A stretch of 64,000 bases of DNA, from positions 62,001 through 126,000 of the forward strand of contig NZ_SSXC01000003.1 of the NCBI RefSeq assembly GCF_021699055.1. The letters run 5' to 3'. Source of the stretch: Blastococcus sp. MG754426. Its GTDB lineage: Bacteria; Actinomycetota; Actinomycetes; Mycobacteriales; Geodermatophilaceae. This document shows, piece by piece, positions 1 to 64,000 of this stretch. Position numbers and translations under genes: made by a program. Numbering within the stretch: the stretch's first letter is position 1; every line of letters starts with the position of its first letter. The notes beneath the pieces were generated by a model that saw only the letters and a program-made list of their open reading frames with translations, was not told the origin of the DNA and did not search any database.

Positions 1-1
1 G

Positions 2-826
2 TTCTGGGCACTGCGAGGAGGCGGCGGCAACTTCGGCGTGGTGACCCGGTTCACCTTCCGGCTGCACCCGGTGACTGCCATCTACGGCGGACCGATGTTC
101 TTCGAGCTGTCCGACGGTCCGGCGATCCTGAGGCACTTCCGGGAGTTCATCCGGACGGCGCCGCGCGAGTACGGCGGCTTCCCTGCCTTCCAGATCGCGC
201 CGCCGCTGCCGTTCGTGCCGGAGAACCGGGTCGGTGAGCCGTTCGTCGCCGTGGTGTCCTGCTGGACCGGACCCGCGGCCGAGGGCGAGCGGATCATCGA
301 CGGCTTCCGCGAGGTGGCCCGTCCGGTGGCCGAGCACGTCGGTGAGATGCCGTACGCGGCGCTCAACAGCGCCTTCGACGGGCTCGTCCCGCCGGGTCTC
401 CAGCACTACTGGAAGGCCGCCTTCGTGCGCGAGCTGACCGACGACGCGATCGCCGCGCACATGGAGCACGGGCCGAGGGTGCCCACGGTGAACTCGACGG
501 TGCACCTCTACCCGATCGACGGCGCCGTCCACGACGTGGCGGCGGACGCGACGGCGTTCGGGCACCGCGACGCCTCGTTCGCACCGGTCATCGCCGGCAT
601 GTGGCCCGACCCCGCGGACAACGAGCGCAACACCGCGTGGGTCCGCGACTACCACGCGGCGATCGCCCCGCACTCCGAGGCCGGGGGATACGTCAACTTC
701 GCCTCGGCCGACGACCAGGTGCGCGCCGACGCCAACTACGGCGCCAACCACCACCGCCTCCGGGAGGTGAAGCGTCGCTACGACCCCGACAACGTGTTCC
801 GCCTGAACCAGAACATCCAGCCCTGA
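2..826 (+). CDS. FAD-linked oxidoreductase of BBE type, 5' end cut by window edge
   Basis: The reading frame is open from base 2, so the gene begins before the window; 274 C-terminal residues are visible. It starts inside the FAD (PCMH) domain at FWALRGGGGNFGVVTRFTF, a strong family signature. It ends with the berberine-bridge C-terminal segment YDPDNVFRLNQNIQP, which packs on the flavin. Family members are secreted or cytoplasmic flavoenzymes that oxidise alcohols, sugars or natural products using O2. The His that covalently binds FAD lies upstream and cannot be checked. The nearest relative in the window is the protein at 2216-3613, which shares both motifs. A cupin gene follows 38 bases downstream. 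The substrate is unknown. Confidence 0.9.
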   Translation, partial: FWALRGGGGNFGVVTRFTFRLHPVTAIYGGPMFFELSDGPAILRHFREFIRTAPREYGGFPAFQIAPPLPFVPENRVGEPFVAVVSCWTGPAAEGERIIDGFREVARPVAEHVGEMPYAALNSAFDGLVPPGLQHYWKAAFVRELTDDAIAAHMEHGPRVPTVNSTVHLYPIDGAVHDVAADATAFGHRDASFAPVIAGMWPDPADNERNTAWVRDYHAAIAPHSEAGGYVNFASADDQVRADANYGANHHRLREVKRRYDPDNVFRLNQNIQP

Positions 827-864
827 CCCGGTGCCCGCCGCGGCGCCCGAACCGAGGAGACGAC

Positions 865-1227
865 ATGCGCGTCATCAACCGCACGGACCTGCCCATGGCC
901 ATCGAGGGGGGCGGTCTCGAGTTCCGGAAGGACGAGGCCGGTGAGAACACGATCGCGTGGGTCCGGGTCCCCGCCGGCACGGATCTCCGGCCGGCGTTGG
1001 CCGGCCTGCCCGGTGACCTCTGCCCGTGCCCGCACTGGGGCTACATGATCTCGGGCCGGCTGCGCATGCACACCAAGGACGGCGACTCCACCTACGAGGC
1101 CGGGCAGGCTTTCTACTGGGCGCCCGGGCACGCACCGGAAGCACTGGAGGACTGCGAGTACCTCGACGTCTCGCCGACCGCCGAACTCGAGGAGGTCGTC
1201 CGCCATCTGCAGGGTGGGTCGGCCTAG
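865..1227 (+). CDS. Cupin-fold small protein
   Basis: A 120-residue single-domain protein. The core CPHWGYMISGRLRMHT followed by YEAGQAFYWAPGHAPE reads as the two beta-barrel motifs of a cupin, with His, Glu and Asp residues in places usually used for metal binding. GAGGAGAC at 854-861 is a good ribosome binding site for ATG 865. It follows the BBE oxidase by 38 bases and probably shares its transcript. Cupins next to oxidases often act as dioxygenases, isomerases or small-molecule sensors. Nothing here decides which. A second cupin at 3660 sits in the same relation to the second BBE oxidase. Confidence 0.8.
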   Translation: MRVINRTDLPMAIEGGGLEFRKDEAGENTIAWVRVPAGTDLRPALAGLPGDLCPCPHWGYMISGRLRMHTKDGDSTYEAGQAFYWAPGHAPEALEDCEYLDVSPTAELEEVVRHLQGGSA

Positions 1228-1265
1228 TCCTCGCGATCACCGCGATCGCGCGGTCGGACCGACCG

Positions 1266-1495
1266 TGCCACGCGGACCGCTCCGGTCGACCCGGACCACC
1301 CCCGTTCACCTCACCGACCGGGAGCTCGAGGGGGTGACCCCGGTCCGGGGAGGCCGGAGCGAGGCCGGCATCGCCGCGGTGCTGCACCCGTCACCACGAA
1401 CCGTCGTGCACCACGTGGCCGGGAGCTCCACCGAGCTGGGCGTCACCACCCGCGCCGAGGCGGTCGCACGCACCGCCGACGCCGATCTGTTCTAG
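1266..1495 (+). pseudogene. Remnant of a LuxR-type helix-turn-helix domain
   Basis: From about 1308 the frame reads LTDRELEGVTPVRGGRSEAG then IAAVLHPSPRTVVHHVAG and ELGVTTRAEAVA. This follows the LuxR/NarL DNA-binding consensus (LTxREREVL..GxSNxEIAxxLxxSPRTVxxHV..ILxKLGV). Several normally fixed positions are changed (REVL to LEGV; the I of xxIxxKLGV to S; K to E), and no receiver or sensor domain precedes it. GTG 1266 gives about 76 residues with no clear ribosome binding site. I read it as the decayed C-terminal end of a lost regulator. A small functional HTH-only protein is the alternative. Confidence 0.5.
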
Positions 1496-1631
1496 GTATC
1501 CGCGGCCGCGAAGCCCGTGCGCGCCCGGCCCGATGCCCGTGCAGATACCGATGTGCCGGTCCGGCGTCGTTCCTACGTTGGTGGCAGGCGGTCCTTTCCG
1601 GACTGCTGTCCCGGCCGACAGGGAGGACACC

Positions 1632-1887
1632 GTGACCACCACGGGATCGACATCGGGATCGACGTCCGGGCGCTGACCGGGACGGCCCAGGCCATCGAGG
1701 AGGACCCGGGCCTGGGCGCCTCCACGTTCCGCGCCCGCAGCCGGTGGCAGGACGGGACGTGCGACACGGGGGAGCTCCACCCGTGGACAGCTCGAGGAGC
1801 TGTGCCGGTCCGTCCGCGGAGCCCTCGCCGGTGCGCGACCCGCCGGCCGATCCGCTGCCGATCGAGACGGCCCTCGATGTCCTCTGA
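1632..1887 (+). pseudogene. Decayed OsmC-family (organic hydroperoxide resistance) gene
   Basis: GGGAGG at 1621-1626 precedes GTG 1632, which starts VTTTGSTSGS and soon stops. In the next frame comes DVRALTGTAQAIEEDPGLG then FRARSRWQDGT, which matches the OsmC N-terminal region. The internal third of an OsmC protein, including the catalytic cysteines, is missing. In two further frames come QLEELCRSV and SPVRDPPADPLPIETALDVL, then TGA at 1885-1887, matching the OsmC C-terminus. At least three frameshifts and an internal deletion make the locus non-functional. OsmC proteins are thiol peroxidases that reduce organic hydroperoxides. This stretch otherwise carries no gene between 1496 and 1919. 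Confidence 0.65.
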
Positions 1888-1919
1888 CAGCCAGGGCGCT
1901 CGGCAGAAGGGAGAGACAG

Positions 1920-2210
1920 ATGTACATCCAGCTCATCGAATTCCGCACGTCCCGCCGGGAGGAGCTCCTCGAGCTCGCTCGGCGGTGGTCGGGCGATGCG
2001 ACCGGCAACGGCACGGCCGACGCGACGTGGTTGTGCACCGACCGCGACGATCCCGGTGCCTGGCGGTTGATCGTCCGGTTCCCGTCGTACGACGCGGCCA
2101 TGCAGAACTCCCAGCGAGCCGAGACCGACGCGATGTCCCGTGAGTTCGCCGCCCTGTGCGACGGCGAGCCGGTGTTCCGCAACCTGGACGTCGTCCACTC
2201 CGAGGGGTAG
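1920..2210 (+). CDS. Small ferredoxin-like-fold (ABM-like) protein
   Basis: A 96-residue protein beginning MYIQLIEFRTSRREELLELA and containing WLCTDRDDPGAWRLIVRFPS then YDAAMQNSQRAET. The pattern of one strand, a helix, a pair of strands and a helix resembles dimeric alpha/beta-barrel monooxygenase-like domains (ABM, EthD). The length fits. AGAAGGGAGAGACAG at about 1905-1919 supplies the ribosome binding site. The stop lies 5 bases before the FAD oxidase start at 2216, so the two are likely one operon. The family fit is by eye only, and no substrate or cofactor residue can be named. Confidence 0.65.
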   Translation: MYIQLIEFRTSRREELLELARRWSGDATGNGTADATWLCTDRDDPGAWRLIVRFPSYDAAMQNSQRAETDAMSREFAALCDGEPVFRNLDVVHSEG

Positions 2211-2215
2211 GGGCC

Positions 2216-3613
2216 ATGTCTCCGACGCGACTCGTGCAGGACGACGTGGACCTCCTCCGTCGACGGCTGGACGGCGCCGTGGCCGCTCCGGGGGATCCGG
2301 GGTACGACGAGGCCCGCGCGGTCTGGAACGCGATGATCGACCGGCGTCCTTCCGCGGTGGTCCGGGTGGCCGACGTCGACGACGTCGTCTCGACGATCGG
2401 CGCGGCGAGGGACCACCGGCTGGACCTGGCCGTCCGGGGCGGCGGTCACAACGTGGCGGGCAACGGGACCGTGGATGACGGGATCGTGCTCGACCTCGGC
2501 GACCTGAACGGGGTGTCGGTCGACCCGGACAGCGCGACCGTCCGGGTCGAGGGGGGATCGACCCTGGCCGACGTCGACGCCGCGACCGCGCCCTACGGGC
2601 TGGCGGTGCCGCTGGGCGTGGTGTCCGCCACCGGGGTCGGCGGGCTGACCCTCGGCGGTGGGGTCGGCTGGCTGACCCGGCCCCACGGGCTGACCGCCGA
2701 CAACCTGCTGTCCGCCGAGCTCGTCACCGCCGACGGCGAGCTGCTGACAGCCGGGCCCGAGGAGCACGCCGACCTCTTCTGGGCCCTCCGCGGGGGCGGC
2801 GGCAACTTCGGCGTCGTCACCGCCTTCACCTTCCGTGCCCACCGGCACGGGCCGGAGGTCTTCAGCGGCAACCTGGTGTACGGCCAGGACCGCTGGCCCG
2901 AGGCCTGGGCGGCGCTGGAGCGGTGGACGCGGGACCTGCCCGACGAGATGACCATGATCACGACGACCCTGACGCCACCACCGGCCATGGAGATGGGGAA
3001 CGATCCGCTCCTGATCGTCGGGTTCGCCTGGTCCTCGCCCGACCGGGCGGCCGGTGAGGCCGTCGTCGGGCGGTTGCGCGAGCTGGCGCCGCCGGACCAG
3101 GAGGAGATCGGGGACAACCGGTGGGTCGACTGGCAGTCGGTCCTCGACGGGCTGGTGCCGAAGGGCGTCCGTGCCTACTGGCGCAACGCCTCCTTCGACC
3201 GGCTCGACGCCGAGGTGATCGACGTCCTCACCCGGCGTGGCCGCGAGCAGACCTGGACCGGCACGGCCTTCGACGTCCACCACCTCGGTGGCGCCTTCGG
3301 CCGCGTGCCCGAGGATGCCACGGCGTTCCCGAACCGAGCGGCTCGCTTCTGGCTCAACGTGTACGGCTTCTGGGACGACGCCGCAGCCGACGGCGACCGG
3401 GTCGCCTTCGTCCGCGGCCTGTCCGCGGACATGGACGAGTTCGCCACCGGCGGCCAGTACCTGAACTTCCTGGGGCAGGAGACCGCCGGCCATCGGGCCG
3501 TCGACCCACGCACCGTCTTCGGCCCCGCCAAGTACGGACGGCTGGTCGAGGTCAAGCGGCGGTACGACCCCGAGAACCTCTTCCACGTCAACCACAACAT
3601 CCCACCCGGCTGA
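2216..3613 (+). CDS. FAD-binding oxidoreductase of BBE type (complete)
   Basis: A 465-residue flavoenzyme. Residues 45-180 form the PCMH FAD domain: RGGGHNVAGN at 74-83 holds the His (residue 78) expected to bind the flavin 8-alpha carbon, and GVGGLTLGGGVGWL follows. The position that is Cys in bicovalent enzymes (GVCxxxG) appears as VVSATG, so a single covalent link is predicted. The substrate domain follows, and the C-terminus YDPENLFHVNHNIPP is the BBE segment. No signal peptide is seen. ATG 2216 is chosen because it starts the conserved region; the frame is open further upstream. It lies between the ABM-like gene and a cupin-hydrolase-monooxygenase run. Confidence 0.92.
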   Translation: MSPTRLVQDDVDLLRRRLDGAVAAPGDPGYDEARAVWNAMIDRRPSAVVRVADVDDVVSTIGAARDHRLDLAVRGGGHNVAGNGTVDDGIVLDLGDLNGVSVDPDSATVRVEGGSTLADVDAATAPYGLAVPLGVVSATGVGGLTLGGGVGWLTRPHGLTADNLLSAELVTADGELLTAGPEEHADLFWALRGGGGNFGVVTAFTFRAHRHGPEVFSGNLVYGQDRWPEAWAALERWTRDLPDEMTMITTTLTPPPAMEMGNDPLLIVGFAWSSPDRAAGEAVVGRLRELAPPDQEEIGDNRWVDWQSVLDGLVPKGVRAYWRNASFDRLDAEVIDVLTRRGREQTWTGTAFDVHHLGGAFGRVPEDATAFPNRAARFWLNVYGFWDDAAADGDRVAFVRGLSADMDEFATGGQYLNFLGQETAGHRAVDPRTVFGPAKYGRLVEVKRRYDPENLFHVNHNIPPG

Positions 3614-3659
3614 TCCTGCGGGGAGCCGAGGATGCGCATCCGGATCCATGGGAGGACGC

Positions 3660-3995
3660 ATGCTGGAGCACACGAACCTGGACACCGGCGCCGGATCCGT
3701 GCAGGAGTTCGAGCACGGCCACCTCGCCTGGGGGGCCGTCGGCGAGTACACGGCGTGGAAGCTGACCGCCGGACCCGGCTGGCGCTACTCACAGCACGTC
3801 GGACCGCTCGAGGGCACGGGGAGATGCCAGGAGGACCACGTGCTCTTCGTGGTGTCCGGACGGATGGGGACCCGGATGGACGACGGCGAAGAGCTGGAGA
3901 GCGGACCCGGCGACGCCGTCCGCATCCCCCCTGGGCACGACGCCTGGACGGTGGGGGAGGACACGCTGGTCGCGCTGGGGGTGGACCCGCGATGA
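3660..3995 (+). CDS. Cupin-domain protein
   Basis: A 111-residue single cupin. YSQHVGPLEGTGRCQEDHVL followed by FVVSGRMGTRMDDG is barrel motif 1, and GPGDAVRIPPGHDAW is motif 2 with a typical P-P-G-H-D turn. Start ATG 3660 is preferred over the in-frame ATG 3648 because GGAGG at 3651-3655 sits 4 bases before it. The stop overlaps the next start (ATGA at 3992-3995), so it is translationally coupled to the alpha/beta hydrolase. Its position after a BBE oxidase mirrors the cupin at 865. Enzyme and sensor roles are both possible. Confidence 0.82.
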   Translation: MLEHTNLDTGAGSVQEFEHGHLAWGAVGEYTAWKLTAGPGWRYSQHVGPLEGTGRCQEDHVLFVVSGRMGTRMDDGEELESGPGDAVRIPPGHDAWTVGEDTLVALGVDPR

Positions 3996-4840
3996 CCACG
4001 GAGATGCTCTCGCTCGACGGCGCCCGTCTGGCCTACGAGGAGCAGGGATCCGGCGCCCCGATCGTCCTCGTGCACGGTGCGGCGACCGGGCCGGCGGCGT
4101 GGGGATCCGTGCCCGGGATGCTCGCCCAGGAGCACCGGGTCATCCGGTACGACCGCCGCGGGTTCCCGCGGTCCGGAGGCAGTCCCACTGCCGATGCCCG
4201 ACGGCACGTGGCTGACCTGGCCGCGGTGCTGGAACGCGTGGTACGCACGCCGGCCACGCTGTTCGGCTGGAGCAGTGGTGGCAACCTCGCGCTGGCCCTG
4301 GCCGCGCAGCGGCCGGACCTGGTCTGGTCCGTCGTGGTGCTGGAGGCGCCCTTCCACGGCCTGCGCAGGCCGTGGAACGGGCTGGTCCCCGCTCTCCTCG
4401 GCGCCAAGATCCGCCAGGCACGGGGTCGACGCCGCGAGGCCGCGGCGCACTTCTTCCGCTGGGTGAGCACCCGGCGCTCCGGCGGCAACTCCTTCGACGA
4501 CGCACCGGCCGAGGTCCGCGGAGACCTGCTGAACTGCGCGGACGCCATGCTCGCCGAGCTGAACCCGCATCCCAGCGGCATCCTGATGCACCACGTGAGG
4601 GCCGGCGACGTCGCGGCCTGCCCCGTCCCGCTGACCTGGCTGCTGGCCGAGGACAGCGGTCCCTGGTACGCGCAGCTGCACGCCGACATGCAGCGCCGCC
4701 GGCCGACGCTGCGCACCGTCCGGATCGAGCGGGCCGGGCACTTCGCCGTCCTCGACCGACCGCGCGCCGTCGCCGACGCGGTGCGCGAGGCGGTTGCGGA
4801 CTCACCGCAGGCAGTCCGACCGGCGAGAGGTCATCGGTGA
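3992..4840 (+). CDS. Alpha/beta hydrolase
   Basis: A 282-residue alpha/beta-hydrolase-fold protein. IVLVHGAATGPAAW contains the oxyanion HG motif, RYDRRGFPRSGG is the strand-4 region, and FGWSSGGNLALALA carries the nucleophile elbow with Ser in G-W-S-S-G. HFAVLDRP near the C-terminus supplies the catalytic His. It starts inside the cupin stop codon (ATGA) and its own stop overlaps the next ATG (TGATG at 4838-4842), so three genes form a coupled unit. Likely an esterase, C-C hydrolase or perhydrolase acting on a product of the neighbouring oxidases. The substrate is unknown. Confidence 0.88.
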   Translation: MTTEMLSLDGARLAYEEQGSGAPIVLVHGAATGPAAWGSVPGMLAQEHRVIRYDRRGFPRSGGSPTADARRHVADLAAVLERVVRTPATLFGWSSGGNLALALAAQRPDLVWSVVVLEAPFHGLRRPWNGLVPALLGAKIRQARGRRREAAAHFFRWVSTRRSGGNSFDDAPAEVRGDLLNCADAMLAELNPHPSGILMHHVRAGDVAACPVPLTWLLAEDSGPWYAQLHADMQRRRPTLRTVRIERAGHFAVLDRPRAVADAVREAVADSPQAVRPARGHR

Positions 4841-6054
4841 TGAGGAGCCGCACAGCAGGTACGGAGTCCGAGGAGACGCTGCCGGTCGTGGTGATCGGGG
4901 CCGGGCCGACCGGTCTGGCCACCGCGGCCGGCCTCGGCCGCCGCGGGGTGCCGGCCGTCGTCCTCGAGCAGGGGGACGGCGTCGGCGCCGCGTGGCGCGG
5001 GCGCTACCGGGGGCTCCGGCTGAACAGCGGCCGTACCTTCTCCGGGTTACCGGGGATGCGCATGCCCCGCCAGGCCGGCACGTTCCCGGGCCGGGACGAC
5101 GTGATCGCCTACCTCGAGGCGTACTCCGCCGCGGCCGGGATCGACGTCCGCACGGGCGTCCGCGTGCGGCGGGTGACCCACGATCGCGGCCAGTGGCGGG
5201 TCGTCACCGACCACGGGGACCGGCGCACCGGCGAGGTCGTCGTCGCCACCGGGCTGCTGTCCCGCGGGTGCGTGCCCTCGGAGTGGGGCGCGGAACGATC
5301 CTCGATCCGCGCTCTGCACTCCACCGGCTACGGGGACCCGGCCCCGTTCACGGGATGCGATGTGCTCGTGGCGGGGGCCGGCTCGTCGGGGCTGGAGATC
5401 GCGCACGACCTGGCGCGCGGTGGCGCCCGCAGCGTCTGGCTGTCGGTGCGGAGGCCCCCGAACATCCTGCCCCGCGCCGTGGCCGGGATGCCCGGCGACC
5501 CGGCGGTGCACCTGCTGCGCCGGCTGCCACCACGGGTGGCCGATGCGGCCGTGCGGCCGCTGCAGCGGCGCACCATCGGCGACCTCACCGACGTCGGCCT
5601 GCCCGCACCGGACGAGGGGCCGTTCACCCGCCAGCGCCGGCCGCTCGACGCCGGGCCGGCCATCGTCGACCGCGAGGTCGTGGACGACCTGCGGGCCGGC
5701 CGGATCCGGGTGGTGGCGGCGGTCGAACGGCTGAGCCGCGACCGCGTGCACCTGGCCGACGGCAGCAGCCTGCGGGTGGACGCGGTGATCGCTGCCACGG
5801 GCCTGCGCCCCGGGCTCGAGCCGCTGGTGGGCGACCTCGACGTGCTGGACGGCGACGGTCTCCCGGTGGCCCAGGACGAGCAGCCCGCGCTGCCGGGTCT
5901 CCGGTTCGTCAACTTCGGGATGCGGCCCGGGCTGCTCGTCGCCGCCGGTCAGCGCGCCCGCCGCACGGCGATCGCGATCAGCCGTGAGTACCGGGAGAGG
6001 GACGACGAGGCGGAGCGCCCCCGGTGGCTCGCTCGCCGCCCCGGAACGGTGTGA
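4840..6054 (+). CDS. FAD/NAD(P)-dependent monooxygenase-like flavoprotein (CzcO/FMO type)
   Basis: A 404-residue two-dinucleotide-domain flavoprotein. VVVIGAGPTGLATAAGLGRR near residue 16 is the FAD Rossmann motif. The segment VGAAWRGRYRGLRLNSGRT matches the G-x-W-x-x-R-Y motif of flavin monooxygenases of the CzcO group. A second Rossmann motif VLVAGAGSSGLEIAHDLA binds NADPH, and VIAATGLRPGLEPL is the ATG-type hinge. It lacks a clear FxGxxxHxxxW fingerprint. It is coupled by a one-base overlap to the hydrolase upstream. Likely oxygenates or oxidises a small molecule made in this cluster. Confidence 0.85.
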   Translation: MRSRTAGTESEETLPVVVIGAGPTGLATAAGLGRRGVPAVVLEQGDGVGAAWRGRYRGLRLNSGRTFSGLPGMRMPRQAGTFPGRDDVIAYLEAYSAAAGIDVRTGVRVRRVTHDRGQWRVVTDHGDRRTGEVVVATGLLSRGCVPSEWGAERSSIRALHSTGYGDPAPFTGCDVLVAGAGSSGLEIAHDLARGGARSVWLSVRRPPNILPRAVAGMPGDPAVHLLRRLPPRVADAAVRPLQRRTIGDLTDVGLPAPDEGPFTRQRRPLDAGPAIVDREVVDDLRAGRIRVVAAVERLSRDRVHLADGSSLRVDAVIAATGLRPGLEPLVGDLDVLDGDGLPVAQDEQPALPGLRFVNFGMRPGLLVAAGQRARRTAIAISREYRERDDEAERPRWLARRPGTV

Positions 6055-6373
6055 GGCGGCACCCCGGTGACGGCTCCGAGGGGGCTGCCGTTCGACGGCC
6101 CTGCGCTCGTCGAGGCCCGGACGGGCCCCTGGTTTGCAGCGGGCCGGTGCGCCTCCGTCGGGGTCCGCCCAGTCGCCCGGGTGCTGGCGGTCTCGCCAGC
6201 GGGATGAACGACGCCCATGCACAGCACGTTCTCGCGGGTCATGCGACGGAGGCTCTCCGCTCCGGGACCGGCCGGCCACCCGCCCGACGGCGGATGGGGT
6301 GTTCGCCCGATGTGCTCGAGCACGGGTCGGGGCGACGCTGGGTCCTGTCAGGCATCACGGACGAGGAGGAGCC
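6055..6373 (+). other. Non-coding stretch between monooxygenase-like gene and hydrolase gene
   Basis: No convincing gene is seen in these 319 bases. A small hairpin with a 7-bp stem and 4-base loop lies at 6183-6200. GAGGAGGAG at 6363-6371 is the ribosome binding site of the hydrolase that follows. A promoter for the next gene probably lies here, but no clear hexamers were found. Confidence 0.5.
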
Positions 6374-7177
6374 ATGACCACGCGGACCACGCCCGGGGCG
6401 ATCGCACGGAGCACGAGGTCCCGGGACGGGACCGCCATCGCCTGGTGGACGAGCGGAACCGGGCCCGACCTGCTGCTGGTGCACGGCACCACCGCCGACC
6501 ACACCCGGTGGGAGGTGATGACGCCGCTGCTCGAGCCGCACGTGACCGTGCACGCGATGGACCATCGCGGCCGTGGCGGCAGCGGCGACGCGCCGGACTA
6601 CTCGCTGGCGGCCGAGGCGGACGACGTCGCCGCGGTCGTGGACGCGATCGGCGGGCCGGTCGACGTCTTCGGCCACTCGCAAGGAGCCCTGTGCACGCTG
6701 GAGGCGTCGCTGCGGACCTCGGGCATGCGGCGGATGGTGCTCTACGAGCCGCCGATCGAGGTGGCCGCGCCCCCGGAGGTCCGCCGGCGCGTGGCTGAGC
6801 TGGTGGCGCGGGGCCGCCGGGACGAGGCCGTGGGGGTCTTCCTGCGCGAGGTCGCCGGACTCACCGATGACCAGCTGGCCCGGGCGCGGACGTTGCCCTC
6901 GTGGGCGGCGCGGGTCGCGGCGGCGCACACGGCGGTGCGCGAGGAGGAGGTGTCGGCCGCCTACCGGTTCGACCCCGCCCGGTTCGCGCGTTCCGCCGTC
7001 CCCACGCTGCTGCTGGACGGGACGGAGAGCCCGCCGGACCTGCGTGAGGGCACGGCGCGGGTGGCTGCGGCGCTGCCCGGCGCCCGAGTCACCCGGCTGG
7101 AGGGCCACGGGCACGTGGCGATGCTCACCGATCCCGAGCTGGTGGTCCGGGAGGTCCTCGCCTTCCTGGCCGGGTGA
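6374..7177 (+). CDS. Alpha/beta hydrolase
   Basis: A 267-residue alpha/beta hydrolase. LLLVHGTTADHTRWEVM gives the oxyanion-hole HG, MDHRGRGGSGD is typical of the strand-4 loop, and VFGHSQGALCTLEA contains the nucleophile Ser in G-H-S-Q-G. PTLLLDGTESP holds the probable acid and GHGHVAMLTDPE the catalytic His. ATG 6374 has an excellent GAGGAGGAG ribosome binding site. It shares little with the hydrolase at 3992 outside the fold motifs. It ends the + strand accessory cluster and converges on the HD-GYP/LuxR gene. Confidence 0.88.
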   Translation: MTTRTTPGAIARSTRSRDGTAIAWWTSGTGPDLLLVHGTTADHTRWEVMTPLLEPHVTVHAMDHRGRGGSGDAPDYSLAAEADDVAAVVDAIGGPVDVFGHSQGALCTLEASLRTSGMRRMVLYEPPIEVAAPPEVRRRVAELVARGRRDEAVGVFLREVAGLTDDQLARARTLPSWAARVAAAHTAVREEEVSAAYRFDPARFARSAVPTLLLDGTESPPDLREGTARVAAALPGARVTRLEGHGHVAMLTDPELVVREVLAFLAG

Positions 7178-7315
7178 CGGCAGCGGCCGGGCGGATCGAG
7201 GACCAGGCATCGTCGCGGGCGTGCGCGGTCCGGGCGGGTCATCGGGTGCTCCCCGCGGACGGTCGGAGGCACCCAGCGCCGACCGGGCGGTGGTCCGACG
7301 CATCGGACGGACGCC

Positions 7316-8854
7316 CTACTCGTCCAGCAGGCCGTTCTCCATCGCGAACAGCGCGGCCGCGGGCCGGGTGCTGACGCCGACCTTGGCGTAGATGTGCTCG
7401 ACGTGGTGGCCGACGGTCTTCGCCGAGATCCACAGCCGGCCGGCCACCTCCCGGTTGGAGTGGCCGCGGGCGATCAGGCGCAGCACCTCGACCTCGCGGT
7501 CGGAGAGCCCGGCCGGCCGGGGGATCGACCGGTGGACGGTCGTGCCCTCGGACGCGGCCAGCACCGCCTCTGCGGCCGCCGGATCCAGGCGCCCCCCGGT
7601 GGCCTCCGCCCACAGCAGGTCGCGGGCGCGTGCCGGCGACAGGGCCGGCCGGTGCGGCCGGTCCTCACCCAGGGCCGTCCACACGTCGGCCGCCGCGAGG
7701 AGGCGGGCGGACCGCGAGAGCCGGCCGCCCGCCGTGCCGCGGTGGTAGCCGGATCCGTCGAGCCGCTCGTGGTGTGCACCGGCCACGGCGGCCACGGCCT
7801 CGAGGCCGGTGCACCGGCCGAGCACCCGCTCCGACAGGTAGGGGTGCAGCCGCACCCGCTCGGTCGCAGCCACGTCGAGGGGACCGGTGTGCTGCCACAC
7901 GCCCGCGGGAACGCCGACCGTGCCGACGTCGGCAACCAGCGCAGCACGGCGCAGCGTGGCGAGATCCGTGCCGGCGAGGCCGCACGCCTCGCCGGCCCGC
8001 CCGACCGTGCGGGTCAGCTGCGCCGAGCGGCCCCGGGTCCAGGTGGAGCGGAGGTCCGTGAAGTCACCGACCGCTGCCAGCGCGCGGTCCACCCCGTCGG
8101 GGTCCATCCGGGCCACGGGCGCGGGCTCGGCCGCCAGCACGTCATCCCACGGCGAGCGGCCGTCGTCGGGCAGACCGACGACCGGGACGGCGTCCACGAC
8201 CGCTGGGTCGTACGCGGCGCCCCGGCGGCGCGCCAGCACGTCCAGGGCCACCTGCGCGCCGGCCAACCGCTGCCACAGCACGGCGTCGCGCGCGACGACC
8301 ACCACCCGGACGGCGATCGGCACCGCCTCGCCGGCCAACCCGTCGGGCAGTCCCCGACCGTCCCACCGCTCGTAGGCGTGCCCGAGTGCTTCGACCACAC
8401 CGCTGCCGAGGCCCAGCCGAGCAGCCAGCCGGGCGCCCACCTCGCAGTGCGACACCTCCGACCGGGAGGCCCGCAGCGTCTCGACCACGAGCCGGGCCCG
8501 TCGGGCCGGCGGCTGCCCCCGGCCCGCGCCTCGTACGACGGCGCGGAGGCCCTCTGCGGTCGAGCCCATGTAGACCGGTGCGAAGCCGGCGAAGAACTCC
8601 AGGTTGTCACCCCCGGCCAGGTGCGCCATCTCCGGTGCATCCGCCGTGCACCCGAGGAAGCGCAGCAGGGCGACGTAGTACACGTCGCTCGTCGTCCCAG
8701 GATCCAGGCCGAGTTCCCGGGCGAGGCTGGTCGCCAGCCGGCAGGTGCGCAGCGCGTGCTCCATCGGCTGACCCGTGGCCAGATCGATGGCCAACGAGAT
8801 CGCCGAGATCAGCTCGCTCAACCGCGGGCGCTCCGCGGGTGGGGGCGCGGCCAC
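7316..8854 (-). CDS. HD-GYP-like regulator with C-terminal LuxR HTH
   Basis: A 512-residue one-component regulator. Residues 137-193 (HCEVGARLAARLGL through YERWDGRGLPDGLAG) look like one HD-GYP half. Residues 301-410 are a second half with LHPYLSERVL, HHERLDGSGYHRG and ADVWTALGEDRPHRP. The metal-binding HD of the canonical LHDIGKIGIP reads VADVGTVGVP (residues 307-316), so c-di-GMP phosphodiesterase activity is doubtful. Residues 448-511 are a LuxR HTH (LSDREVEVLRLIARGHSNRE). GTG 8854 is preferred because CATACT lies 7 bases before it, giving a leaderless transcript. Probably a transcription factor whose HD-GYP part senses or binds partners. Confidence 0.82.
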   Translation of the reverse strand: MAAPPPAERPRLSELISAISLAIDLATGQPMEHALRTCRLATSLARELGLDPGTTSDVYYVALLRFLGCTADAPEMAHLAGGDNLEFFAGFAPVYMGSTAEGLRAVVRGAGRGQPPARRARLVVETLRASRSEVSHCEVGARLAARLGLGSGVVEALGHAYERWDGRGLPDGLAGEAVPIAVRVVVVARDAVLWQRLAGAQVALDVLARRRGAAYDPAVVDAVPVVGLPDDGRSPWDDVLAAEPAPVARMDPDGVDRALAAVGDFTDLRSTWTRGRSAQLTRTVGRAGEACGLAGTDLATLRRAALVADVGTVGVPAGVWQHTGPLDVAATERVRLHPYLSERVLGRCTGLEAVAAVAGAHHERLDGSGYHRGTAGGRLSRSARLLAAADVWTALGEDRPHRPALSPARARDLLWAEATGGRLDPAAAEAVLAASEGTTVHRSIPRPAGLSDREVEVLRLIARGHSNREVAGRLWISAKTVGHHVEHIYAKVGVSTRPAAALFAMENGLLDE

Positions 8855-8970
8855 GGTTCCGAGTATGGCAACGGTCGGAGCGGTTCGGACCGGTCGGCGC
8901 GTGGGTCGGGGGACGGGTCGCCGGCTCTGCACACGAGCAGGCGTACGGCGGCGATCGGTCGTGCCGCGCG

Positions 8971-9219
8971 TCAGCGGCGCGCCATCGCCTCGCGAACCTG
9001 CCGGACCGAGGGATTGGTCAGGTGCTCGTCCCCGACGACCACGGTCGGCGAGAGCTCGTACCCCTTCTCGTGCCGGGCCCGTACCTCGGCCGCCCCCTCC
9101 TCGTCGTCGCGGAACCGCACCGACCGGTGCGGCACGCGAGCGAGGGTGAGCTGCGCCCGGAGCCTGGTGGAGTAGGGGCAGCCGGGCCGGTAGTACAGGA
9201 TCGGGATGTCGGAGTCCAT
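8971..9219 (-). CDS. Glutaredoxin-like mycoredoxin
   Basis: An 82-residue thioredoxin-fold protein. ILYYRPGCPYSTRLRAQL contains the redox motif C-P-Y-S, and LSPTVVVGDEHLTNPS contains the cis-proline and the downstream thiol-binding loop. This is close to the actinobacterial mycoredoxin/NrdH group (usual motif CPYC). The resolving cysteine is replaced by Ser, so a monothiol mechanism with mycothiol is likely. It acts in the cytoplasm to reduce mycothiolated proteins or small molecules. It is transcribed toward the HD-GYP/LuxR gene with a 116-base gap. Confidence 0.85.
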   Translation of the reverse strand: MDSDIPILYYRPGCPYSTRLRAQLTLARVPHRSVRFRDDEEGAAEVRARHEKGYELSPTVVVGDEHLTNPSVRQVREAMARR

Positions 9220-9584
9220 CGCGGACCTTCCTCAGCGTCGGAGGCCTGCCGTGCCGGTTACCGGGCCCGGCACGGTCCTGCCGGACAGTCTGGTCCCCCA
9301 CGAGCCGAAGGGGGAGCCGGTTTCACGGCTCCGGTCGCGGAGCGCTCACGAATCCCCGCGACGACCGGCGGTACGGGGTACGCCGTGCCCGGACCGGGCA
9401 CCTCCCGACCGTCAGGACGACGGGACCGAGAGCCCGAGGATCGACGTGTCCGGTCCGGTGGCCGTCGTCACCGGCGTGATCCAGGTGGCACTCGGAGTGG
9501 CGGGGGAGCAGGTGACGCGCCGTCGTCGGCGCCGTGGCGGTGAAGGCGTAGCCCTACGACGCCGTCAGGGTCGACACTGGCGGC
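9220..9584 (+). promoter_or_regulatory. Divergent intergenic region between mycoredoxin and LuxR gene
   Basis: This 365-base gap separates the two divergent starts. A 9-bp inverted repeat (arms 9249-9257 and 9267-9275, ccgtgccgg / ccggcacgg) lies 30 bases upstream of the mycoredoxin start. GACACT at 9573-9578 is 6 bases before ATG 9585 and is a candidate leaderless -10 for the LuxR gene. Nothing else coding is seen. Confidence 0.45.
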
Positions 9585-11222
9585 ATGGCCACGGCGGGGC
9601 CGGCGCTGGACGCGGCGCGGGCGGCCTCCCGGGGCGGCGACTGGCCTGCGGCCCGGGAGGCGTTCGCGCGCGCGGCCGAGCAGGGACGGCTGAGCTCCCC
9701 CGACGACCTGGTCGCGGCGGCGCAGGCCAGCTGGTGGTGCGGACTGGCGCAGGAGTCGGTCCGCCTCGTCGCCCGGGCGCACCGGCAACTGATGGACGCC
9801 GGCCGCATCGAGGCGGCTGCGCTGGCGGCCCTCGACGTGGCGATGCACCACCTGCTCCTCGGGCAGCTCCCGCTCGGCTCCGGCTGGATGAACCGGGCCG
9901 GGCGGCTGCTGCGCGACGTCCCGGAGTCGCCGGCGCACGGGTACGTCGCGTTCTACCGCGACGTCGAGTACAACCTGCCGCAGGCCTCGCCGGAGGGCGT
10001 TCTGGTCGCGGCCCGCGACATCGTCGCGCTGTCGCACCGGCACCCGGACCGGACGCTGGCGCTGGCCGCCCTCGTCGCCGAGGGGTACGCCCTCGTCGGG
10101 ACGGGGCGGGTCCGGCAGGGGATGACGCTGCTCGACGAAGCGATGGTGGGGCTGGACGCCGAGGCCCTGTCGCCGGAGTGGCTGGGCAACGCCTTCTGCA
10201 TGGCCATGGAGGTCGCCGAGCGGGTCGGTGACGTCGCGCGGATGCGCCTCTGGCTCGAGGGCGCCGAGCAGTGGCTGGACTCGCTGCCGGCGGCGGTGCT
10301 CTTCACCGGCGCGTGCCGCGTGTACCGGGCCCGGCTCTGGCAGCTGTCCGGTGAGTGGGAGCGGGTCGAGCCGGCGCTGGACCGGACCTGCCGCGAACTG
10401 CACGAGCTGTGCCAGGAGACGGTCGGGGCGGCCTGGCTGGTCCGCGGGGAGGTGCGACTGATCACGGGGGACCGGTTCGGGGCCGAGGCGGCGTTCGCGG
10501 AGGCGCACCGGCGCGGCGCCGACCCGCAGCCCGGATTGGCCCTCCTCCAGCTCGACCGCGGCGATGTCGCCTCCGCCGGCGCTGCGGTGCGGACGGCGCT
10601 GCTGGCCAGGACCGAAGGCCACCTGCACCACCGCGCCCGCCTGCTGGCGGCGGCCGTCCGCATCGCCTGCGCCGCGGACGACCTGCCCGAGGCGCACCGG
10701 CGTTCGGAGGAGCTGCACGAGCTCGGCCGGACCTGGCCGCAGTCCCTCGTCGTCCCGCTGTCGGACACCGCAGCCGGTGCGGTCGCGCTGGCACGGGGAT
10801 CCCCGGCCGAGGCGTTGCCGTCCCTGCGGGCCGCCTGCCGTCGGTGGCAGGAACTGGGCACGCCCTACGAGGCCGCGTGCACCCGGCAGCTGCTCGCCCG
10901 CTGCTACCGGGCGCTGGGCGACCGGGCCAGCGCGAAGTTCGAGGAGGCAGCGGCGGCGCAGGTGCTCGCCCGGCTGCGCGCCCGTCCCGCCTGGTCGGAT
11001 CTCGGCGGCCGGTCTGCCGCGCCGGCGCGGTCCCGCCTGACCCCGCGGGAGGGCGAGGTGCTGCGCCTCCTCGCGGAAGGGCTGCCCAACGCCGGCATCG
11101 CCGCGACCCTCACGATCAGCCGGCGGACGGTGGAGCGGCACCTGGCCAACCTCTACCCCAAGCTCGGCGTCACCTCCCGGTCCGCCGCCACCCGGTACGC
11201 GGTCGAGCACCGCATGGTCTGA
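9585..11222 (+). CDS. LuxR-family transcriptional regulator with helical-repeat body
   Basis: A 545-residue protein. Residues 1-480 are almost entirely alpha-helical alanine/leucine-rich repeats of TPR type (for example AREAFARAAEQGRLSSPDDL and WLVRGEVRLITGDRFGAEAA). The C-terminus has a LuxR HTH: LTPREGEVLRLLAEGLPNAG then SRRTVERHLANLYPKLGVTS. It resembles the C-terminal two thirds of LAL (MalT-like) regulators but lacks the N-terminal P-loop ATPase. ATG 9585 has no Shine-Dalgarno; GACACT lies 6 bases upstream. It may control the methyltransferase gene 135 bases downstream on the same strand. Confidence 0.85.
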   Translation: MATAGPALDAARAASRGGDWPAAREAFARAAEQGRLSSPDDLVAAAQASWWCGLAQESVRLVARAHRQLMDAGRIEAAALAALDVAMHHLLLGQLPLGSGWMNRAGRLLRDVPESPAHGYVAFYRDVEYNLPQASPEGVLVAARDIVALSHRHPDRTLALAALVAEGYALVGTGRVRQGMTLLDEAMVGLDAEALSPEWLGNAFCMAMEVAERVGDVARMRLWLEGAEQWLDSLPAAVLFTGACRVYRARLWQLSGEWERVEPALDRTCRELHELCQETVGAAWLVRGEVRLITGDRFGAEAAFAEAHRRGADPQPGLALLQLDRGDVASAGAAVRTALLARTEGHLHHRARLLAAAVRIACAADDLPEAHRRSEELHELGRTWPQSLVVPLSDTAAGAVALARGSPAEALPSLRAACRRWQELGTPYEAACTRQLLARCYRALGDRASAKFEEAAAAQVLARLRARPAWSDLGGRSAAPARSRLTPREGEVLRLLAEGLPNAGIAATLTISRRTVERHLANLYPKLGVTSRSAATRYAVEHRMV

Positions 11223-11357
11223 CGGGAGTACGCGGGAACACTCACCCGCGTCCCGCGCGGATGGGTGTTCGCACCGAAGCGCCGCGGTCCGCGCCCGCCC
11301 TAGCGTCGGCCCGAGCAGCCGAGCGGTTGCTCGAGCGCGGATCCCCCGGAGCGGACC

Positions 11358-12446
11358 ATGACCACTACCCAGACGCAGCAGCGCCCGACGGACGAGCGGC
11401 GCGCGGCGGCGTTCGCCGATCGGATGGTCGGCGCGGTCGATGCGGCGGGCCTGGTGCTGCAGTGCAGCATCGGCGACCAACTGGGACTGTTCGACGTGCT
11501 GGCGGATCTGGACGACGCCACGTCGGAGCAGATCGCGCAGGCCGCCGGGTTGCAGGAGCGCTACGTGCGCGAGTGGCTCGCCGCGTTGACCGTGGCCGGC
11601 GTCGTGGAGCACGACGCGTCGTCGCGCAGCTACCGGCTGCCCGCCGAGCACGCCGCCGTGCTGACCCGAGCCGCCGGACCGGACAACCTGGCCCGGCTGT
11701 GCCGGTACATCCCGATGCTCGCCGAGGCGGAGCACCTGGTGGTGGAGGCGTTCCGCTCGGGCGGGGGAGTGCCCTACTCGGCGTTCAGCCGGTTCCACGA
11801 GGTGATGGCCGAGGACAGCGCGGCCGTCAACGACGCCTCGCTGCTCGACACGATCCTGCCCCTCGTCCCGGGTCTGCCGGAGCGGCTCACGGCCGGCGTC
11901 GACGTCGCGGACTTCGGCTGCGGCTCCGGCCACGCGGTCAACCTCATGGCCCGGGCCTTCCCGGCGAGCCGCTTCGTCGGCTACGACTTCTCGACCGAGG
12001 CCATCGGCCGGGCCCGGGCCGAGGCAGCCGGCTGGGAGCTGCCCAACGCCCGTTTCGAGGTGCAGGACGTGGCCGTGCTGGACCACGCCGACGACTTCGA
12101 CCTGATCACCGCCTTCGACACCATCCACGACCAGGCGCAGCCGGCGCAGGTGCTGGCCGCCATCGCCCGGGCGCTGCGGCCGGACGGGGTCTTCCTCATG
12201 GTGGACATCACCGGGTCGAGCGAGGTCGCCGACAACATCGACCTGCCGCTGGCGACGCTCCTGTACACCTGTTCGTTGCTGCACTGCATGCCGGTCTCGC
12301 TGGGCCTGGGCGGGGTGGGGCTGGGCACCATGTGGGGCCGGCAGACCGCGCTGCGCATGCTCGGCGAGGCGGGCTTCGCCGACGTCGAGGTCCGCCAGAT
12401 CGACACCGACCCGCAGAACGCCTACTACGTCTGCACCCTGGGCTGA
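11358..12446 (+). CDS. Class I SAM-dependent methyltransferase with N-terminal winged helix
   Basis: A 362-residue protein. Residues 35-100 form a winged-helix domain (QLGLFDVLADL, LQERYVREWLAALTVAGVVE) as in O-methyltransferase-type enzymes. VADFGCGSGHAVNLMARAFP (183-202) is SAM motif I, and DLITAFDTIHDQAQPAQVL followed by ALRPDGVFLMVD are motifs II and III. It resembles the mycobacterial Rv2258c type. TAGCGT at 11301-11306 is a possible -10, and GGAGCGGACC precedes ATG. The substrate is unknown; a small hydrophobic molecule is typical. Confidence 0.85.
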   Translation: MTTTQTQQRPTDERRAAAFADRMVGAVDAAGLVLQCSIGDQLGLFDVLADLDDATSEQIAQAAGLQERYVREWLAALTVAGVVEHDASSRSYRLPAEHAAVLTRAAGPDNLARLCRYIPMLAEAEHLVVEAFRSGGGVPYSAFSRFHEVMAEDSAAVNDASLLDTILPLVPGLPERLTAGVDVADFGCGSGHAVNLMARAFPASRFVGYDFSTEAIGRARAEAAGWELPNARFEVQDVAVLDHADDFDLITAFDTIHDQAQPAQVLAAIARALRPDGVFLMVDITGSSEVADNIDLPLATLLYTCSLLHCMPVSLGLGGVGLGTMWGRQTALRMLGEAGFADVEVRQIDTDPQNAYYVCTLG

Positions 12447-12527
12447 GGTGAGGCTGGAGCGAACCGGAGAGGGGCCGGCGGACCGGCCCGTCGACGACGT
12501 CGTGCGGTGTGGCGGAGAGGCGGTTCG

Positions 12528-13199
12528 ATGTGCGCGGTGGTCCGGTGCGAGACGCAGTCCGCGATGCAGCTCGTCGCCCGTGTCGAGAAGGTCGACCCGC
12601 CGTCGCGCACGGCGGTGTGCCGGGCCGCCGCCGTTGCGGTGGTCCGACTGCTCTCCGACGACCGGGCGCTGCCCGGCGGCGAGTGGGCCGCCGATGTCGA
12701 CCGTTGGCTGACCGGCGGCGTGCGAAAGCTCTGCCGCCGAGCCCGGGGCGCTGCCTGGGAGCGAGTGCAGGCGGTCGCCGGCATCACCGCCGTGGTGGCC
12801 GGTGCGGAGGTGCGCGCGCTCGTGCCTCGATCGACCGTGCGGACCCCGTCAGCGATCGGCAGGCTGCCGCTGACCGGGAGGGAACCGGCCGATCCGGACG
12901 CGGCCGCAGCCATCGATCCGCGCCCGTCGGGGTCGGTCGTGGTGTCCATCTGCCCGGATCCGTCCCTGTCGCTGGGCAAGGCCTGCGCGGCGGCCGGTCA
13001 TGCTGCCCAGCTGGTGGCCATGCGGATGCCGGCCGACCGGCTCACCCTGTGGAGGTCGGCGCGGTTCCCCGTGCTCGTGGAGCACCCGGACGTCGAACGC
13101 TGGCAGCACCTGCGGCTCCACTCACAGGTCGAGGTCCTCGACAGCGGGCTCACGGAGGTTCCGCTCGACACCTGCACTGCACTCGCCCGGTGGGCATGA
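12528..13199 (+). CDS. Pth2-like peptidyl-tRNA hydrolase family protein
   Basis: A 223-residue protein. From about residue 135, VVVSICPDPSLSLGKACAAA followed by GHAAQLVAMRM matches the Pth2 fold signature (K-G-K-x-A-A-Q-x-x-H-A family pattern, here with LGKACAAAGHAAQL). The C-terminal LHSQVEVLDSGLTEVPLDTC fits the end of that domain. Pth2 enzymes release peptides from peptidyl-tRNA, but actinobacteria also have Pth1, so a side role is likely. The first 130 residues are an extra helical Arg/Ala-rich region of unknown function. ATG 12528 follows GGAGAGGCGG. The frame also opens at 12507. Confidence 0.7.
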   Translation: MCAVVRCETQSAMQLVARVEKVDPPSRTAVCRAAAVAVVRLLSDDRALPGGEWAADVDRWLTGGVRKLCRRARGAAWERVQAVAGITAVVAGAEVRALVPRSTVRTPSAIGRLPLTGREPADPDAAAAIDPRPSGSVVVSICPDPSLSLGKACAAAGHAAQLVAMRMPADRLTLWRSARFPVLVEHPDVERWQHLRLHSQVEVLDSGLTEVPLDTCTALARWA

Positions 13200-13218
13200 G
13201 CCGCCCGGGACGAGGTCG

Positions 13219-13281
13219 CCGCTGACCTGCTGTGCGGCGATCCGGTCGGTCCTGCTGATCGGGATGCTGCTGGACCAGCAC
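13219..13281 (+). pseudogene. Short fragment of a duplicated HhH-GPD gene
   Basis: Bases 13251-13280 are identical over 30 bases to 13735-13764 in the intact HhH-GPD gene and encode LLIGMLLDQ. Just upstream, one frame over, comes ADLLCGDP, equivalent to ADELLGRDP of the intact protein, so there is a one-base frameshift. The fragment stops at about 13281, where the remnant of an opposite-strand gene begins. It is a truncated copy with no function of its own. Confidence 0.6.
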
Positions 13282-13284
13282 ACG

Positions 13285-13530
13285 CGTCGACGAGACGGTG
13301 AGGGCTTCGCTGCCGGTGCCTCGACCCGGTGGACCGCGCCGCGGAACCACACGTCGGTCTGCCGGACAGGTCGTCGTCCGCCGATCGCTCGGCGTCGGCA
13401 CGGGCCCGGGCGAGCCACGGTGCACGGTCGAGCAGGCGCAGCGCGGCGGAGGACATCGGCGCTCGTCGTCCCGCATCGGCTCACGGAGGATCTGCTCGCC
13501 GTCCTCGGTCGGACGGAACCCGATCGTCAT
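13285..13530 (-). pseudogene. Broken ribbon-helix-helix antitoxin with possible toxin remnant
   Basis: ATG 13530 begins MTIGFRPTEDGEQILREPMR, the typical N-terminus of an RHH antitoxin of actinobacteria. The protein then continues in a second frame as SADVLRRA and in a third as ALRLLDRAPWLARARADAE then RSADDDLS. Two single-base indels therefore disrupt it. After it, GTG 13352 opens WFRGAVHRVEAPAAK, which may be the first residues of a PemK/MazF-like toxin. That toxin is cut off at the HhH-GPD fragment. The antitoxin call is fairly strong and the toxin call weak. Confidence 0.5.
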
Positions 13531-13669
13531 GCTCACCTCCGAGGTGCTGGACAGCGGCTTCACGGATGCACAGCAACGGCGGACCCGGTGAAGACCGGTT
13601 GACCGGGGCGATCGCGCCACCTGCCGGTGGGTGATCTCTCCAGGGCCGTCCTACGGCACCATCTCCGGT

Positions 13670-14263
13670 GTGCCGACCCTCCGCATCGCCCAGGACCCCG
13701 CTGCCGACGAGCTCCTCGGCAGGGACCCGCTCGCCCTGCTGATCGGGATGCTGCTGGACCAGCAGTTCCCGATGGAGCGCGCCTTCGGGGCCCCGCGGCT
13801 GCTGGCCGACCGGCTCGGCGTCGAGACCCTCTCGGCGGAGCAGCTCGCGGCGATGGACCCCGAGGAGCTGGTGCGGGTCTTCCAGGGGCCGCCGGCCCTC
13901 CACCGGTACCCGGGGTCGATGGCCGGCCGGGCACAGGAGGTCTGCCGGACGCTGGTCGAGCGGTACGACGGCCGGGTAGAGGGGCTGTGGGCCGACGGCT
14001 GCGACGGCGCCACCCTGCTGAGGCGCCTGACCGGCCTGCCCGGCTTCGGTGCGCAGAAGTCGAAGATCTTCCTGGCCCTCCTGGGCAAGCAGTACGGCGT
14101 CACCCCGGCCGGCTGGCGGGAGGCGGCAGGGGACTACGGGACCGACGGTTCACGGCGCTCGGTCGCCGACATCACCGGTCCCGAGTCGCTGGCCGAGGTG
14201 CGGGCGTTCAAGCAGGAGCAGAAGCAGGCGGCGAAGGCGGCGAAGCAGGCTTCGGCGGGGTGA
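13670..14263 (+). CDS. HhH-GPD-type base excision DNA glycosylase
   Basis: A 197-residue protein starting VPTLRIAQDPAADELLGRDP. LLIGMLLDQQFPMERAF is helix-rich like the 3-methyladenine DNA glycosylase/endonuclease III superfamily, and LTGLPGFGAQKSKIFLALL is the helix-hairpin-helix that grips DNA. Members remove damaged bases. The short form in actinobacteria is uncharacterised, and the catalytic Asp after the GPD loop is not obvious. GTG 13670 is chosen because it begins the conserved region; ATG 13631 in frame is an alternative. A partial copy lies 480 bases upstream. Confidence 0.78.
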   Translation: MPTLRIAQDPAADELLGRDPLALLIGMLLDQQFPMERAFGAPRLLADRLGVETLSAEQLAAMDPEELVRVFQGPPALHRYPGSMAGRAQEVCRTLVERYDGRVEGLWADGCDGATLLRRLTGLPGFGAQKSKIFLALLGKQYGVTPAGWREAAGDYGTDGSRRSVADITGPESLAEVRAFKQEQKQAAKAAKQASAG

Positions 14264-14361
14264 CCGAGGCGCCTGCACCGGGCCCCGCGCGGTGGCACCA
14301 TGGGGGTGGTCCGGGAGCCGGCGGGGCGCGACCCCGCGGACACCGGCCAGCGGAGGGAAGG

Positions 14362-14706
14362 GTGCCCGTGGCCTCGAGCCAGCAGTTCCCGCGAGCGCGC
14401 AAGCCGGAGCCGGTGCTCATCACCGAGGCCGCCCCGAGCCTGGCCGAGCAGCAGGCCAGGCGGAAGCGGCGCTACGCCATCACGATGGCGATCCGCGCCC
14501 TGGCGCTCATCCTGGCCGCCATCTTCTACAAGGTCGTCTGGCTGATGGTCATCCTGGCGGTCCTGGGCACGGTGCTGCCGTGGATCGCCGTCGTCATGGC
14601 CAACGACCGCCCGCCGAAGCCCGGGACCCGCCTGCGCGGCGTCGACGTCCGGCCCGACCGGGTGCTGGAGAACCCCGCCCGGCCCGGGCGGGTCATCGAG
14701 GGCTGA
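14362..14706 (+). CDS. DUF3099 membrane protein
   Basis: A 114-residue protein. KPEPVLITEAAPSLAEQQAR is the conserved N-terminal stretch of DUF3099. Two adjacent transmembrane helices follow (ITMAIRALALILAAIFY and LMVILAVLGTVLPWIAVVMA), then a polar tail. GGAGGGAAGG at 14352-14361 precedes two in-frame GTG codons (14362 and 14368); the first has the better spacing. The function of the family is unknown. It converges with psuK with only 7 bases between the stops. Confidence 0.82.
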   Translation: MPVASSQQFPRARKPEPVLITEAAPSLAEQQARRKRRYAITMAIRALALILAAIFYKVVWLMVILAVLGTVLPWIAVVMANDRPPKPGTRLRGVDVRPDRVLENPARPGRVIEG

Positions 14707-14713
14707 GCGCGGG

Positions 14714-15589
14714 TCAGCGGGCGCCGGGCCGACCGACCACCTCGGCCGCGCAGGCCAGCCCCGCGTCCAGCGCCTCCGCGGGGGAGCAGTGCGGGGTGCC
14801 CAGCCACGCCGCGAGGAGGCCGGCGGCGAAGGCGTCCCCGGCCCCGGTCGTGTCCACGACGGCCGCCGGCCGGGCGGGTCGGTGCACGACCTCGCCGCCC
14901 GCCGCCCACAGCGCGCCCTCGGCCCCGAGCGTCACGACGGCGACGGGGTGCCGGGCGGCCAGGGCTCGCGCGGCCTCGGTGACGTCGGCGCAGCCGGTCA
15001 GCAGGTGCGCCTCGTCGGCGTTGGGCAGCACCATGGTCGCCCCGGCCGTGTCCGCCAGCCAGCGCTGCACCCCGTAGCCGCGGAGCGGGCCGGTCGAGGC
15101 CGGGTCCACCGAGACGGTGCACCCGGCGCCCGCGGCCGCCTGCAGTGCCGCCAGCCCGGCGGCGCGGGGCCCCGGGTCGAGCAGGGTGTACCCGGACAGG
15201 TGCAGGTGGCCGCCCGTTGCGGGGGTGGGGACGTCCGCGGGGCGCAGCGCCAGGTTCGCGCCGCGGTCGGCGAGCATGCTCCGCTGCCCGTCGGGCTCGA
15301 CCAGGCTGACGATGGTGCCGGTCGCGGCGCCCGGCACGGTGCGCACCCGCAGCTCCACCCCGGCCGCCGCCAGCTCGGCGGTCAGCCCGGCGCCGGCGGC
15401 GTCGTCCCCGGTGCAGCCGACCAGCACGACCGGCGTCCCCAGGCGGGCGAGGTGCGCGGCCACGTTCGCGCCCGCGCCGCCCCCGCGGCTGACGATGCGG
15501 GCCGGCCGGTCCGAGCCGGGGGCCGGCTCCCCGGAGAGGACCGCGACGACGTCGGTGGCGACGTCGCCGACCACGACGACCCGGGACAT
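14714..15589 (-). CDS. psuK: PfkB-family kinase, probable pseudouridine kinase
   Basis: A 291-residue ribokinase-like protein. VVVVGDVATDVVAVLSGEPA is the N-terminal strand, VSRGGGAGANVAAHLARLG is PfkB signature 1, and VVDTTGAGDAFAAGLLAAWL is signature 2 with the catalytic Asp in G-A-G-D. Coupled PsuK and PsuG proteins phosphorylate pseudouridine and then split pseudouridine 5'-phosphate into uracil and ribose 5-phosphate. The substrate is assigned from the psuG gene directly upstream (11-base gap). ATG 15589 is chosen; GTG 15592 is the alternative. Confidence 0.85.
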   Translation of the reverse strand: MSRVVVVGDVATDVVAVLSGEPAPGSDRPARIVSRGGGAGANVAAHLARLGTPVVLVGCTGDDAAGAGLTAELAAAGVELRVRTVPGAATGTIVSLVEPDGQRSMLADRGANLALRPADVPTPATGGHLHLSGYTLLDPGPRAAGLAALQAAAGAGCTVSVDPASTGPLRGYGVQRWLADTAGATMVLPNADEAHLLTGCADVTEAARALAARHPVAVVTLGAEGALWAAGGEVVHRPARPAAVVDTTGAGDAFAAGLLAAWLGTPHCSPAEALDAGLACAAEVVGRPGAR

Positions 15590-15600
15590 CACGGTCGCGC

Positions 15601-16530
15601 TCAGGCGGGGCGGGCGGCCAGCGCCGCGGCGATCCGGCCGGCGAGCTCGGCGTTGCGCAGCACCAGGCGCACGTTCACCTCGAGCGTCGCGCCTCCGCTC
15701 GCCCGGTGCAGGTGGTCGAGCACGAAGGGCGTCACGTCCTTGCCGCGCACCCCGGCCGCACCCGCCGCGGCCAGGGCGTCGGCGATGACCCGGTCGTGCA
15801 GCTCCCGGTCCAGCTGCTGGTCGGCCGGCAGCGGGTTGGCCACCACCACCGCCCCCGGCGCCAGTCCGCGGCGGGCGGCGAAGACCGCGGCGGCCTGCTC
15901 GGCGTCGGCGACCGACCAGTCCACCGCCGAGCCCGAGTCGGCGACGTAGAAGCCGGGGAAGGTGGTGGTCCCGTAGCCGACCACGGTCACCGACAGCGAC
16001 TCCAGCCGCTCGAGGGTCGCGGGGACGTCGAGGATCGACTTCACCCCCGCGCAGACCACCACCAGCGAGGTGCGGGAGAGCGCGGTCAGGTCGGCGGACT
16101 CGTCGAAGGTCTCGACGGACTCCCGGTGCACCCCGCCCAGGCCGCCGGTGGCGAAGACCGCCACCCCGGCCGCCTCGGCCAGCAGCGCGGTGCTGGACAC
16201 GGTCGTCGCGCCGCTCATCCCGAGCGCGGCGGCAACGGGCAGGTCGCGGACGCCCAGCTTCGCCAGGTCGGGGTCCGCGCAGACCCGGTCGACCTGCTCG
16301 GCGGTGAGCCCGACGTGCGGGGTGCCGTCGAGCACGGCGATGGTGGCCGGGACGGCGCCGCCGGCCCGCACCGCGGCCTCGACCTCGTCGGCGGCCGCCC
16401 GGTTGTCGGGCCGCGGGAGGCCGTGGGCGAGCAGGGTGCTCTCCAGGGCGACGACGGGCCGGCCGCCGGCCAGGGCGTCGGCGACCTCGGGGGACAGGAC
16501 CGGGCGGGGGGAGCTGTTCGGGAGCGGCAC
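15601..16530 (-). CDS. psuG: Pseudouridine-5'-phosphate glycosidase
   Basis: A 309-residue protein, close to the E. coli PsuG length. Family hallmarks include VVALESTLLAHGLPRPDN, AVLDGTPHVGLT, FATGGLGGVHRESVETFDES, VVCAGVKSILDVPATLERLE and FPGFYVADSG. It cleaves the C-C glycosidic bond of pseudouridine 5'-phosphate, allowing reuse of pseudouridine from RNA turnover. GTG 16530 is preferred over the more upstream ATG because CATGAT lies 6 bases before it and conserved sequence starts soon after. It is first in the psuG-psuK operon. No nucleoside transporter gene is adjacent. Confidence 0.93.
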   Translation of the reverse strand: MPLPNSSPRPVLSPEVADALAGGRPVVALESTLLAHGLPRPDNRAAADEVEAAVRAGGAVPATIAVLDGTPHVGLTAEQVDRVCADPDLAKLGVRDLPVAAALGMSGATTVSSTALLAEAAGVAVFATGGLGGVHRESVETFDESADLTALSRTSLVVVCAGVKSILDVPATLERLESLSVTVVGYGTTTFPGFYVADSGSAVDWSVADAEQAAAVFAARRGLAPGAVVVANPLPADQQLDRELHDRVIADALAAAGAAGVRGKDVTPFVLDHLHRASGGATLEVNVRLVLRNAELAGRIAAALAARPA

Positions 16531-16610
16531 CCTGTCATCATGGTCGGCGGGTACGGGAGCACCGCGGTGCACCCCGCCGCACCACTCGACCGTCGAGCAG
16601 GGAGCGCCTC

Positions 16611-16841
16611 ATGAGCAGCAGCGACATCCTCGAGCGGCCGGACGTCCGCGACTCCGACACCGGCAACGCCAACGAGGTCTTCCACTACGTCAAGAAGAAC
16701 AAGATCGCCGAGAGCGCCGTCATGGGCACCCTCGTCGAGGCGCTGTGCGGCGAGGTCTTCCCCGTGACGAAGAGCCCGAAGCCCGGCAGCCCGGTGTGCC
16801 CGGCCTGCAAGGAGGTCTACGAGCAGCTCCGCAAGGACTGA
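16611..16841 (+). CDS. DUF3039 zinc-ribbon-like small protein
   Basis: A 76-residue protein. NEVFHYVKKNKIAESAVMGT, then LVEALCGEVFPVTKSPKPGS and PVCPACKEVYEQLR match the actinobacterial DUF3039 family. One Cys in LCGEV and the C-P-A-C pair could bind metal. GGGAGCGCCTC precedes ATG. The function is unknown. It is divergent from psuG (80-base gap) and converges on the BrkB-like gene. Confidence 0.88.
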   Translation: MSSSDILERPDVRDSDTGNANEVFHYVKKNKIAESAVMGTLVEALCGEVFPVTKSPKPGSPVCPACKEVYEQLRKD

Positions 16842-16851
16842 GTGCCCGGCC

Positions 16852-17910
16852 TCACCGCAGGCCGAGCCGGCGGGCCTCCTCGTCGATCTTCGCCTGCCGC
16901 CGTTCGCGCCGGCGCCGCTCGTGGCGGCGCAGGGGTGCGGGCCAGCGCGACTGGATGGTCGCGTTGAACTCCGCGCCGAGGAGGACCGCCATCCCGAAGA
17001 AGAAGCAGAACAGCAGCGCGCCGATCGGTGCCGCGAGGGCCCCGTAGGGCAGGGCCACGGTCAGGATGTCGCTGACGTAGGCGCGCAGCAGCAGGGCGGC
17101 CACCAGGAAGAAGCCGAGGCTCAGCACCGCGCCGGGCAGCTGCCGCCGCCACGGCAGCCGGTGCGGCAGCACGACGTGGAAGAAGCTGGTCAGCGCCAGG
17201 AGCAGCCCGATGACCACGATCGGCCAGTAGACGGCGTTGATGAGCATGTCCGTCGTGCCCCGCCAGTCCGGGGGGACCAGCGCGACCAGCCTGCCGCGCC
17301 CGAGCACGAGCAGCGGCAGCGTGAGCACCGCCAGCAGCAGCCCGACGACGAAGAGCCACAGCGCCTTGAGCCGGGTGCGGATCGGGCCGCGGACGTCGCG
17401 CTGGTCGTAGGCGATGACGATCGTGTTCATGAAGGTGGCCGTGGCCGACGAGCCTGCCCACAGGGAGAGCAGGAAACCGACGCTGACCAGCTCCAGCCGC
17501 CCCGAGCCGAGGATGTCGGCCAGCGTCGGGCGGACCAGGTCGTCGACGACGTCGGCGGTGAGCACCTGCGCGGAGGCCTCGAGCAGCTGCTCCTCGATCT
17601 GGGCGACGGCGTCCGCGCCGATCAGCGAGCCCAGGTAGCCCAGCGAGCCCAGCAGGCCGATGAGCAGCGGCGGCACCGAGAGGATCTGCCAGAACGCCGC
17701 CTCGGCGGACAGCCCGATGATGCGGTCCTGCCACGCCTTGGCCAGCGTGCGGCCGAGCACCTGCAGGGGCACCCGCAGCACCGCCGGCCACCGGCGCACC
17801 CGGGAAGGGCGCGGCACGTCGGCCCGCGTGGACCCCGCCGTCCCGGCACGGTCAGCGGGCTCGTCCGCACCGACCCCGGCGGGCGAGCCGCTGGGGAGGA
17901 CGGCGCTCAC
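16852..17910 (-). CDS. YihY/BrkB-family inner-membrane protein
   Basis: A 352-residue polytopic protein. After a charged N-terminus, QDRIIGLSAEAAFWQILSVP begins the YihY/virulence factor BrkB domain, with about six transmembrane helices (including LLIGLLGSLGYLGSLI, LVSVGFLLSLWAGSSA, ALWLFVVGLLLAVLTL and LPYGALAAPIGALLFCFFFG). The C-terminus is strongly basic. The family was once called ribonuclease BN, wrongly. A transport or envelope role is likely. GTG 17910 was chosen as the first start that avoids an upstream low-complexity extension. Confidence 0.85.
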   Translation of the reverse strand: MSAVLPSGSPAGVGADEPADRAGTAGSTRADVPRPSRVRRWPAVLRVPLQVLGRTLAKAWQDRIIGLSAEAAFWQILSVPPLLIGLLGSLGYLGSLIGADAVAQIEEQLLEASAQVLTADVVDDLVRPTLADILGSGRLELVSVGFLLSLWAGSSATATFMNTIVIAYDQRDVRGPIRTRLKALWLFVVGLLLAVLTLPLLVLGRGRLVALVPPDWRGTTDMLINAVYWPIVVIGLLLALTSFFHVVLPHRLPWRRQLPGAVLSLGFFLVAALLLRAYVSDILTVALPYGALAAPIGALLFCFFFGMAVLLGAEFNATIQSRWPAPLRRHERRRRERRQAKIDEEARRLGLR

Positions 17911-17942
17911 CTGCCCAGTGTGCACGCCAGGGCGTCCACCGA

Positions 17943-17974
17943 CCGGTGGGGTGCCGGGTGCGGCACCCCACCGG
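17943..17974 (-). terminator. Hairpin terminator after the VanW gene
   Basis: A perfect 13-bp inverted repeat (arms 17943-17955 and 17962-17974) with a 6-base loop lies 20 bases past the VanW stop. It separates the VanW gene from the BrkB-like gene on the same strand. Confidence 0.7.
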
Positions 17975-17993
17975 GGCGGGTCGGGACGGGACG

Positions 17994-20318
17994 TCAGGCC
18001 GCCCGGGCGCGCGACGGGCGCCGGCCGCCCGGCGCCGGGGCGCCGCCCGGGGCGGTGCCCTCGGGTCCTGGCGCCGGCGGTTCCACCGGCACGCAGTTGA
18101 TCACCGGCTCGGCGGCGTAGCGGGTGCGGAAGTCCTCGCGCCTGATCTCCGCGCCGGTCCCGAGATCGCGGAAGACCCGGGTGACCGTGATGTCGAAGCC
18201 GGTCGATCCCGCCTGCGGCTCGCAGGTCGGGCTGTCGGGCTTGTCCTGCACGACCGGCTGGCGGATGTTGTAGCGCTCGCTGCTGATCGACTGGATCTCG
18301 TAGCGCTTGGTCCCGTAGAAGGTGACCGTGATCGTGCCGGGGGTCCACGCGGTGTCCACGTAGACGCCGGTGTCGCCGTCGTTGCGCCACTTCAGGTCGA
18401 TCGAGTCGTAGTAGACCGTCGCCTCGCGGCCGGCCGGGTAGCGGCTGATGTAGTAGCTGTGCGGCTTGTGGAAGACGTCCTCGAGGCCGGCGAAGAAGAC
18501 GGCGTTGAACATCGTCGTGGCGAACTGGCTGATGCCGCCGCCCACGGCGGTGGTGAACTCGCCGTTGTTGATGACGCCGGCCTCCACGTAACCCTGCGCG
18601 AGGCCGCGGGGCCCGGTGAAGCCGTTCAGGCTGAAGGTCTCCCCGGGCATGATGATCGCCCCGTCGACCTCCTCGGCGACCACCCGGATGTTCGTGCCGC
18701 TCGCGGGGTTGCCGATGTTGGTGGTGAAGCTGGAGATCTCCTCCCGGATGCCGAGGGCCTCGGCCTCCTGGGTGGTGAACTCCGCCGGCACGGGCCCCAG
18801 CTCGGCGGTGACGGTCCGCGGCGCCTGCTCGGTCAGCACGGGCAGCAGCTGCTCGGCCAAGCGGGCCGGCGCGATGCCGGTGCCGTCGACCGACGGGACG
18901 ACGCTCACCGTGTCGCCGGACACCTCGAACGTGGCGTCCTGGGCCGGGGTGCCGAACTCGGAGAGCTCGTCGCCGAGGCCCGTCCCCAGCGCCTCGGGGT
19001 CGAGCCCGACGGCCAGTTCGCCGTCGTCCTGGGGCGTGAAGGTGAGGGAGCCGGCGATGGCGGTCACCGGGACCTCGACGGAGGTGGCGCCGTCCTGGCT
19101 CACGACCTGCACCGGTGCCGACAGCGCCGGGGTCACGGTCTCCTCGAGGACGCGGGTGGCCTCCTCGGCGTCGACGCGCACCGGGTCCACGTCCACGGGC
19201 AGCTCGATCGGCGTGCTCGGGTCACCGCCGGAGGCCAGCGCCTCGGTGATCGCCTCGGCCGCACCCTCGCGGTCCAGCGTCCGGCCGTCCACCGGCTCCA
19301 CGACGGCGGGCGTGGTGCCCTCGATCGCGATGGTCGCGTCCTGCGGGGCCCGGTCGACCTGGGCGGCGATGCCCTCGATCTGGGCCTGCAGCGCGGTCTC
19401 CTCCCCGGTGATCACCGGCTCGACCTCCCGGTCGGAGAAGAGGGTGACCAGGCGGGTCCACGGGTTGAGCGGCTGCTCCTCGGCGGCGTCCACCGTGGCG
19501 GGGACGTCGAGGGTGATGCCGGCCGTGGCGGGGGAGAGGGTCCCCGTCACGTCGGCGGCGGTCACCGGGTGGTCGGCGACCACGCGGGGGGCGAGGCGCT
19601 CCTCGAGCCGCTGCGCGGCCGACGCGGGCGCCAGCCCGCCGACGTCGACACCCGCCACGACCGTGTTGCGGGGGACCTCGCCGGAGGCCACCAGCAGGTC
19701 GGCGCCGTAGAGGACGGCCAGGGCGGCGAGGACGCCGGCCGGCACCAGCGCCGCGCGACGGCGCCACCAGGGCCCGCGGGGCCCCTCCGTGCCGCCGTCG
19801 CCGGTGGGCGGGCCGTCGGCACCCCCGTTCCCGGGGCTGCGGGCCGCGAGGGATGCGCCCTGGTCCACGGGCACCGTGGGCAGGACGTCGCCGTCCTCCG
19901 CCGGGAGGGCGGTGGTGCGGTCGTCCACCGGCGGGATGACGGCGGTGCCCGCGGGGTCCTCCTCGCGGGAGGCGTCCCGGCCGGGCTCGGTGCCGGTGCT
20001 GCCCGCCTGCTGGACCGGAGCGGCCTCGGCGGAGGCGTCATGGGCGGCGGTGGTGCCGGAGGGAGCGGTTCCGGGGGAGCCGGCCTCGGTGGGCCCGGTC
20101 TCGGTGGGCCCGGTCTCGGTGGGCCCGGTCTCGGCAGAGCTGGTCCCGGCGGTGGCCGGTGCGGCGGGGGCACCGCGCTGCCAGTCACGGCCCACGGGCC
20201 GGGTGTCGTCCGGAGCGGCCTCGTACGCCGGCGTCTGACCGGTCGGCGGCGGGGGGCCGTCCCCGCCGTCAGGACGCATGCGCACCGTCTCGTCGGGCGC
20301 GGGGTGGTGCTGGGACAT
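17994..20318 (-). CDS. VanW-family membrane-anchored protein with peptidoglycan-binding repeats
   Basis: A 774-residue protein. Residues 1-180 are disordered and rich in Pro, Gly and Thr, with a TETGP repeat. A transmembrane helix follows (ALVPAGVLAALAVLYGADLLV). Then come extracellular beta-rich repeats with ITLDVPATVDA- and GRTLDREGAAEAI-like segments, typical of YoaR/PGBD4 domains. The C-terminal VanW domain has MPGETFSLNGFTGPRGLAQG, GGGISQFATTMFNAVFFAG and HKPHSYYISRYPAGREATV. It probably acts at the cell wall. ATG 20318 has GGAGG 8 bases upstream; ATG 20435 in frame would add 39 residues. Confidence 0.88.
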   Translation of the reverse strand: MSQHHPAPDETVRMRPDGGDGPPPPTGQTPAYEAAPDDTRPVGRDWQRGAPAAPATAGTSSAETGPTETGPTETGPTEAGSPGTAPSGTTAAHDASAEAAPVQQAGSTGTEPGRDASREEDPAGTAVIPPVDDRTTALPAEDGDVLPTVPVDQGASLAARSPGNGGADGPPTGDGGTEGPRGPWWRRRAALVPAGVLAALAVLYGADLLVASGEVPRNTVVAGVDVGGLAPASAAQRLEERLAPRVVADHPVTAADVTGTLSPATAGITLDVPATVDAAEEQPLNPWTRLVTLFSDREVEPVITGEETALQAQIEGIAAQVDRAPQDATIAIEGTTPAVVEPVDGRTLDREGAAEAITEALASGGDPSTPIELPVDVDPVRVDAEEATRVLEETVTPALSAPVQVVSQDGATSVEVPVTAIAGSLTFTPQDDGELAVGLDPEALGTGLGDELSEFGTPAQDATFEVSGDTVSVVPSVDGTGIAPARLAEQLLPVLTEQAPRTVTAELGPVPAEFTTQEAEALGIREEISSFTTNIGNPASGTNIRVVAEEVDGAIIMPGETFSLNGFTGPRGLAQGYVEAGVINNGEFTTAVGGGISQFATTMFNAVFFAGLEDVFHKPHSYYISRYPAGREATVYYDSIDLKWRNDGDTGVYVDTAWTPGTITVTFYGTKRYEIQSISSERYNIRQPVVQDKPDSPTCEPQAGSTGFDITVTRVFRDLGTGAEIRREDFRTRYAAEPVINCVPVEPPAPGPEGTAPGGAPAPGGRRPSRARAA
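20086..20130 (-). repeat. Three tandem 15-bp repeats coding TETGP units
   Basis: The unit tcggtgggcccggtc occurs three times without change at 20086-20100, 20101-20115 and 20116-20130. On the coding strand it gives the pentapeptide T-E-T-G-P in the disordered N-terminus of the VanW protein. The perfect identity suggests recent slippage. Confidence 0.9.
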
Positions 20319-20460
20319 GGGGGTTTCCTCCGGTCGCCGCCGACCGGGGCTCCCCGGAGACGACGGAGCCGCCGGCCCGGCGCCCGCACGAGGCGGGACG
20401 TCGGACGCGGCGGCGTCGTCGGGTGAGGCGGTCATCGCGGGCGCGACGATAGCGCCTCTC

Positions 20461-20685
20461 TCACGCAGTTACGCGCTGCTCGCCCTCAGTGTCGATGATG
20501 TCGACGGCGATGTCACGCAGCTTGCCCTCGTACTCGCGGGCGTGGTGTCCGCAGAACACGAGGTCGCTGCCGTTGGCGAGCACGACACGGACCTTGGCAA
20601 GTGCGCCGCAGCGGTCGCAGTGGAAGGGCACGACCAGGTCGTCGGCGGCGGGGGTCGTCGTCAGCGTCTGGGTCATCTGGGTCAT
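20461..20685 (-). CDS. DUF7455 small metal-ribbon-like protein
   Basis: A 74-residue protein. LVVPFHCDRCGALAKVRVVL holds a C-x-x-C pair, and ANGSDLVFCGHHAREYEGKL holds the Cys-Gly-His-His group. Together these form a likely zinc site. It matches the short actinobacterial family DUF7455, usually found near sigA, as here. ATG 20685 is used (GTG 20688 is adjacent and in frame). No function is known. Confidence 0.85.
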   Translation of the reverse strand: MTQMTQTLTTTPAADDLVVPFHCDRCGALAKVRVVLANGSDLVFCGHHAREYEGKLRDIAVDIIDTEGEQRVTA

Positions 20686-20688
20686 CAC

Positions 20689-21020
20689 TCGCTCTCTACC
20701 GCACGGACCCGCGGCTGCGGATCGGCCTCCTGCACAGCGCCAGGATGGCCCCTCGGATTCCCGTTCCGACCCGGTTCATCCCGGACTCGCCGAAAGAGAT
20801 GAGTCCGTAACACACCGGGTCTGGGTGGAGCGGGTCCAGCAGGGGACGTCACTGGGGTGGAACTGGTGGTGCACGTGCTGGTGATCATCTGCCGGACCGG
20901 TGCTCGACCGGCCCGACCGTGGGTCCGCTGCTGTTCTGACGGGCACCACGCTACGCCGTCTACCCGACAGGTGTCGGCGCACACCGGGTGTCACGCGTTC
21001 GTGACCCTCTTGCGCGACGG
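20689..21020. other. Non-coding stretch downstream of sigA
   Basis: This region lies between the DUF7455 gene and the sigA terminator. No convincing gene or RNA was recognised. It should contain the DUF7455 promoter on the - strand, but no clear -10/-35 pair stands out. Confidence 0.4.
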
Positions 21021-21056
21021 CCGTGGCCGGTGACCCCGGGAGGTCACCGGCCACGG
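21021..21056 (-). terminator. Strong hairpin terminator of sigA
   Basis: A perfect 15-bp stem (21021-21035 with 21042-21056) and a 6-base loop lie 77 bases past the sigA stop. A second, 7-bp hairpin at 21073-21090 lies between it and the gene. Confidence 0.8.
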
Positions 21057-21132
21057 GCGACATGGTGGAACCGGCCCCTCTCCAGGGGCCCGCGCCGGGC
21101 TTGCGAGGCGTGGGGAGGAGAGGGGTCCTTCT

Positions 21133-22473
<1,341 letters not shown>

Positions 22474-22644
22474 TCAGGTTCCTTCCCGTGCTGGGTGCGT
22501 TCCCCGGAGACCGTGTGGCCCGCGGGCAGCGGCTCCGGCCTGCGCTCGAGGGACGTGAGACCCCCGCGTGACCGGCACGGCGTTTGGCCGCGTTCGGGTC
22601 GGGGGATCCCTCCCGGCTGGAGAGCGGCGGGCTGGGGCTCCACC

Positions 22645-22650
22645 ATTGTA
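22645..22650 (-). promoter_or_regulatory. Candidate sigA -10 hexamer
   Basis: TACAAT on the - strand, about 170 bases upstream of the sigA start, is the best -10 match in the gap. No good -35 (TTGACA-like) was found at 16-18 bases. The implied leader is about 165 bases long. Confidence 0.4.
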
Positions 22651-22755
22651 ACGACGTCCCCGGGTGAAACCACCGCCTCGCACCTGGTCCCCTCGCTCCG
22701 AGGGGGCGGGCGGAGGGCCCCGGCCGGGTGGCCGCGCGGGTCCGCTGCCGGGCGG

Positions 22756-23499
22756 TCAGGCCTCGGCGCGCTCGACGGCGGCCAGCGCGGCGCCGACGAT
22801 CCCGGCGTCGTTCTGCAGTTCGGCCGGCACCACCGGGGTGCGCGTGGAGAGCAGCGGCACCCACTTGTGCGCCTTCTTGCTCACACCGCCGCCCACGATG
22901 ATCAGGTCCGGCCAGACGCTGGCCTCCAGGACGTCGAGGTAGCGGTCCACGCGCAGCGCCCAGTCCGGGTAGCTGAGCTCCTCCCGCTCCCGGGCGGCCG
23001 CGGAGGCGCGGCTCTCGCCGTCCTCGCCGTCGACCTGGATGTGCCCGAACTCGGTGTTGGGCACCAGCCGGCCGTCGACGAAGAGCGCGCTGCCGATCCC
23101 CGTGCCGAACGTGAGCATGAGCACGACGCCGTTGCGGTCGCGGCCGGCGCCGTAGCGCATCTCGGCCAGGCCCGCGGCGTCGGCGTCGTTCAGGGTCTCC
23201 ACCGGCCCGGGGATGCGCTCGGCCACCCCCGCGGCGAGGTCGGTGCCCAGCCAGCTCTTGTCGACGTTGGCCGCGGTGTGCGCGACGCCCGACTTGAGCA
23301 CCCCGGGGAAGGTCACGCCGACGCGCTCGGACCAGCCGAACGAGTCCACGATCCGCGCCACGACGTCGAAGACGGGCTCCGGGAGCGAGGGTTGCGGTGT
23401 CTCGATGCGCAGCCTCTCCCCGATGAGCCGTCCCGCGTCCAGGTCGACCAGGCACCCCTTGATGCCGCTGCCGCCGATGTCCACCCCGAAGCCCTGCAC
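22756..23499 (-). CDS. ppgK: Polyphosphate glucokinase
   Basis: A 247-residue ROK-type kinase. GFGVDIGGSGIKGCLVDLD is the phosphate-binding motif, and NDADAAGLAEMRYGAGRDRN, LTFGTGIGSALFVDG and VPNTEFGH are characteristic of polyphosphate glucokinase. It phosphorylates glucose to glucose 6-phosphate with polyphosphate or ATP in the cytoplasm. GTG 23499 is 6 bases after TAGCCT, so a leaderless transcript is predicted. It sits upstream of sigA and divergent from suhB, as in mycobacteria. Confidence 0.95.
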   Translation of the reverse strand: MQGFGVDIGGSGIKGCLVDLDAGRLIGERLRIETPQPSLPEPVFDVVARIVDSFGWSERVGVTFPGVLKSGVAHTAANVDKSWLGTDLAAGVAERIPGPVETLNDADAAGLAEMRYGAGRDRNGVVLMLTFGTGIGSALFVDGRLVPNTEFGHIQVDGEDGESRASAAAREREELSYPDWALRVDRYLDVLEASVWPDLIIVGGGVSKKAHKWVPLLSTRTPVVPAELQNDAGIVGAALAAVERAEA

Positions 23500-23505
23500 G
23501 GCGAC

Positions 23506-23511
23506 AGGCTA
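23506..23511 (-). promoter_or_regulatory. Leaderless -10 of ppgK
   Basis: TAGCCT lies 6 bases before GTG 23499 on the - strand, and no Shine-Dalgarno sequence is present. Confidence 0.55.
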
Positions 23512-23594
23512 GTGGACGGGCCTCCCCGCTCCCGCCGCTCGCGTGCCCGTGGCCGCCCCGACGAGGGGGGCGCCGCTGCGGCAGGATCGGGCGC

Positions 23595-24425
23595 ATGGCA
23601 TCCGCGCGCGCAGCCGTCCCCGCCACCCCCGAGCCGGGCGACCTCCTGGAGGTGGCCGTCGCGGCGGCGCGGGAGGCCGCCGTCCTGGTGGCCCGCGGGC
23701 GCGAGTCCGCCGGGGACCGGGTGAGCACCAAGTCCAGCCCGGTCGACGTCGTCACGGCGGTGGACGCCGCCAGCGAGGAGCTGCTGGTCCGGCGTCTGCT
23801 CGAGGCCCGGCCCGAGGACGGCGTGCTGGGGGAGGAGGGCGCGGCGCGGGAGGGGACCAGCGGCGTCCGGTGGATCGTCGACCCGATCGACGGCACCGTG
23901 AACTTCCTGTACGACATCCCGGCCTACGCCGTCTCCGTGGCCGCCGAGGTCGACGGGGTGGTCCGCGCCGGGGCGGTGCTCAACGTGGCGACGGGGGAGC
24001 TGTTCACGGCGGCCTCCGGGGGTGGCGCGTGGCTGGCGGCGCCGGGGCGGCCGGTGCGCCGGCTCGCGGTGGGCACGCCGCCGTCGCTGGAGCAGACGAT
24101 GGTCGCCACCGGGTTCGGCTACCGCGTGGAGCAGCGGCGGGCGCAGGGGGCGGTCGTGGCGGAGCTCGTGACGCGGGTGCGCGACATCCGGCGGTTCGGC
24201 AGCGCGGCGCTGGACCTGTGCGCGGTGGCCGCCGGGCGGGTCGACGCCTACTTCGAGCTCGACCTCAACCCGTGGGACCACGCCGCGGGCGCGCTGGTGG
24301 CCGCCGAGGCCGGGGCGGTGGTGAGCGGGCTGGACGGCGCCCCGGTGGGGGAGCCGATGGTGATCGCGGTGGCGCCTGCGGTGGCCGGGCCGTTCTCCGC
24401 GCTGGTCTCCGAGCTGCACCGCTGA
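23595..24425 (+). CDS. suhB: Inositol monophosphatase family protein
   Basis: A 276-residue Mg-dependent phosphatase. Metal ligands are visible: the GEEG motif (VLGEEGAAREG), WIVDPIDGTVNFLYDIPAYA with the D-P-I-D-G-T core, and DLNPWDHAAGALVAAEAGA. It removes phosphate from myo-inositol 1-phosphate, needed for mycothiol and phosphatidylinositol, though the family also includes histidinol phosphatases. CAGGAT lies 7 bases upstream of ATG, with no ribosome binding site. It is divergent from ppgK (95 bases) and converges on cei. Confidence 0.93.
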   Translation: MASARAAVPATPEPGDLLEVAVAAAREAAVLVARGRESAGDRVSTKSSPVDVVTAVDAASEELLVRRLLEARPEDGVLGEEGAAREGTSGVRWIVDPIDGTVNFLYDIPAYAVSVAAEVDGVVRAGAVLNVATGELFTAASGGGAWLAAPGRPVRRLAVGTPPSLEQTMVATGFGYRVEQRRAQGAVVAELVTRVRDIRRFGSAALDLCAVAAGRVDAYFELDLNPWDHAAGALVAAEAGAVVSGLDGAPVGEPMVIAVAPAVAGPFSALVSELHR

Positions 24426-24444
24426 GCAGCGGCGAACACCCCGG

Positions 24445-24981
24445 TCAGCAGTCGCTGGGGGCCTCCTCCGGGGCGGTCAGCGCCGCCTCGACCTCCTCGG
24501 GGGGCGCGATGCCGGGGAACTCCGGCCCGAGGACCAGGTCGACGACCGCGGTCGCCCGCGTGTCGGGGTAGTAGCTGACGCCCGGCGCGTAGACCCCGAG
24601 GAAGCGGGCGGCGTCCCGTCCGGGAGAGCCGTGGCGCACCTCGCCGGCGCCCTCGACCACCCGGGTGGTGGGGTCGTTGGCCACCTCGTTGATGGTGAAG
24701 CCGCGGCCGGCGAGCTCGTCGGCCACCTGCTGCGCGAGCCCGCCCTGGTCGGTGGCGTTGAACACCCGCACCGACACCGCGGCCGGGTCCAGCGACGGTG
24801 GCGGCTCCTCCGCGGCGGCGCACTCCTCGGCCGCCTCGGCGCGCCGCTCCTGGTCCTCGCGGAGCACCGTCCACCACACCGCTCCGGCGGCCAGGGCCAG
24901 GACGAGCAGGAAGATCAGCGGGGGCAGCGGACGACGTCCGCTGCGGGGGCGCACCGGAGGCTGGACGGTGCGCTCGGTCAC
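24445..24981 (-). CDS. cei: LytR C-terminal-domain membrane protein (Cei-like)
   Basis: A 178-residue protein. A proline/arginine-rich N-terminus leads to a transmembrane helix (LPPLIFLLVLALAAGAVWW). An extracellular LytR_C domain follows (VSVRVFNATDQGGLAQQVAD, GVYAPGVSYYPDTRATAVVD). The match is to Cei (cell envelope integrity) of mycobacteria, which also lies beside suhB. GAGGAGAACCACC is a good ribosome binding site for GTG 24981. A role in cell-envelope stability is inferred from the family. Confidence 0.85.
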   Translation of the reverse strand: MTERTVQPPVRPRSGRRPLPPLIFLLVLALAAGAVWWTVLREDQERRAEAAEECAAAEEPPPSLDPAAVSVRVFNATDQGGLAQQVADELAGRGFTINEVANDPTTRVVEGAGEVRHGSPGRDAARFLGVYAPGVSYYPDTRATAVVDLVLGPEFPGIAPPEEVEAALTAPEEAPSDC

Positions 24982-25097
24982 GGTGGTTCTCCTCGGCGAG
25001 GACCGGGCAGCCGGGCCGGACCGGCCGGGACGGACGGGACGGCGCCGCGACTGCTGCGGACGGCTGTCGGTTGCGAGCTTAGGGGCGGGCGGCGCGG

Positions 25098-26144
25098 CTA
25101 GATCGCACCGTCGTCCAGCGCGGCGCGTCCCCGCTCGACGCACGGGTCGATCCGGTCGGCGTAGCCCGCCGTGTCCTTGCCCGCCATGGCGCCGGCGGCC
25201 GAGCGGGCGACGATGCCGGCGACGATGGCCGCGAACTTGAAGTACGCGAAGCCGACGTACCAGGACAGATCGGAGAGGTCCAGGCCGCTGCGCTCGGCGT
25301 AGCGTGCGGCCACCTCCGCGCGGGTCGGGAAGCCCTCCAGGGCCGTCACGGTGCTCTGCCCGGCGACGCTGCGCTCCCCGGCCTGCGGCCAGTAGACGTG
25401 GAGCATGCCGAGGTCGGCCAGCGGATCCCCCAGGGTCGACATCTCCCAGTCCAGCACCGCGCGGACGCGGCCGGGGACCTCCGGGTCGAGCAGGCAGTTG
25501 TCCAGCCGGAAGTCACCGTGGACGATCCCGTGCCGCTGCGTCGCGGGCACCGTCTCCGCCAGCCGGGCGGCGAGGGCGTCCAGCCCCGGGCGGTCGCGGT
25601 CGCGGGTCGCCTCCCACTGCTGGGTCCAGCGGCGCACCTGGCGGGCCATGAAGCCCTCGGGGCGGCCGAAGTCGCCCAGCCCCACCGCGACGGGGTCGAC
25701 CGAGTGCAGATCGGCCAGCACGTCGACCAGGCCGTCGCCGATCGCACGCCGCTGGTCGGGGCCGTCGGCGTAGCCGTCCGGGATCCGGTCGATGACGTGC
25801 AGGCCGACCACGCGCTCCATCACGTAGAACGGCGCACCCAGCACGCCGGTGTCCGTGCACAGGTGGAGGGTCCGCGGCACCGGCACCGGCGTGGGGCCCA
25901 GCGCGGAGATCACCCGGTGCTCGCGCGCCATGTCGTGCGCGGTGGCCAGCACGGCGCCCGTCGGCGGGCGCCGGAGGATCACCGCGTCCTCGGCGGCCCC
26001 GCCCTCCGGGGTCACCACGTAGGTCAGGTTGGACATGCCGGCGGCGATCAGCTCGATGCCGACCGAGCGCCAGCGCTCGTCCCCTAGAGCGGAGGCCAGG
26101 TACGGCCCGACGACGGCTGGATCAGCACCTGGGGAAGTCGCCAC
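25098..26144 (-). CDS. Aminoglycoside-phosphotransferase-fold kinase (ACAD10/11-like)
   Basis: A 348-residue phosphotransferase-family protein. GMSNLTYVVTPEGG is the glycine loop, VILRRPPTGAVLATAHDMAR holds the ATP-binding Arg/Glu region, and IVHGDFRLDNCLLDPEVPG is the catalytic HGDxxxxN. VLDWEMSTLGDPLADLGMLH is the metal-binding D-W-E-x-x-x-x-G-D-P motif. The last two motifs match the kinase domain of ACAD10/11, which acts on 4-hydroxyacyl-CoA. The substrate here is unproven. TACCCT lies 6 bases before GTG 26144, so the mRNA is probably leaderless. Confidence 0.87.
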   Translation of the reverse strand: MATSPGADPAVVGPYLASALGDERWRSVGIELIAAGMSNLTYVVTPEGGAAEDAVILRRPPTGAVLATAHDMAREHRVISALGPTPVPVPRTLHLCTDTGVLGAPFYVMERVVGLHVIDRIPDGYADGPDQRRAIGDGLVDVLADLHSVDPVAVGLGDFGRPEGFMARQVRRWTQQWEATRDRDRPGLDALAARLAETVPATQRHGIVHGDFRLDNCLLDPEVPGRVRAVLDWEMSTLGDPLADLGMLHVYWPQAGERSVAGQSTVTALEGFPTRAEVAARYAERSGLDLSDLSWYVGFAYFKFAAIVAGIVARSAAGAMAGKDTAGYADRIDPCVERGRAALDDGAI

Positions 26145-26150
26145 CGGCGC

Positions 26151-26156
26151 AGGGTA
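26151..26156 (-). promoter_or_regulatory. Leaderless -10 of the phosphotransferase gene
   Basis: TACCCT on the - strand is 6 bases upstream of GTG 26144. No ribosome binding site is present. Confidence 0.55.
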
Positions 26157-26430
26157 ACCTCTGGCGCTCCGCGACCCGCCCGACCGTTCGTGGTCCCGAT
26201 GTGTCACCTCCCCGGAGTCGGGCACAAATCGGGGCCGGACGGCGTTGGGGGGCTGCCGGTCCTTCCGCGAGGGGGACCGGCGCACGTGGACGGGGCGCCC
26301 GGTGCGGGCCGCCCCCACGACGACCCACCGGTCGCCCACCGGCGAACGGCCAGGACGACGGTGCGCACCCTGCGCCGCGTCAGACGAGCGGGCACGACGC
26401 CCGCGGAACCCCGGAGGAGGGGCACACCCC

Positions 26431-26730
26431 ATGGCCACCGACTACGACGCCCCGCGCCGCAACGAGACCGACGAGCTCGGCGAGGACTCGCTCGAGGAAC
26501 TGAAGGCGCGGCGGGCCGAGGCGCAGTCCTCGTCGGTCGACGTCGACGAGACGGACTTCAACGAGAACCTGGAGCTCCCCGGCGCCGACCTGTCGAACGA
26601 GGAGCTGACCGTCCGCGTCCTGCCCAAGCAGGAGGACGAGTTCACCTGCTCGCGCTGCTTCCTGGTGCAGCACCGCAGCCGGCTCGCCTCCACCCGCGGC
26701 GACCAGCTGTTCTGCCGCGACTGCGCCTGA
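26431..26730 (+). CDS. DUF4193 zinc-ribbon protein
   Basis: A 99-residue protein. MATDYDAPRRNETDELGEDS, LEELKARRAEAQSSSVDVDE and a C-terminal FTCSRCFLVQHRSRLA ... LFCRDCA make the conserved DUF4193 layout, with two C-x-x-C pairs likely binding zinc. GGAGGAGG at 26413-26420 is a strong ribosome binding site. A dispersed repeat begins directly after the stop. The family is near-universal in actinobacteria and of unknown role. Confidence 0.92.
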   Translation: MATDYDAPRRNETDELGEDSLEELKARRAEAQSSSVDVDETDFNENLELPGADLSNEELTVRVLPKQEDEFTCSRCFLVQHRSRLASTRGDQLFCRDCA

Positions 26731-26761
26731 AGAAGGACCCCCTCGCCCCCACCGCTCGCAC

Positions 26762-26842
26762 GCTCGCGGCGGGACTCCGCGAGGGGGCCGTTCCAGCAAG
26801 TCACCTGCTCGCGGCGGGACCCTGCGAGGGGGCCGTTCCAGC
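26762..26842 (+). repeat. Two copies of a 36-bp palindromic intergenic element
   Basis: Bases 26762-26797 and 26807-26842 agree at 34 of 36 positions. Each reads gctcgcggcggg near its start and gagggggccgttccagc at its end. With the upstream ccccctcg (26738-26745), the first copy can form a stem through cgaggggg. A third, more diverged copy lies at 33964-33999. The placement right after a stop codon suggests a terminator-like role. Confidence 0.75.
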
Positions 26843-26866
26843 GCCGCACCGTGAAGGGGACGACGG

Positions 26867-27736
26867 ATGACCGAGGGCTCGCGCACCGGCGCACCGCGTG
26901 ACGTGCCGCCGCCGCGTCCCGTCGCGCAGCAGGACCCCCCGGCGACGACCGAGGAGAGCCCGCTCGCGCGCGCCGGGCGGGCGGTCGCCGACGCCGTGGC
27001 CGGGCTGACCGGCGGCGGCACGGAGCGGTCCGCCGGCGGAGGTCTGCGCGACGTCGTCGGCGCCGTCGCCGGGGCGGTCGCGAGCGCCCTCGGCGGCGGC
27101 GCGCAGCCGGCGCCTGAGGCGTCCGGTGCCCGGGTGGCCGACGGCGACGGCCGGGCCCCCGGCGCGCTGCTCGGCGACCTCCTGGCGGCGGCGGCGCCGC
27201 GGCTGCCGATCCGCGACCGGGAGCGGCTGCGGGCCGCCCACCCCGGGGCGTCCGACGACGAGATCGCCGAGGCGCTCGTCCAGCGCGCCGCCCGGGCCAC
27301 CTCCGGGATCGGCGCGGCCACGGGTGGGCTGTCTGCCGCCCACTGGTTCGCCCCGCCGTCCCTGCTGGCCGTCCCGCTGGAGCTGGGAGCCGAGACCGTC
27401 CTCGTGGCCGCCGTGGAGGTGGTCCTCATCGGTGAGCTGCACGAGCTGAGCGGCCGGCGCGCCCCGGGCGACGCCGCCGCGCGCGCCCAGGCCTACCTGG
27501 CGGCGTGGTCGGAGCAGCGGGCGGTCCGGGACGGCGGCGTGGCCGGCCTCGGCGCGGTGCTGGGTGCCGCCGGCGTGCGCGCTCTCCGCCGGCGGGTGAC
27601 CCGCCGGCTGGCCGGGGCCCTGCCGGCGGCTGCGCCCTTCCTGGTCGGCGCGGCCCTCTCCGGGCGTGGCAACCGCCGGGCGACCGAGAGCCTCGCGCGC
27701 CGCATCCGCGAGGACCTGCAGGGCCCGCCGGTCTGA
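26867..27736 (+). CDS. Hypothetical Ala/Gly-rich protein with hydrophobic core
   Basis: A 289-residue protein I do not recognise. Residues 1-100 are low-complexity ([11 protein letters not shown]). Residues 100-200 contain [20 protein letters not shown] and the hydrophobic [20 protein letters not shown]. The C-terminal [20 protein letters not shown] and RREDL-like basic end suggest membrane association. GAAGGGGA precedes ATG. It occupies the place between DUF4193 and dut where mycobacteria carry a DUF3093 gene, but it is not clearly related. An EcsC-like membrane role is only a guess. Confidence 0.75.
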
Positions 27737-27773
27737 CGGAGCCCGCGAGCGGTGGGGGGCGGGGAGGTCCTTA

Positions 27774-27779
27774 TAGGGT
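27774..27779 (+). promoter_or_regulatory. Leaderless -10 of dut
   Basis: TAGGGT within TTATAGGGT is 7 bases upstream of GTG 27787. No Shine-Dalgarno is seen. Confidence 0.55.
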
Positions 27780-27786
27780 CGCCGAC

Positions 27787-28293
27787 GTGCCTGATCCCTC
27801 CACCGGCCTGGACGTGCCCGTCCGGCTCACCGCGCCCGACGGCGCCGTCCCGAGGTACGCCCTGGCCGGTGACGCGGGCGCCGACCTGAGCGCCGCCGAG
27901 GACGTCGAGCTGGCCCCGTTCGAGCGGCGGCTGGTGGGTACCGGTGTCGCGGTGGCGATCCCCGAGGGCTACGCCGGGTTCGTGCACCCGCGCTCGGGGC
28001 TGGCCCACCGGCTGGGGCTGAGCATGGTGAACGCGCCCGGGACCATCGACGCCGGCTACCGCGGGGAGATCATGGTCAACCTCATCAACCTGGACCCGGT
28101 GACGCCGCTGCGGCTCTCCCGCGGCGACCGCATCGCGCAGCTGGTGGTGCAGCCGGTGGTGCGCGCGCGGTTCGTCCCGGTGCGCGAGCTCCCGGCCAGC
28201 GCCCGCGGCGAGGGCGGGCACGGCTCCACCGGCGGGCACGGGCCCGCGACGCCCGGGTCCTCCGACGCACGATCACTCGAGGGGCGGGACTGA
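27787..28293 (+). CDS. dut: dUTP diphosphatase
   Basis: A 168-residue trimeric dUTPase. All five motifs are present: [13 protein letters not shown] (1), [12 protein letters not shown] (2), [20 protein letters not shown] (3), [13 protein letters not shown] (4) and the Gly-rich arm [13 protein letters not shown] (5). It hydrolyses dUTP to dUMP, keeping uracil out of DNA and supplying thymidylate synthesis. A short disordered tail follows motif 5. The stop is one base before the DUF3710 start. Confidence 0.96.
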
Positions 28294-28294
28294 C

Positions 28295-29026
28295 ATGCCG
28301 TTCGGACGGCGGCGCAACCGCATCGACCGCAGCCTGCGCGAGCGGGGCGTGCCCCCGGAGCCGCAGACCCGGATCCGGGAGGTCGAGGAGACCACCGGGC
28401 CCTGGGACGAGGCCGACGCCCCCCAGGACGGGCTGGCGCGGATCGACCTCGGCGCGATCCGGCTGCCCGCGCTCCCCGGGATGGACCTGCGGGTGGAGCT
28501 CAACCAGCAGCAGAAGGTGATCGGCGCGACGCTGCGCCACGGCGGCTCGCTGCTGCAGGTCGCGGCCTTCGCGGCGCCCCGGGCCGCCGGCATCTGGGAC
28601 GACGTCCGCGCCGAGCTGGCGCGCAGCGCCTCCGGTCAGGGCGCGTCGCTCACGGAGGTGGAGGGGCCCTTCGGCCTCGAGCTCGCCGGCACCGTCGTCG
28701 CGACGACACCGCCGCAGCCCGGGCAGCCGGCTCCGCGGGCGACGCGGCGGCCGGCCCGTTTCCTCGGCGTCGACGGGCCGCGCTGGTTCCTGCGCGGCCT
28801 GCTCAGCGGCTCGGCCGCCGCGGGCGGCGAGGAGGAGGCGAAGGCGCTGGAGGCCGCGTTCCGCGGCATCGTCGTCGTCCGGGGCTCCGAGCCGATGCCG
28901 GTGCGCGAGCCGCTCCCGCTGACCCTGCCCCCGCAGGCCGCGGCGCAGCTCGCCGCGCAGCAGCCCCCGGCGGGCCCGGCCCAGGGCCGGCCGCCGGGCG
29001 GTGCGCCGCCCGGCGCGCCCGCCTGA
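28295..29026 (+). CDS. DUF3710 protein
   Basis: A 243-residue protein. FGRRRNRIDRSLRERG opens the family, GPWDEADAP followed by RIDLGAIRLPALPGMDLRVE is the most conserved part, and RFLGVDGPRWFLRGLLSGSA is a second family block. The C-terminal 45 residues are Pro/Gln/Ala low complexity. It starts one base after dut and is surely co-transcribed. Its function is unknown, but dut-DUF3710-OB-DUF3159 order is stable in actinobacteria. Confidence 0.93.
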   Translation: MPFGRRRNRIDRSLRERGVPPEPQTRIREVEETTGPWDEADAPQDGLARIDLGAIRLPALPGMDLRVELNQQQKVIGATLRHGGSLLQVAAFAAPRAAGIWDDVRAELARSASGQGASLTEVEGPFGLELAGTVVATTPPQPGQPAPRATRRPARFLGVDGPRWFLRGLLSGSAAAGGEEEAKALEAAFRGIVVVRGSEPMPVREPLPLTLPPQAAAQLAAQQPPAGPAQGRPPGGAPPGAPA

Positions 29027-29078
29027 CGACGCGACGCAGGGAACACCGGTGCGCGTCCCCGGGCGCGACCCCGCGAAC

Positions 29079-29084
29079 TACCCT
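29079..29084 (+). promoter_or_regulatory. Leaderless -10 of the OB-fold gene
   Basis: TACCCT lies 6 bases before GTG 29091. It may add an internal promoter to the dut operon. Confidence 0.5.
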
Positions 29085-29090
29085 GGTGCC

Positions 29091-29468
29091 GTGACGGAGA
29101 CCCGATCGGCGGGCTGGTGGTCGCGCACGCTGCAGCGACTCACCGCCGACGACCAGACCATCGACGCCCAGGAGCTCCGGGCGGGGTCGGCCAGCGCCGG
29201 CTGCGAACCGGTCAGCGCCTGCCGCAAGGGCGAGGTCGTCACGGTCACCGGCCGGCTGAAGTCCGTCGTCTACACCCCGCGCGAGACGGTGCCCACCCTC
29301 GAGGCCGAGCTGTTCGACGGATCCGGGTCGGTGACCCTGGTCTGGCTGGGCCGGCGGCGCATCGCGGGGATCGAGCCGGGCCGCTCGCTGACCGCGCGCG
29401 GGCGGTTCGCCGCCTTCGACGGCCGGCAGGTCATCTACAACCCCTGGTACGAGCTGAACGCCGGCTGA
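29091..29468 (+). CDS. OB-fold nucleic-acid-binding protein
   Basis: A 125-residue single OB-fold. ACRKGEVVTVTGRLKSVVYT, LEAELFDGSGSVTLVWLGRR and IAGIEPGRSLTARGRFAAFD form the five-strand barrel, as in RecG- and aspartyl-tRNA-synthetase-type OB domains. YNPWYELNAG ends the family. It probably binds nucleic acid. GTG 29091 is supported by the -10 hexamer 6 bases upstream. Confidence 0.9.
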   Translation: MTETRSAGWWSRTLQRLTADDQTIDAQELRAGSASAGCEPVSACRKGEVVTVTGRLKSVVYTPRETVPTLEAELFDGSGSVTLVWLGRRRIAGIEPGRSLTARGRFAAFDGRQVIYNPWYELNAG

Positions 29469-29529
29469 CCGCCGCGGGGCGGCAGGGAGCCGCCGCGCGC
29501 AGGACCGGGAGCGAACGAGGGGGACGAGG

Positions 29530-30312
29530 GTGACCGCAGCCGGCCGGCCGGGCGACGGCGAAGGCGGGTCCGACACCGGGTCGACCTCGGTGTTCGACCG
29601 GGACCAGCTGCTGGCCCAGCTGGGCGGCTGGCGCGGCATGGTCGACGCGACGCTGCCGACCGTCGCGTTCATCGTGGCCAACGGCCTCGCCGGCCTGCGC
29701 ACCGGCATCTGGGCGGCGGTGGCCGCGGCGGTCGTGGTCTTCGCCCTGCGGCTGGCCCGGCGGCAGAGCGTCCAGCAGGCCGTGAGCGGGCTGATCGGGG
29801 TCGGCATCGCGGTGGCGATCGCCGCCAACACCGGCCAGGCCCGCGACTTCTTCGTGCTCGGGATCGTGCGCAGCCTGGTCGTCGGGGTGGTCCTCCTGGG
29901 CTCCATCCCGTTCCGCTGGCCGCTCGTCGGCGTCGTCGCGGAGTTCCTGGCCCCGAGCCACCTGGGGTCGATGGCCGCGCACTCCCTGCCGTGGAGCCGC
30001 CGGACGGCGCGGGGCACCGAGCCGGTGGCGAGCGCGCCGGTGACGCCCGACCCGGCCGCTGCACCGCAGCTGCACTGGCGCCGCGAGCCCCGGCTGCTGC
30101 GCGCCTACTCGTGGCTGACCGCGCTGTGGGCCGCGTCCTTCTTCCTGCGCGCCGGCGTGCAGTGGGTGCTCTACCGCGCCGACGAGGTGGAGCTGCTGGG
30201 CACCGCCTCGGTCGTGCTGGGCCTGCCGCTCACCGCCGTCGTGCTGGTGATCACCCTGTGGGTGGTCGCCCGCCTGCACCGGCACCGGACCCCCGGCCCG
30301 CCCGGGGCCTGA
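29530..30312 (+). CDS. DUF3159 membrane protein
   Basis: A 260-residue polytopic protein. QLLAQLGGWRGMVDATLPTV is the DUF3159 signature. About five transmembrane helices follow: FIVANGLAGLRTGIWAAVAA, AVSGLIGVGIAVAIAANTG, FFVLGIVRSLVVGVVLLGSI, YSWLTALWAASFFLRAGVQW and ASVVLGLPLTAVVLVITLWV. Its position after the OB-fold gene and before the trkA pair is conserved. The role is unknown. The C-terminal RLHRHRTPGPPGA is cytoplasmic-like. Confidence 0.92.
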   Translation: MTAAGRPGDGEGGSDTGSTSVFDRDQLLAQLGGWRGMVDATLPTVAFIVANGLAGLRTGIWAAVAAAVVVFALRLARRQSVQQAVSGLIGVGIAVAIAANTGQARDFFVLGIVRSLVVGVVLLGSIPFRWPLVGVVAEFLAPSHLGSMAAHSLPWSRRTARGTEPVASAPVTPDPAAAPQLHWRREPRLLRAYSWLTALWAASFFLRAGVQWVLYRADEVELLGTASVVLGLPLTAVVLVITLWVVARLHRHRTPGPPGA

Positions 30313-30372
30313 GGGAGGACCCCGTCCGCCCCGCCCCGCGCGCACCCGCGGCGAGCCTCCGGACGGGGCCGC
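30313..30372. terminator. GC-rich hairpin region between convergent DUF3159 and trkA genes
   Basis: After the stop, aggaccccgtccg pairs imperfectly with cggacggggccgct. The layout resembles the dispersed element at 26762, but sequence identity is low. It likely ends transcription on both strands. Confidence 0.45.
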
Positions 30373-31053
30373 TCACGCGCCGATCCGACCGGGGCCCTCC
30401 GGCGCGAAGACGTACTGCAGCTCCTCCTCCGTGTCGCCGTGCGACACGAACAGCAGCTCGTCCCCGGACTCCAACGGCTCGTCGGGCGACGGGGTGATCA
30501 CCCGGTCGCCGCGGAGGATCGTGGTGAGCACCGTCTCGCGGGGCAGGGGCACCTCGCGCAGCGCGCGGCCCACCCACGGGGTGTCGTCGCCCAGGGTGAT
30601 CTCCACCAGGTTGGCCGCGCCCTTGCGGAAGCTCATGAGCCGGACGACGTCGCCCACGGTCACCGCCTCCTCCACCAGGGCGGCGAGCACCCGGGGGGTG
30701 GAGACGGCGACGTCGACCCCCCACGCCTCGGTGTAGAGCCACTCGTTGCGCGGGTCCTTGACCCGGGCGACCACGCGGTTGACCGCGAACTCGGTCTTGG
30801 CCAGGAGCGACACGACGAGGTTGGCCTTGTCGTCACCGGTCGCGGCCACGACGACGTCGCAGGTGGCCAGCTGCGCCTCCTCCAGGGAGGAGACCTCGCA
30901 CGCGTCCGCCTGCACCCACTCCGCGCCCGGCACCGAGCGGGTGCGGACCTTGCGGCCGTCCTTCTCGATCAACATGACGGTGTGGCCGTTCTCCAGGAGC
31001 TCCCCGGCGATGGAGCGGCCGACCGCACCGGCTCCCACGATGGCGACGCGCAT
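30373..31053 (-). CDS. ceoC: TrkA-type potassium uptake regulator (CeoC-like)
   Basis: A 226-residue TrkA subunit. MRVAIVGAGAVGRSIAGELL is the RCK_N Rossmann NAD-binding motif, and VVVAATGDDKANLVVSLLAK follows. The C-terminal TrkA_C domain ends TPSPDEPLESGDELLFVSHG. It gates a K+ channel or symporter in response to NAD(H) and possibly c-di-AMP. Its ATG shares one base with the stop of the second TrkA gene (TGATG), so the pair is translationally coupled, matching ceoB-ceoC of mycobacteria. Confidence 0.93.
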   Translation of the reverse strand: MRVAIVGAGAVGRSIAGELLENGHTVMLIEKDGRKVRTRSVPGAEWVQADACEVSSLEEAQLATCDVVVAATGDDKANLVVSLLAKTEFAVNRVVARVKDPRNEWLYTEAWGVDVAVSTPRVLAALVEEAVTVGDVVRLMSFRKGAANLVEITLGDDTPWVGRALREVPLPRETVLTTILRGDRVITPSPDEPLESGDELLFVSHGDTEEELQYVFAPEGPGRIGA

Positions 31054-31721
31054 CAGTGCCCACCCTCCTGGGGGCCGCGCTCGACGACCTCGTGCACCCG
31101 CGCCGTCAGCTCGTCGGTGACGGCGACGACCAGCTGGTCGCCGTCCTGGAGCACCGTGGCCTGGGTCGGCAGCTGGGCCTCGCCGAACCTCGTCAGCCAG
31201 GCCACCCGGGCGCCGGTCGCCGCCTCGAGGGCGGCCAGCTTGCGGCCCACCCAGGCGTCGCTGACGGTGACGCGCACCAGCAGCACCTTCCCGGTGGGCT
31301 CGCGCCACAGCTCGCTGACCTTGACCGACAGCAGGTCGCGCAGCAGCCGGTTCACCGTCCACGGCACGGTGGCCACGCTCGGGATGCCCATGCGCTCGTA
31401 GACCTCGGCCCGCTTGGAGTCGTAGATCCGCGCCACGACGTGCTGGACGCCGAACGTCTCGCGCGCCACCCGGGCCGAGATGATGTTCGAGTTGTCGCCG
31501 CTGCTCACCGCCGCGAAGGCGCCCGCGGAGTCGATGCCGGCGTCCAGCAGCACCTGCCGGTCGAAGCCGAGCCCCTTGACCTGGCGCCCGGCGAAGTCCG
31601 GCCCCAGCCGGCGGAACGCCTCGGGGTCCTGGTCGATCACCGCCACGCTGTGCCCGATCTGCTCCAGGCGCCGGGCGATGGCCGAGCCCACACGGCCGCA
31701 GCCCATCACGACCACGTGCAC
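31053..31721 (-). CDS. ceoB: TrkA-type potassium uptake regulator (CeoB-like)
   Basis: A 222-residue TrkA subunit. MHVVVMGCGRVGSAIARRLE is the NAD-binding motif, with AAVSSGDNSNIISARVARET following. The C-terminal domain ends LPTQATVLQDGDQLVVAVTD. It acts with the coupled CeoC-like protein. No TrkH membrane partner is adjacent. The APC permease divergent from it (171-base gap) may be the transport partner. Confidence 0.93.
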   Translation of the reverse strand: MHVVVMGCGRVGSAIARRLEQIGHSVAVIDQDPEAFRRLGPDFAGRQVKGLGFDRQVLLDAGIDSAGAFAAVSSGDNSNIISARVARETFGVQHVVARIYDSKRAEVYERMGIPSVATVPWTVNRLLRDLLSVKVSELWREPTGKVLLVRVTVSDAWVGRKLAALEAATGARVAWLTRFGEAQLPTQATVLQDGDQLVVAVTDELTARVHEVVERGPQEGGH

Positions 31722-31880
31722 GCGTCACTCCCGCAGATCCCGGTGGCGCCGGCGCCGTCCGCCCGCGCTCCACCGGCCGCGAAGCTACACCCGCCGGGGG
31801 CGTGCCAGGGCCCAGGACGCCCGTATCACCCCGAGGGGCCGGGTGGGCCGGGTCACGCCCGCGGGGGCGCCGCGCGTCCG

Positions 31881-31886
31881 TACCAT
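31881..31886 (+). promoter_or_regulatory. Leaderless -10 of the APC permease gene
   Basis: TACCAT lies 6 bases before GTG 31893. The upstream 160 bases contain no obvious c-di-AMP riboswitch. Confidence 0.55.
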
Positions 31887-31892
31887 CGCGCC

Positions 31893-33935
31893 GTGCCAAC
31901 CCTGTCCGACCTCGGACAACTACCGAAACGCCTCGTCCTCGGCCGCCCCGTCCGCAGCGACCGGGCGGGGGAGTCGTTGCTCCCCAAGCGGCTGGCCCTC
32001 CCGATCTTCGCCAGCGACCCGCTCTCCTCCGTGGCCTACGCCACGCAGGAGATCCTCATCGTCCTCACCCTGGCCGGGACGGCGTTCCTCTTCTTCGCCC
32101 CCTGGATCGCGATCGGCGTCGTGGTGCTCCTGGCGACGGTGGTGCTCTCCTACCGGCAGGTGGTGCGGGCCTACCCGTCGGGCGGCGGCGACTACGAGGT
32201 CGCCGTCAAGAACCACGGGCAGTGGGCCGGCGTCACGGTGGCGAGCGCGCTGCTCGTCGACTACGTCCTGACCGTCGCGGTGTCGGTGTCCGCGGGGACC
32301 GACAACATCATCTCGGCGTTCCCCGAGCTGAACGAGCACCGCGTCCTGATCGCCCTCGGGCTGGTGGCGCTGCTGGCCGCGGTCAACCTGCGCGGCGTCC
32401 GGGAGTCGGGCCGGACCTTCGCGGCGCCGACCTACCTCTTCATCAGCGGCATCATGGTCATGGTCGTCACCGGCCTGCTGAAGTACTTCGTCACGGGCGG
32501 GGGCCTGGTGGCGGAGAGCTCCACGTGGTCCGTGCTCCCCGAGCCGGGGTACGAGGAGGTCACCGGGCTGGCGCTGATCTTCTTCGCGCTGCGCGCCTTC
32601 GCCTCCGGCTGCACGGCGCTCACCGGCGTCGAGGCGATCGCCAACGGCGTCCCCGCCTTCCGCCCGCCCAAGAGCCGCAACGCGGCGACCACCCTCGCCC
32701 TCATGGGCGGCATCGCGGCCACCATGTTCGCCGGGGTCACCGCGCTGGCCCTGCTCGCGAACGTGAAGTACGTGGAGCACACCTGCGACCTGGTCGGCTT
32801 CCCCGGGGACTGCGAGACCGACCCGCAGCGCACGGTCATCGCCCAGCTCGCCGCGGCCACCTTCGGCGGCGACACCTCGTTCGGCTTCTTCTACGTGCAG
32901 GCGGCCACGGCGCTGGTCCTGATCCTGGCGGCCAACACGGCGTTCAACGGGTTCCCGCTGCTGGGCAACGTGCTCGCCCAGGACCGGTTCATGCCGCGGC
33001 AGCTGCACACCCGCGGCGACAAGCTCGTCTACAGCAACGGCATCCTGCTGCTCGCCGGCTTCGCCGGGCTGCTCATCGTCGCCTTCGACGCCGACGTGAA
33101 CCGGCTCATCCAGATGTACATCGTCGGCGTCTTCACCAGCTTCACGCTGGGGCAGACCGGCATGGTGCGGCACTGGAACCGCGAGCTGCGCAGCATCACC
33201 GACCCGGGGGTGCGCGCCCGGATCCGGCGCTCGCAGGCGATCAACGCCGTCGGGGGCACGCTCACCGGCGTCGTCCTGGTGATCATCGTGGTCACCAAGT
33301 TCACCCACGGCGCGTGGCTGGTGCTGCTGGCCATGCCGGTCCTCGTCGCCCTGATGAAGGGCATCAACCGGCACTACTGCCACGTGTCCGAGCAGCTCGA
33401 GCCCGACACCGACGCCCGGACCCTCCCGAGCAAGGTGCACGCCGTCGTCCTTGTCTCGAAGGTGCACAAGCCGACGCTGCGCGCGCTGAGCTTCGCGCGG
33501 GCGACCCGCCCGGACGCGCTGACCGCGCTCACGGTGAACGTCGACGACGGCGAGACCCGCGCGCTGCAGGCCGACTGGCAGCGCTACGACATCCCGGTCC
33601 CGCTCACCGTGCTCGAGTCGCCGTACCGGGAGATCACCCGTCCGGTGCTCGACTACGTGAAGGGCATCCGCCGGGACAGCCCGCGAGAACTGGTGGTGGT
33701 CTTCGTGCCGCAGTACGTCGTCGGGCACTGGTGGGAGAACGTGCTGCACAACCAGAGCGCGCTGCGCCTGCGCGCCCGGTTGCAGTTCCAGCCCGGCGTG
33801 ATGATCACGACGGTGCCGTGGCAGCTGGAGAGCTCGGTCGGTGCCGACGACGACGGCCGCCGCGGCGGGCCGGCCCCCGGTGACCTGCGGCGCGGGTTCA
33901 CCGACGACGAGGCCGACGTGACGCCGTATGGCTGA
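31893..33935 (+). CDS. APC-superfamily permease, KimA-like
   Basis: A 680-residue transporter. After KRLALPIFASDPLSSVAYAT, about 12 transmembrane helices run to residue 490, including LALLANVKYVEHTCDL and YIVGVFTSFTLGQTGMVRHW. A 190-residue cytoplasmic domain follows (TLPSKVHAVVLVSKVHKPTL, FVPQYVVGHWWENVLHNQSA). This layout matches YdaO/KimA, a K+/H+ symporter whose C-terminal domain binds c-di-AMP. The divergent trkA genes agree with K+ transport, but amino-acid transport is not excluded. The gene starts at GTG with a -10 hexamer 6 bases upstream. Confidence 0.88.
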   Translation: MPTLSDLGQLPKRLVLGRPVRSDRAGESLLPKRLALPIFASDPLSSVAYATQEILIVLTLAGTAFLFFAPWIAIGVVVLLATVVLSYRQVVRAYPSGGGDYEVAVKNHGQWAGVTVASALLVDYVLTVAVSVSAGTDNIISAFPELNEHRVLIALGLVALLAAVNLRGVRESGRTFAAPTYLFISGIMVMVVTGLLKYFVTGGGLVAESSTWSVLPEPGYEEVTGLALIFFALRAFASGCTALTGVEAIANGVPAFRPPKSRNAATTLALMGGIAATMFAGVTALALLANVKYVEHTCDLVGFPGDCETDPQRTVIAQLAAATFGGDTSFGFFYVQAATALVLILAANTAFNGFPLLGNVLAQDRFMPRQLHTRGDKLVYSNGILLLAGFAGLLIVAFDADVNRLIQMYIVGVFTSFTLGQTGMVRHWNRELRSITDPGVRARIRRSQAINAVGGTLTGVVLVIIVVTKFTHGAWLVLLAMPVLVALMKGINRHYCHVSEQLEPDTDARTLPSKVHAVVLVSKVHKPTLRALSFARATRPDALTALTVNVDDGETRALQADWQRYDIPVPLTVLESPYREITRPVLDYVKGIRRDSPRELVVVFVPQYVVGHWWENVLHNQSALRLRARLQFQPGVMITTVPWQLESSVGADDDGRRGGPAPGDLRRGFTDDEADVTPYG

Positions 33936-35277
33936 AGGCCCCCCCGCCCCCCGCCGCTCGCCGGCTCGCGGCGGGCCCCTGCAGGGGGCCGGTCGCAGCC
34001 GGGCCCGTTCGCGGGACGCGGACAAGGGTCTGGGGTGGGTGGGCCGCGAGTTCCAGGTGGACGTCGGGCCGGTGGCGCACGGGGGGCACTGCGTCGCCCG
34101 GCACGAGGGCCGGGTGGTGTTCGTGCGCCACACCCTGCCCGGTGAGCGGGTGCGCGTGCGCGTCACCGAGGACCGGCACCCGGGCTTCTGCCGCGCCGAC
34201 GCCGTCGAGGTGCTGGCGGCGGCCCCCGCGAGGGTGGCGCGCCCCTGCCCCTACAGCGGCCCGGGGAGGTGCGGCGGCTGCGACTGGCAGCACGTCGACC
34301 CGGCCGAGCAGCGCCGGCTGAAGGCGGCCGTCGTCCGCGAGCAGCTGGTGCGCCTGGGCGGCCTGGACGAGCAGGACCCGGTGGTCGCCGGGCTCGCCGT
34401 CGAGGAGCTGCCCGGCGGCCCGCTGCGCTGGCGCTCCCGGGCACGCTTCGCCGTCGACCGCACCGGCGCTCCCGGCCTGCGCCGGCACCGCTCGCACGAC
34501 GTCGTGGTGCTCGACGACTGCCCGATCACCGTCGAGCCGGCCGCGCGGGCGGTGCTCGGCCGGCGCTGGCCGGGCGCGGGCGCCGTCGACGTGTCGATCG
34601 ACTCCACCGGTGCGGTGACGACCGCCCCGCTCGACCGCCGCGGCCGGCCGCGTGCCACCGAGGTGCGGCAGGCGGGGGAGGAGCGGCCCGCGGCCGCCGG
34701 CCGCGCGGAGCGGCGCGCCGGCGGGCGGGACTGGGAGGTCGAGGGCACCGGCTTCTGGCAGGTGCACCCCGCCGCGGCCGACGCGCTGGTGGAGGCCGTC
34801 TCGGGCTTCGCCGCCGCGACCGACGGCGAGACGGTGCTCGACCTCTACGCCGGCGCCGGGCTGCTCGGGGGCGCGCTGGCTCCGGCGGTGGGCGCCGGCG
34901 GCCGGGTGGTCTGCGTCGAGGCCGATCCGGGCGCCTGCGCGGCCGCGGACGCCAACCTCGCCGGCCTGCCCCAGGCGGAGGTCTGGCAGGGCGAGGTGGA
35001 CGCCGACGGGCTGGCCGAGCTGCTCGCCGAGCTGGGGTCCGGCCCGGACGTCGTCGTCCTCGACCCGCCGCGCGCCGGCGCCGGGACGGCGGTGAGCCGG
35101 CTGCTCGCCGGGAGCGGTGCGCGGGCCGTCGTCTACGTGGCCTGCGACCCCGCGGCGCTGGGCCGGGACGTCGCCGCGTTCGCCGCCGCCGGGTACCGGC
35201 TCGCCGGGCTGCGCGGGTTCGACGCCTTCCCGATGACCGCGCACGTGGAGTGCGTCGCGCTGCTCGTGCCCGCCTGA
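33928..35277 (+). CDS. TrmA/RlmD-family RNA uracil-5 methyltransferase
   Basis: A SAM-dependent RNA methyltransferase of up to 449 residues. VGREFQVDVGPVAHGGHCVA is a TRAM-like domain, and GRCGGCDWQHVDP supplies cysteines for an iron-sulfur cluster. TVLDLYAGAGLLGGALAPAV is SAM motif I, VVVLDPPRAGAG is the D-P-P-R motif, and VVYVACDPAALGRDVAAF holds the catalytic Cys. It probably methylates a uridine in rRNA or tRNA. ATG 33928 overlaps the permease stop by 8 bases, but the first 37 residues fall in a dispersed repeat. GTG 34039 is a plausible alternative start. Confidence 0.9.
   Translation: MAEGPPAPRRSPARGGPLQGAGRSRARSRDADKGLGWVGREFQVDVGPVAHGGHCVARHEGRVVFVRHTLPGERVRVRVTEDRHPGFCRADAVEVLAAAPARVARPCPYSGPGRCGGCDWQHVDPAEQRRLKAAVVREQLVRLGGLDEQDPVVAGLAVEELPGGPLRWRSRARFAVDRTGAPGLRRHRSHDVVVLDDCPITVEPAARAVLGRRWPGAGAVDVSIDSTGAVTTAPLDRRGRPRATEVRQAGEERPAAAGRAERRAGGRDWEVEGTGFWQVHPAAADALVEAVSGFAAATDGETVLDLYAGAGLLGGALAPAVGAGGRVVCVEADPGACAAADANLAGLPQAEVWQGEVDADGLAELLAELGSGPDVVVLDPPRAGAGTAVSRLLAGSGARAVVYVACDPAALGRDVAAFAAAGYRLAGLRGFDAFPMTAHVECVALLVPA
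33964..33999 (+). repeat. Third copy of the 36-bp intergenic element
   Basis: It shares gctcgcggcggg and agggggccg with the copies at 26762 and 26807, and lies 29 bases after the permease stop. It falls inside the first codons of the longest reading of the RNA methyltransferase. Confidence 0.6.
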
Positions 35278-35405
35278 CGGCCCACCCCGGGGGCCGGCAC
35301 GTGGAGGTTCGGCGACGGAGGGCCACTCCCGTCCCAGGAGTCACACGCGTCGGTCTCCCGGGGCATCGCCTGCGTAGCGTCCGCCGGGTGACGAGGGGAG
35401 AAGCG

Positions 35406-35537
35406 ATGCAGCGCACGACCACCGCCCACCCGCACGTGGCGGCCGCCCGCAAGCTCCTGGCGCTCGGGTGGTGGTTCGTCGCCGCCGGGGCCGCGCTGGC
35501 GCTGGGGCTCGAGGTGGAGGACGGCGTCTCCCTCTGA
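35406..35537 (+). CDS. Small single-helix membrane protein
   Basis: A 43-residue protein, MQRTTTAHPHVAAARKLLAL, with one transmembrane helix (LLALGWWFVAAGAALALGLE) and a short acidic tail. GGGGAG at 35394-35399 fits ATG 35406. An alternative in-frame GTG 35388 lies 7 bases after TAGCGT (35375-35380), the spacing of a leaderless transcript. I do not recognise the family. The codon pattern and paired start signals argue it is real. Confidence 0.55.
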   Translation: MQRTTTAHPHVAAARKLLALGWWFVAAGAALALGLEVEDGVSL

Positions 35538-35613
35538 GGCGTGGACGGGGTCGCTCCGCGCCGGCCGGGGGCCGTCACGCCCGCCCGGCTGCTCGCGAGG
35601 CGCAGGACCTCGT

Positions 35614-35619
35614 TACGGT
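35614..35619 (+). promoter_or_regulatory. Leaderless -10 of the DUF4177-like gene
   Basis: TACGGT lies 6 bases before GTG 35626. Confidence 0.5.
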
Positions 35620-35625
35620 CAGGGG

Positions 35626-35853
35626 GTGCCCACGTGGGAATACGCCTCGGTCATCACCGCCAACGATGCGGAGTCGCAGCGGGCCGGCGTGAGCGTCAAG
35701 CTCCCCGGCGGTCAGCTCGAGCGCCAGCAGGGCGACACCAGCTCGGTGCTCAACAAGCTCGGTGCCGAGGGGTGGGAGCTGGTCAGCTACCACTCCAGCG
35801 GCGCCGGCACCTGGGGGTTCGAGCAGTTCTGGCTCAAGCGCCAGTCGTCCTGA
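35626..35853 (+). CDS. DUF4177-like small protein
   Basis: A 75-residue protein. TWEYASVITANDAESQ at the start and SVLNKLGAEGWELVSYHSSG further on are the two DUF4177 blocks: an N-terminal W-E-Y strand and the L-N-x-x-G-x-E-G-W-E-L-V motif. FEQFWLKR ends the fold. The function is unknown. GTG 35626 is supported by the -10 hexamer. It lies just upstream of an SOS box but is not its likely target. Confidence 0.8.
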   Translation: MPTWEYASVITANDAESQRAGVSVKLPGGQLERQQGDTSSVLNKLGAEGWELVSYHSSGAGTWGFEQFWLKRQSS

Positions 35854-35870
35854 GCCGACACGCCCCGGTG

Positions 35871-35886
35871 TCGAACACCTGTTCGA
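35871..35886 (+). promoter_or_regulatory. LexA-binding SOS box
   Basis: TCGAACACCTGTTCGA is a perfect match to the actinobacterial LexA operator TCGAAC-N4-GTTCGA. It ends 21 bases before GTG 35908 and 9 bases before the -10-like CAGAAT (35896-35901). LexA bound here would cover the -35 region. No other such box was seen in the window. Confidence 0.85.
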
Positions 35887-35907
35887 CCCGTGCGGCAGAA
35901 TGGTGCG

Positions 35908-36276
35908 GTGGAGACGTCGCTGCCGCCGGGCTGGCCGGAGGAGGTGCGCCCGCCGGGCGCCCCTGACTGGGAGCGCACCGCCGTCGCCTGGCTGTTCGAC
36001 CTGGTGCCGCCGGACTACCGCGCGCACGAGGTGCTCCGCCGGTACCCCGTGCTGCTCGCCCGGTTCGCCGGCGACCACGTCGCCGCCGGTCTGGAGGCCG
36101 CCCGCGCCGGGTGGCGCACCCTGCGGGTGGAGCTGGCCGACCAGCTCCCGCCGGAGGCGATCGAGGCGGCGATGGCCGCCTACGAGCGCGAGGGGGCCCG
36201 GCTGGCCGCCGCCGCCCGCGGGGTCGACGTCGTCGGCGGGGCGTTGAGGGGAGAACGCTGGGTACCGCGGCTGTGA
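35908..36276 (+). CDS. SOS-controlled protein of unknown function
   Basis: A 122-residue cytoplasmic protein. VETSLPPGWPEEVRPPGAPD, WERTAVAWLFDLVPPDYRAH, EVLRRYPVLLARFAGDHVAA and a helical C-terminus ending RGERWVPRL have the look of a conserved family, but I cannot name it. No catalytic motif, signal peptide or membrane helix is seen. CAGAAT 6 bases upstream suggests a leaderless mRNA. The perfect LexA box directly upstream makes DNA-damage induction very likely. It may act in repair, damage tolerance or division arrest, which is inference only. Confidence 0.85.
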   Translation: METSLPPGWPEEVRPPGAPDWERTAVAWLFDLVPPDYRAHEVLRRYPVLLARFAGDHVAAGLEAARAGWRTLRVELADQLPPEAIEAAMAAYEREGARLAAAARGVDVVGGALRGERWVPRL

Positions 36277-36324
36277 GCTGCATCCGCCTCACCCGCTCGA
36301 CCGGAAGAGCCGGTAGACCGCAGC

Positions 36325-36330
36325 TACAGT
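36325..36330 (+). promoter_or_regulatory. Candidate dxs -10 hexamer
   Basis: TACAGT lies about 53 bases upstream of GTG 36383, implying a leader of about 45 bases that contains GAGAGGACA. No clear -35 was identified. Confidence 0.4.
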
Positions 36331-36382
36331 GGATCGGCGGCTGCCCCCCGGCGCCGCCCGACCGAGAGGACACCGCCGCACC

Positions 36383-38302
36383 GTGCCGCTCCTGCGATCG
36401 CTGCGGGGCCCGGAAGACGTCAGGGCCCTCGAGTCCGAAGCGCTGCCCGCCCTCGCCGCGGAGATCCGTGACGCCCTGGTCACCAGCGTCGCCCGCACCG
36501 GGGGTCACCTCGGGCCGAACCTGGGCTGCGTCGAGCTGACCATCGCCCTCCACCGGGTGTTCGACTCCCCGCGCGAGCCGATCGTCTTCGACACCGGCCA
36601 CCAGTCCTACGTGCACAAGATGCTCACCGGCCGGGTCGACGGCTTCGAGCGGCTGCGCCAGCGCGGGGGGCTGTCGGGCTACCCCAGCCGTGCCGAGAGC
36701 GACCACGACTGGGTGGAGAACAGCCACGCCTCGACCTCGCTGTCCTACGCCGACGGGCTGGCCAAGGCCTTCGCCATCCGGGGTGACTCCCGCCCCGTGG
36801 TCGCCGTCATCGGTGACGGTGCGCTGACCGGCGGCATGGCGTGGGAGGCGCTCAACAACATCGCCGCCGCCCAGGACCGCCCGGTCGTCATCGTCGTCAA
36901 CGACAACGGCCGCTCCTACTCGCCGACGATCGGCGGTGTCGCCGACGCACTGGCCACCCTGCGGCTGCGCCCCGGCTACGAGAACGCGCTGCTGCAGGTG
37001 CGCCAGGCGCTGCACCGGGCGCCCGTCGTCGGCTCGGCCCTGTACGACGCGCTGCACGCCATCAAGAAGGGCCTCAAGGACGTCCTCTCGCCGCAGGGCA
37101 TGTTCGAGGACCTCGGCCTGAAGTACGTCGGCCCGGTCGACGGCCACGACATCCGGGCGGTGGAGTCGGCGCTGCGCCGGGCCCGCTCCTTCGGCGGGCC
37201 GGTCATCGTGCACGCCGTCACCACCAAGGGATTCGGCTACCCGCCGGCCGAGACCGACCAGATCGACGCGTGGCACGCGACCGGGGTCTTCGACCCCGAC
37301 AGCGGCGCCAGCGCCCGCAAGACCGGCCTGGCCTGGACCGATGCCTTCGCCGACGAGCTGGTGCGCGTGGGCGCCGAGCGCCCCGACGTCGTCGCGATCA
37401 CCGCGGCGATGCTGCACCCCACCGGCCTGGCCCCGTTCGCCGAGCGCTTCCCCGAGCGCACCTTCGACGTCGGCATCGCCGAGCAGCACGCCCTCACGTC
37501 GGCCGCCGGCCTGGCCATGGCGGGGCTGCACCCGGTCGTCGCCGTCTACTCGACGTTCCTCAACCGGGCGTTCGACCAGCTGCTCATGGACGTCGCCCTG
37601 CACCGGCAGCCGGTGACGGTGGTGCTCGACCGCGCCGGGGTCACCGGTGACGACGGTGCCTCGCACAACGGCATGTGGGACATGTCGATCCTGTCGGTGG
37701 TGCCCGGCCTCGCCCTGGCGGCGCCGCGCGACGAGGCCACGCTGCGGGAGGCGCTGCGCGAGGCGGTCGACATCACCGACGGACCGTCGGTCGTGCGGTT
37801 CCCGAAGGGCTCGCTGCCGCCGGACATCCCGGCCGTCGAGCGGCGGGGGCCGGTGGACGTGCTGCGCCGCGGGGCTCGGGCGGAGGTCCTGCTCGTCGCC
37901 GTGGGGTCGATGGTCCCGATGTGCCAGGCCGTCGCCGAGCGGGCCGCCGACCACGGCATCGAGGTGACCGTCGTCGACCCGCGCTGGGTGCTGCCGGTCT
38001 CCGCCGAGCTGGTCGAGCTCGCCGCCGGGCACCGGCTGGTCGTCACGGTCGAGGACGGCGGGCGCGCCGGGGGAGTGGGCACCACGCTCAGCCAGGCGCT
38101 GCAGGACCGCGACGTCGACGTCCCCGTGCGCACCCTCGGCCTGCCGCAGCAGTTCTTCGAGCACGGCAGCCGCGGGCAGGTGCTCGCCGACGCAGGGCTG
38201 ACCGAGCAGGACGTCGCCCGGCGGATCGCCGAGTGGACCGCCCGGCTGACCGAGCGCGCCGGGGACGGCGTCACCGAGGCCGCCGTCGAGGACCGGGCGT
38301 GA
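36383..38302 (+). CDS. dxs: 1-deoxy-D-xylulose-5-phosphate synthase
   Basis: A 639-residue thiamine-diphosphate enzyme. [19 protein letters not shown] and [16 protein letters not shown] begin the fold, and [17 protein letters not shown] to VNDN is the ThDP-binding motif. [33 protein letters not shown] (catalytic Glu) and [17 protein letters not shown] are DXS-specific. It condenses pyruvate with glyceraldehyde 3-phosphate, the first step of the MEP isoprenoid pathway. GTG 36383 begins the conserved [16 protein letters not shown]. Its stop overlaps the next start (GTGA). Confidence 0.97.
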
Positions 38303-38577
38303 TCGCCGAGATCCAGGTGGCGCCCTCGCCGCCCGGCACGGCGGACGACCCGCACGCCCACGTCGAGGCGGCGATCGCCGTCATCCAGGCCTCCGGGCTG
38401 CGCCACGAGGTGGGTGCCCTGGGCACCACGCTGGAGGGGGAGGCCGACGAGGTGTGGGCCACGCTGCGCGCTGCGCACGAGGCGATGCTGGCCGCGGGCG
38501 CGGACGCCGGGCTCTCGCACATCAAGGTCGCGTCGGTGAACCGCACGATGGACAGCCTCACCGCCAAGTTCCGCTGA
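38299..38577 (+). CDS. MTH1187/YqgV-family thiamine-binding-like protein
   Basis: A 92-residue ferredoxin-fold protein. [13 protein letters not shown] opens it, [20 protein letters not shown] followed by [20 protein letters not shown] is the family core, and [18 protein letters not shown] closes it. Members of the DUF77/YkoF group bind thiamine. GTG 38299 overlaps the dxs stop by four bases (GTGA), so the two are translationally coupled. Since Dxs needs thiamine diphosphate, a role in sensing or buffering its cofactor is attractive but unproven. Confidence 0.88.
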
Positions 38578-38607
38578 AGCCCCGCGCGCTCGGGTGTCTC
38601 CCGCCGG

Positions 38608-38649
38608 GCAGCAGCCCACCTCGCGGTCTGCGGCGAGGTGGGCTGCTGC
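38608..38649. terminator. Bidirectional terminator between dxs operon and ScyD-like gene
   Basis: A perfect 17-bp stem (38608-38624 with 38633-38649) and an 8-base loop lie between two convergent genes. Confidence 0.85.
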
Positions 38650-38672
38650 GTCGCGGGTCGCGGCCTCGGCGG

Positions 38673-39818
38673 TCAGCTCACCGGGAACGACCGCTCGGTC
38701 ATCCGCCAGACCTGCCCATCGGTGCCCGGCTCACCGGTCCCGGTGCCGGTGGACATCGAGTTGACGGCCACGTACACGTTGCCGAGCAGGTCGGTGACCA
38801 CGCCCGCCGGCGCCGGAGCCGGCAACGTGGCCCGGGTGCCGTTCGTCCGCACCGTCACCACCTGACCTGATCCGCCGCCGCCGAAGAGCTCGCTGACGTA
38901 GAGGTTGCCGGCCCGGTCCTGCGCGGCACCGGTCACCCCGGTGAAGCCGGTCCAGGTCTGCTGGACCGCCCCGGTCCGGCGGTCGAGCTCCCACACCCGG
39001 CCGGCGCCGGGGACCAGCGAGCCGAGGCCGCCCACGATGACGTCGCCGTCGCGGCTGAAGCTCAGCGCCGTCGGCACCGGGTCGCAGGAGAAGCTGCCGT
39101 CCTGGTTGGGCCGGGTGTCGCAGGCGCCACCGGTGATGGTGGGGAGGACGGCGAACACGCTGATCCGGCCGCGCCTGTCGACCGCGAGGACGGCGTTGGC
39201 CGCGGCATCGGCGACGAGCACCTTGTCACCGACGTCGAGCACCGCGTACGGGTTCGACTCGACGCCCTGGCCGTCGGGGTCGTTCGCCTCCTCGAAGGCG
39301 CGGATGTCGGCGACGACCGAGGCCGGCCGGCCCGCCGCCGCGCGCAGCAGCTTGCCCTCCTGCTCCTCCGGCAGCCCCGTGACGCCGTCCGGGACGTCGA
39401 CGTCCTTGGCGATGTAGATCCGGCCCAGGGTGCGGGCGCTCGCCGCGTCGTTGCCGGTGGCGCCGGCACCGTCAGGGCCGGCCTCGGACAGCAGGCCGGT
39501 CACCACCCGCTGCGCGGTGACCCCCTGGACCTTCGCCGGGTGCCGCACGATGCTGACCGCCCCGGTGGTCCCGACGCACACGGTCTCCCCGTCCACCTCG
39601 GCGCAGTCGTCGCCGCCGGTCCCGGACTCCGCGATGACCAGGACCCCGTCACTGGTCATGTCGAGCTGCCGCGGGTTGTCCAGGTGCCGCGCCACCGGCA
39701 CGGGGGCCCAGCGCGCAGCATCGGAGGGTCCGGTCGCCGGCGCGGCGGCAGCCGGACTCATCACCAGCGTCGTGACCGCCAGCCCGGCGGTGGCCGTTGC
39801 ACACACGAGACGTCTCAT
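38673..39818 (-). CDS. Secreted ScyD/ScyE-family beta-propeller protein
   Basis: A 381-residue protein with a signal peptide (RRLVCATATAGLAVTTLVMS then AAAA). NHL/propeller-like repeats include PRQLDMTSDGVLVIAESGTG, NPYAVLDVGDKVLVADAAAN, TALSFSRDGDVIVGGLGSLV and GAAQDRAGNLYVSELFGGGG. Cyanobacterial ScyD/ScyE serve in scytonemin biosynthesis, but actinobacterial members are uncharacterised. ATG 39818 has GGGGAAACG upstream and begins the signal peptide. It lies at the edge of a segment inserted between dxs and rnd. Confidence 0.85.
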   Translation of the reverse strand: MRRLVCATATAGLAVTTLVMSPAAAAPATGPSDAARWAPVPVARHLDNPRQLDMTSDGVLVIAESGTGGDDCAEVDGETVCVGTTGAVSIVRHPAKVQGVTAQRVVTGLLSEAGPDGAGATGNDAASARTLGRIYIAKDVDVPDGVTGLPEEQEGKLLRAAAGRPASVVADIRAFEEANDPDGQGVESNPYAVLDVGDKVLVADAAANAVLAVDRRGRISVFAVLPTITGGACDTRPNQDGSFSCDPVPTALSFSRDGDVIVGGLGSLVPGAGRVWELDRRTGAVQQTWTGFTGVTGAAQDRAGNLYVSELFGGGGSGQVVTVRTNGTRATLPAPAPAGVVTDLLGNVYVAVNSMSTGTGTGEPGTDGQVWRMTERSFPVS

Positions 39819-39912
39819 CGTTTCCCCTGCCCAGTCCAGGTATCCGGACCGCGGGTACGGCCCGGTCAAGATCCCGAACCTGGCAGGGGCGCTCGAAGGC
39901 CGTCAAGATCTT

Positions 39913-39952
39913 CCGGTGCCGGTGCCGGTGCCGGTGCCGGTGCCGGTGCCGG
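39913..39952. repeat. Hexanucleotide tandem repeat (CCGGTG)n
   Basis: Six exact copies of ccggtg run from 39913 to 39948, followed by a partial copy. The array is upstream of the ScyD-like gene, about 100 bases from its start. Copy number may vary between strains. Confidence 0.9.
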
Positions 39953-39997
39953 GGGCGGGGGGCGCCCCGGGTGGGCGCCGTCCTCCCGCACCGCGGA

Positions 39998-40033
39998 GCG
40001 TCCTCCCTCACCGCGCACCGTGAGGGAGGACGC
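39998..40033 (-). terminator. Terminator of the fadA-fadB operon
   Basis: A perfect 14-bp stem (39998-40011 with 40020-40033) and an 8-base loop lie 33 bases past the fadB stop. Confidence 0.85.
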
Positions 40034-40065
40034 CCGACGATCAGGTCACCTGATCCCGGCGGGGG

Positions 40066-42153
40066 TCAGGCGGGGAGCGAGGCCACGCCCCGCGGCAGGA
40101 ACCGCGAGCCGGTCACCCGCTCCGAGACCCCGGTGCGGTCGAGGTAGGCGGAGATGCCGCCCAGCCAGAACGGCCACCCGGCGCCGAGGACCATGCACAG
40201 GTCGATGTCCTGCACCGCCTGCACCACGCCCTCGTCCAGCATCAGCCGGATCTCCTGGGCCAGCGCGCCCAGCGCCCGCTCGCGCACCTGCTCCTCGGTC
40301 AGCGGCGAGTCGCCGGCGAACGCGTCGGCCAGCTCCGGGTCGACGACGCCGGGCTCGACGAACACGCTGGTCCTCCCGAGCTCGACGATCCGCCTGAGCC
40401 CCTCGCCGACGGCGAACCGGTCGGGGAAGGCCTCGTGCATGCGCTCGGCGACGTGCAGCGCCACCGCGGGACCGACGAGCGAGAGCAGCTCGAACGGCGT
40501 CATCGGCAGGCCCAGCGGGTCGAGGGCGCGCTCGGCGACCTCGACCGGCGTGCCCTGCTCCACGGCCGAGGTGACCTCACCGAGGAAGCGGGTGAGCAGC
40601 CGGTTGACCACGAACGCCGGGGCGTCGGCGACCAGCACGCAGGACTTCTTCAGCGACCTCCCGACGGCGAAGGCAGTGGCCAGGGTCGCGTCGTCGGTCT
40701 GCTCGGCGCGGACGACCTCCAGCAGGGGGAGGACGGCGACCGGGTTGAAGAAGTGCAGCCCGACCACGCGCTCCGGGTGCTCGAGCTTGGCGGCCATCTC
40801 GGTCACCGACAGCGCCGAGGTGTTGGTGGCCAGCACGCAGGTCTCGGACACGATCGCCTCGACCTCGGCGAACACCTGCTGCTTGACCGACATCTCCTCG
40901 AACACGGCCTCGATGACCAGGTCGGCGTCGGCGAAGGCCTCCTTGGACAGCGAGCCGGTCACCAGCCCCTTGAGCTGGTTGAGCTTGTCGGCGCTCAGCC
41001 GGCCGCGCTGGGCGAGCTTGTCCAGCTCGCCGTGCACGTAGGCCACGCCCTTGTCCACGCGTACCTGGTCGATGTCGGTGAGCACCACCGGCACCTTCAG
41101 CTGCCGCACGAGCAGCATCGCCAGCTGCGAGGCCATGAGCCCGGCGCCGACGACGCCGACCTTGCCGACCTTGCGGGCCAGCGCCTTGTCCGGGGCGCCG
41201 GCCGGCCGCTTCGCCCGCTTGTTCACGAGGTCGAACGAGTACAGCGAGGCCCGCAGCGGGTCGCTCATGAGCAGCTCGGTGAGGGCGTCGTCCTCCGCGG
41301 CGGTGCCGGCGGTGAACGCCTCGTCGTCGACACCGGCGCGGGCCAGGTCCAGCAGGTCGACCGAGCGCACGGCCCCGGGGGAGGCGTTGCGGGTGCGGCC
41401 GGCCACGATCGCGCGCCCGCGCTCGATGGCGGCGTCCCACGCCGACCGGTCGACCTCCGGGCGGGAGACGGTCACGGAGCCGTCGAGCACCCCGACGGCC
41501 CACTCGAGGGAGCGCTCGAGGAAGTCGGCCGGCTCGAAGAGCGCGTCGGCGATGCCGAGCTTCGCGGCCTTCGGGGCGGGCGTCATCTTGTTCTGCGCGA
41601 GGGCGTTCTCGACGATCACGGTGACCGCCGCGTCGATGCCGACCAGGTTCGGCAGCAGCTGCGTGCCGCCCCAGCCGGGCACCAGGCCGAGGAAGGCCTC
41701 GGGGAAGCCGACCGCGGCGGTGCCGCTGATCGTGCGGTAGTGGCAGTGCAGCGCCAGCTCCAGCCCGCCGCCCAGCGCGACCCCGTTGACGAACGCGAAG
41801 GTCGGGATCGCCGAGTCCTTGAGCCGCCGGAACACCCGGTGGCCGGTCTCGGCGATCTCCCGCGCCGTCGCCTCGTCGGTCACCGCCGGGACGCCGGAGA
41901 GGTCGGCGCCCACGGCGAAGATGAACGGCTTGCCGGTGACGGCGATCGCCGCCGGCGCCGGGGAGTGGGCCGCGATCTCGTCCAGGGCGGCGTCCAGCGA
42001 GGCCAGCCCGGCGGGGCCGAAGGTGGACGGGCGGGTGTGGTCGTGGCCGTTGTCGAGCGTGATCAGCGCGATCTCGCCGACCAGGCCCGGGTAGGTCACG
42101 AACCGCACCATGGCGGTGGTCACGACCTCGTTCTCGAAGACGGCGGTGCTCAC
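40066..42153 (-). CDS. fadB: Trifunctional-type enoyl-CoA hydratase / 3-hydroxyacyl-CoA dehydrogenase
   Basis: A 695-residue fatty-acid oxidation alpha subunit. The N-terminal crotonase domain has AIAVTGKPFIFAVGADLSGV (oxyanion hole), VNGVALGGGLELALHCHYRT and FPEAFLGLVPGWGGTQLLP with the catalytic Glu residues. The dehydrogenase domain has VGVVGAGLMASQLAMLLVRQ (NAD), ATNTSALSVTEMA and VVGLHFFNPVAVLPLLEVV. It hydrates enoyl-CoA and oxidises 3-hydroxyacyl-CoA. GTG 42153 overlaps the fadA stop (GTGA), so it is coupled to the thiolase and forms an alpha2-beta2 complex with it. Confidence 0.95.
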   Translation of the reverse strand: MSTAVFENEVVTTAMVRFVTYPGLVGEIALITLDNGHDHTRPSTFGPAGLASLDAALDEIAAHSPAPAAIAVTGKPFIFAVGADLSGVPAVTDEATAREIAETGHRVFRRLKDSAIPTFAFVNGVALGGGLELALHCHYRTISGTAAVGFPEAFLGLVPGWGGTQLLPNLVGIDAAVTVIVENALAQNKMTPAPKAAKLGIADALFEPADFLERSLEWAVGVLDGSVTVSRPEVDRSAWDAAIERGRAIVAGRTRNASPGAVRSVDLLDLARAGVDDEAFTAGTAAEDDALTELLMSDPLRASLYSFDLVNKRAKRPAGAPDKALARKVGKVGVVGAGLMASQLAMLLVRQLKVPVVLTDIDQVRVDKGVAYVHGELDKLAQRGRLSADKLNQLKGLVTGSLSKEAFADADLVIEAVFEEMSVKQQVFAEVEAIVSETCVLATNTSALSVTEMAAKLEHPERVVGLHFFNPVAVLPLLEVVRAEQTDDATLATAFAVGRSLKKSCVLVADAPAFVVNRLLTRFLGEVTSAVEQGTPVEVAERALDPLGLPMTPFELLSLVGPAVALHVAERMHEAFPDRFAVGEGLRRIVELGRTSVFVEPGVVDPELADAFAGDSPLTEEQVRERALGALAQEIRLMLDEGVVQAVQDIDLCMVLGAGWPFWLGGISAYLDRTGVSERVTGSRFLPRGVASLPA

Positions 42154-43355
42154 TTGGCGAAGCCCTCCCAGTTCGGGTTCTCCCAGATGACGGTGGCGCC
42201 CATGCCGAGGCCGACGCACATGGCGGTCAGGCCGTAGCGGACGTCGGGGCGCTCGGCGAACTGGCGGGACAGCTGGGTCATCAGGCGCACGCCGGAGGAG
42301 GCCAGCGGGTGGCCGACGGCGATGGCGCCGCCCCACGGGTTGACCCGCTCGTCGTCGTCTGCGATGCCGAAGTGGTCGAGGAAGGCCAGCACCTGGACGG
42401 CGAAGGCCTCGTTCAGCTCGAAGAGGCCGATGTCCTCGATCGTCAGGCCGGTGCGGGCCAGCGCCCGCTCGGTGGAGGGCACCGGACCCACGCCCATGAC
42501 CTCGGGCTCCACGCCGACGAAGCCGTAGCCCACCAGGCGCATGCCGACGTCCAGCCCGAGCTCGAGGGCGACGTCCTCGGCGGCCAGCAGGCAGCCGGTG
42601 GCGCCGTCGTTGAGCCCCGCGGCGTTGCCGGCGGTCACGTGCCCGTGCGGGCGGAACGGCGTCTTGAGGGTCGACAGGCCCTCCAGGGTGGTCTGCGGCC
42701 GCGGCGGCTCGTCGACCGTGGCCACGCCCCAGCCCTGCTCGGCCGAGCGGGTGGCGACGGGGACGAGCTCCGGCCCGAGCTTGCCGTTGGCCAGCGCCTT
42801 CGCGAACTTCTGCTGGCTGGCCAGCGCGAAGGCGTCGGCGCGCTCCTTGGTCAGGTGGGGGAACCGGTCGTGCAGGTTCTCCGCGGTCGAGCCCATGACC
42901 AGCGCCGAGGGGTCGACCAGCTTCTCGCTGACGATGCGCGGGTTGGGGTCCACGCCCTCGCCCATCGGGTGGCGGCCCATGTGCTCGACGCCACCGGCGA
43001 TGGCGACGTCGTAGGCGCCGAAGGCGATGCCGCTGGCGGTGGTGGTCACCGCGGTCATGGCGCCGGCGCACATCCGGTCGATCGAGTAGCCCGGCACCGA
43101 CTTCGGCAGGCCGGCCAGCAGGGCGGCCGTCCGGCCGAGGGTGAGGCCCTGGTCGCCGATCTGGGTGGTGGCGGCGATGGCCACCTCGTCGACGCGGTCG
43201 GCCGGCAGCGCCGGGTTGCGGCGCAGCAGCTCGCGGATCACGCGGACGACGAGGTCGTCGGCGCGCGTCTCGGCGTAGATGCCCTTTGGGCCGGCCTTGC
43301 CGAAGGGTGTGCGCACGCCGTCGACGAAGACGACCTCACGCAGCGAGCGGGACAT
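42150..43355 (-). CDS. fadA: Acetyl-CoA C-acyltransferase (thiolase)
   Basis: A 401-residue thiolase. YSIDRMCAGAMTAVTTTASG holds the acyl-accepting Cys (residues R-M-C-A-G), ELNEAFAVQVLAF the N-E-A-F loop, AIAVGHPLASSGVR the catalytic His, and MCVGLGMGATVIWE the second Cys. It cleaves 3-ketoacyl-CoA with CoA. GGAGGTCCC is a strong ribosome binding site for ATG 43355. It is first in the operon, downstream of a 16-base palindrome likely bound by a TetR-type regulator. Confidence 0.96.
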   Translation of the reverse strand: MSRSLREVVFVDGVRTPFGKAGPKGIYAETRADDLVVRVIRELLRRNPALPADRVDEVAIAATTQIGDQGLTLGRTAALLAGLPKSVPGYSIDRMCAGAMTAVTTTASGIAFGAYDVAIAGGVEHMGRHPMGEGVDPNPRIVSEKLVDPSALVMGSTAENLHDRFPHLTKERADAFALASQQKFAKALANGKLGPELVPVATRSAEQGWGVATVDEPPRPQTTLEGLSTLKTPFRPHGHVTAGNAAGLNDGATGCLLAAEDVALELGLDVGMRLVGYGFVGVEPEVMGVGPVPSTERALARTGLTIEDIGLFELNEAFAVQVLAFLDHFGIADDDERVNPWGGAIAVGHPLASSGVRLMTQLSRQFAERPDVRYGLTAMCVGLGMGATVIWENPNWEGFAK

Positions 43356-43406
43356 GGGACCTCCGCAGTATTCGTAACCGGCCCGGGAGGGCGCGGCGGG
43401 CTACAA

Positions 43407-43422
43407 GTTACCCGCCGGTAAC
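43407..43422 (-). promoter_or_regulatory. Candidate operator of fadA-fadB
   Basis: GTTACCCGCCGGTAAC is a perfect 6-bp inverted repeat with a 4-base spacer, about 52 bases upstream of the fadA start. A half-site gtaacc lies nearer the start at 43374-43379. Such sites are typical of TetR-family acyl-CoA-responsive repressors. The regulator is not in the window. Confidence 0.55.
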
Positions 43423-43527
43423 CGGGCGGGCCAAGCGCGGCCCCGACCCCCTTCGAGGGGGGTCCCGGGTCACGGTCCGGCAACGGCGGGGGACCGTGCT
43501 TGCGGTCACAAGGAGGTGGCGCGCAAG

Positions 43528-43566
43528 ATGACCCGCCGGAATTTCTCTGTAACCCCAACGAAATAG
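43528..43566 (+). CDS. Possible 12-residue leader peptide upstream of the ABC operon
   Basis: ATG 43528 opens MTRRNFSVTPTK and ends at TAG 43564-43566, 11 bases before the binding-protein start. AGGAGG at 43511-43516 lies 11 bases upstream, longer than usual but strong. Base composition is more AT-rich here than around it. It could be a translated leader, or a chance ORF in the untranslated leader. Confidence 0.3.
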   Translation: MTRRNFSVTPTK

Positions 43567-43577
43567 AGGTCCCTCTC

Positions 43578-44672
43578 ATGGCGCGACGGCGCACGGTGAC
43601 GACGGCGATCGCTGCGGCTCTGGTCTTCGGCCTGGCCGCGTGTGGTGGCGACGACAGCGACGGTGGCAACGGCGGCGGCGGTGGCGGCGGCGAGGCCGCC
43701 GCCGGCAAGGTCGGCGTCATCCTCCCCGACACCGCCTCATCGGCCCGCTGGGAGTCCGCCGACCGCCCGCTGCTCGAGGCCGCCTTCGAGGAGGCCGGTG
43801 TCGAGTACGACATCCAGAACGCGCAGGGCGACGCCCAGCGGATGAGCACCATCGCCGAGCAGATGATCACCGAGGGCGTCACGGTCCTGGCGATCACCAA
43901 CCTCGACTCGGCCTCGGGCGCGGCGATCCAGCGGCAGGCCGAGCAGCAGGGCGTGCAGACGATCGACTACGACCGGCTCACCCTGGGCGGCGAGAGTGAC
44001 TACTACGTCTCGTTCGACAACGTCGAGGTCGGCCGGCTGCAGGGTGAGGGCCTGGCGCAGTGCCTCGGCGACGAGCCGGCGAACATCGCCTTCCTCAACG
44101 GCTCGCCCGACGACAACAACGCCACGCTGTTCTCGCAGGGCGCGCACGAGGTCCTCGACGAGATGGACCAGTACACGCAGGTCGCCGAGCAGGCCGTGCC
44201 GGAGTGGGACAACCAGCAGGCCGCCACGATCTTCGAGCAGATGTACACCCAGGCCGGCGGTGACATCCAGGGCGTGCTCGCCGCGAACGACGGTCTGGCC
44301 AACGCCGTCGTCTCGATCCTGGCCCGCAACAACGTCGCCGGCCAGGTGCCCGTGACCGGTCAGGACGCCACGGTCGAGGGGCTGCAGAACATCCTCGCGG
44401 GCGAGCAGTGCATGACCGTCTACAAGCCGATCGCCGACGAGGCGCAGGCCCTGGCCGACCTGGCCGTGGCCCTGGTCAACGGCGAGGAGCCGGAGGTCGA
44501 CGGCTCGGTCGAGGACCCGGAGGGCGGCCGCGAGGTCCCCTCGGTGCTGCTCGAGCCGGTCTCGATCTTCCGGGACAACGTCAAGCAGGTCATCGACGAC
44601 GGCTACCAGAGCGCCGCCGACGTCTGCACCGGTGAGTACGCCGCCGCCTGCACCGAGCTCGGCATCTCCTGA
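43578..44672 (+). CDS. Sugar ABC transporter substrate-binding lipoprotein
   Basis: A 364-residue periplasmic-binding-fold protein. The signal sequence ends in the lipobox L-A-A-C with Cys 22, followed by a Gly-rich linker. KVGVILPDTASSARWESADR, EQMITEGVTVLAITNLDSAS, FLNGSPDDNNATLFSQGAHE and GVLAANDGLANAVVSILARN mark the Peripla_BP_4 family near XylF. It binds a monosaccharide outside the membrane; D-xylose is likely but not proven. AGAGG at 43565-43569 is the ribosome binding site. It is first in the three-gene ABC operon. Confidence 0.92.
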   Translation: MARRRTVTTAIAAALVFGLAACGGDDSDGGNGGGGGGGEAAAGKVGVILPDTASSARWESADRPLLEAAFEEAGVEYDIQNAQGDAQRMSTIAEQMITEGVTVLAITNLDSASGAAIQRQAEQQGVQTIDYDRLTLGGESDYYVSFDNVEVGRLQGEGLAQCLGDEPANIAFLNGSPDDNNATLFSQGAHEVLDEMDQYTQVAEQAVPEWDNQQAATIFEQMYTQAGGDIQGVLAANDGLANAVVSILARNNVAGQVPVTGQDATVEGLQNILAGEQCMTVYKPIADEAQALADLAVALVNGEEPEVDGSVEDPEGGREVPSVLLEPVSIFRDNVKQVIDDGYQSAADVCTGEYAAACTELGIS

Positions 44673-44679
44673 GCCGACC

Positions 44680-44712
44680 GGCCGGGGCACCCCTCCCGTG
44701 GGTGCCCCGGCC
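44680..44712 (+). terminator. Attenuating hairpin between binding-protein and ATPase genes
   Basis: A perfect 13-bp stem (44680-44692 with 44700-44712) with a 7-base loop lies 7 bases past the stop. Such hairpins let the binding protein be made in excess over the ATPase and permease. Confidence 0.75.
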
Positions 44713-44813
44713 GTGTGCTTCCGCCCTGCCGGCCCCGGCTCGCCCGGGGCCGGCAGGGCGACCTATCGTCCCGCCACGGTCGACCGACCGTTCCCTGCTG
44801 GAAGGACGCAGCG

Positions 44814-45623
44814 GTGTCCGCACTCGAACAGACCCCTCCCACCTCCTCGACCCTCGAGCGGCCCACGCTGAGCCTGCGGGGGGTCAACAAGAGCTTCGGG
44901 GCCGTCCAGGTCCTGCACGACGTCCACCTCGACGTCTACCCCGGCAAGGTCACCGCGCTGGTCGGCGACAACGGCGCCGGCAAGAGCACGCTGATCAAGT
45001 CGATCGCCGGCATCCACCCCATCGACTCGGGCACCGTCGAGTTCGAGGGCAAGCCCGTGCAGCTCAACGGCCCGCGCGACGCCGCCCGCCTGGGCATCGA
45101 GGTCGTCTACCAGGACCTCGCGCTGGCCGACAACCTCGACGTCGTCCAGAACATGTTCCTGGGCCGCGAGCGCAAGCGCGGGGTGGTGCTCGACGAGGCC
45201 TCGATGGAGGAGGCGGCGCGCGACACCCTCACGAAGCTCTCGGTGCGCACCCTGAAGTCGGTGCGCCAGCTGGTGTCCAGCCTCTCCGGTGGGCAGCGGC
45301 AGACCGTGGCGATCGCCAAGGCCGTGCTCTGGGAGTCCAAGCTGGTCATCCTCGACGAGCCGACCGCCGCGCTCGGCGTCGCCCAGACCCGGCAGGTGCT
45401 CGACCTGGTCCGCCGGCTGGCCGACACCGGCCACGCCGTCGTCTTCATCACCCACAACATGGTCGACGTCTTCGAGGTCGCCGACCGCGTCGCCGCCCTG
45501 TACCTGGGCCGCGTCGCCGCCGACGTCCCGATCTCCGAGGTCGACCGCACCCAGGTCATCGAGCTGATCACCTCCGGCCGCTCCGGCGAGCTGGGGCTCG
45601 CGTCCGACGCGCTCGAGGACTGA
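44814..45623 (+). CDS. Sugar ABC transporter ATPase, single domain
   Basis: A 269-residue ATPase. ALVGDNGAGKSTLIKSIAGI is Walker A, LSGGQRQTVAIAKA the ABC signature, and LVILDEPTAALGVAQTRQVL Walker B with the Glu. ITHNMVDVFEVADR carries the switch His. Xylose and ribose ATPases usually have two such domains in about 500 residues, whereas this has one, as in the FrcA class. It powers the adjacent permease. GTG 44814 has GGAAGGA upstream. Confidence 0.93.
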   Translation: MSALEQTPPTSSTLERPTLSLRGVNKSFGAVQVLHDVHLDVYPGKVTALVGDNGAGKSTLIKSIAGIHPIDSGTVEFEGKPVQLNGPRDAARLGIEVVYQDLALADNLDVVQNMFLGRERKRGVVLDEASMEEAARDTLTKLSVRTLKSVRQLVSSLSGGQRQTVAIAKAVLWESKLVILDEPTAALGVAQTRQVLDLVRRLADTGHAVVFITHNMVDVFEVADRVAALYLGRVAADVPISEVDRTQVIELITSGRSGELGLASDALED

Positions 45624-45633
45624 GAGGACCCCC

Positions 45634-46920
45634 ATGTCGAGCAACACCCTGACCGCCGCCGAGGCGAGCGGGCCGCACAAGCCGGCCGCCGGCTTCGAGG
45701 GCGACCGGCACGACAACACCGTCGGCGGCGCAGTCCGCGGGTACCTGAACAAGCTGCGGGCCGGTGACCTCGGTGCGCTGCCCGCCGTCCTGGGCATCGT
45801 CGTCCTGGGCATCCTGTTCACCGCGCTGCGGCCGGACACCTTCCTCACCCCGCTGAACCTGGCCAACCTGCTGGTCCAGTCGACGCCGATCATCGTGCTG
45901 GCGATGGGCCTGGTCTTCGTCCTCCTCCTGGGCGAGATCGACCTCTCCGCCGGTGTGGTCAGCGGCGTCTGCTCGGCGGTGCTCGCCCAGCTGCTGGTGC
46001 AGGCGGGGGTGGCCTGGCCGATCGCCGTCCTGGGCGCGATCGCCACCGGCGCCGTGATCGGCGTCTTCACCGGCAGCCTGGTGGGCATCGTCGGCATCCC
46101 GTCCTTCGTGGTGACGCTGGCGCTGTTCCTCGGCTTCCAGGGCGTGACCCTGCGGCTGATCGGCCAGGGCGGCACCGTGCCGGTGCGCGAGCCGGTCATC
46201 CGGGCGCTGGCCAACGAGAACCTGCCGGTCACCCTCGGCTGGATCCTGGCCGCGCTGGTCGTCGTGGCCTACGCGGGCTTCGAGCTGTGGCGCTGGCGGT
46301 CGCAGCGCAGCCGCGGCCTCGCGCACCAGCCGCTGCTCCTCGTCGTGCTGCGGATCGCGGTGATCGCCGCCGTCGTCGTCGGCGTGACCGCCATCCTCAG
46401 CGTCGACCGGGCGCTGGCCGCCGCCATCGACCTCGCCGGCATCCCGTACGCGGTGCCGCTGGTGGTCCTGCTGCTGCTGGTCCTCACGTTCGTGCTCTCG
46501 CGGACCAGCTTCGGCCGCCACGTCTACGCCGTCGGCGGCAACGCGGAGGCCGCCCGCCGGGCCGGCATCAACGTGACCCGCATCCGGGTGCTGGCGTTCG
46601 TGATCTCCTCGAGCCTCGCGGCGATCAGCGGCATCCTGGCCACCTCGCGGCTCAGCTCGGTGACGCCGGACGCCGGCGCGGGCAACACGCTGCTCTACGC
46701 GGTGGGCGCGGCCGTCATCGGTGGCACCAGCCTCTTCGGTGGCCGCGGCCGGGCCCGGGACGCCGTCCTCGGTGGTCTGGTCATCGCGATCATCGCCAAC
46801 GGGCTGGGGCTGCTCGGGGTCGCGGCGTACCTGAACTTCATCATCACCGGCGGGGTGCTGCTGCTCGCCGCGAGCGTCGACGCGCTCGCCCGCCGGCGGG
46901 CCGCCACCGCCCGACGATGA
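45634..46920 (+). CDS. Sugar ABC transporter permease
   Basis: A 428-residue BPD_transp_2 permease with about ten transmembrane helices. PIIVLAMGLVFVLLLGEIDL followed by SAGVVSG is the family signature. FGRHVYAVGGNAEAARRAGI followed by NVTRIRVLAF is the ATPase-coupling loop, and AVIGGTSLFGGRGRARDAVL is a conserved C-terminal block. It resembles XylH. AGAGGACCCCC precedes ATG. It ends the operon, with a hairpin directly after. Confidence 0.93.
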   Translation: MSSNTLTAAEASGPHKPAAGFEGDRHDNTVGGAVRGYLNKLRAGDLGALPAVLGIVVLGILFTALRPDTFLTPLNLANLLVQSTPIIVLAMGLVFVLLLGEIDLSAGVVSGVCSAVLAQLLVQAGVAWPIAVLGAIATGAVIGVFTGSLVGIVGIPSFVVTLALFLGFQGVTLRLIGQGGTVPVREPVIRALANENLPVTLGWILAALVVVAYAGFELWRWRSQRSRGLAHQPLLLVVLRIAVIAAVVVGVTAILSVDRALAAAIDLAGIPYAVPLVVLLLLVLTFVLSRTSFGRHVYAVGGNAEAARRAGINVTRIRVLAFVISSSLAAISGILATSRLSSVTPDAGAGNTLLYAVGAAVIGGTSLFGGRGRARDAVLGGLVIAIIANGLGLLGVAAYLNFIITGGVLLLAASVDALARRRAATARR

Positions 46921-46923
46921 CCC

Positions 46924-46959
46924 CTGCCGCCCGTCGTGCTCAGCGCCGGCGGGCGGCAG
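46924..46959 (+). terminator. Terminator of the sugar ABC operon
   Basis: A perfect 10-bp stem (46924-46933 with 46950-46959) with a 16-base loop lies 3 bases past the permease stop. Confidence 0.65.
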
Positions 46960-47247
46960 GTGCCCACGCCGACGCCGGCGTCGCCCGCACCCGCGGGTGG
47001 CGCCGGCGTCGTCGTCGACCATCCCGTGATCCCCGCCCGGGCCCAGGCGCCGGGGTCCCGCCTCGAGCGCGGGTGAGCTCGGGGCGCAGGAGAGCCATGT
47101 CGAGAGGCGCCACCGACCGGCAGGCCGCAGCGGGGCGCGGCTCGACGGTCGGTGGCGCGGCTCCACCCGCGTGGCAGCAGGTGCCGCCGACCCCTGGCGC
47201 GACCGTCGAGGTGACCGTCCCCCCGGGCAGTCACCTCGCTGCCGGAC
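46960..47247. other. Stretch between ABC operon and rnd without a confident gene
   Basis: A 54-residue + strand ORF from ATG 47098 (MSRGATDRQAAAGRGS, with GGAGAG upstream) runs into the rnd 3' end. It has no recognisable motif and is low-complexity. I do not call it a gene. No promoter or repeat stood out. Confidence 0.4.
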
Positions 47248-48594
47248 CTAGGCGCGGGTGACGGCGTCGGCCAGCAGGTCGCCGGCCAGCTCGACCTGCC
47301 ACTCGCGGGCGCCGCCGGCCCGCAGCGCCTCGGCCACCGCGGCGGGCTCCCGCGGCTCCGGCGGGCTCCACATGATCCGGCGCACCAGGTCGGGGGAGAG
47401 GATGTTCTCCACCGGCACGGAGTGCTTCTCCGACAGCTCGGCGAGCCCGGCCCGCGCGACCTGCAGCCGGGTCGCGGCGGCGGGATCGCGGTCGGCCCAC
47501 CGGTTGACCGGCGGCGGCCCGTCGCCGGGCTTGCTGTGCAGCGGCAGCTCGTCCTCGGGGAGGGCCTTGCCGCGGGCGAGCGCGTCGAACCAGTGCCGCA
47601 CCAGCCGGCGGTTGGCCCGGCCGCGGAACACCGGGAGCTCCAGCAGGGCGCCCTCGTTCCTGGGGTCGGCCTGGACGGCGGCGACCATCGCGGAGTCGGG
47701 CAGCACCCGGCCGGGGGCGACGTCCCGCTTGCGGGCCAGCTCGTCGCGCGCCTCCCAGATGGCCCGGAGCATGCCGAGCTGGCGGCGGCTGCGCAGGCCG
47801 TGCACGCCGGAGGTGCGCCGCCACGGGTCCTGCCGCGGGGCGGGCGGGCCGGCGGCGAGGATCGCCTCGAACTCCTGCCGGGCCCACTCGGCCTTGCCCT
47901 GCTCCTCGAGGATCGCGGCCAGCGCGTCGCGCAGGTCGACCAGCACCTCGACGTCCAGGGCGGCGTAGACCAGCCACTCCTCCGGCAGCGGGCGGGTGCT
48001 CCAGTCGGCGGCGGAGTGCCCCTTCTGCAGCGAGTAGCCCAGCAGCGACTCGACGACGGCGCCCAGCCCCACCCGCGGCAGGCCGGCGAGGCGGGCCGCC
48101 AGCTCGGTGTCGAAGACGCGTGCCGGGACCAGCCCGATCTCGGCCAGGCAGGGCAGGTCCTGGTTGGCCGCGTGCAGCACCCACTCGACGTCGGCGATCG
48201 CGGCCTGCAGGACCGAGAGGTCCGGCAGCGGGATGGGGTCGAGCAGGCCGGTGCCGGACCCGGCGCGGCGCAGCTGCACCAGGTACGCGCGCTGGCCGTA
48301 CCGGTAGCCCGAGGCGCGCTCGGCGTCGACGGCGACCGGGCCGGTGCCGCCGCGCAGCGCCTCGGCGTACTCGACCAGCTGCGTGGAGGTCTCGATGACC
48401 GGCGGCAGGCCGTCGCGGGGGGCCAGCAGCGGTATCGCTTCGGGGGTCTCCGCGGCCGCCGGGTCCTGCGGTGGCCGGGGAGTGGGGTCGGTGCTCAGTT
48501 GCCGTCCACCTTCTTGCCGGTCCTCGTCGTTCGGTCCACCGGCGCCCCGGGCCGGGGTGCGCCGCGACGAGCGCGCCGATCCGAGGAGGGGCAC
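47248..48594 (-). CDS. rnd: Ribonuclease D
   Basis: Up to 448 residues. The DEDDy exonuclease domain has [20 protein letters not shown] (D-x-E), [16 protein letters not shown] (the second D), and [20 protein letters not shown] with the Tyr and Asp of motif III. An HRDC domain follows ([20 protein letters not shown]-like). It trims tRNA and other RNA 3' ends. GTG 48594 is the only ordinary start before the domain, but the first 32 residues look non-coding. A CTG at about 48498 after GAAGGTGGACGG is an alternative. TAACAT (48631-48636) is a likely -10. Confidence 0.9.
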
Positions 48595-48633
48595 CGGCTC
48601 AGGCGGGCTCGGTGCCGCTGTGCCGCACCGATG

Positions 48634-49263
48634 TTAGAGACTCTCGCTGCCGACCCGGTCGGAGGGACCCAGCAGGTGCACACCCGGCGGGGGGAGCCCG
48701 GCGGCGTTGCCGAGCACCTCGAGCCAGGCCGCGAGGTGCCGGTCCAGGTCGGTGTCGACGGCCGTCCAGGAGGCGCGGATCTCGACGTCGACCGAGTGCT
48801 CGGGGCCGGCGAGCTCCCCGAAGCGCGTCGACGCGGTACGGGTGACCGTGCCGCCGACCGTGTGGTGCGTGGCGCCGGAGTCGCCGAGGGCGTCGGTCAG
48901 CCAGCTCCACGCGACCTCGGAGAACATGGCGTCGTCGACCAGCTCCTCGTCGGTCGCGGCGGAGAGGTAGCCGACGCAGCGGGTGGTGCCGTGCCAGGCC
49001 TCGTGGCCCTCGGGGTCGAACAGCACGATGAACCGGGCGCTGGCGATCTCGGCGTCGTCCTCGTCGTCGGCGCCGGGGTCGGCCACGCGCGCGCCGAGGG
49101 CGACGGAGAAGGGCGCCAGGCGCTGGGGGGCGGGGATGCGGCCGAGCTCGATCTCCGGTCGGACCCGCACCGCGGCCAGCGACTCCAGGGCGGCGCGGAA
49201 GGCGGCCGGGACGGCGTCGTCCCGGTCCCGGTCCCCGGCATCGGCCAGGTTGCGCGGCTCCAC
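48634..49263 (-). CDS. DUF3000 protein
   Basis: A 209-residue protein. [59 protein letters not shown] and [20 protein letters not shown] are the conserved DUF3000 blocks. [20 protein letters not shown] ends the domain. No catalytic residue is known. Its neighbours rnd and hemE are constant in actinobacteria. GTG 49263 is 6 bases after TACCCT, so it is predicted leaderless, and its stop overlaps the rnd promoter. Confidence 0.93.
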
Positions 49264-49269
49264 GTCCGC

Positions 49270-49275
49270 AGGGTA
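49270..49275 (-). promoter_or_regulatory. Leaderless -10 of the DUF3000 gene
   Basis: TACCCT on the - strand lies 6 bases before GTG 49263. Confidence 0.55.
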
Positions 49276-49356
49276 GGCCGGGAGACGGCGCGGTGGTGCC
49301 GACGCGCCGCACGTGGCGGCGCGGACCCTCCCGGCGGTCTGGGAGGATCGGCGGTC

Positions 49357-50418
49357 GTGAGTCCCGCTCCCGCCTCGGCGTCCCCGGCCGATTCCGACCT
49401 CGTCCGCGCCGCCCGTGGCCTCTTGGTGAGCCGCACCCCGGTCTGGTTCATGCGCCAGGCCGGCCGGTCGCTCCCCGAGTACCGGGCCCTGCGCGCCGGC
49501 ACGAAGATGCTCGACGCCTGCCAGGACCCCGACCTGATCACCGAGATCACCCTGCAGCCGGTCCGCCGGCACGGGGTGGACGCGGCGATCTTCTTCTCCG
49601 ACATCGTGCTGCCGCTGGTGGTGGCCGGTGTGGACATCGAGATCAAGCCGGGCGTCGGGCCGGTCGTCGCCGAGCCGGTGCGCAGCGTCGCGGACGTCGA
49701 CGCCCTGCCGGCGCTCGACCCCGACCGGCTCGGCTTCCTGGAGACGGCGGTGCGCGCGCTGGTCGCCGAGCTCGGGACCACCCCGCTCATCGGCTTCGCG
49801 GGGGCGCCGTTCACCCTCGCCACCTACCTCATCGAGGGCGGGCCCTCCAAGGAGCACGCCCGCACCAAGGCGTTCATGTACGCCGAGCCGGCGGCGTGGT
49901 CGCGGCTGATGCAGAAGCTCGCGGTGTCGTCGGCGACGTTCCTGCGCGCGCAGATCGACGCCGGGGCCTCGGCGGTCCAGCTGTTCGACTCGTGGGCCGG
50001 CGTGCTCTCGGCCGCCGACTACGCCGGGCGGGTGCTGCCCCACTCGCGGGCGGTCTTCGACGGGCTCGGCGAGCGGGACGTGCCCCGCATCCACTTCGGC
50101 GTGGGCACCGGCGAGCTGCTGCCCCTGATCGGGGACGCCGGCGCCGACGTCGTCGGCGTGGACTGGCGGGTGCCGCTCGACGAGGCCGCGCGGCGCGTGG
50201 GCCCCGGGCGGTCGCTGCAGGGCAACCTCGACCCGGCCGTCCTGCTGGCCGACCGGGCGACCGTCGACCGGGAGGTCCGCCGCGTCGTCGAGCAGGGGAG
50301 GGCCGCCCGCGGGCACGTCTTCAACCTCGGCCACGGCGTGCTGCCCGAGACCGACCCGGGCGTGCTCACCCACGTCGTCGAGCTGGTCCACGAGCTGACC
50401 GCGTCGCCCACCGCATGA
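49357..50418 (+). CDS. hemE: Uroporphyrinogen decarboxylase
   Basis: A 353-residue TIM-barrel enzyme. [20 protein letters not shown] is the family signature with the substrate-binding Arg. [20 protein letters not shown] and [17 protein letters not shown] are conserved, and [16 protein letters not shown] ends the active site. It converts uroporphyrinogen III to coproporphyrinogen III. GAGGAT lies 8 bases before GTG 49357. It overlaps hemY by ATGA. Confidence 0.97.
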
Positions 50419-51785
50419 GCCCCCGCCGCCTGGTCGTCGTCGGCGCCGGCATCACCGGCCTGGCCGCCGCCTTCGAGTGGCGCCGCCGTCGTCCGGACGA
50501 CGAGATCGTCGTGCTCGAGGCCGGTGACCGCATCGGCGGGAAGCTGCACCGCATCGAGCTGGCCGGCCACTGGTACGACACCGGGCCCGAGGCGGTGCTG
50601 GCCAGGGTCCCGGAGGCGGTCGGGCTCGTCGAGGCCCTCGGCTGGGGCGACCGGCTCGTCGCGCCCGCGACCACCCAGGCCGCCGTCGTGCTGCCCGAGG
50701 GCCGGTTCCCGCTGCCGGCCGGCACCGTGCTCGGCGTCCCGGCGTCCGCGGACGGCCTCGAGGGGATCCTCTCGCCCGCAGGAGTGGCCCGGGTGCGGGC
50801 GGAGGCCGAGCTGCCGCCGCCGGCGGTGGACGGCGACGTCGCCGTCGGCGCGTTGCTCCGCGAGCGGCTCGGCGACGAGGTGGTCGACCGGCTGGTCGAG
50901 CCGCTGCTGGGTGGGGTCTACGCCGGCCGGGCGGACGAGCTCTCCCTGCAGGCCACGATGCCGGCCCTCTTCGCCCAGCTGCCCGGCTCCGCCTCCGTGC
51001 TCGCCGCCGCCTCGGCCGTCCGGGACGCCGGCACCCGCAGCCGCGGTGACGCCGACGGCCCGGTGTTCGCGACCGTCGACGAGGGCATCGGCGCGCTGCC
51101 GGCGGCGCTGGTCGCCGCGGCGCGGGCCGAGGTCCGGCTGCGCACCCCGGCCCACGGCATCCGGCGGACGGCGACGGGGCTGGAGGTCTCGGTGGGCCCG
51201 GTGGGCTCGCCGGAGGTGCTGCCCGCCGACGCCGTCCTGGTCACCGTCCCCGCCGGCAAGGCCGCCCGCCTGCTGGCCGGCGTCGCGCCCGGTGCCACGG
51301 CGCCGCTGCAGGGCATCCCGTACGCCTCGATGGCCGTCGTCGCCATGGCGTTCCCGGCCCAGCACGTCGACGCCGGCAGCGGGCTGCTCGTGCCCCCGGT
51401 GACCGGCCGGCTGGTCAAGGGGGTGACCGTCTCCTCCAGCAAGTGGGCGCACCTCGGCGGGGACGTCCTCCTGGTCCGCTCGTCGGTGGGCCGGTTCCGG
51501 GACGAGTCGGAGCTGCAGCGCACCGACGGGGACCTGGCCGCCGCGGTGGTCGCGGACGTCGCCGACCTGCTGCACCTGTCGCGCCCCGAGCCCCTGCAGA
51601 CCGCCGTCGTCCGCTGGGGCGGCGGCCTGCCGCAGTACCTCGTGGGGCACCAGGCGCGGGTGGACGCGGTGCGCGCCGCCGTCGCGGAGGTGCCGGGGCT
51701 GGGCATCGCTGGGGCGGCGTTCGGCGGGGTCGGTCTCCCGGCGTGCATCCGCGACGCGCACCGGGCGGTCGCCGCCCTCCTCTAG
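50415..51785 (+). CDS. hemY: HemY/CgoX-type coproporphyrinogen III oxidase
   Basis: A 456-residue FAD protein. [20 protein letters not shown] is the flavin motif, [20 protein letters not shown] the second GG doublet, and [15 protein letters not shown] a family block. [20 protein letters not shown] is the C-terminal FAD contact. In actinobacteria this enzyme oxidises coproporphyrinogen III to coproporphyrin III, using O2. The hemQ gene downstream supports that pathway. It starts inside the hemE stop (ATGA) and its stop TAG shares CTAG with the opposite gene. Confidence 0.93.
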
Positions 51786-52033
51786 GCGGGTGGCCGCGAC
51801 GCCACGGCGCGGGTGGCGATCTGCGTCCGGTTGGCCAGGCCGAGCTTGGCCAGGATGCTGCCCACGTGGGTCTCCACCGTGCGGGCGGAGAGGACCAGCT
51901 GCCCGGCGATCTGCCGGTTGGTGAGCCCGGCGGCGACCAGGCCGGCGACCTCCCGCTCGCGCGCGGTCAGCGGGTCGGCGGCCCGCGCGGCCCGGGCCGC
52001 CGCCTCGGCCAGGGCGGCCGCCCGCCGGAGCAT
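51782..52033 (-). pseudogene. LuxR-type regulator, N-terminal part lost
   Basis: An 83-residue remnant from ATG 52033. [40 protein letters not shown] and [16 protein letters not shown] form an intact LuxR HTH. Only about 20 residues precede it, where a full LuxR regulator has several hundred. The HTH itself is undamaged, so it might still bind DNA. The truncation point coincides with that of the divergent YceI remnant. Its stop overlaps the hemY stop on the other strand. Confidence 0.6.
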
Positions 52034-52445
52034 GTCCTGCCGGTGGGGCGAGCTGGACGCCGACGAGGCCGGGGTGCCGCGGCGCGTGGTCGCCGAGCTG
52101 GACCTGGGCACCCTGGACACGGGCATCGCCCGGCGGGACGCGGACCTGCGCAAGCCCCGGTTCCTCGACACCGACCGGCACCCGACGATGATCTGGACCG
52201 CCCGCAGCTTCGTCCCGGAGGACGACGGCCGGTGGGCGGCCGAGGGGCTGCTGGAGGTCCGCAGGACCTCCGCGCCGCTGACGGTGCACGGGGTGGCCGA
52301 GATCCTGCCGGACGGGTGGGTCCGGGTGCGGGGCACGGCCGAGCTCGACCGGACGACGGTGGGGATCCGGGCCCCGAGCCTCCTCGTCGGCCGCCTCGTC
52401 CGGATCGACGTCGACGCCTGGCTGAGCCGGGCACCGGCCGGCTGA
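52032..52445 (+). pseudogene. YceI-family protein, N-terminal part lost
   Basis: A 137-residue remnant. [40 protein letters not shown] and [15 protein letters not shown] are the YceI core, and [11 protein letters not shown] is its C-terminus. The first about 60 residues of the lipocalin-like fold (the usual W-x-x-D-x-x-x-S-x-V-x-F strands) are missing. YceI proteins bind polyisoprenoids. ATG 52032 overlaps the opposite-strand ATG by CATG. The loss of two strands probably prevents folding. Confidence 0.6.
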
Positions 52446-52524
52446 GGGAGCGGCGTGTGGTGCGCCGCATCACGGGAGGTGCGGGCATCGGCGCGGCCCG
52501 GTCGGCGTTGGATGTGCCGTGCGC

Positions 52525-52665
52525 ATGCACCTGCACCAGAAGTCCACCGTCCCCCCGGTCCGGTGCTTCAAGCACCACGTGTGGATGGCCGCCTGCTCCG
52601 ACTGCCGCGCCGCCCGTGCGGTCCGGCCGTCGGAGGGGCGCGAGCAGCCGGCACAGGCCGGCTGA
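52525..52665 (+). CDS. Small Cys/His-rich protein
   Basis: A 46-residue basic protein. [20 protein letters not shown] has one Cys and two His, and [15 protein letters not shown] a C-x-x-C pair, together a possible single zinc site. No Shine-Dalgarno is visible. A perfect 17-bp terminator follows 28 bases after the stop, which supports a real transcript. I do not recognise the family. Confidence 0.45.
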
Positions 52666-52693
52666 CGCCACCCGGCACCGGCACCGCCGACCC

Positions 52694-52732
52694 CGCCGAG
52701 GGCCCTGACCGCACCGGTCAGGGCCCTCGGCG
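52694..52732 (+). terminator. Terminator upstream of hemQ
   Basis: A perfect 17-bp stem (52694-52710 with 52716-52732) with a 5-base loop. It insulates hemQ from upstream transcription. Confidence 0.85.
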
Positions 52733-52796
52733 TTCCCGCACCCGAGCGGTCCGCCCGCCAGGGAGGGGTGCGCGGCGGTGCGGGACAATGGCCGGC

Positions 52797-53507
52797 ATGA
52801 GCGAGGACCAGCGCAGCATCGGGAAGCGGGCCAACGAGCTGAACGACACCATCCGCTACACGATGTGGTCGGTGTTCCGGCTGGCCCGCCCGCTGGACGA
52901 CGAGCGCCGGCACCACGTCGCCGCCGAGGTGGGCGAGCTGTTCGCCGAGCTCGCCGGCAAGGACGTCGTCGTCCGCGGGACCTACGACGTCGCCGGGTTC
53001 CGGGCCGACGCCGACCTCATGGTGTGGTGGCACGCGTCCACCGCCGAGGCGCTGCAGGAGGCCTACACCCGCCTGCGGCGCACCACCCTGGGCCGGCACC
53101 TGGAGCCGGTGTGGTCGCAGCTGGCGCTGCACCGCCCCGCGGAGTTCAACCGCAGCCACATCCCGGCCTTCCTGGCCGAGGAGGAGCCGCGGCGCTACAT
53201 CTGCGTCTACCCGTTCGTGCGGTCCTACGAGTGGTACCTGCTGCCCGACGAGGAGCGGCGGGACATGCTCAAGGAGCACGGCATGCAGGCCCGGCCCTAC
53301 CCCGACGTGCGGGCCAACACCGTGGCCGCCTTCGCGCTGGGCGACTACGAGTGGATGCTCGCCTTCGAGGCCGACGAGCTGCACCGCATCGTCGACCTCA
53401 TGCGCGACCTCCGGGCCAGCCGCGCCCGGCGGCACGTGCGCGAGGAGGTGCCGTTCTACACCGGCGTCCGCAAGCCGGTCGCCGAGCTGGTCGCGGACCT
53501 GGCCTGA
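52797..53507 (+). CDS. hemQ: Coproheme decarboxylase (HemQ/ChdC)
   Basis: A 236-residue dimeric ferredoxin-fold haem enzyme. [17 protein letters not shown] opens it, and [20 protein letters not shown] carries the conserved Tyr used in decarboxylation. [20 protein letters not shown] has the haem-ligand His region, and [20 protein letters not shown] follows. It turns coprohaem into haem b with H2O2, the last step of the coproporphyrin pathway. GACAAT lies 7 bases before ATG 52797, so the transcript may be leaderless. ATG 52788 is an in-frame alternative. Confidence 0.95.
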
Positions 53508-53553
53508 GCCACTCGTAGGGGTCCGAGGGCGGTCTCCGAGGGATCGAGATCGT

Positions 53554-53611
53554 CCGTGTACGCCTGAGGGCGGTCACCGGGTGCTCGGTGACCGCCCTCA
53601 GGCGTACACGG
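53554..53611. terminator. Very long bidirectional terminator
   Basis: A perfect 25-bp stem (53554-53578 with 53587-53611) and an 8-base loop lie between convergent hemQ and msrB, 8 bases from the msrB stop. Confidence 0.9.
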
Positions 53612-53618
53612 GTGCGGG

Positions 53619-54035
53619 CTACTCCGCCGGCTGCAGCCGGACCGAGACGCTGTTGATGCAGTAGCGGTCCCCGGTCGGCGTCTGCGGCGCGTCGTCGAAC
53701 AGGTGGCCCAGGTGGCTGTGGCACGTCGCGCACAGCACCTCGGTGCGGACCATCCCGAAGCTGCGGTCCTCGCGGAGGATGACGTTGTCCTCGGCGGAGG
53801 CCTCGTAGAACGAGGGCCAGCCGCAGTGCGAGTCGAACTTGGTCTCGGAGCGGAACAGCTCGGCACCGCAGGCGCGGCACTCGTAGACACCGACGGTCTT
53901 GGTGTCGACGTACTCACCGGTCCAGGGACGCTCGGTGCCGGCCTGGCGCAGCACCTGGTACTCCTCCGGCGACAGCTGCGCCCGCCACTCCTCGTCGGTC
54001 TTCGTGACCCGGGGCTTCTGGGGGGAGGTCGTCAT
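53619..54035 (-). CDS. msrB: Peptide methionine-(R)-S-oxide reductase
   Basis: A 138-residue MsrB. Zinc-binding C-x-x-C pairs are at 53/56 (YECRACGAEL) and 102/105 (LCATCHSHLG). The catalytic Cys 126 is in RYCINSVSVRL, and HCGWPSFYEAS is the substrate-binding strand. It repairs methionine-R-sulfoxide in proteins with thioredoxin or mycothiol systems. The place next to hemQ is conserved in actinobacteria. Confidence 0.97.
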   Translation of the reverse strand: MTTSPQKPRVTKTDEEWRAQLSPEEYQVLRQAGTERPWTGEYVDTKTVGVYECRACGAELFRSETKFDSHCGWPSFYEASAEDNVILREDRSFGMVRTEVLCATCHSHLGHLFDDAPQTPTGDRYCINSVSVRLQPAE

Positions 54036-54076
54036 GCCTGGTCGAACGAGCCGCGTCGCGGCACCATTCCCGGTGC

Positions 54077-54742
54077 TCAGCGGCCCAGACCGGCGTCGCG
54101 GGCGCGCACGATCGCCTGCGCCCGGTCGGTGACCTGGAGCTTGGCCAGCACGTTCGACACGTTGTTGCGCACCGTCTTCGGGGAGAGGTACAGGGCGGCG
54201 GCGATCTGCGCGTTGGAGCGCCCGGCGGCGACCAGGTCGAGCACCTCCCGCTCCCGCGCGGTCAGCTGCGGGAACGCCGCCTCGGGCCCGGCCGGGCCGC
54301 CGGCGAAGAAGTCGGCGATCCGGCGGGCCAGGGCAGCACCGAAGACCGCGCCCCCCGAGGCCACCGTGGTCACCGCCCGCACCACCTCCTCCTGGTCGGC
54401 GCCCTTGAGCAGGTAGCCGCGCGCGCCGGCCCGGACGGCGGCGAACACGGTGCCGTCGTCCTCGCTCATGGTCAGGACGACGACGCCGACCGACGGCGAC
54501 GCCGAGGTGACCCGCCGGGTGGCCTCGATCCCGTCGATGCCCGGCATCTGCACGTCCATCACGACGACGTCGGGCTGCTCCTCGAGCGCCAGGGCGACCG
54601 CGGTCTCGCCGTCGGCGGCGGCCCCGACCACGGTGATGCCCGGCACGCTGTCGAGCAGCATGGCCAGGCCGTCGCGGTAGACCGGGTGGTCGTCGGCCAC
54701 CACGATCCGCAGCGGGTCGTCGTCCCGGGCGGGTTCACCCAC
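54077..54742 (-). CDS. NarL/LuxR-family response regulator
   Basis: A 221-residue regulator. The receiver has acidic D17/D18 (VVADDHPVYRDGLAMLL), phospho-acceptor D63 (VVVMDVQMPGIDGIE), the Thr of VVLTMSEDD and Lys of YLLKGA. The LuxR HTH is [20 protein letters not shown] with SPKTVRNNVSNVLAKLQV. GTG 54742 overlaps the kinase 3' end by 8 bases. It pairs with the frameshifted kinase upstream. Its target is probably the divergent membrane-protein gene. Confidence 0.95.
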   Translation of the reverse strand: MGEPARDDDPLRIVVADDHPVYRDGLAMLLDSVPGITVVGAAADGETAVALALEEQPDVVVMDVQMPGIDGIEATRRVTSASPSVGVVVLTMSEDDGTVFAAVRAGARGYLLKGADQEEVVRAVTTVASGGAVFGAALARRIADFFAGGPAGPEAAFPQLTAREREVLDLVAAGRSNAQIAAALYLSPKTVRNNVSNVLAKLQVTDRAQAIVRARDAGLGR

Positions 54743-56872
54743 GGCTGTCTCCTCCCTCGGCGGGCAGCACCGCCCGCACCACCGTCCCGCCGTCGGGCGG
54801 GCACGACACCGTGCACCGGCCGCCGAGCTCGGCGGCGCGCTCGCGCAGCGACACCAGCCCCACCCCGGCCGGGGCGTCCTCCGGGATGCCGACGCCGTCG
54901 TCGGTCACGGTCAGCACCAGCGACCGGTCGGCCCCGCGGACGAGCTCCACCCGGCAGGTCGTCGCCCGAGCGTGCCGGGCGACGTTGGCCAGCGCCTCCG
55001 ACGCGATGCGGTAGGCGGCCACCTCGACCGCGGCGGGGAGGTCGTCGGCGGCCGGGTCCGCCGCCACCGTGGTGACCGTGCCGGCCCCCAGCAGCCGTCG
55101 GCCTGCTGGCGCACCGCTCCGGTCAGGCCGAGGTCGTCCAGCGCGGGCGGCCGCAGGTCGTGCACCAGCCGGCGGACGTCGCCCAGCGCCCCGGCGACGT
55201 CGTCCCTGGCCGCGCGCAGCAGCCGGTCGGCGTCCTCCGCGCGCCCCGCGGCGGTGAGGTTGCGGGCGGTGTCGATGCGCAGGACGACGGCGCCGAGGCT
55301 CGGGCCCAGCCCGTCGTGCAGGTCGCGGCGCAGCCGGCGGCGCTCCTCCTCGCGGGCCGCGACCAGCTCCTCGCGGCTCTGCTGCAGCTGGGCGGCCAGC
55401 GAGCTCGCCCGGGCGGCGGCCGCCGCCTGGCGCACGACGTCGGCCAGGAGGCCCTCGTCGCGGCTGACCAGGTGTGCGCGGACGCCGTCCCGGGGCAGGA
55501 GCAGGCGGCCGACCTCCTCACCGCGGTAGGCGATGGGCAGCGACCGGACCGCCGGTGGGCGGGTGCCGTGCTCGGCGACCAGGCGCTCGCCGCCCGCGTG
55601 GTCGACCTCGACGCCGACGTAGGGGGTCCGGAACGCCTCCGCGACCGCCGCCGCGATCGCCACGAGCTGGGCCTCGGCGCCGTCGGAGCGCTCCAGCCGG
55701 GCGGCCAGCTCCGAGACGACCCGGTAGGGGTCGTCCCGCTCGCCGAGCACCCAGCGCCGGACGAGGCGCCACAGCGGTGCGCGCAGCGGCACGTAGGCGG
55801 CCGCGACCAGGAGCAGCGTCAGCAGGGTGGCGTCCCGCTCGCCGAACCGGTCGCCGAGCAGCGCCCCTGCGCCGGCCAGCACCGCCAGGTCGAGCAGCAC
55901 CACGCCGACGCCGAGCACGCCGTAGACCACGGTGCCGCCGAGCAGCCGGTCGATGTCGACCGCGCCCGGGCGCAGGATGCCGACGGCCACGGCACCGCCG
56001 GTCAGCGCGACGGCGACCATCAGGGCCAGCGCGCTCGGCTCGCCCGGCAGCAGCAGCGTGCCGAGCATGACCAGCAGGTCCACGACGGCGGCCCAGAGCA
56101 GCCAGCGCATCCGCCGGCGGTCCTCGCCCGTGGCCCGGCGGTAGCGGACGACCACCCAGCCCGCGGGCACCGCGATCCCCAGCACGGCGACGGGGAAGGC
56201 GATCCGCAGGAGGGGCAGGGCCACCGACCCGGGCAGCGGCAGGCTGGTCAGGTCCAGGTCCAGCGAGCGGTAGACCGCGGGCACCTGACCGTCGTCGGCC
56301 GTGAAGGCGACCTCCGCGGGGACCACCAGCAGGAGCGCGGGCAGCAGGGCGGTGGACGCCAGGCTGCCGATCGCGACCGGCCGCCAGCGGCCGCCCGGCA
56401 GCCGCCCGTCGGGGTAGAGGAGCAGCAGGAGCGGTAGGCCGAGCAGCAGCGCGGCGCCCAGCCGCTGCAGGAACCAGAAGGCGAGGCTCGCCCCGGGCAG
56501 TGCCGGGTCGTGCTGGACCGCGTACGCGAGCCACGACTCGGCGAGGCCGTCCACCGCCCAGAACAGCCCCGTGCCCGCGAGCACCCAGGAGACGGCGTTG
56601 CCCGGGGCCCGGAGGAGCAGCAGCGCCCCGGGGACGGCGACGGCGACACCGGCGAGCGCGGCCGGCGAGCCGGGGGCCACGTCCACGGCGGCCCGCGCCG
56701 CATCCGGGGTCAGCACGTCCAGGACGGCGGCCGCGGCGCAGGCGGCCAGCGACAGGGCGAGGACGGCCCAGGCGGCTGGCCGGGCGGCCCCGCCCCGTCG
56801 AGATGGCACCGGTGGCGGGCCCTGCGAGGGCGACGCACCGGTCCGCCCGTTCACCGGCGCCTGTGTCCGCAC
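54735..56872 (-). pseudogene. Histidine kinase interrupted by a frameshift
   Basis: From GTG 56872 the frame encodes eight or so membrane helices, a GAF-like region, and the HisKA_3 box RRDLHDGLGPSLGAVVLRID with the phospho-His. It then reads LTGAVRQQADGCWGPAR out of frame. The HATPase continues in another frame as VAADPAADDLPAAVEVAAYR, NVARHARAT and DDGVGIPEDAPAGVGLVSLR. The locus length is not a multiple of three; one missing base near 55094-55102 would restore LLGAGTV. So it is disrupted, or there is an assembly error. It is the cognate sensor of the 54077 regulator. Confidence 0.8.
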
Positions 56873-56917
56873 GCGCAGATCCTGGCCTGCCGGGGTCCCG
56901 GACGTCACGGGGCAGCT

Positions 56918-56938
56918 GTCCCGGGTCGCCCGGGACAC
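56918..56938. promoter_or_regulatory. Palindromic candidate operator
   Basis: TGTCCCGGG-TCG-CCCGGGACA is a perfect 9-bp inverted repeat with a 3-base spacer in the divergent gap between the kinase and the membrane-protein gene. It is a plausible binding site for the adjacent response regulator. Confidence 0.5.
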
Positions 56939-57046
56939 CTCTCGGGACCGGATCGAGGGCAGCAGGCCCTGGGTGCCCGGGACGCGTCCCCGCGACCGTT
57001 CTCCCAGGCGGTGCACAGGGCACCGCACCTCACCACCGGAGACGAG

Positions 57047-57691
57047 ATGTCCCTCAGCACCACACCTGCCCCCGCCCGCACCGACGTCGCGCAGTCCCGG
57101 GGCACGGTCCCCGGTGCCTCGACCGGCCTGGTCCGCCGGGCCGGCGTCGCCGTCGCCGCCGGCGCGGGGTCCTGGGCGACCGCCTGCGCCCTGCTGGGCA
57201 CGACGCCGCCCGCCGGCACCTGGCAGGCGACGGTCGTCAACGTGGCCGCCGTGGCCTTCCAGGTCGGCCTGATGTTCCTGGTGACGGTGCAGATGCGGAC
57301 CGGCGCCATCGGCACCGGCCGCCTGGCCCGGCGCCTCCTGCACGTCGAGCACGGCCTCCTCGCGGTGGCCGTCGTGTCCTCGCTGATGTGGGCGTTCACG
57401 CCCGGCCTCTACGACACCGGGTTCTTCTTCGTGATCGACCTCTTCTGGCCGCTGTCCATGCTCGGCATGGCCGCCCTGGGGGTCCGCATCGCGATCGCGG
57501 GCCGCTGGACGGGCATCGCCCGCTTCTGGCCGATGGTCGCCGAGAGCTGGGCGCCGGTCACCGTGCCGACCGCGTTCCTCCTGCCGGCGATCACCCAGTA
57601 CGTGGGCGCCGCCCACCTGCTGGTCGGGTACGTCGTCCTGGGCGTCGTCCTCGCCACCCGGCCGCACCTCACCGGCGCCCGCGACCGCTGA
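57047..57691 (+). CDS. Polytopic membrane protein of unknown function
   Basis: A 214-residue protein with about six transmembrane helices, among them AGVAVAAGAGSWATACALLG, VVNVAAVAFQVGLMFLVTVQ, LLAVAVVSSLMWAFTPGLYD, FFFVIDLFWPLSMLGMAALG and LLPAITQYVGAAHLLVGYVV. No family is recognised. GGAGACGAG precedes ATG. It is divergent from the two-component operon, with a palindrome in the shared promoter region. This suggests it is the regulated target, like membrane proteins beside LiaS/DesK-type systems. Confidence 0.85.
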   Translation: MSLSTTPAPARTDVAQSRGTVPGASTGLVRRAGVAVAAGAGSWATACALLGTTPPAGTWQATVVNVAAVAFQVGLMFLVTVQMRTGAIGTGRLARRLLHVEHGLLAVAVVSSLMWAFTPGLYDTGFFFVIDLFWPLSMLGMAALGVRIAIAGRWTGIARFWPMVAESWAPVTVPTAFLLPAITQYVGAAHLLVGYVVLGVVLATRPHLTGARDR

Positions 57692-57735
57692 AGCCCCTCC
57701 CGCGAGCTCGCGGGGGAACCCTGCACCGAGCGCCT

Positions 57736-57769
57736 GGCGCCCCGTCTCCCTCCGGGGAGGCGGGGCGCC
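57736..57769 (+). terminator. Terminator after the membrane-protein gene
   Basis: A 9-bp stem (57736-57744 with 57761-57769, ggcgccccg / cggggcgcc) with further pairing inside. Confidence 0.65.
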
Positions 57770-57800
57770 GTCGCCCCGTGCCGCGGAGGAGACTGGCGGG

Positions 57801-58277
57801 GTGACCGCCGCCCCCCAGCCGCCCGACGGCCTCCTGCCCGACGTCTGGTTCACCCGTGACCTGCCCGTGCTCCGGGCGATCGCCCGGCTGGTCGACGAGC
57901 CCAAGCACGGCGGCGCCCCCTACCTGCTGGGCTCGGTCGTCCCGGGCAGCGGCCTGCCGAAGGCGGAGGTCATCGCCGCCGCGAAGGCGCTCGCGACCGC
58001 CGGCTACATCGAGCCGCTGACCAACCACGCCGGCGACATCGTGCGGATCACCGCCATCTCGGCCGAGGCGCGCCGGATCACCGGCCTCTGGCCGACGCCG
58101 CAGGGGGAGTGGGAGCGGCTGCTCGAGCAGCTGGCGGCCCGGGCCGCGAACGCGCCCACCGACGTCGAGCGGCAGCGCTGGCGGGCGTTCGCCGACGCGG
58201 CCGCCGCGGTGGGGGAGCACGACGGCGCGCTGCTCATGTCGGCGCTGATCGGCGGGTACGTGCCCCGGGCCCGCTGA
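57801..58277 (+). CDS. Hypothetical protein with possible winged-helix region
   Basis: A 158-residue protein. PKAEVIAAAKALATAGYIEP followed by LTNHAGDIVRITAISAEARR resembles a winged-helix recognition and wing. A helical C-terminus (LLEQLAARAANAPTDVERQR) may form a dimer interface. I do not recognise the family. GGAGGAGAC precedes GTG 57801. A DNA-binding role is only suggested. Confidence 0.7.
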   Translation: MTAAPQPPDGLLPDVWFTRDLPVLRAIARLVDEPKHGGAPYLLGSVVPGSGLPKAEVIAAAKALATAGYIEPLTNHAGDIVRITAISAEARRITGLWPTPQGEWERLLEQLAARAANAPTDVERQRWRAFADAAAAVGEHDGALLMSALIGGYVPRAR

Positions 58278-58390
58278 CGGCGGCCGTCCGGGCGTGAGCG
58301 TGTGCGCGGGCGCCCGGTTCCGTGGGCGGAAACCCCTCGGGAGCGCACACGCTCGGCAGTGCAGGCGCGTCCCGGGCGGGCCCGCGGACG

Positions 58391-58428
58391 ACGACGCCCC
58401 CGCCCGGAGGACCGGACGGGGGCGTCGT
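58391..58428 (-). terminator. Terminator of the cold-shock gene
   Basis: A perfect 12-bp stem (58391-58402 with 58417-58428), with an inner ccgg pair, 13 bases past the stop. Confidence 0.85.
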
Positions 58429-58441
58429 GCTGATCAGGAGA

Positions 58442-58645
58442 TCAGAGCGGGGTGACGTTCGCAGCCTGCGGGCCCTTCTGGCCCTGCTCGATGTCGAACG
58501 CGATCCGCTGGCCTTCATCGAGCGAGCGGTACCCGCTGGTCTGGATGGCCGAGTAGTGGACGAACACGTCCGGTCCGCCGCCGTCGGGGGTGGCGAAGCC
58601 GAACCCCTTCTCCGCGTTGAACCACTTGACAGTTCCTTCGGGCAT
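58442..58645 (-). CDS. Cold-shock-domain protein
   Basis: A 67-residue Csp. [20 protein letters not shown] contains RNP1 (K-G-F-G-F) and [10 protein letters not shown] contains RNP2. The length is standard. It binds single-stranded RNA or DNA and melts structured RNA. One of several paralogues expected in actinobacteria. Confidence 0.97.
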
Positions 58646-58791
58646 TGCTCGCTCCTAGCTGAGGTGGTGCATCGGGGTCCTGCCATAGCGCAGGGCCTTC
58701 CCGACGCGCCCACCCTAGCCGTCGATGGCCGGAAGGGAACACCGGCGCGGCACAACTGTGACCTGGGGCTCTCCGGCGGGCCGCCGGGCGC

Positions 58792-59199
58792 TCACAGCAG
58801 CCGGCCCGGTTCCTCGGGGAAGTCGGGGGCCACGCGCCGGCCACGGCGGCTCCGGCTCGGGCCGTACGCGCCGACCGAGTACGGGTCGCGGGCGGGCGGG
58901 GCGGCGGGCAGCGCGAGCGGCTCGGCGCGCCACGAGCGGACGCCGATCGGCCGGTCCACCAGGAACGCCGGGGCCGCCGCGGGGAGCAGCCGGGCGGTCG
59001 CCGCCACCGACCACCGGCGCAGGGCCAGGTGCCCGGCCAGGAGGACGGCGAGGGTGATCGAGACGGTGAGGAAGGCGTCGGTGACCGCGGTCGCCACGTC
59101 GAGGGCGGTGATCCGGGGCCAGCCGATGGTCTCCAGCCGGTGCCCGACCATCTCGACGACGACGTACAGCGCGCCGTACGCCAGCAACCAGATCCTCAC
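58792..59199 (-). CDS. Small membrane protein
   Basis: A 135-residue protein. VRIWLLAYGALYVVVEMVG is a transmembrane helix at the start, and VTDAFLTVSITLAVLLAGHL a second. The C-terminal 60 residues are Pro/Arg-rich and probably cytoplasmic. GGAGGAGCACG precedes GTG 59199. I know no family. Confidence 0.7.
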   Translation of the reverse strand: MRIWLLAYGALYVVVEMVGHRLETIGWPRITALDVATAVTDAFLTVSITLAVLLAGHLALRRWSVAATARLLPAAAPAFLVDRPIGVRSWRAEPLALPAAPPARDPYSVGAYGPSRSRRGRRVAPDFPEEPGRLL

Positions 59200-59457
59200 C
59201 CGTGCTCCTCCGCGGTGGTCGACAGGTGCATCGACCACCGCTACCCCGGGCTGGAGCGCCGGTCGCGGGGCGGGCAGCGGCGCTCACCCGTCCGGGGGAG
59301 CGGGTCCGTCCGGGCGGAGGACGGCGGCGGGCTCCCGCATGCGCGCGGCGCGGTCTTGCGGTTTTCCTGCGCTTCCCTCGGCACCGCCGTGCGGCTGCTC
59401 CCCGACGGTGGGACCTGCCGGACGGATCCGGCGCGCCACCGATCCAGGAGAACCGCC

Positions 59458-59703
59458 ATGCAGCCGCTCGTCGCCCCGCCCGTGCCCGCCCGCGCCGCCG
59501 TCCCGGGGGGTGCCGTCGTCCTGCGCGACGTGGAGGACCTGCACGACGCCGACCTCGACCAGCTCCTCGCCGACCGCCTGGCCGAGTCCGCCGACGCACT
59601 GCGCGCCGTGGTGACCGCCGCCCGGCTGGTGCAGCAGATCGGCCGGCCGGACGCCCTGCTGGCGCACCGTCTCGACCCGGCCGCGCACCGGCTGGCCGGC
59701 TGA
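59458..59703 (+). CDS. Small helical hypothetical protein
   Basis: An 81-residue protein. DVEDLHDADLDQLLADRLAE then SADALRAVVTAARLVQQIGR predicts a long amphipathic helix or coiled coil. No motif or membrane segment. CAGGAGAACC precedes ATG. A terminator-like hairpin follows directly. Conserved family not recognised. Confidence 0.6.
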   Translation: MQPLVAPPVPARAAVPGGAVVLRDVEDLHDADLDQLLADRLAESADALRAVVTAARLVQQIGRPDALLAHRLDPAAHRLAG

Positions 59704-59720
59704 ACCGCGCGCTCCGGCGA

Positions 59721-59759
59721 CGGGCCGCCCCTCACCCCTCCGGGTGGGGAGGCGGCCCG
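59721..59759 (+). terminator. Terminator after the 81-residue gene
   Basis: A stem with arms cgggccgcc (59721-59729) and ggcggcccg (59751-59759), with partial pairing inside. Confidence 0.6.
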
Positions 59760-59932
59760 TTCCGGTCCCGACGAGGCTCGCAGCTGCCGATGGGCTCCCC
59801 GCGTCACCGGGCGACCGGTGGCGCGCCGTTCGGCGGGACACGCCCCGGTGGTGTGCGGTTTCCGCTGGTCGCCGCGCTAGCTTCCGCGCGGGCACAACGG
59901 CGCCCGCCCGTCCCGTATGCAGTGGAGGACCC

Positions 59933-60568
59933 ATGACCGAGCCGGAGCACGACCGGCCCGAGGAGAGCACCCAGGCCGACGTCACCCTCGTGGCGCGTGG
60001 GCTGACGGCGACGGCGCAGGTGGAGGTCTCCAACGAGCACACGATCGTCGTCCGTCCCCTCGGGGAGGGGACGGAGTGGAAGCGGGCCATCAAGCCCGGG
60101 GACCCGGTCGCCCTCTACTGGGTGAGCGGGTACGAGGAGCGCTCCCTGCCCGCGAAGATCACCAGCGTCGAGGCCGGCGAGGAGCCGCTGTGGCACCTGG
60201 TGCCCACCGGCCCGGCCGAGCGCAGCCAGCGCCGCCGGACGGTGCGGGCCCGGGTCGAGGTCCCCGTCGTCATGCCGTGGCTCGACGGGCTGCTCGTCGG
60301 CTCCACGGTCGACCTCAGCGAGGCCGGGCTCCGCGCGCTGGTCGACGGGTGGGGGCTGCCCCCGGAGCCGGGCACCCGGGCGCACATGAGCCTGACCATC
60401 GGCGACGCCACCGTCGACGTGCGCGGCGCGATCGTCCGCCAGCAGGTCCACGGGGCGCGGTGGCTGCTGTCCATGCAGTTCCACGACGTCGAGGAGAGGG
60501 ACGCCGACGTGCTGCGCCGGCGGGTCTTCCAGGCGCTGCGCGAGGAGCGCGCGGCCGCCCTCGACTGA
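59933..60568 (+). CDS. PilZ-domain c-di-GMP-binding protein
   Basis: A 211-residue protein. An N-terminal YcgR-like beta domain (TAQVEVSNEHTIVVRPLGE) is followed by PilZ, with the R-x-x-x-R region RSQRRRTVRARV (residues 98-109) and the D-x-S-x-x-G motif DLSEAGLRAL (127-136). Both elements needed for c-di-GMP are present. It probably changes a motility, secretion or wall process when c-di-GMP rises; the partner is unknown. GGAGGACCC precedes ATG. Confidence 0.88.
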   Translation: MTEPEHDRPEESTQADVTLVARGLTATAQVEVSNEHTIVVRPLGEGTEWKRAIKPGDPVALYWVSGYEERSLPAKITSVEAGEEPLWHLVPTGPAERSQRRRTVRARVEVPVVMPWLDGLLVGSTVDLSEAGLRALVDGWGLPPEPGTRAHMSLTIGDATVDVRGAIVRQQVHGARWLLSMQFHDVEERDADVLRRRVFQALREERAAALD

Positions 60569-60577
60569 GGACGGCGC

Positions 60578-61648
60578 TCAGCCCTCCGCGCCGGCGGGCC
60601 TGCGGGCGCGGCTGGGCTGCACCCGCATCGGCTCGCCCGGCATCTTCGGGTAGTCCGGCGGGTAGGGCAGGTCGCCGAGGCCGTCGTCGGCCGCCTGGCG
60701 CTCGGCGAGCTCCAGCAGCGGCTCGATGCCGAACGCGTGCCCGGCCAGCCCGGCGTGCTTGTCACCCACCGCCCGGAAGCGCTCGGGCATGGTCAGCACG
60801 GTGAAGTCGGTGGGGTGCACGTCGGGGAGCTCGTCCCAGTCGACCGGCGCGGAGACCGGGGCGTGCGGCTTGGGCCGGATGGAGTAGGCCGACGCGATGG
60901 TGCGGTCCCGGGCCATCTGGTTGTAGTCGATGAAGATCTTCTCGCCGCGCTCCTCCTTCCACCACGACATCGTCACCTGGTCGGGGAGACGCCGCTCCAG
61001 CTCGCGGCCGAAGGCGATGACGGCGTGCCGCACCTCGGTGAACGTCCAGCGCGGCTGGATCGGCACGTAGACGTGCACGCCCCGCCCGCCGGAGGTCTTC
61101 GGCCACCCCTCCATGCCGAACTCGTGCAGCAGTTCCCGCACGTGCGGCGCGACCCGCACCGCGTCGGCGAAGCCGGTGCCCGGCTGCGGGTCGAGGTCGA
61201 TGCGGATCTGGTCCGGCGACTCGACGTCCGCCTTGCCGACCGGCCACGGGTGGAAGGTCAGGGTGCCGAGGTTGGCGCACCAGGCGACGACGGCGACCGA
61301 GTCCGGTGCGATCTCGTCGGCGGTCCGCCCGCTGGGGAAGGTGATGTGCGCCGTCGGCACCCAGTCGGGCGCGTTCCTCGGCACCCGCTTCTGGTAGAAC
61401 GCGTCGCCGCTGTTGTCCGCCCGCGTGGAGATGCGGGCGCCCTCGAACACCCCGCCCGGCCAGCGCTCCAGCGTCGTCGGCCGGTCCCTCAGCGCGAAGA
61501 GGATCCCGTCGCCCACGGCGAGGAAGTACTCGACGACGTCGATCTTCCGGATGCCGTGCTCGGGGAAGTACGGCTTCTCCGGGTTGGAGACCCGCACCTC
61601 GCGCCCGTCGACCTGCAGGACGACGGCGTCCTTGCTGCTGCTGGCCAT
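60578..61648 (-). CDS. ligD: LigD-type NHEJ polymerase domain protein
   Basis: A 356-residue archaeo-eukaryotic-primase-type polymerase. VSNPEKPYFPEHGIRKIDVV is the LigD Pol start, and QIRIDLDPQPGTGFADAV has the metal-binding D-L-D. KTSGGRGVHVYVPI is the nucleotide-binding S-G-G-R-G-x-H, and FIDYNQMARDRTIASAYSIR completes the site. It adds nucleotides during non-homologous end joining. It stands alone, without fused nuclease or ligase domains. The ligase gene lies further upstream at 63335. Confidence 0.95.
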   Translation of the reverse strand: MASSSKDAVVLQVDGREVRVSNPEKPYFPEHGIRKIDVVEYFLAVGDGILFALRDRPTTLERWPGGVFEGARISTRADNSGDAFYQKRVPRNAPDWVPTAHITFPSGRTADEIAPDSVAVVAWCANLGTLTFHPWPVGKADVESPDQIRIDLDPQPGTGFADAVRVAPHVRELLHEFGMEGWPKTSGGRGVHVYVPIQPRWTFTEVRHAVIAFGRELERRLPDQVTMSWWKEERGEKIFIDYNQMARDRTIASAYSIRPKPHAPVSAPVDWDELPDVHPTDFTVLTMPERFRAVGDKHAGLAGHAFGIEPLLELAERQAADDGLGDLPYPPDYPKMPGEPMRVQPSRARRPAGAEG

Positions 61649-61682
61649 CGCGTCGCTCCGCTCGTCGGTGGGCTGCCGAGTC

Positions 61683-63245
61683 TCACGCAGGACAGGTGAG
61701 CCCGTCCACGGGAGCCGCCAGGTCGATGAGGTAGGCGTTGACCGCGGCCGTCACGCACTCCGTCTTGGGGTAGGCGGTGTGCCCCTGGCCCTGCCAGGTG
61801 AGCAGGACGCCGCTGTCGAGGTCCTCGGCGAGGTCGACGGCGCCGGGGAGCGGGGTCACCGGGTCACCCGCGGTGCCGACGACGAGGATCGGCGCGCTGC
61901 CCTCGGCGTCGCGCTCGGGCAGCGGGGTGCGCTCGGCGTCCCACACCGAGCAGGTGAACAGCCCGGCGGCCGCGCCGGCCCCGAACAGCGGGTACCGGGC
62001 GCCCCACTCGCCGGCCAGCTCCCGCACCCGCTCCTCGGGCACGGTCTCCTCGGTGTCGGCGCAGTTGATCGCCACGTTGGCGTCGAGCAGGTTGGAGTAG
62101 GTGCCGTCCTCGAGCCGCCCGCTGTAGTCGTCGGCCAGGCTGAACAGCAGGCGCGCGTCGCCGTCGCGCGCCGCGGCGAGGCCCTGCGCGAGCTGCGGCC
62201 AGGAGGCGGTGTCGTACAGCGCGGCCTGCACCGCGGTGAGGATGACGCCGGGGGTCGCCTGCCGGGTCTCGCCCTCCTCGCTGCTCGGGACGGGCGTGGC
62301 CTGCGCCTGGGCGAGCAGGTCCTCGAGGAAGCGCCGGGGGTCGTCGCCCAGCGGGCAGCCGGCGATGAGGCCGCGGCAGTTCTCGGCGAACGTGTCGAAG
62401 CCGGCCTCGAACGCGGCGGCGCGGGCCTCGGCGTCGGCGACCGCGTCCACGTCGGGGTCGACCGCGGCGTCGAGCACCATCGCGCGCACCCGGTCGGGGT
62501 AGAGCTCGGCGTAGGTGGAGCCCAGCGTGGTGCCGTAGGAGTAGCCGAGGTAGGTCAGCTGCTCCTCGCCGAGGGCCTGCCGCAGCTGCTCCATGTCGCG
62601 GGCGGTGTCCACGGTGTTGAACGTGCCGAGCGCCTCGCCGTACTCCTCGGCGCAGCCCTCGGCGATCTCGCGGGACAGGGCGAAGACGGCGTCGAGCTGC
62701 TCGTCGGTGGTCGGGCGCGGCTCGGCGGCGATCGCGCGGTCCTTCAGCTCCTGGGGGATGCACTCGACCGGCGTGGACAGCCCCACGCCGCGGGGGTCGA
62801 AGCCGACGACGTCGAAGCGGCGCAGCACGTCCTCGGGGAGGGTGAGCGCCAGGCCGATGGCGGCGTCGGCGCCGGAGCCGCCCGGACCGCCGGGGTTGAC
62901 CACGAGGGAGCCGAGCTCGTCGGTCTGCCCGGCCAGCGACGCCCGGACGAGGAAGAGGGGCAGCGTGGCGCCGCCGGGCTCGTCGTAGCTGATCGGCACG
63001 TCGGTGCGACCGCACTCGAAGGCGATGTCGCGCTCGCTGCCCGGCTGCCCCTGGACGAGCGGCTGGATCTGCGCATCGCAGTCGGTCCACTCGATCGGCG
63101 CGACCTCGGGCTCGGCCGGAGCCGTGCTGGTGCTCGCCGCCGGCTCCTCGGCGCTCTCCCCGAAGGAGGTGCAGCCGGCGAGCACGAGGGGCAGGGCCAG
63201 CAGCAGGCCGGACGCGGCGGCCGGGAGGCCACGGTGCAGACGCAT
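61683..63245 (-). CDS. Secreted alpha/beta-hydrolase lipoprotein, tripeptidyl aminopeptidase type
   Basis: A 520-residue protein. The signal peptide ends in the lipobox L-A-G-C (Cys 25). LVVNPGGPGGSGADAAIGLA, VGFDPRGVGLSTPVEC, LGYSYGTTLGSTYAELYPDR (nucleophile Ser), VVGTAGDPVTPLPGAVDL (Asp) and WQGQGHTAYPKTECVTAAVN (His) give a complete triad. These are typical of Streptomyces Tap/SlpD-type exopeptidases. It acts outside the cell membrane. ATG 63245 follows TATGCT by 7 bases, so it is likely leaderless. ATG 63257 is the alternative. Confidence 0.93.
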   Translation of the reverse strand: MRLHRGLPAAASGLLLALPLVLAGCTSFGESAEEPAASTSTAPAEPEVAPIEWTDCDAQIQPLVQGQPGSERDIAFECGRTDVPISYDEPGGATLPLFLVRASLAGQTDELGSLVVNPGGPGGSGADAAIGLALTLPEDVLRRFDVVGFDPRGVGLSTPVECIPQELKDRAIAAEPRPTTDEQLDAVFALSREIAEGCAEEYGEALGTFNTVDTARDMEQLRQALGEEQLTYLGYSYGTTLGSTYAELYPDRVRAMVLDAAVDPDVDAVADAEARAAAFEAGFDTFAENCRGLIAGCPLGDDPRRFLEDLLAQAQATPVPSSEEGETRQATPGVILTAVQAALYDTASWPQLAQGLAAARDGDARLLFSLADDYSGRLEDGTYSNLLDANVAINCADTEETVPEERVRELAGEWGARYPLFGAGAAAGLFTCSVWDAERTPLPERDAEGSAPILVVGTAGDPVTPLPGAVDLAEDLDSGVLLTWQGQGHTAYPKTECVTAAVNAYLIDLAAPVDGLTCPA

Positions 63246-63334
63246 GATCACGAGCATAAGGACCCGGCCGCCCCCGACCGCCCGCGAAGCCCGCGACGGC
63301 GCCCCGCAGGAGGGCCACCGGTGGAGGTCCTCCG

Positions 63335-64000
63335 CTACCCCAGCACCTCGGCCAGGTCGTAGCGGACCGGCACGTCGAGCTGGTCGTACGTGCAGCTGCG
63401 GGGGTCCCGGTCGGGGCGCCAGCGGAGGAAGTGGCCGGTGTGACGAAGTCGACGCCCCTCGAGCTGGTCGTACTTGATCTCGACGACGAGCTCGGGGCGC
63501 AGCGGCACCCACGAGAGGTCCTTCTTGGCGTTCCACCGGCTGACCGCGCCGGGCATCCGCTGCTCGCCGTCGGCCTGCACCTGCGCGTCGGCCCAGTCCT
63601 GCCACGGGTGACCGTCGAGCGCCTCGGCCCGGTAGGGCGCGAGCTCCTCGACCAGCTCGGCCCGGCGGGCCATCGGGAAGGACGCCGCGACGCCGATGTG
63701 CTGCAGCTCCTCGCCGTCGTACAGGCCGAGCAGCAGGGAGCCGACGACCGGCCCGCTCTTGTGCCAGCGGAAACCGGCGACGACGCAGTCCGCCGTCCGC
63801 ACGTGCTTGACCTTGGTCATCAGCCGCTGGTCCGGGCCGTAGGGCAGGTCGGCGGACTTGGCGACGACGCCGTCGAGGCCGGCGCCCTCGAAGGTCTCGA
63901 ACCAGCGCTCGGCGGTGGCGGCGTCCCGCGTGACGCCGGTCAGGTGCACCGGCGGGCGGGCCCCGGCCAGGGCGGCCTCGAGCCGGGCCCGGCGCTGCGC
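63335..64000 (-). CDS. ATP-dependent DNA ligase (LigD/LigC type), 5' end beyond window
   Basis: The visible 221 codons are the C-terminal part. LDGVVAKSADLPYGPDQRLM contains motif IV (E/D-G-V-V-x-K), and KVKHVRTADCVVAGFRWHK motif V. The OB-fold domain has VGSLLLGLYDGEELQHIGVA, and the C-terminus has VEIKYDQLEGRRLRHTGHFL. It seals nicks in end joining. The frame stays open to base 64000 with ligase-like LEAALAGARPPVHL, so the adenylating Lys lies outside. It pairs with the polymerase at 60578. Confidence 0.93.
   Translation of the reverse strand, partial: AQRRARLEAALAGARPPVHLTGVTRDAATAERWFETFEGAGLDGVVAKSADLPYGPDQRLMTKVKHVRTADCVVAGFRWHKSGPVVGSLLLGLYDGEELQHIGVAASFPMARRAELVEELAPYRAEALDGHPWQDWADAQVQADGEQRMPGAVSRWNAKKDLSWVPLRPELVVEIKYDQLEGRRLRHTGHFLRWRPDRDPRSCTYDQLDVPVRYDLAEVLG

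Follow-up and report, generated by a model that had tools for sequence, protein, structure and literature searches.

SulA, YneA, SidA and the mycobacterial ChiZ are inhibitors of cell division that belong to the SOS response, and RecX and DinI are small LexA-controlled modulators of the SOS response and of RecA that act by binding. In E. coli, translesion synthesis and checkpoint functions are typical of the SOS genes that have tight operators and are induced late. In S. venezuelae, LexA binding was mapped by ChIP-seq, which gave the consensus tCGAAC-N4-GNNCGa (PMC9380542). According to the authors, Streptomyces has no clear homologues of known SOS regulators of division, and the mechanism had yet to be found (PMC9380542). 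Here, we describe a gene preceded by a predicted LexA operator in the window, that is, in the whole stretch of 64,000 nucleotides of Blastococcus sp. MG754426 DNA that was analysed. This organism belongs to the Geodermatophilaceae, a family associated with desiccation and radiation.

The gene, designated X, is located at 35908-36276 on the plus strand and codes for an uncharacterised protein of 122 residues that starts with GTG at 35908-35910. The predicted LexA operator (SOS box), TCGAACACCTGTTCGA, lies at 35871-35886, or at -37 to -22 relative to this GTG. The 16-mer has no mismatch to the SOS operator and contains 12/12 of the half-site bases. When the entire window was searched with up to three mismatches, four matches were found against 0.32 expected from dinucleotide-shuffled sequence under the same settings, two of the four being the TCGAACACCTGTTCGA site read on both strands. 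The first-pass annotation of this DNA had claimed a perfect LexA box with a CAGAAT -10 element and the GTG start just past it. All of this was confirmed, with the -10 element at 35896-35901 on the plus strand. Relatives have a similar hexamer (CAGACT, CACACT or CAGAAT) at the same place, and the conserved CAnnnT stands at -12, so that the box overlaps the promoter. A generic strict sigma-70 scan found no consensus promoter at X, and for this reason the assignment of the -10 element rests on its conservation in relatives. There are 6 nt between CAGAAT and GTG; therefore, the transcript of X is probably leaderless, with its start point on the start codon. A further in-frame GTG is present upstream, at 35890. 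The GTG at 35908 has a counterpart in the same position in the majority of relatives from three genera of the family, namely the window's own genus (g1), the Geodermatophilus-type genus (g3) and the Modestobacter-type genus (g9). Here and below, g codes stand for genera of the window's family and f codes for other families.

The exact pattern TCGAACN4GTTCGA was found at three sites in the 4.71 Mb assembly, and the box of X is one of them. The second site precedes, by 12 bp, a frame that carries domains of DinB-type polymerases, and the third one precedes a frame with a DUF6504 domain, after which comes a PHP-domain frame, most likely DnaE2. Sites with one mismatch were found in the region that separates lexA from a divergent LysM gene (three), before recA (one), before ruvC (one) and at DUF222 genes (two); five others that we read all fall inside longer frames. 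Since the motif is present at the lexA, recA, ruvC, DinB-type and DnaE2-like loci, we take it as the LexA operator of this organism, and X thus carries one of the best operator copies in the genome. The operator of X belongs to the same exact-palindrome class as those of the DUF6504/DnaE2-like and DinB-type loci; unlike these, X lies on another contig and has no match to polymerase-related domains. The locus also resembles the S. venezuelae LexA/SOS regulon (PMC9380542) in that its operator fits the consensus and is near the start codon, and in that the kinds of genes sharing the motif in this genome (lexA, recA, ruvC, DinB-type and DnaE2-like) are alike. The earlier reading of the box as an operator that controls X gained support from the occurrence of the motif at lexA and recA and from the retention of the box in several lineages, and we consider it very likely that X is regulated by LexA.

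The protein encoded by X was compared with several libraries. The X of the window had no family in Pfam at E ≤ 10 and no match in NCBIfam; in PHROGs it hit one family without an assigned function, at E 0.75. A set of 17 diverse members of the X family gave nothing usable against Pfam, NCBIfam and PADLOC, and the best profile match in the PDB had an E value of 0.011 in one search and 0.2 in another. It was stated earlier that X has no recognisable enzymatic motif, and the searches of Pfam, NCBIfam, PHROGs, PADLOC and the PDB, none of which explains the protein, support the absence of a recognisable domain. The weak library matches of the 17 members (best E 0.0033, in one or two members each) were taken as chance. 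The same applies to the match of 1 of the 17 members to an NCBIfam RecX model, at E 0.022. A SulA, LysM or related domain was found neither in the X of the window nor among the weak matches of the 17 members. The residues invariant in these diverse members (W9, P10, P16, L29, P34, L50, V109 and A112) look structural. We noticed no conserved catalytic set, and the X of the window has no cysteine; since no such set was seen, action by protein binding is favoured. The GRAVY values of seven members ranged from -0.11 to -0.44, and a hydrophobic-periodicity test for helices had a mixed outcome and is given no weight.

Compared with the SOS cell-division inhibitors, X is likewise small, has a LexA box and lacks an enzyme motif. 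In contrast to them, it has no LysM or other Pfam domain and shows the GRAVY values given above, and a LysM gene is already present in the genome, oriented divergently to lexA and separated from it by a stretch that holds boxes. X is similar to RecX and DinI in its small size, its LexA box and the proposed binding to proteins, and differs from both in having no Pfam match.

X was detected in 110 of the 112 genomes of the Geodermatophilaceae. In the two genomes without a match, the assembly is split into about 610 (G060) and 530 (G097) contigs. All 110 orthologues comprise 122 residues between the aligned start and the stop. The mean nucleotide identity to the X of the window, calculated for 109 orthologues, was 0.92 at the first, 0.95 at the second and 0.65 at the third codon position, which indicates that selection acts on the protein. 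Profile searches were made in samples of the order, the class and the phylum, each of which contains the window's own genome and its relatives; X was found in 98 of 397, 155 of 393 and 22 of 396 genomes, respectively. The 22 genomes from the phylum sample are all members of the class Actinomycetes, and within the searches made the family of X is so far seen only in this class. Among the best 80 of 169, the named relatives come from Blastococcus, Geodermatophilus, Modestobacter, Klenkia and Goekera; further named ones come from Nonomuraea, Embleya and Streptomyces. Phages gave no match to X, and in the IMG/VR viral contigs 40 stretches fit a pattern, of which 0 were confirmed as X. Our literature searches brought up no paper that we recognised as dealing with protein X. 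As far as these searches show, X would be a member of the SOS regulon of actinobacteria that has so far gone unreported, conserved lineage by lineage and clearly lost from the regulon in some relatives.

Boxes at other X genes were scored as the number of half-site bases out of 12 within -120 to +10 from the start, and a score of at least 11/12 was counted as a box. Within the family, we read the DNA upstream of X in all 110 genomes that have the gene; two were cut by contig ends, and 108 were counted. The box was present in 72/108 (47 with 12/12 and 25 with 11/12) and absent in the other 36. By genus, it was found in 23/23 genomes of g1, 24/25 of g3, 16/21 of g9 and 5/5 of g10-g12, as well as in 4/16 of the Blastococcus-type genus g2. 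It was found in 0/9 of g4-g7 and in 0/9 of g8, a genus that includes Klenkia and one record labelled Modestobacter. The footprint of the site was examined in 53 rows from g1, g3, g10, g11 and g12, genera chosen since the box is common there, with rows unfiltered and with columns of more than half gaps dropped. Every column of the two half-sites reached an identity of 90% or more, the N4 spacer was 40-79% identical, and most flanking columns were variable. Constant arms with a free spacer are expected of a site bound by a LexA dimer. The 16 boxed genomes of g9, together with a few of g1 and g2, have a box of the type TCGAACACACGTGCGA, positioned at -58 from the start of X and thus shifted upstream by 21 bp, or about two turns of the helix, compared with most g1 genomes. 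The variant TCGAACNNNNGTGCGA was noted at g9 loci (L032, L036, L044 and others), where the -10 element is unchanged. The Modestobacter-type box TCGAACACACGTGCGA fits the S. venezuelae consensus (PMC9380542).

Outside the family, 88 of the 153 matching genomes of the class were read: the 28 best-scoring ones with loci and 60 picked by hand. The picking was done by family and not by row, and it was weighted to f28 and f36 once boxes had been seen there. The pooled value of 45/88 with a box of at least 11/12 is inflated by this weighting and does not represent a frequency in the class; among the 28 best-scoring loci, 8 were boxed. The box was found in 24/28 genomes of f28 (28 of 37 matches read), the other four reaching 10/12, and in 16/18 of f36 (all 18 read), the other two again at 10/12. 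It was also present in 4/6 of f42 and 1/2 of f50, both read completely. We identified f28 as probably Streptosporangiaceae because the box of Nonomuraea gerenzanensis is the same as that in an f28 genome. No box was seen in the Streptomyces-like family f30 (0/7, with 7 of 27 matches read), in the remaining 15 families of the class taken together (0/27) or in other families of the order (0/19). Judged by likeness to a protein of S. chartreusis, f30 is probably Streptomyces, and the lack of a box in the seven homologues read there is a point of difference from the S. venezuelae regulon. The retention of the box upstream of homologues is thus mixed: the box is kept in 72/108 of the family and in members of f28, f36, f42 and f50, and it is absent from the homologues read in the rest of the order, in f30 and in the 15 remaining families of the class.

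These data were weighed against other explanations of the locus. Other palindrome-binding regulators exist, and the palindrome at X could be read by one of them or could be a product of chance. We regard this as very improbable, since control windows of 130 bp taken elsewhere in the same loci reached 11/12 in 1 of 2065 cases, and since 40 hand-picked genomes, both boxed and boxless, together contain 216 copies of the exact palindrome and 3 of the reversed pattern. The recurrence of this type of motif at lexA and recA in the window's own genome also argues against it. The real client of the operator might instead be dxs (36383-38302, plus strand, GTG start; TIGR00204, E 1.4e-188, over the cut-off), which follows X closely on the same strand and could be reached by read-through from the promoter of X. 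However, TACAGT, which lies at 36325-36330 on the plus strand of the window and occurs in 78 of the 110 family loci at a distance of up to 135 nt past the end of X, is a likely promoter element of dxs itself. In addition, dxs was absent within about 4-5 kb on either side of X in all six f28 loci, which come from boxed or near-boxed genera, and near the boxed f36 locus L326, one of two f36 loci at that length. Tblastn with the Dxs of the window detected the gene in 7 of 20 class neighbourhoods of 8-9 kb each (two of f42 and one each of f36, f48, f50, f43 and f34). As f28 keeps the box with no dxs nearby, X and not dxs is most probably the client, and read-through to dxs has very little probability. 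On the other side of the box, a small DUF4177-like ORF (35626-35853, plus strand, 75 codons and a stop; PF13783 with a score of 25.1 bits at a cut-off of 25) is oriented toward the box and stops 17 bp before it; it gave no tblastn match at 1e-10 beside X in 22 loci of other families. We conclude that X is the only plausible client of the operator. A different explanation, in which X is the antitoxin or the regulator of a toxin-antitoxin-like module under SOS control, comes from a plasmid of Embleya sp. NBC_00896 (NZ_CP108778.1). There, a single frame at 5842-6609 of locus L315 joins a diverged X domain to a tail that resembles NikA, although the latter match (E 3e-4) does not reach the cut-off. 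The fusion has an 11/12 LexA box, TAGAACTCGTGTTCGA, at -39, and the gene after it is annotated as a Fic-family toxin. This annotated Fic gene had no Pfam match in our scan, the case is a single one, and no toxin was recognised by eye in the other neighbourhoods, which makes such a module improbable.

The main rival accepts that X is truly controlled by LexA and treats it as a protein of general cell physiology that drifts in and out of the SOS regulon, with a function that is not specific to damage. It is in line with the many families that have X without a box and with the history of the site: at least 19 changes of box state were counted on the tree of 119 X proteins (122 columns; 47 of 116 inner branches with support below 80%), where boxed families lie apart and boxless ones between them. 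It also agrees with the presence near X of dxs in the 7 neighbourhoods mentioned above and of both acnA-like and dxs genes in 4 of the 20, which fits a housekeeping neighbourhood; repair genes beside X were recognised by eye in none of the 20. On the other hand, boxes occur in five families and in every genome of the window's genus, and near-perfect palindromes at different offsets would hardly arise from drift alone. A general physiological role outside damage tolerance is therefore a possibility to be taken seriously, though we think it rather unlikely. The first-pass annotation had stated that its reading would be refuted if near relatives had X but had lost the box, and such loss does occur, in all of g8 and in most of g2. 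In five g8 genomes, the exact palindrome was present 5-8 times per genome compared with 0-1 for the reversed pattern. As the palindromes persist elsewhere in g8, the LexA site seems to be unchanged there and X seems to have left the regulon, so that the loss looks like regulon turnover rather than a refutation. In three f30 genomes, the exact palindrome was present only 0-1 times. Either X joined the regulon several times, or its membership is ancestral with frequent loss.

The reading that we prefer is that X is repressed by LexA as a member of the SOS regulon and serves damage tolerance or a checkpoint. LexA bound at 35871-35886 would cover the -35 region of the leaderless promoter of X. RecA on damaged DNA would trigger self-cleavage of LexA, upon which the promoter would open and X would be made. 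The operator is near-ideal and belongs to the class also seen at the DinB-type and DnaE2-like loci; it would be expected to give tight repression and late induction at a high dose of damage. The other exact operators in this genome belong to translesion-type loci. X, a small and soluble-looking protein, would act by binding another protein, as an adaptor or inhibitor at the replisome or translesion polymerases, at RecA or at the division machinery. The binding of LexA, the induction of X, its lateness and its kind of action are all points that we infer from the features described above. For the specific role in damage tolerance or at a checkpoint, the arguments are about evenly balanced; for LexA repression and such a role by protein binding in combination, we lean slightly in favour on the sequence evidence. 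X is probably an overlooked protein of the DNA-damage response. More tentatively, and with doubt prevailing, X might found an unnamed family of late SOS effectors, controlled by LexA in at least five families and acting as protein-binding factors in checkpoint or translesion control.

If this last reading is true, X could fill, for part of the phylum, the gap between DNA damage and cell division that is named by the S. venezuelae authors (PMC9380542). As the Streptomyces-like homologues read here have no box, X may answer the division question for other lineages and not for Streptomyces. A core gene of its family, with one of three exact operators in the genome and with boxes in four further families, makes a concrete and cheap target in the search for a new SOS effector.

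Two minor observations concern other LexA boxes. In the lexA/LysM-gene intergenic region (G000:C79:33633-33727, L009-L011), there are three boxes, two of them one base apart, and exact box pairs with the same spacing also occur in the genomes G025, G026, G027 and G030. DUF222-type genes adjoin LexA boxes at three loci of the window's own genome (L004, L007 and L002), as do the SOS-induced 13E12 genes of mycobacteria.
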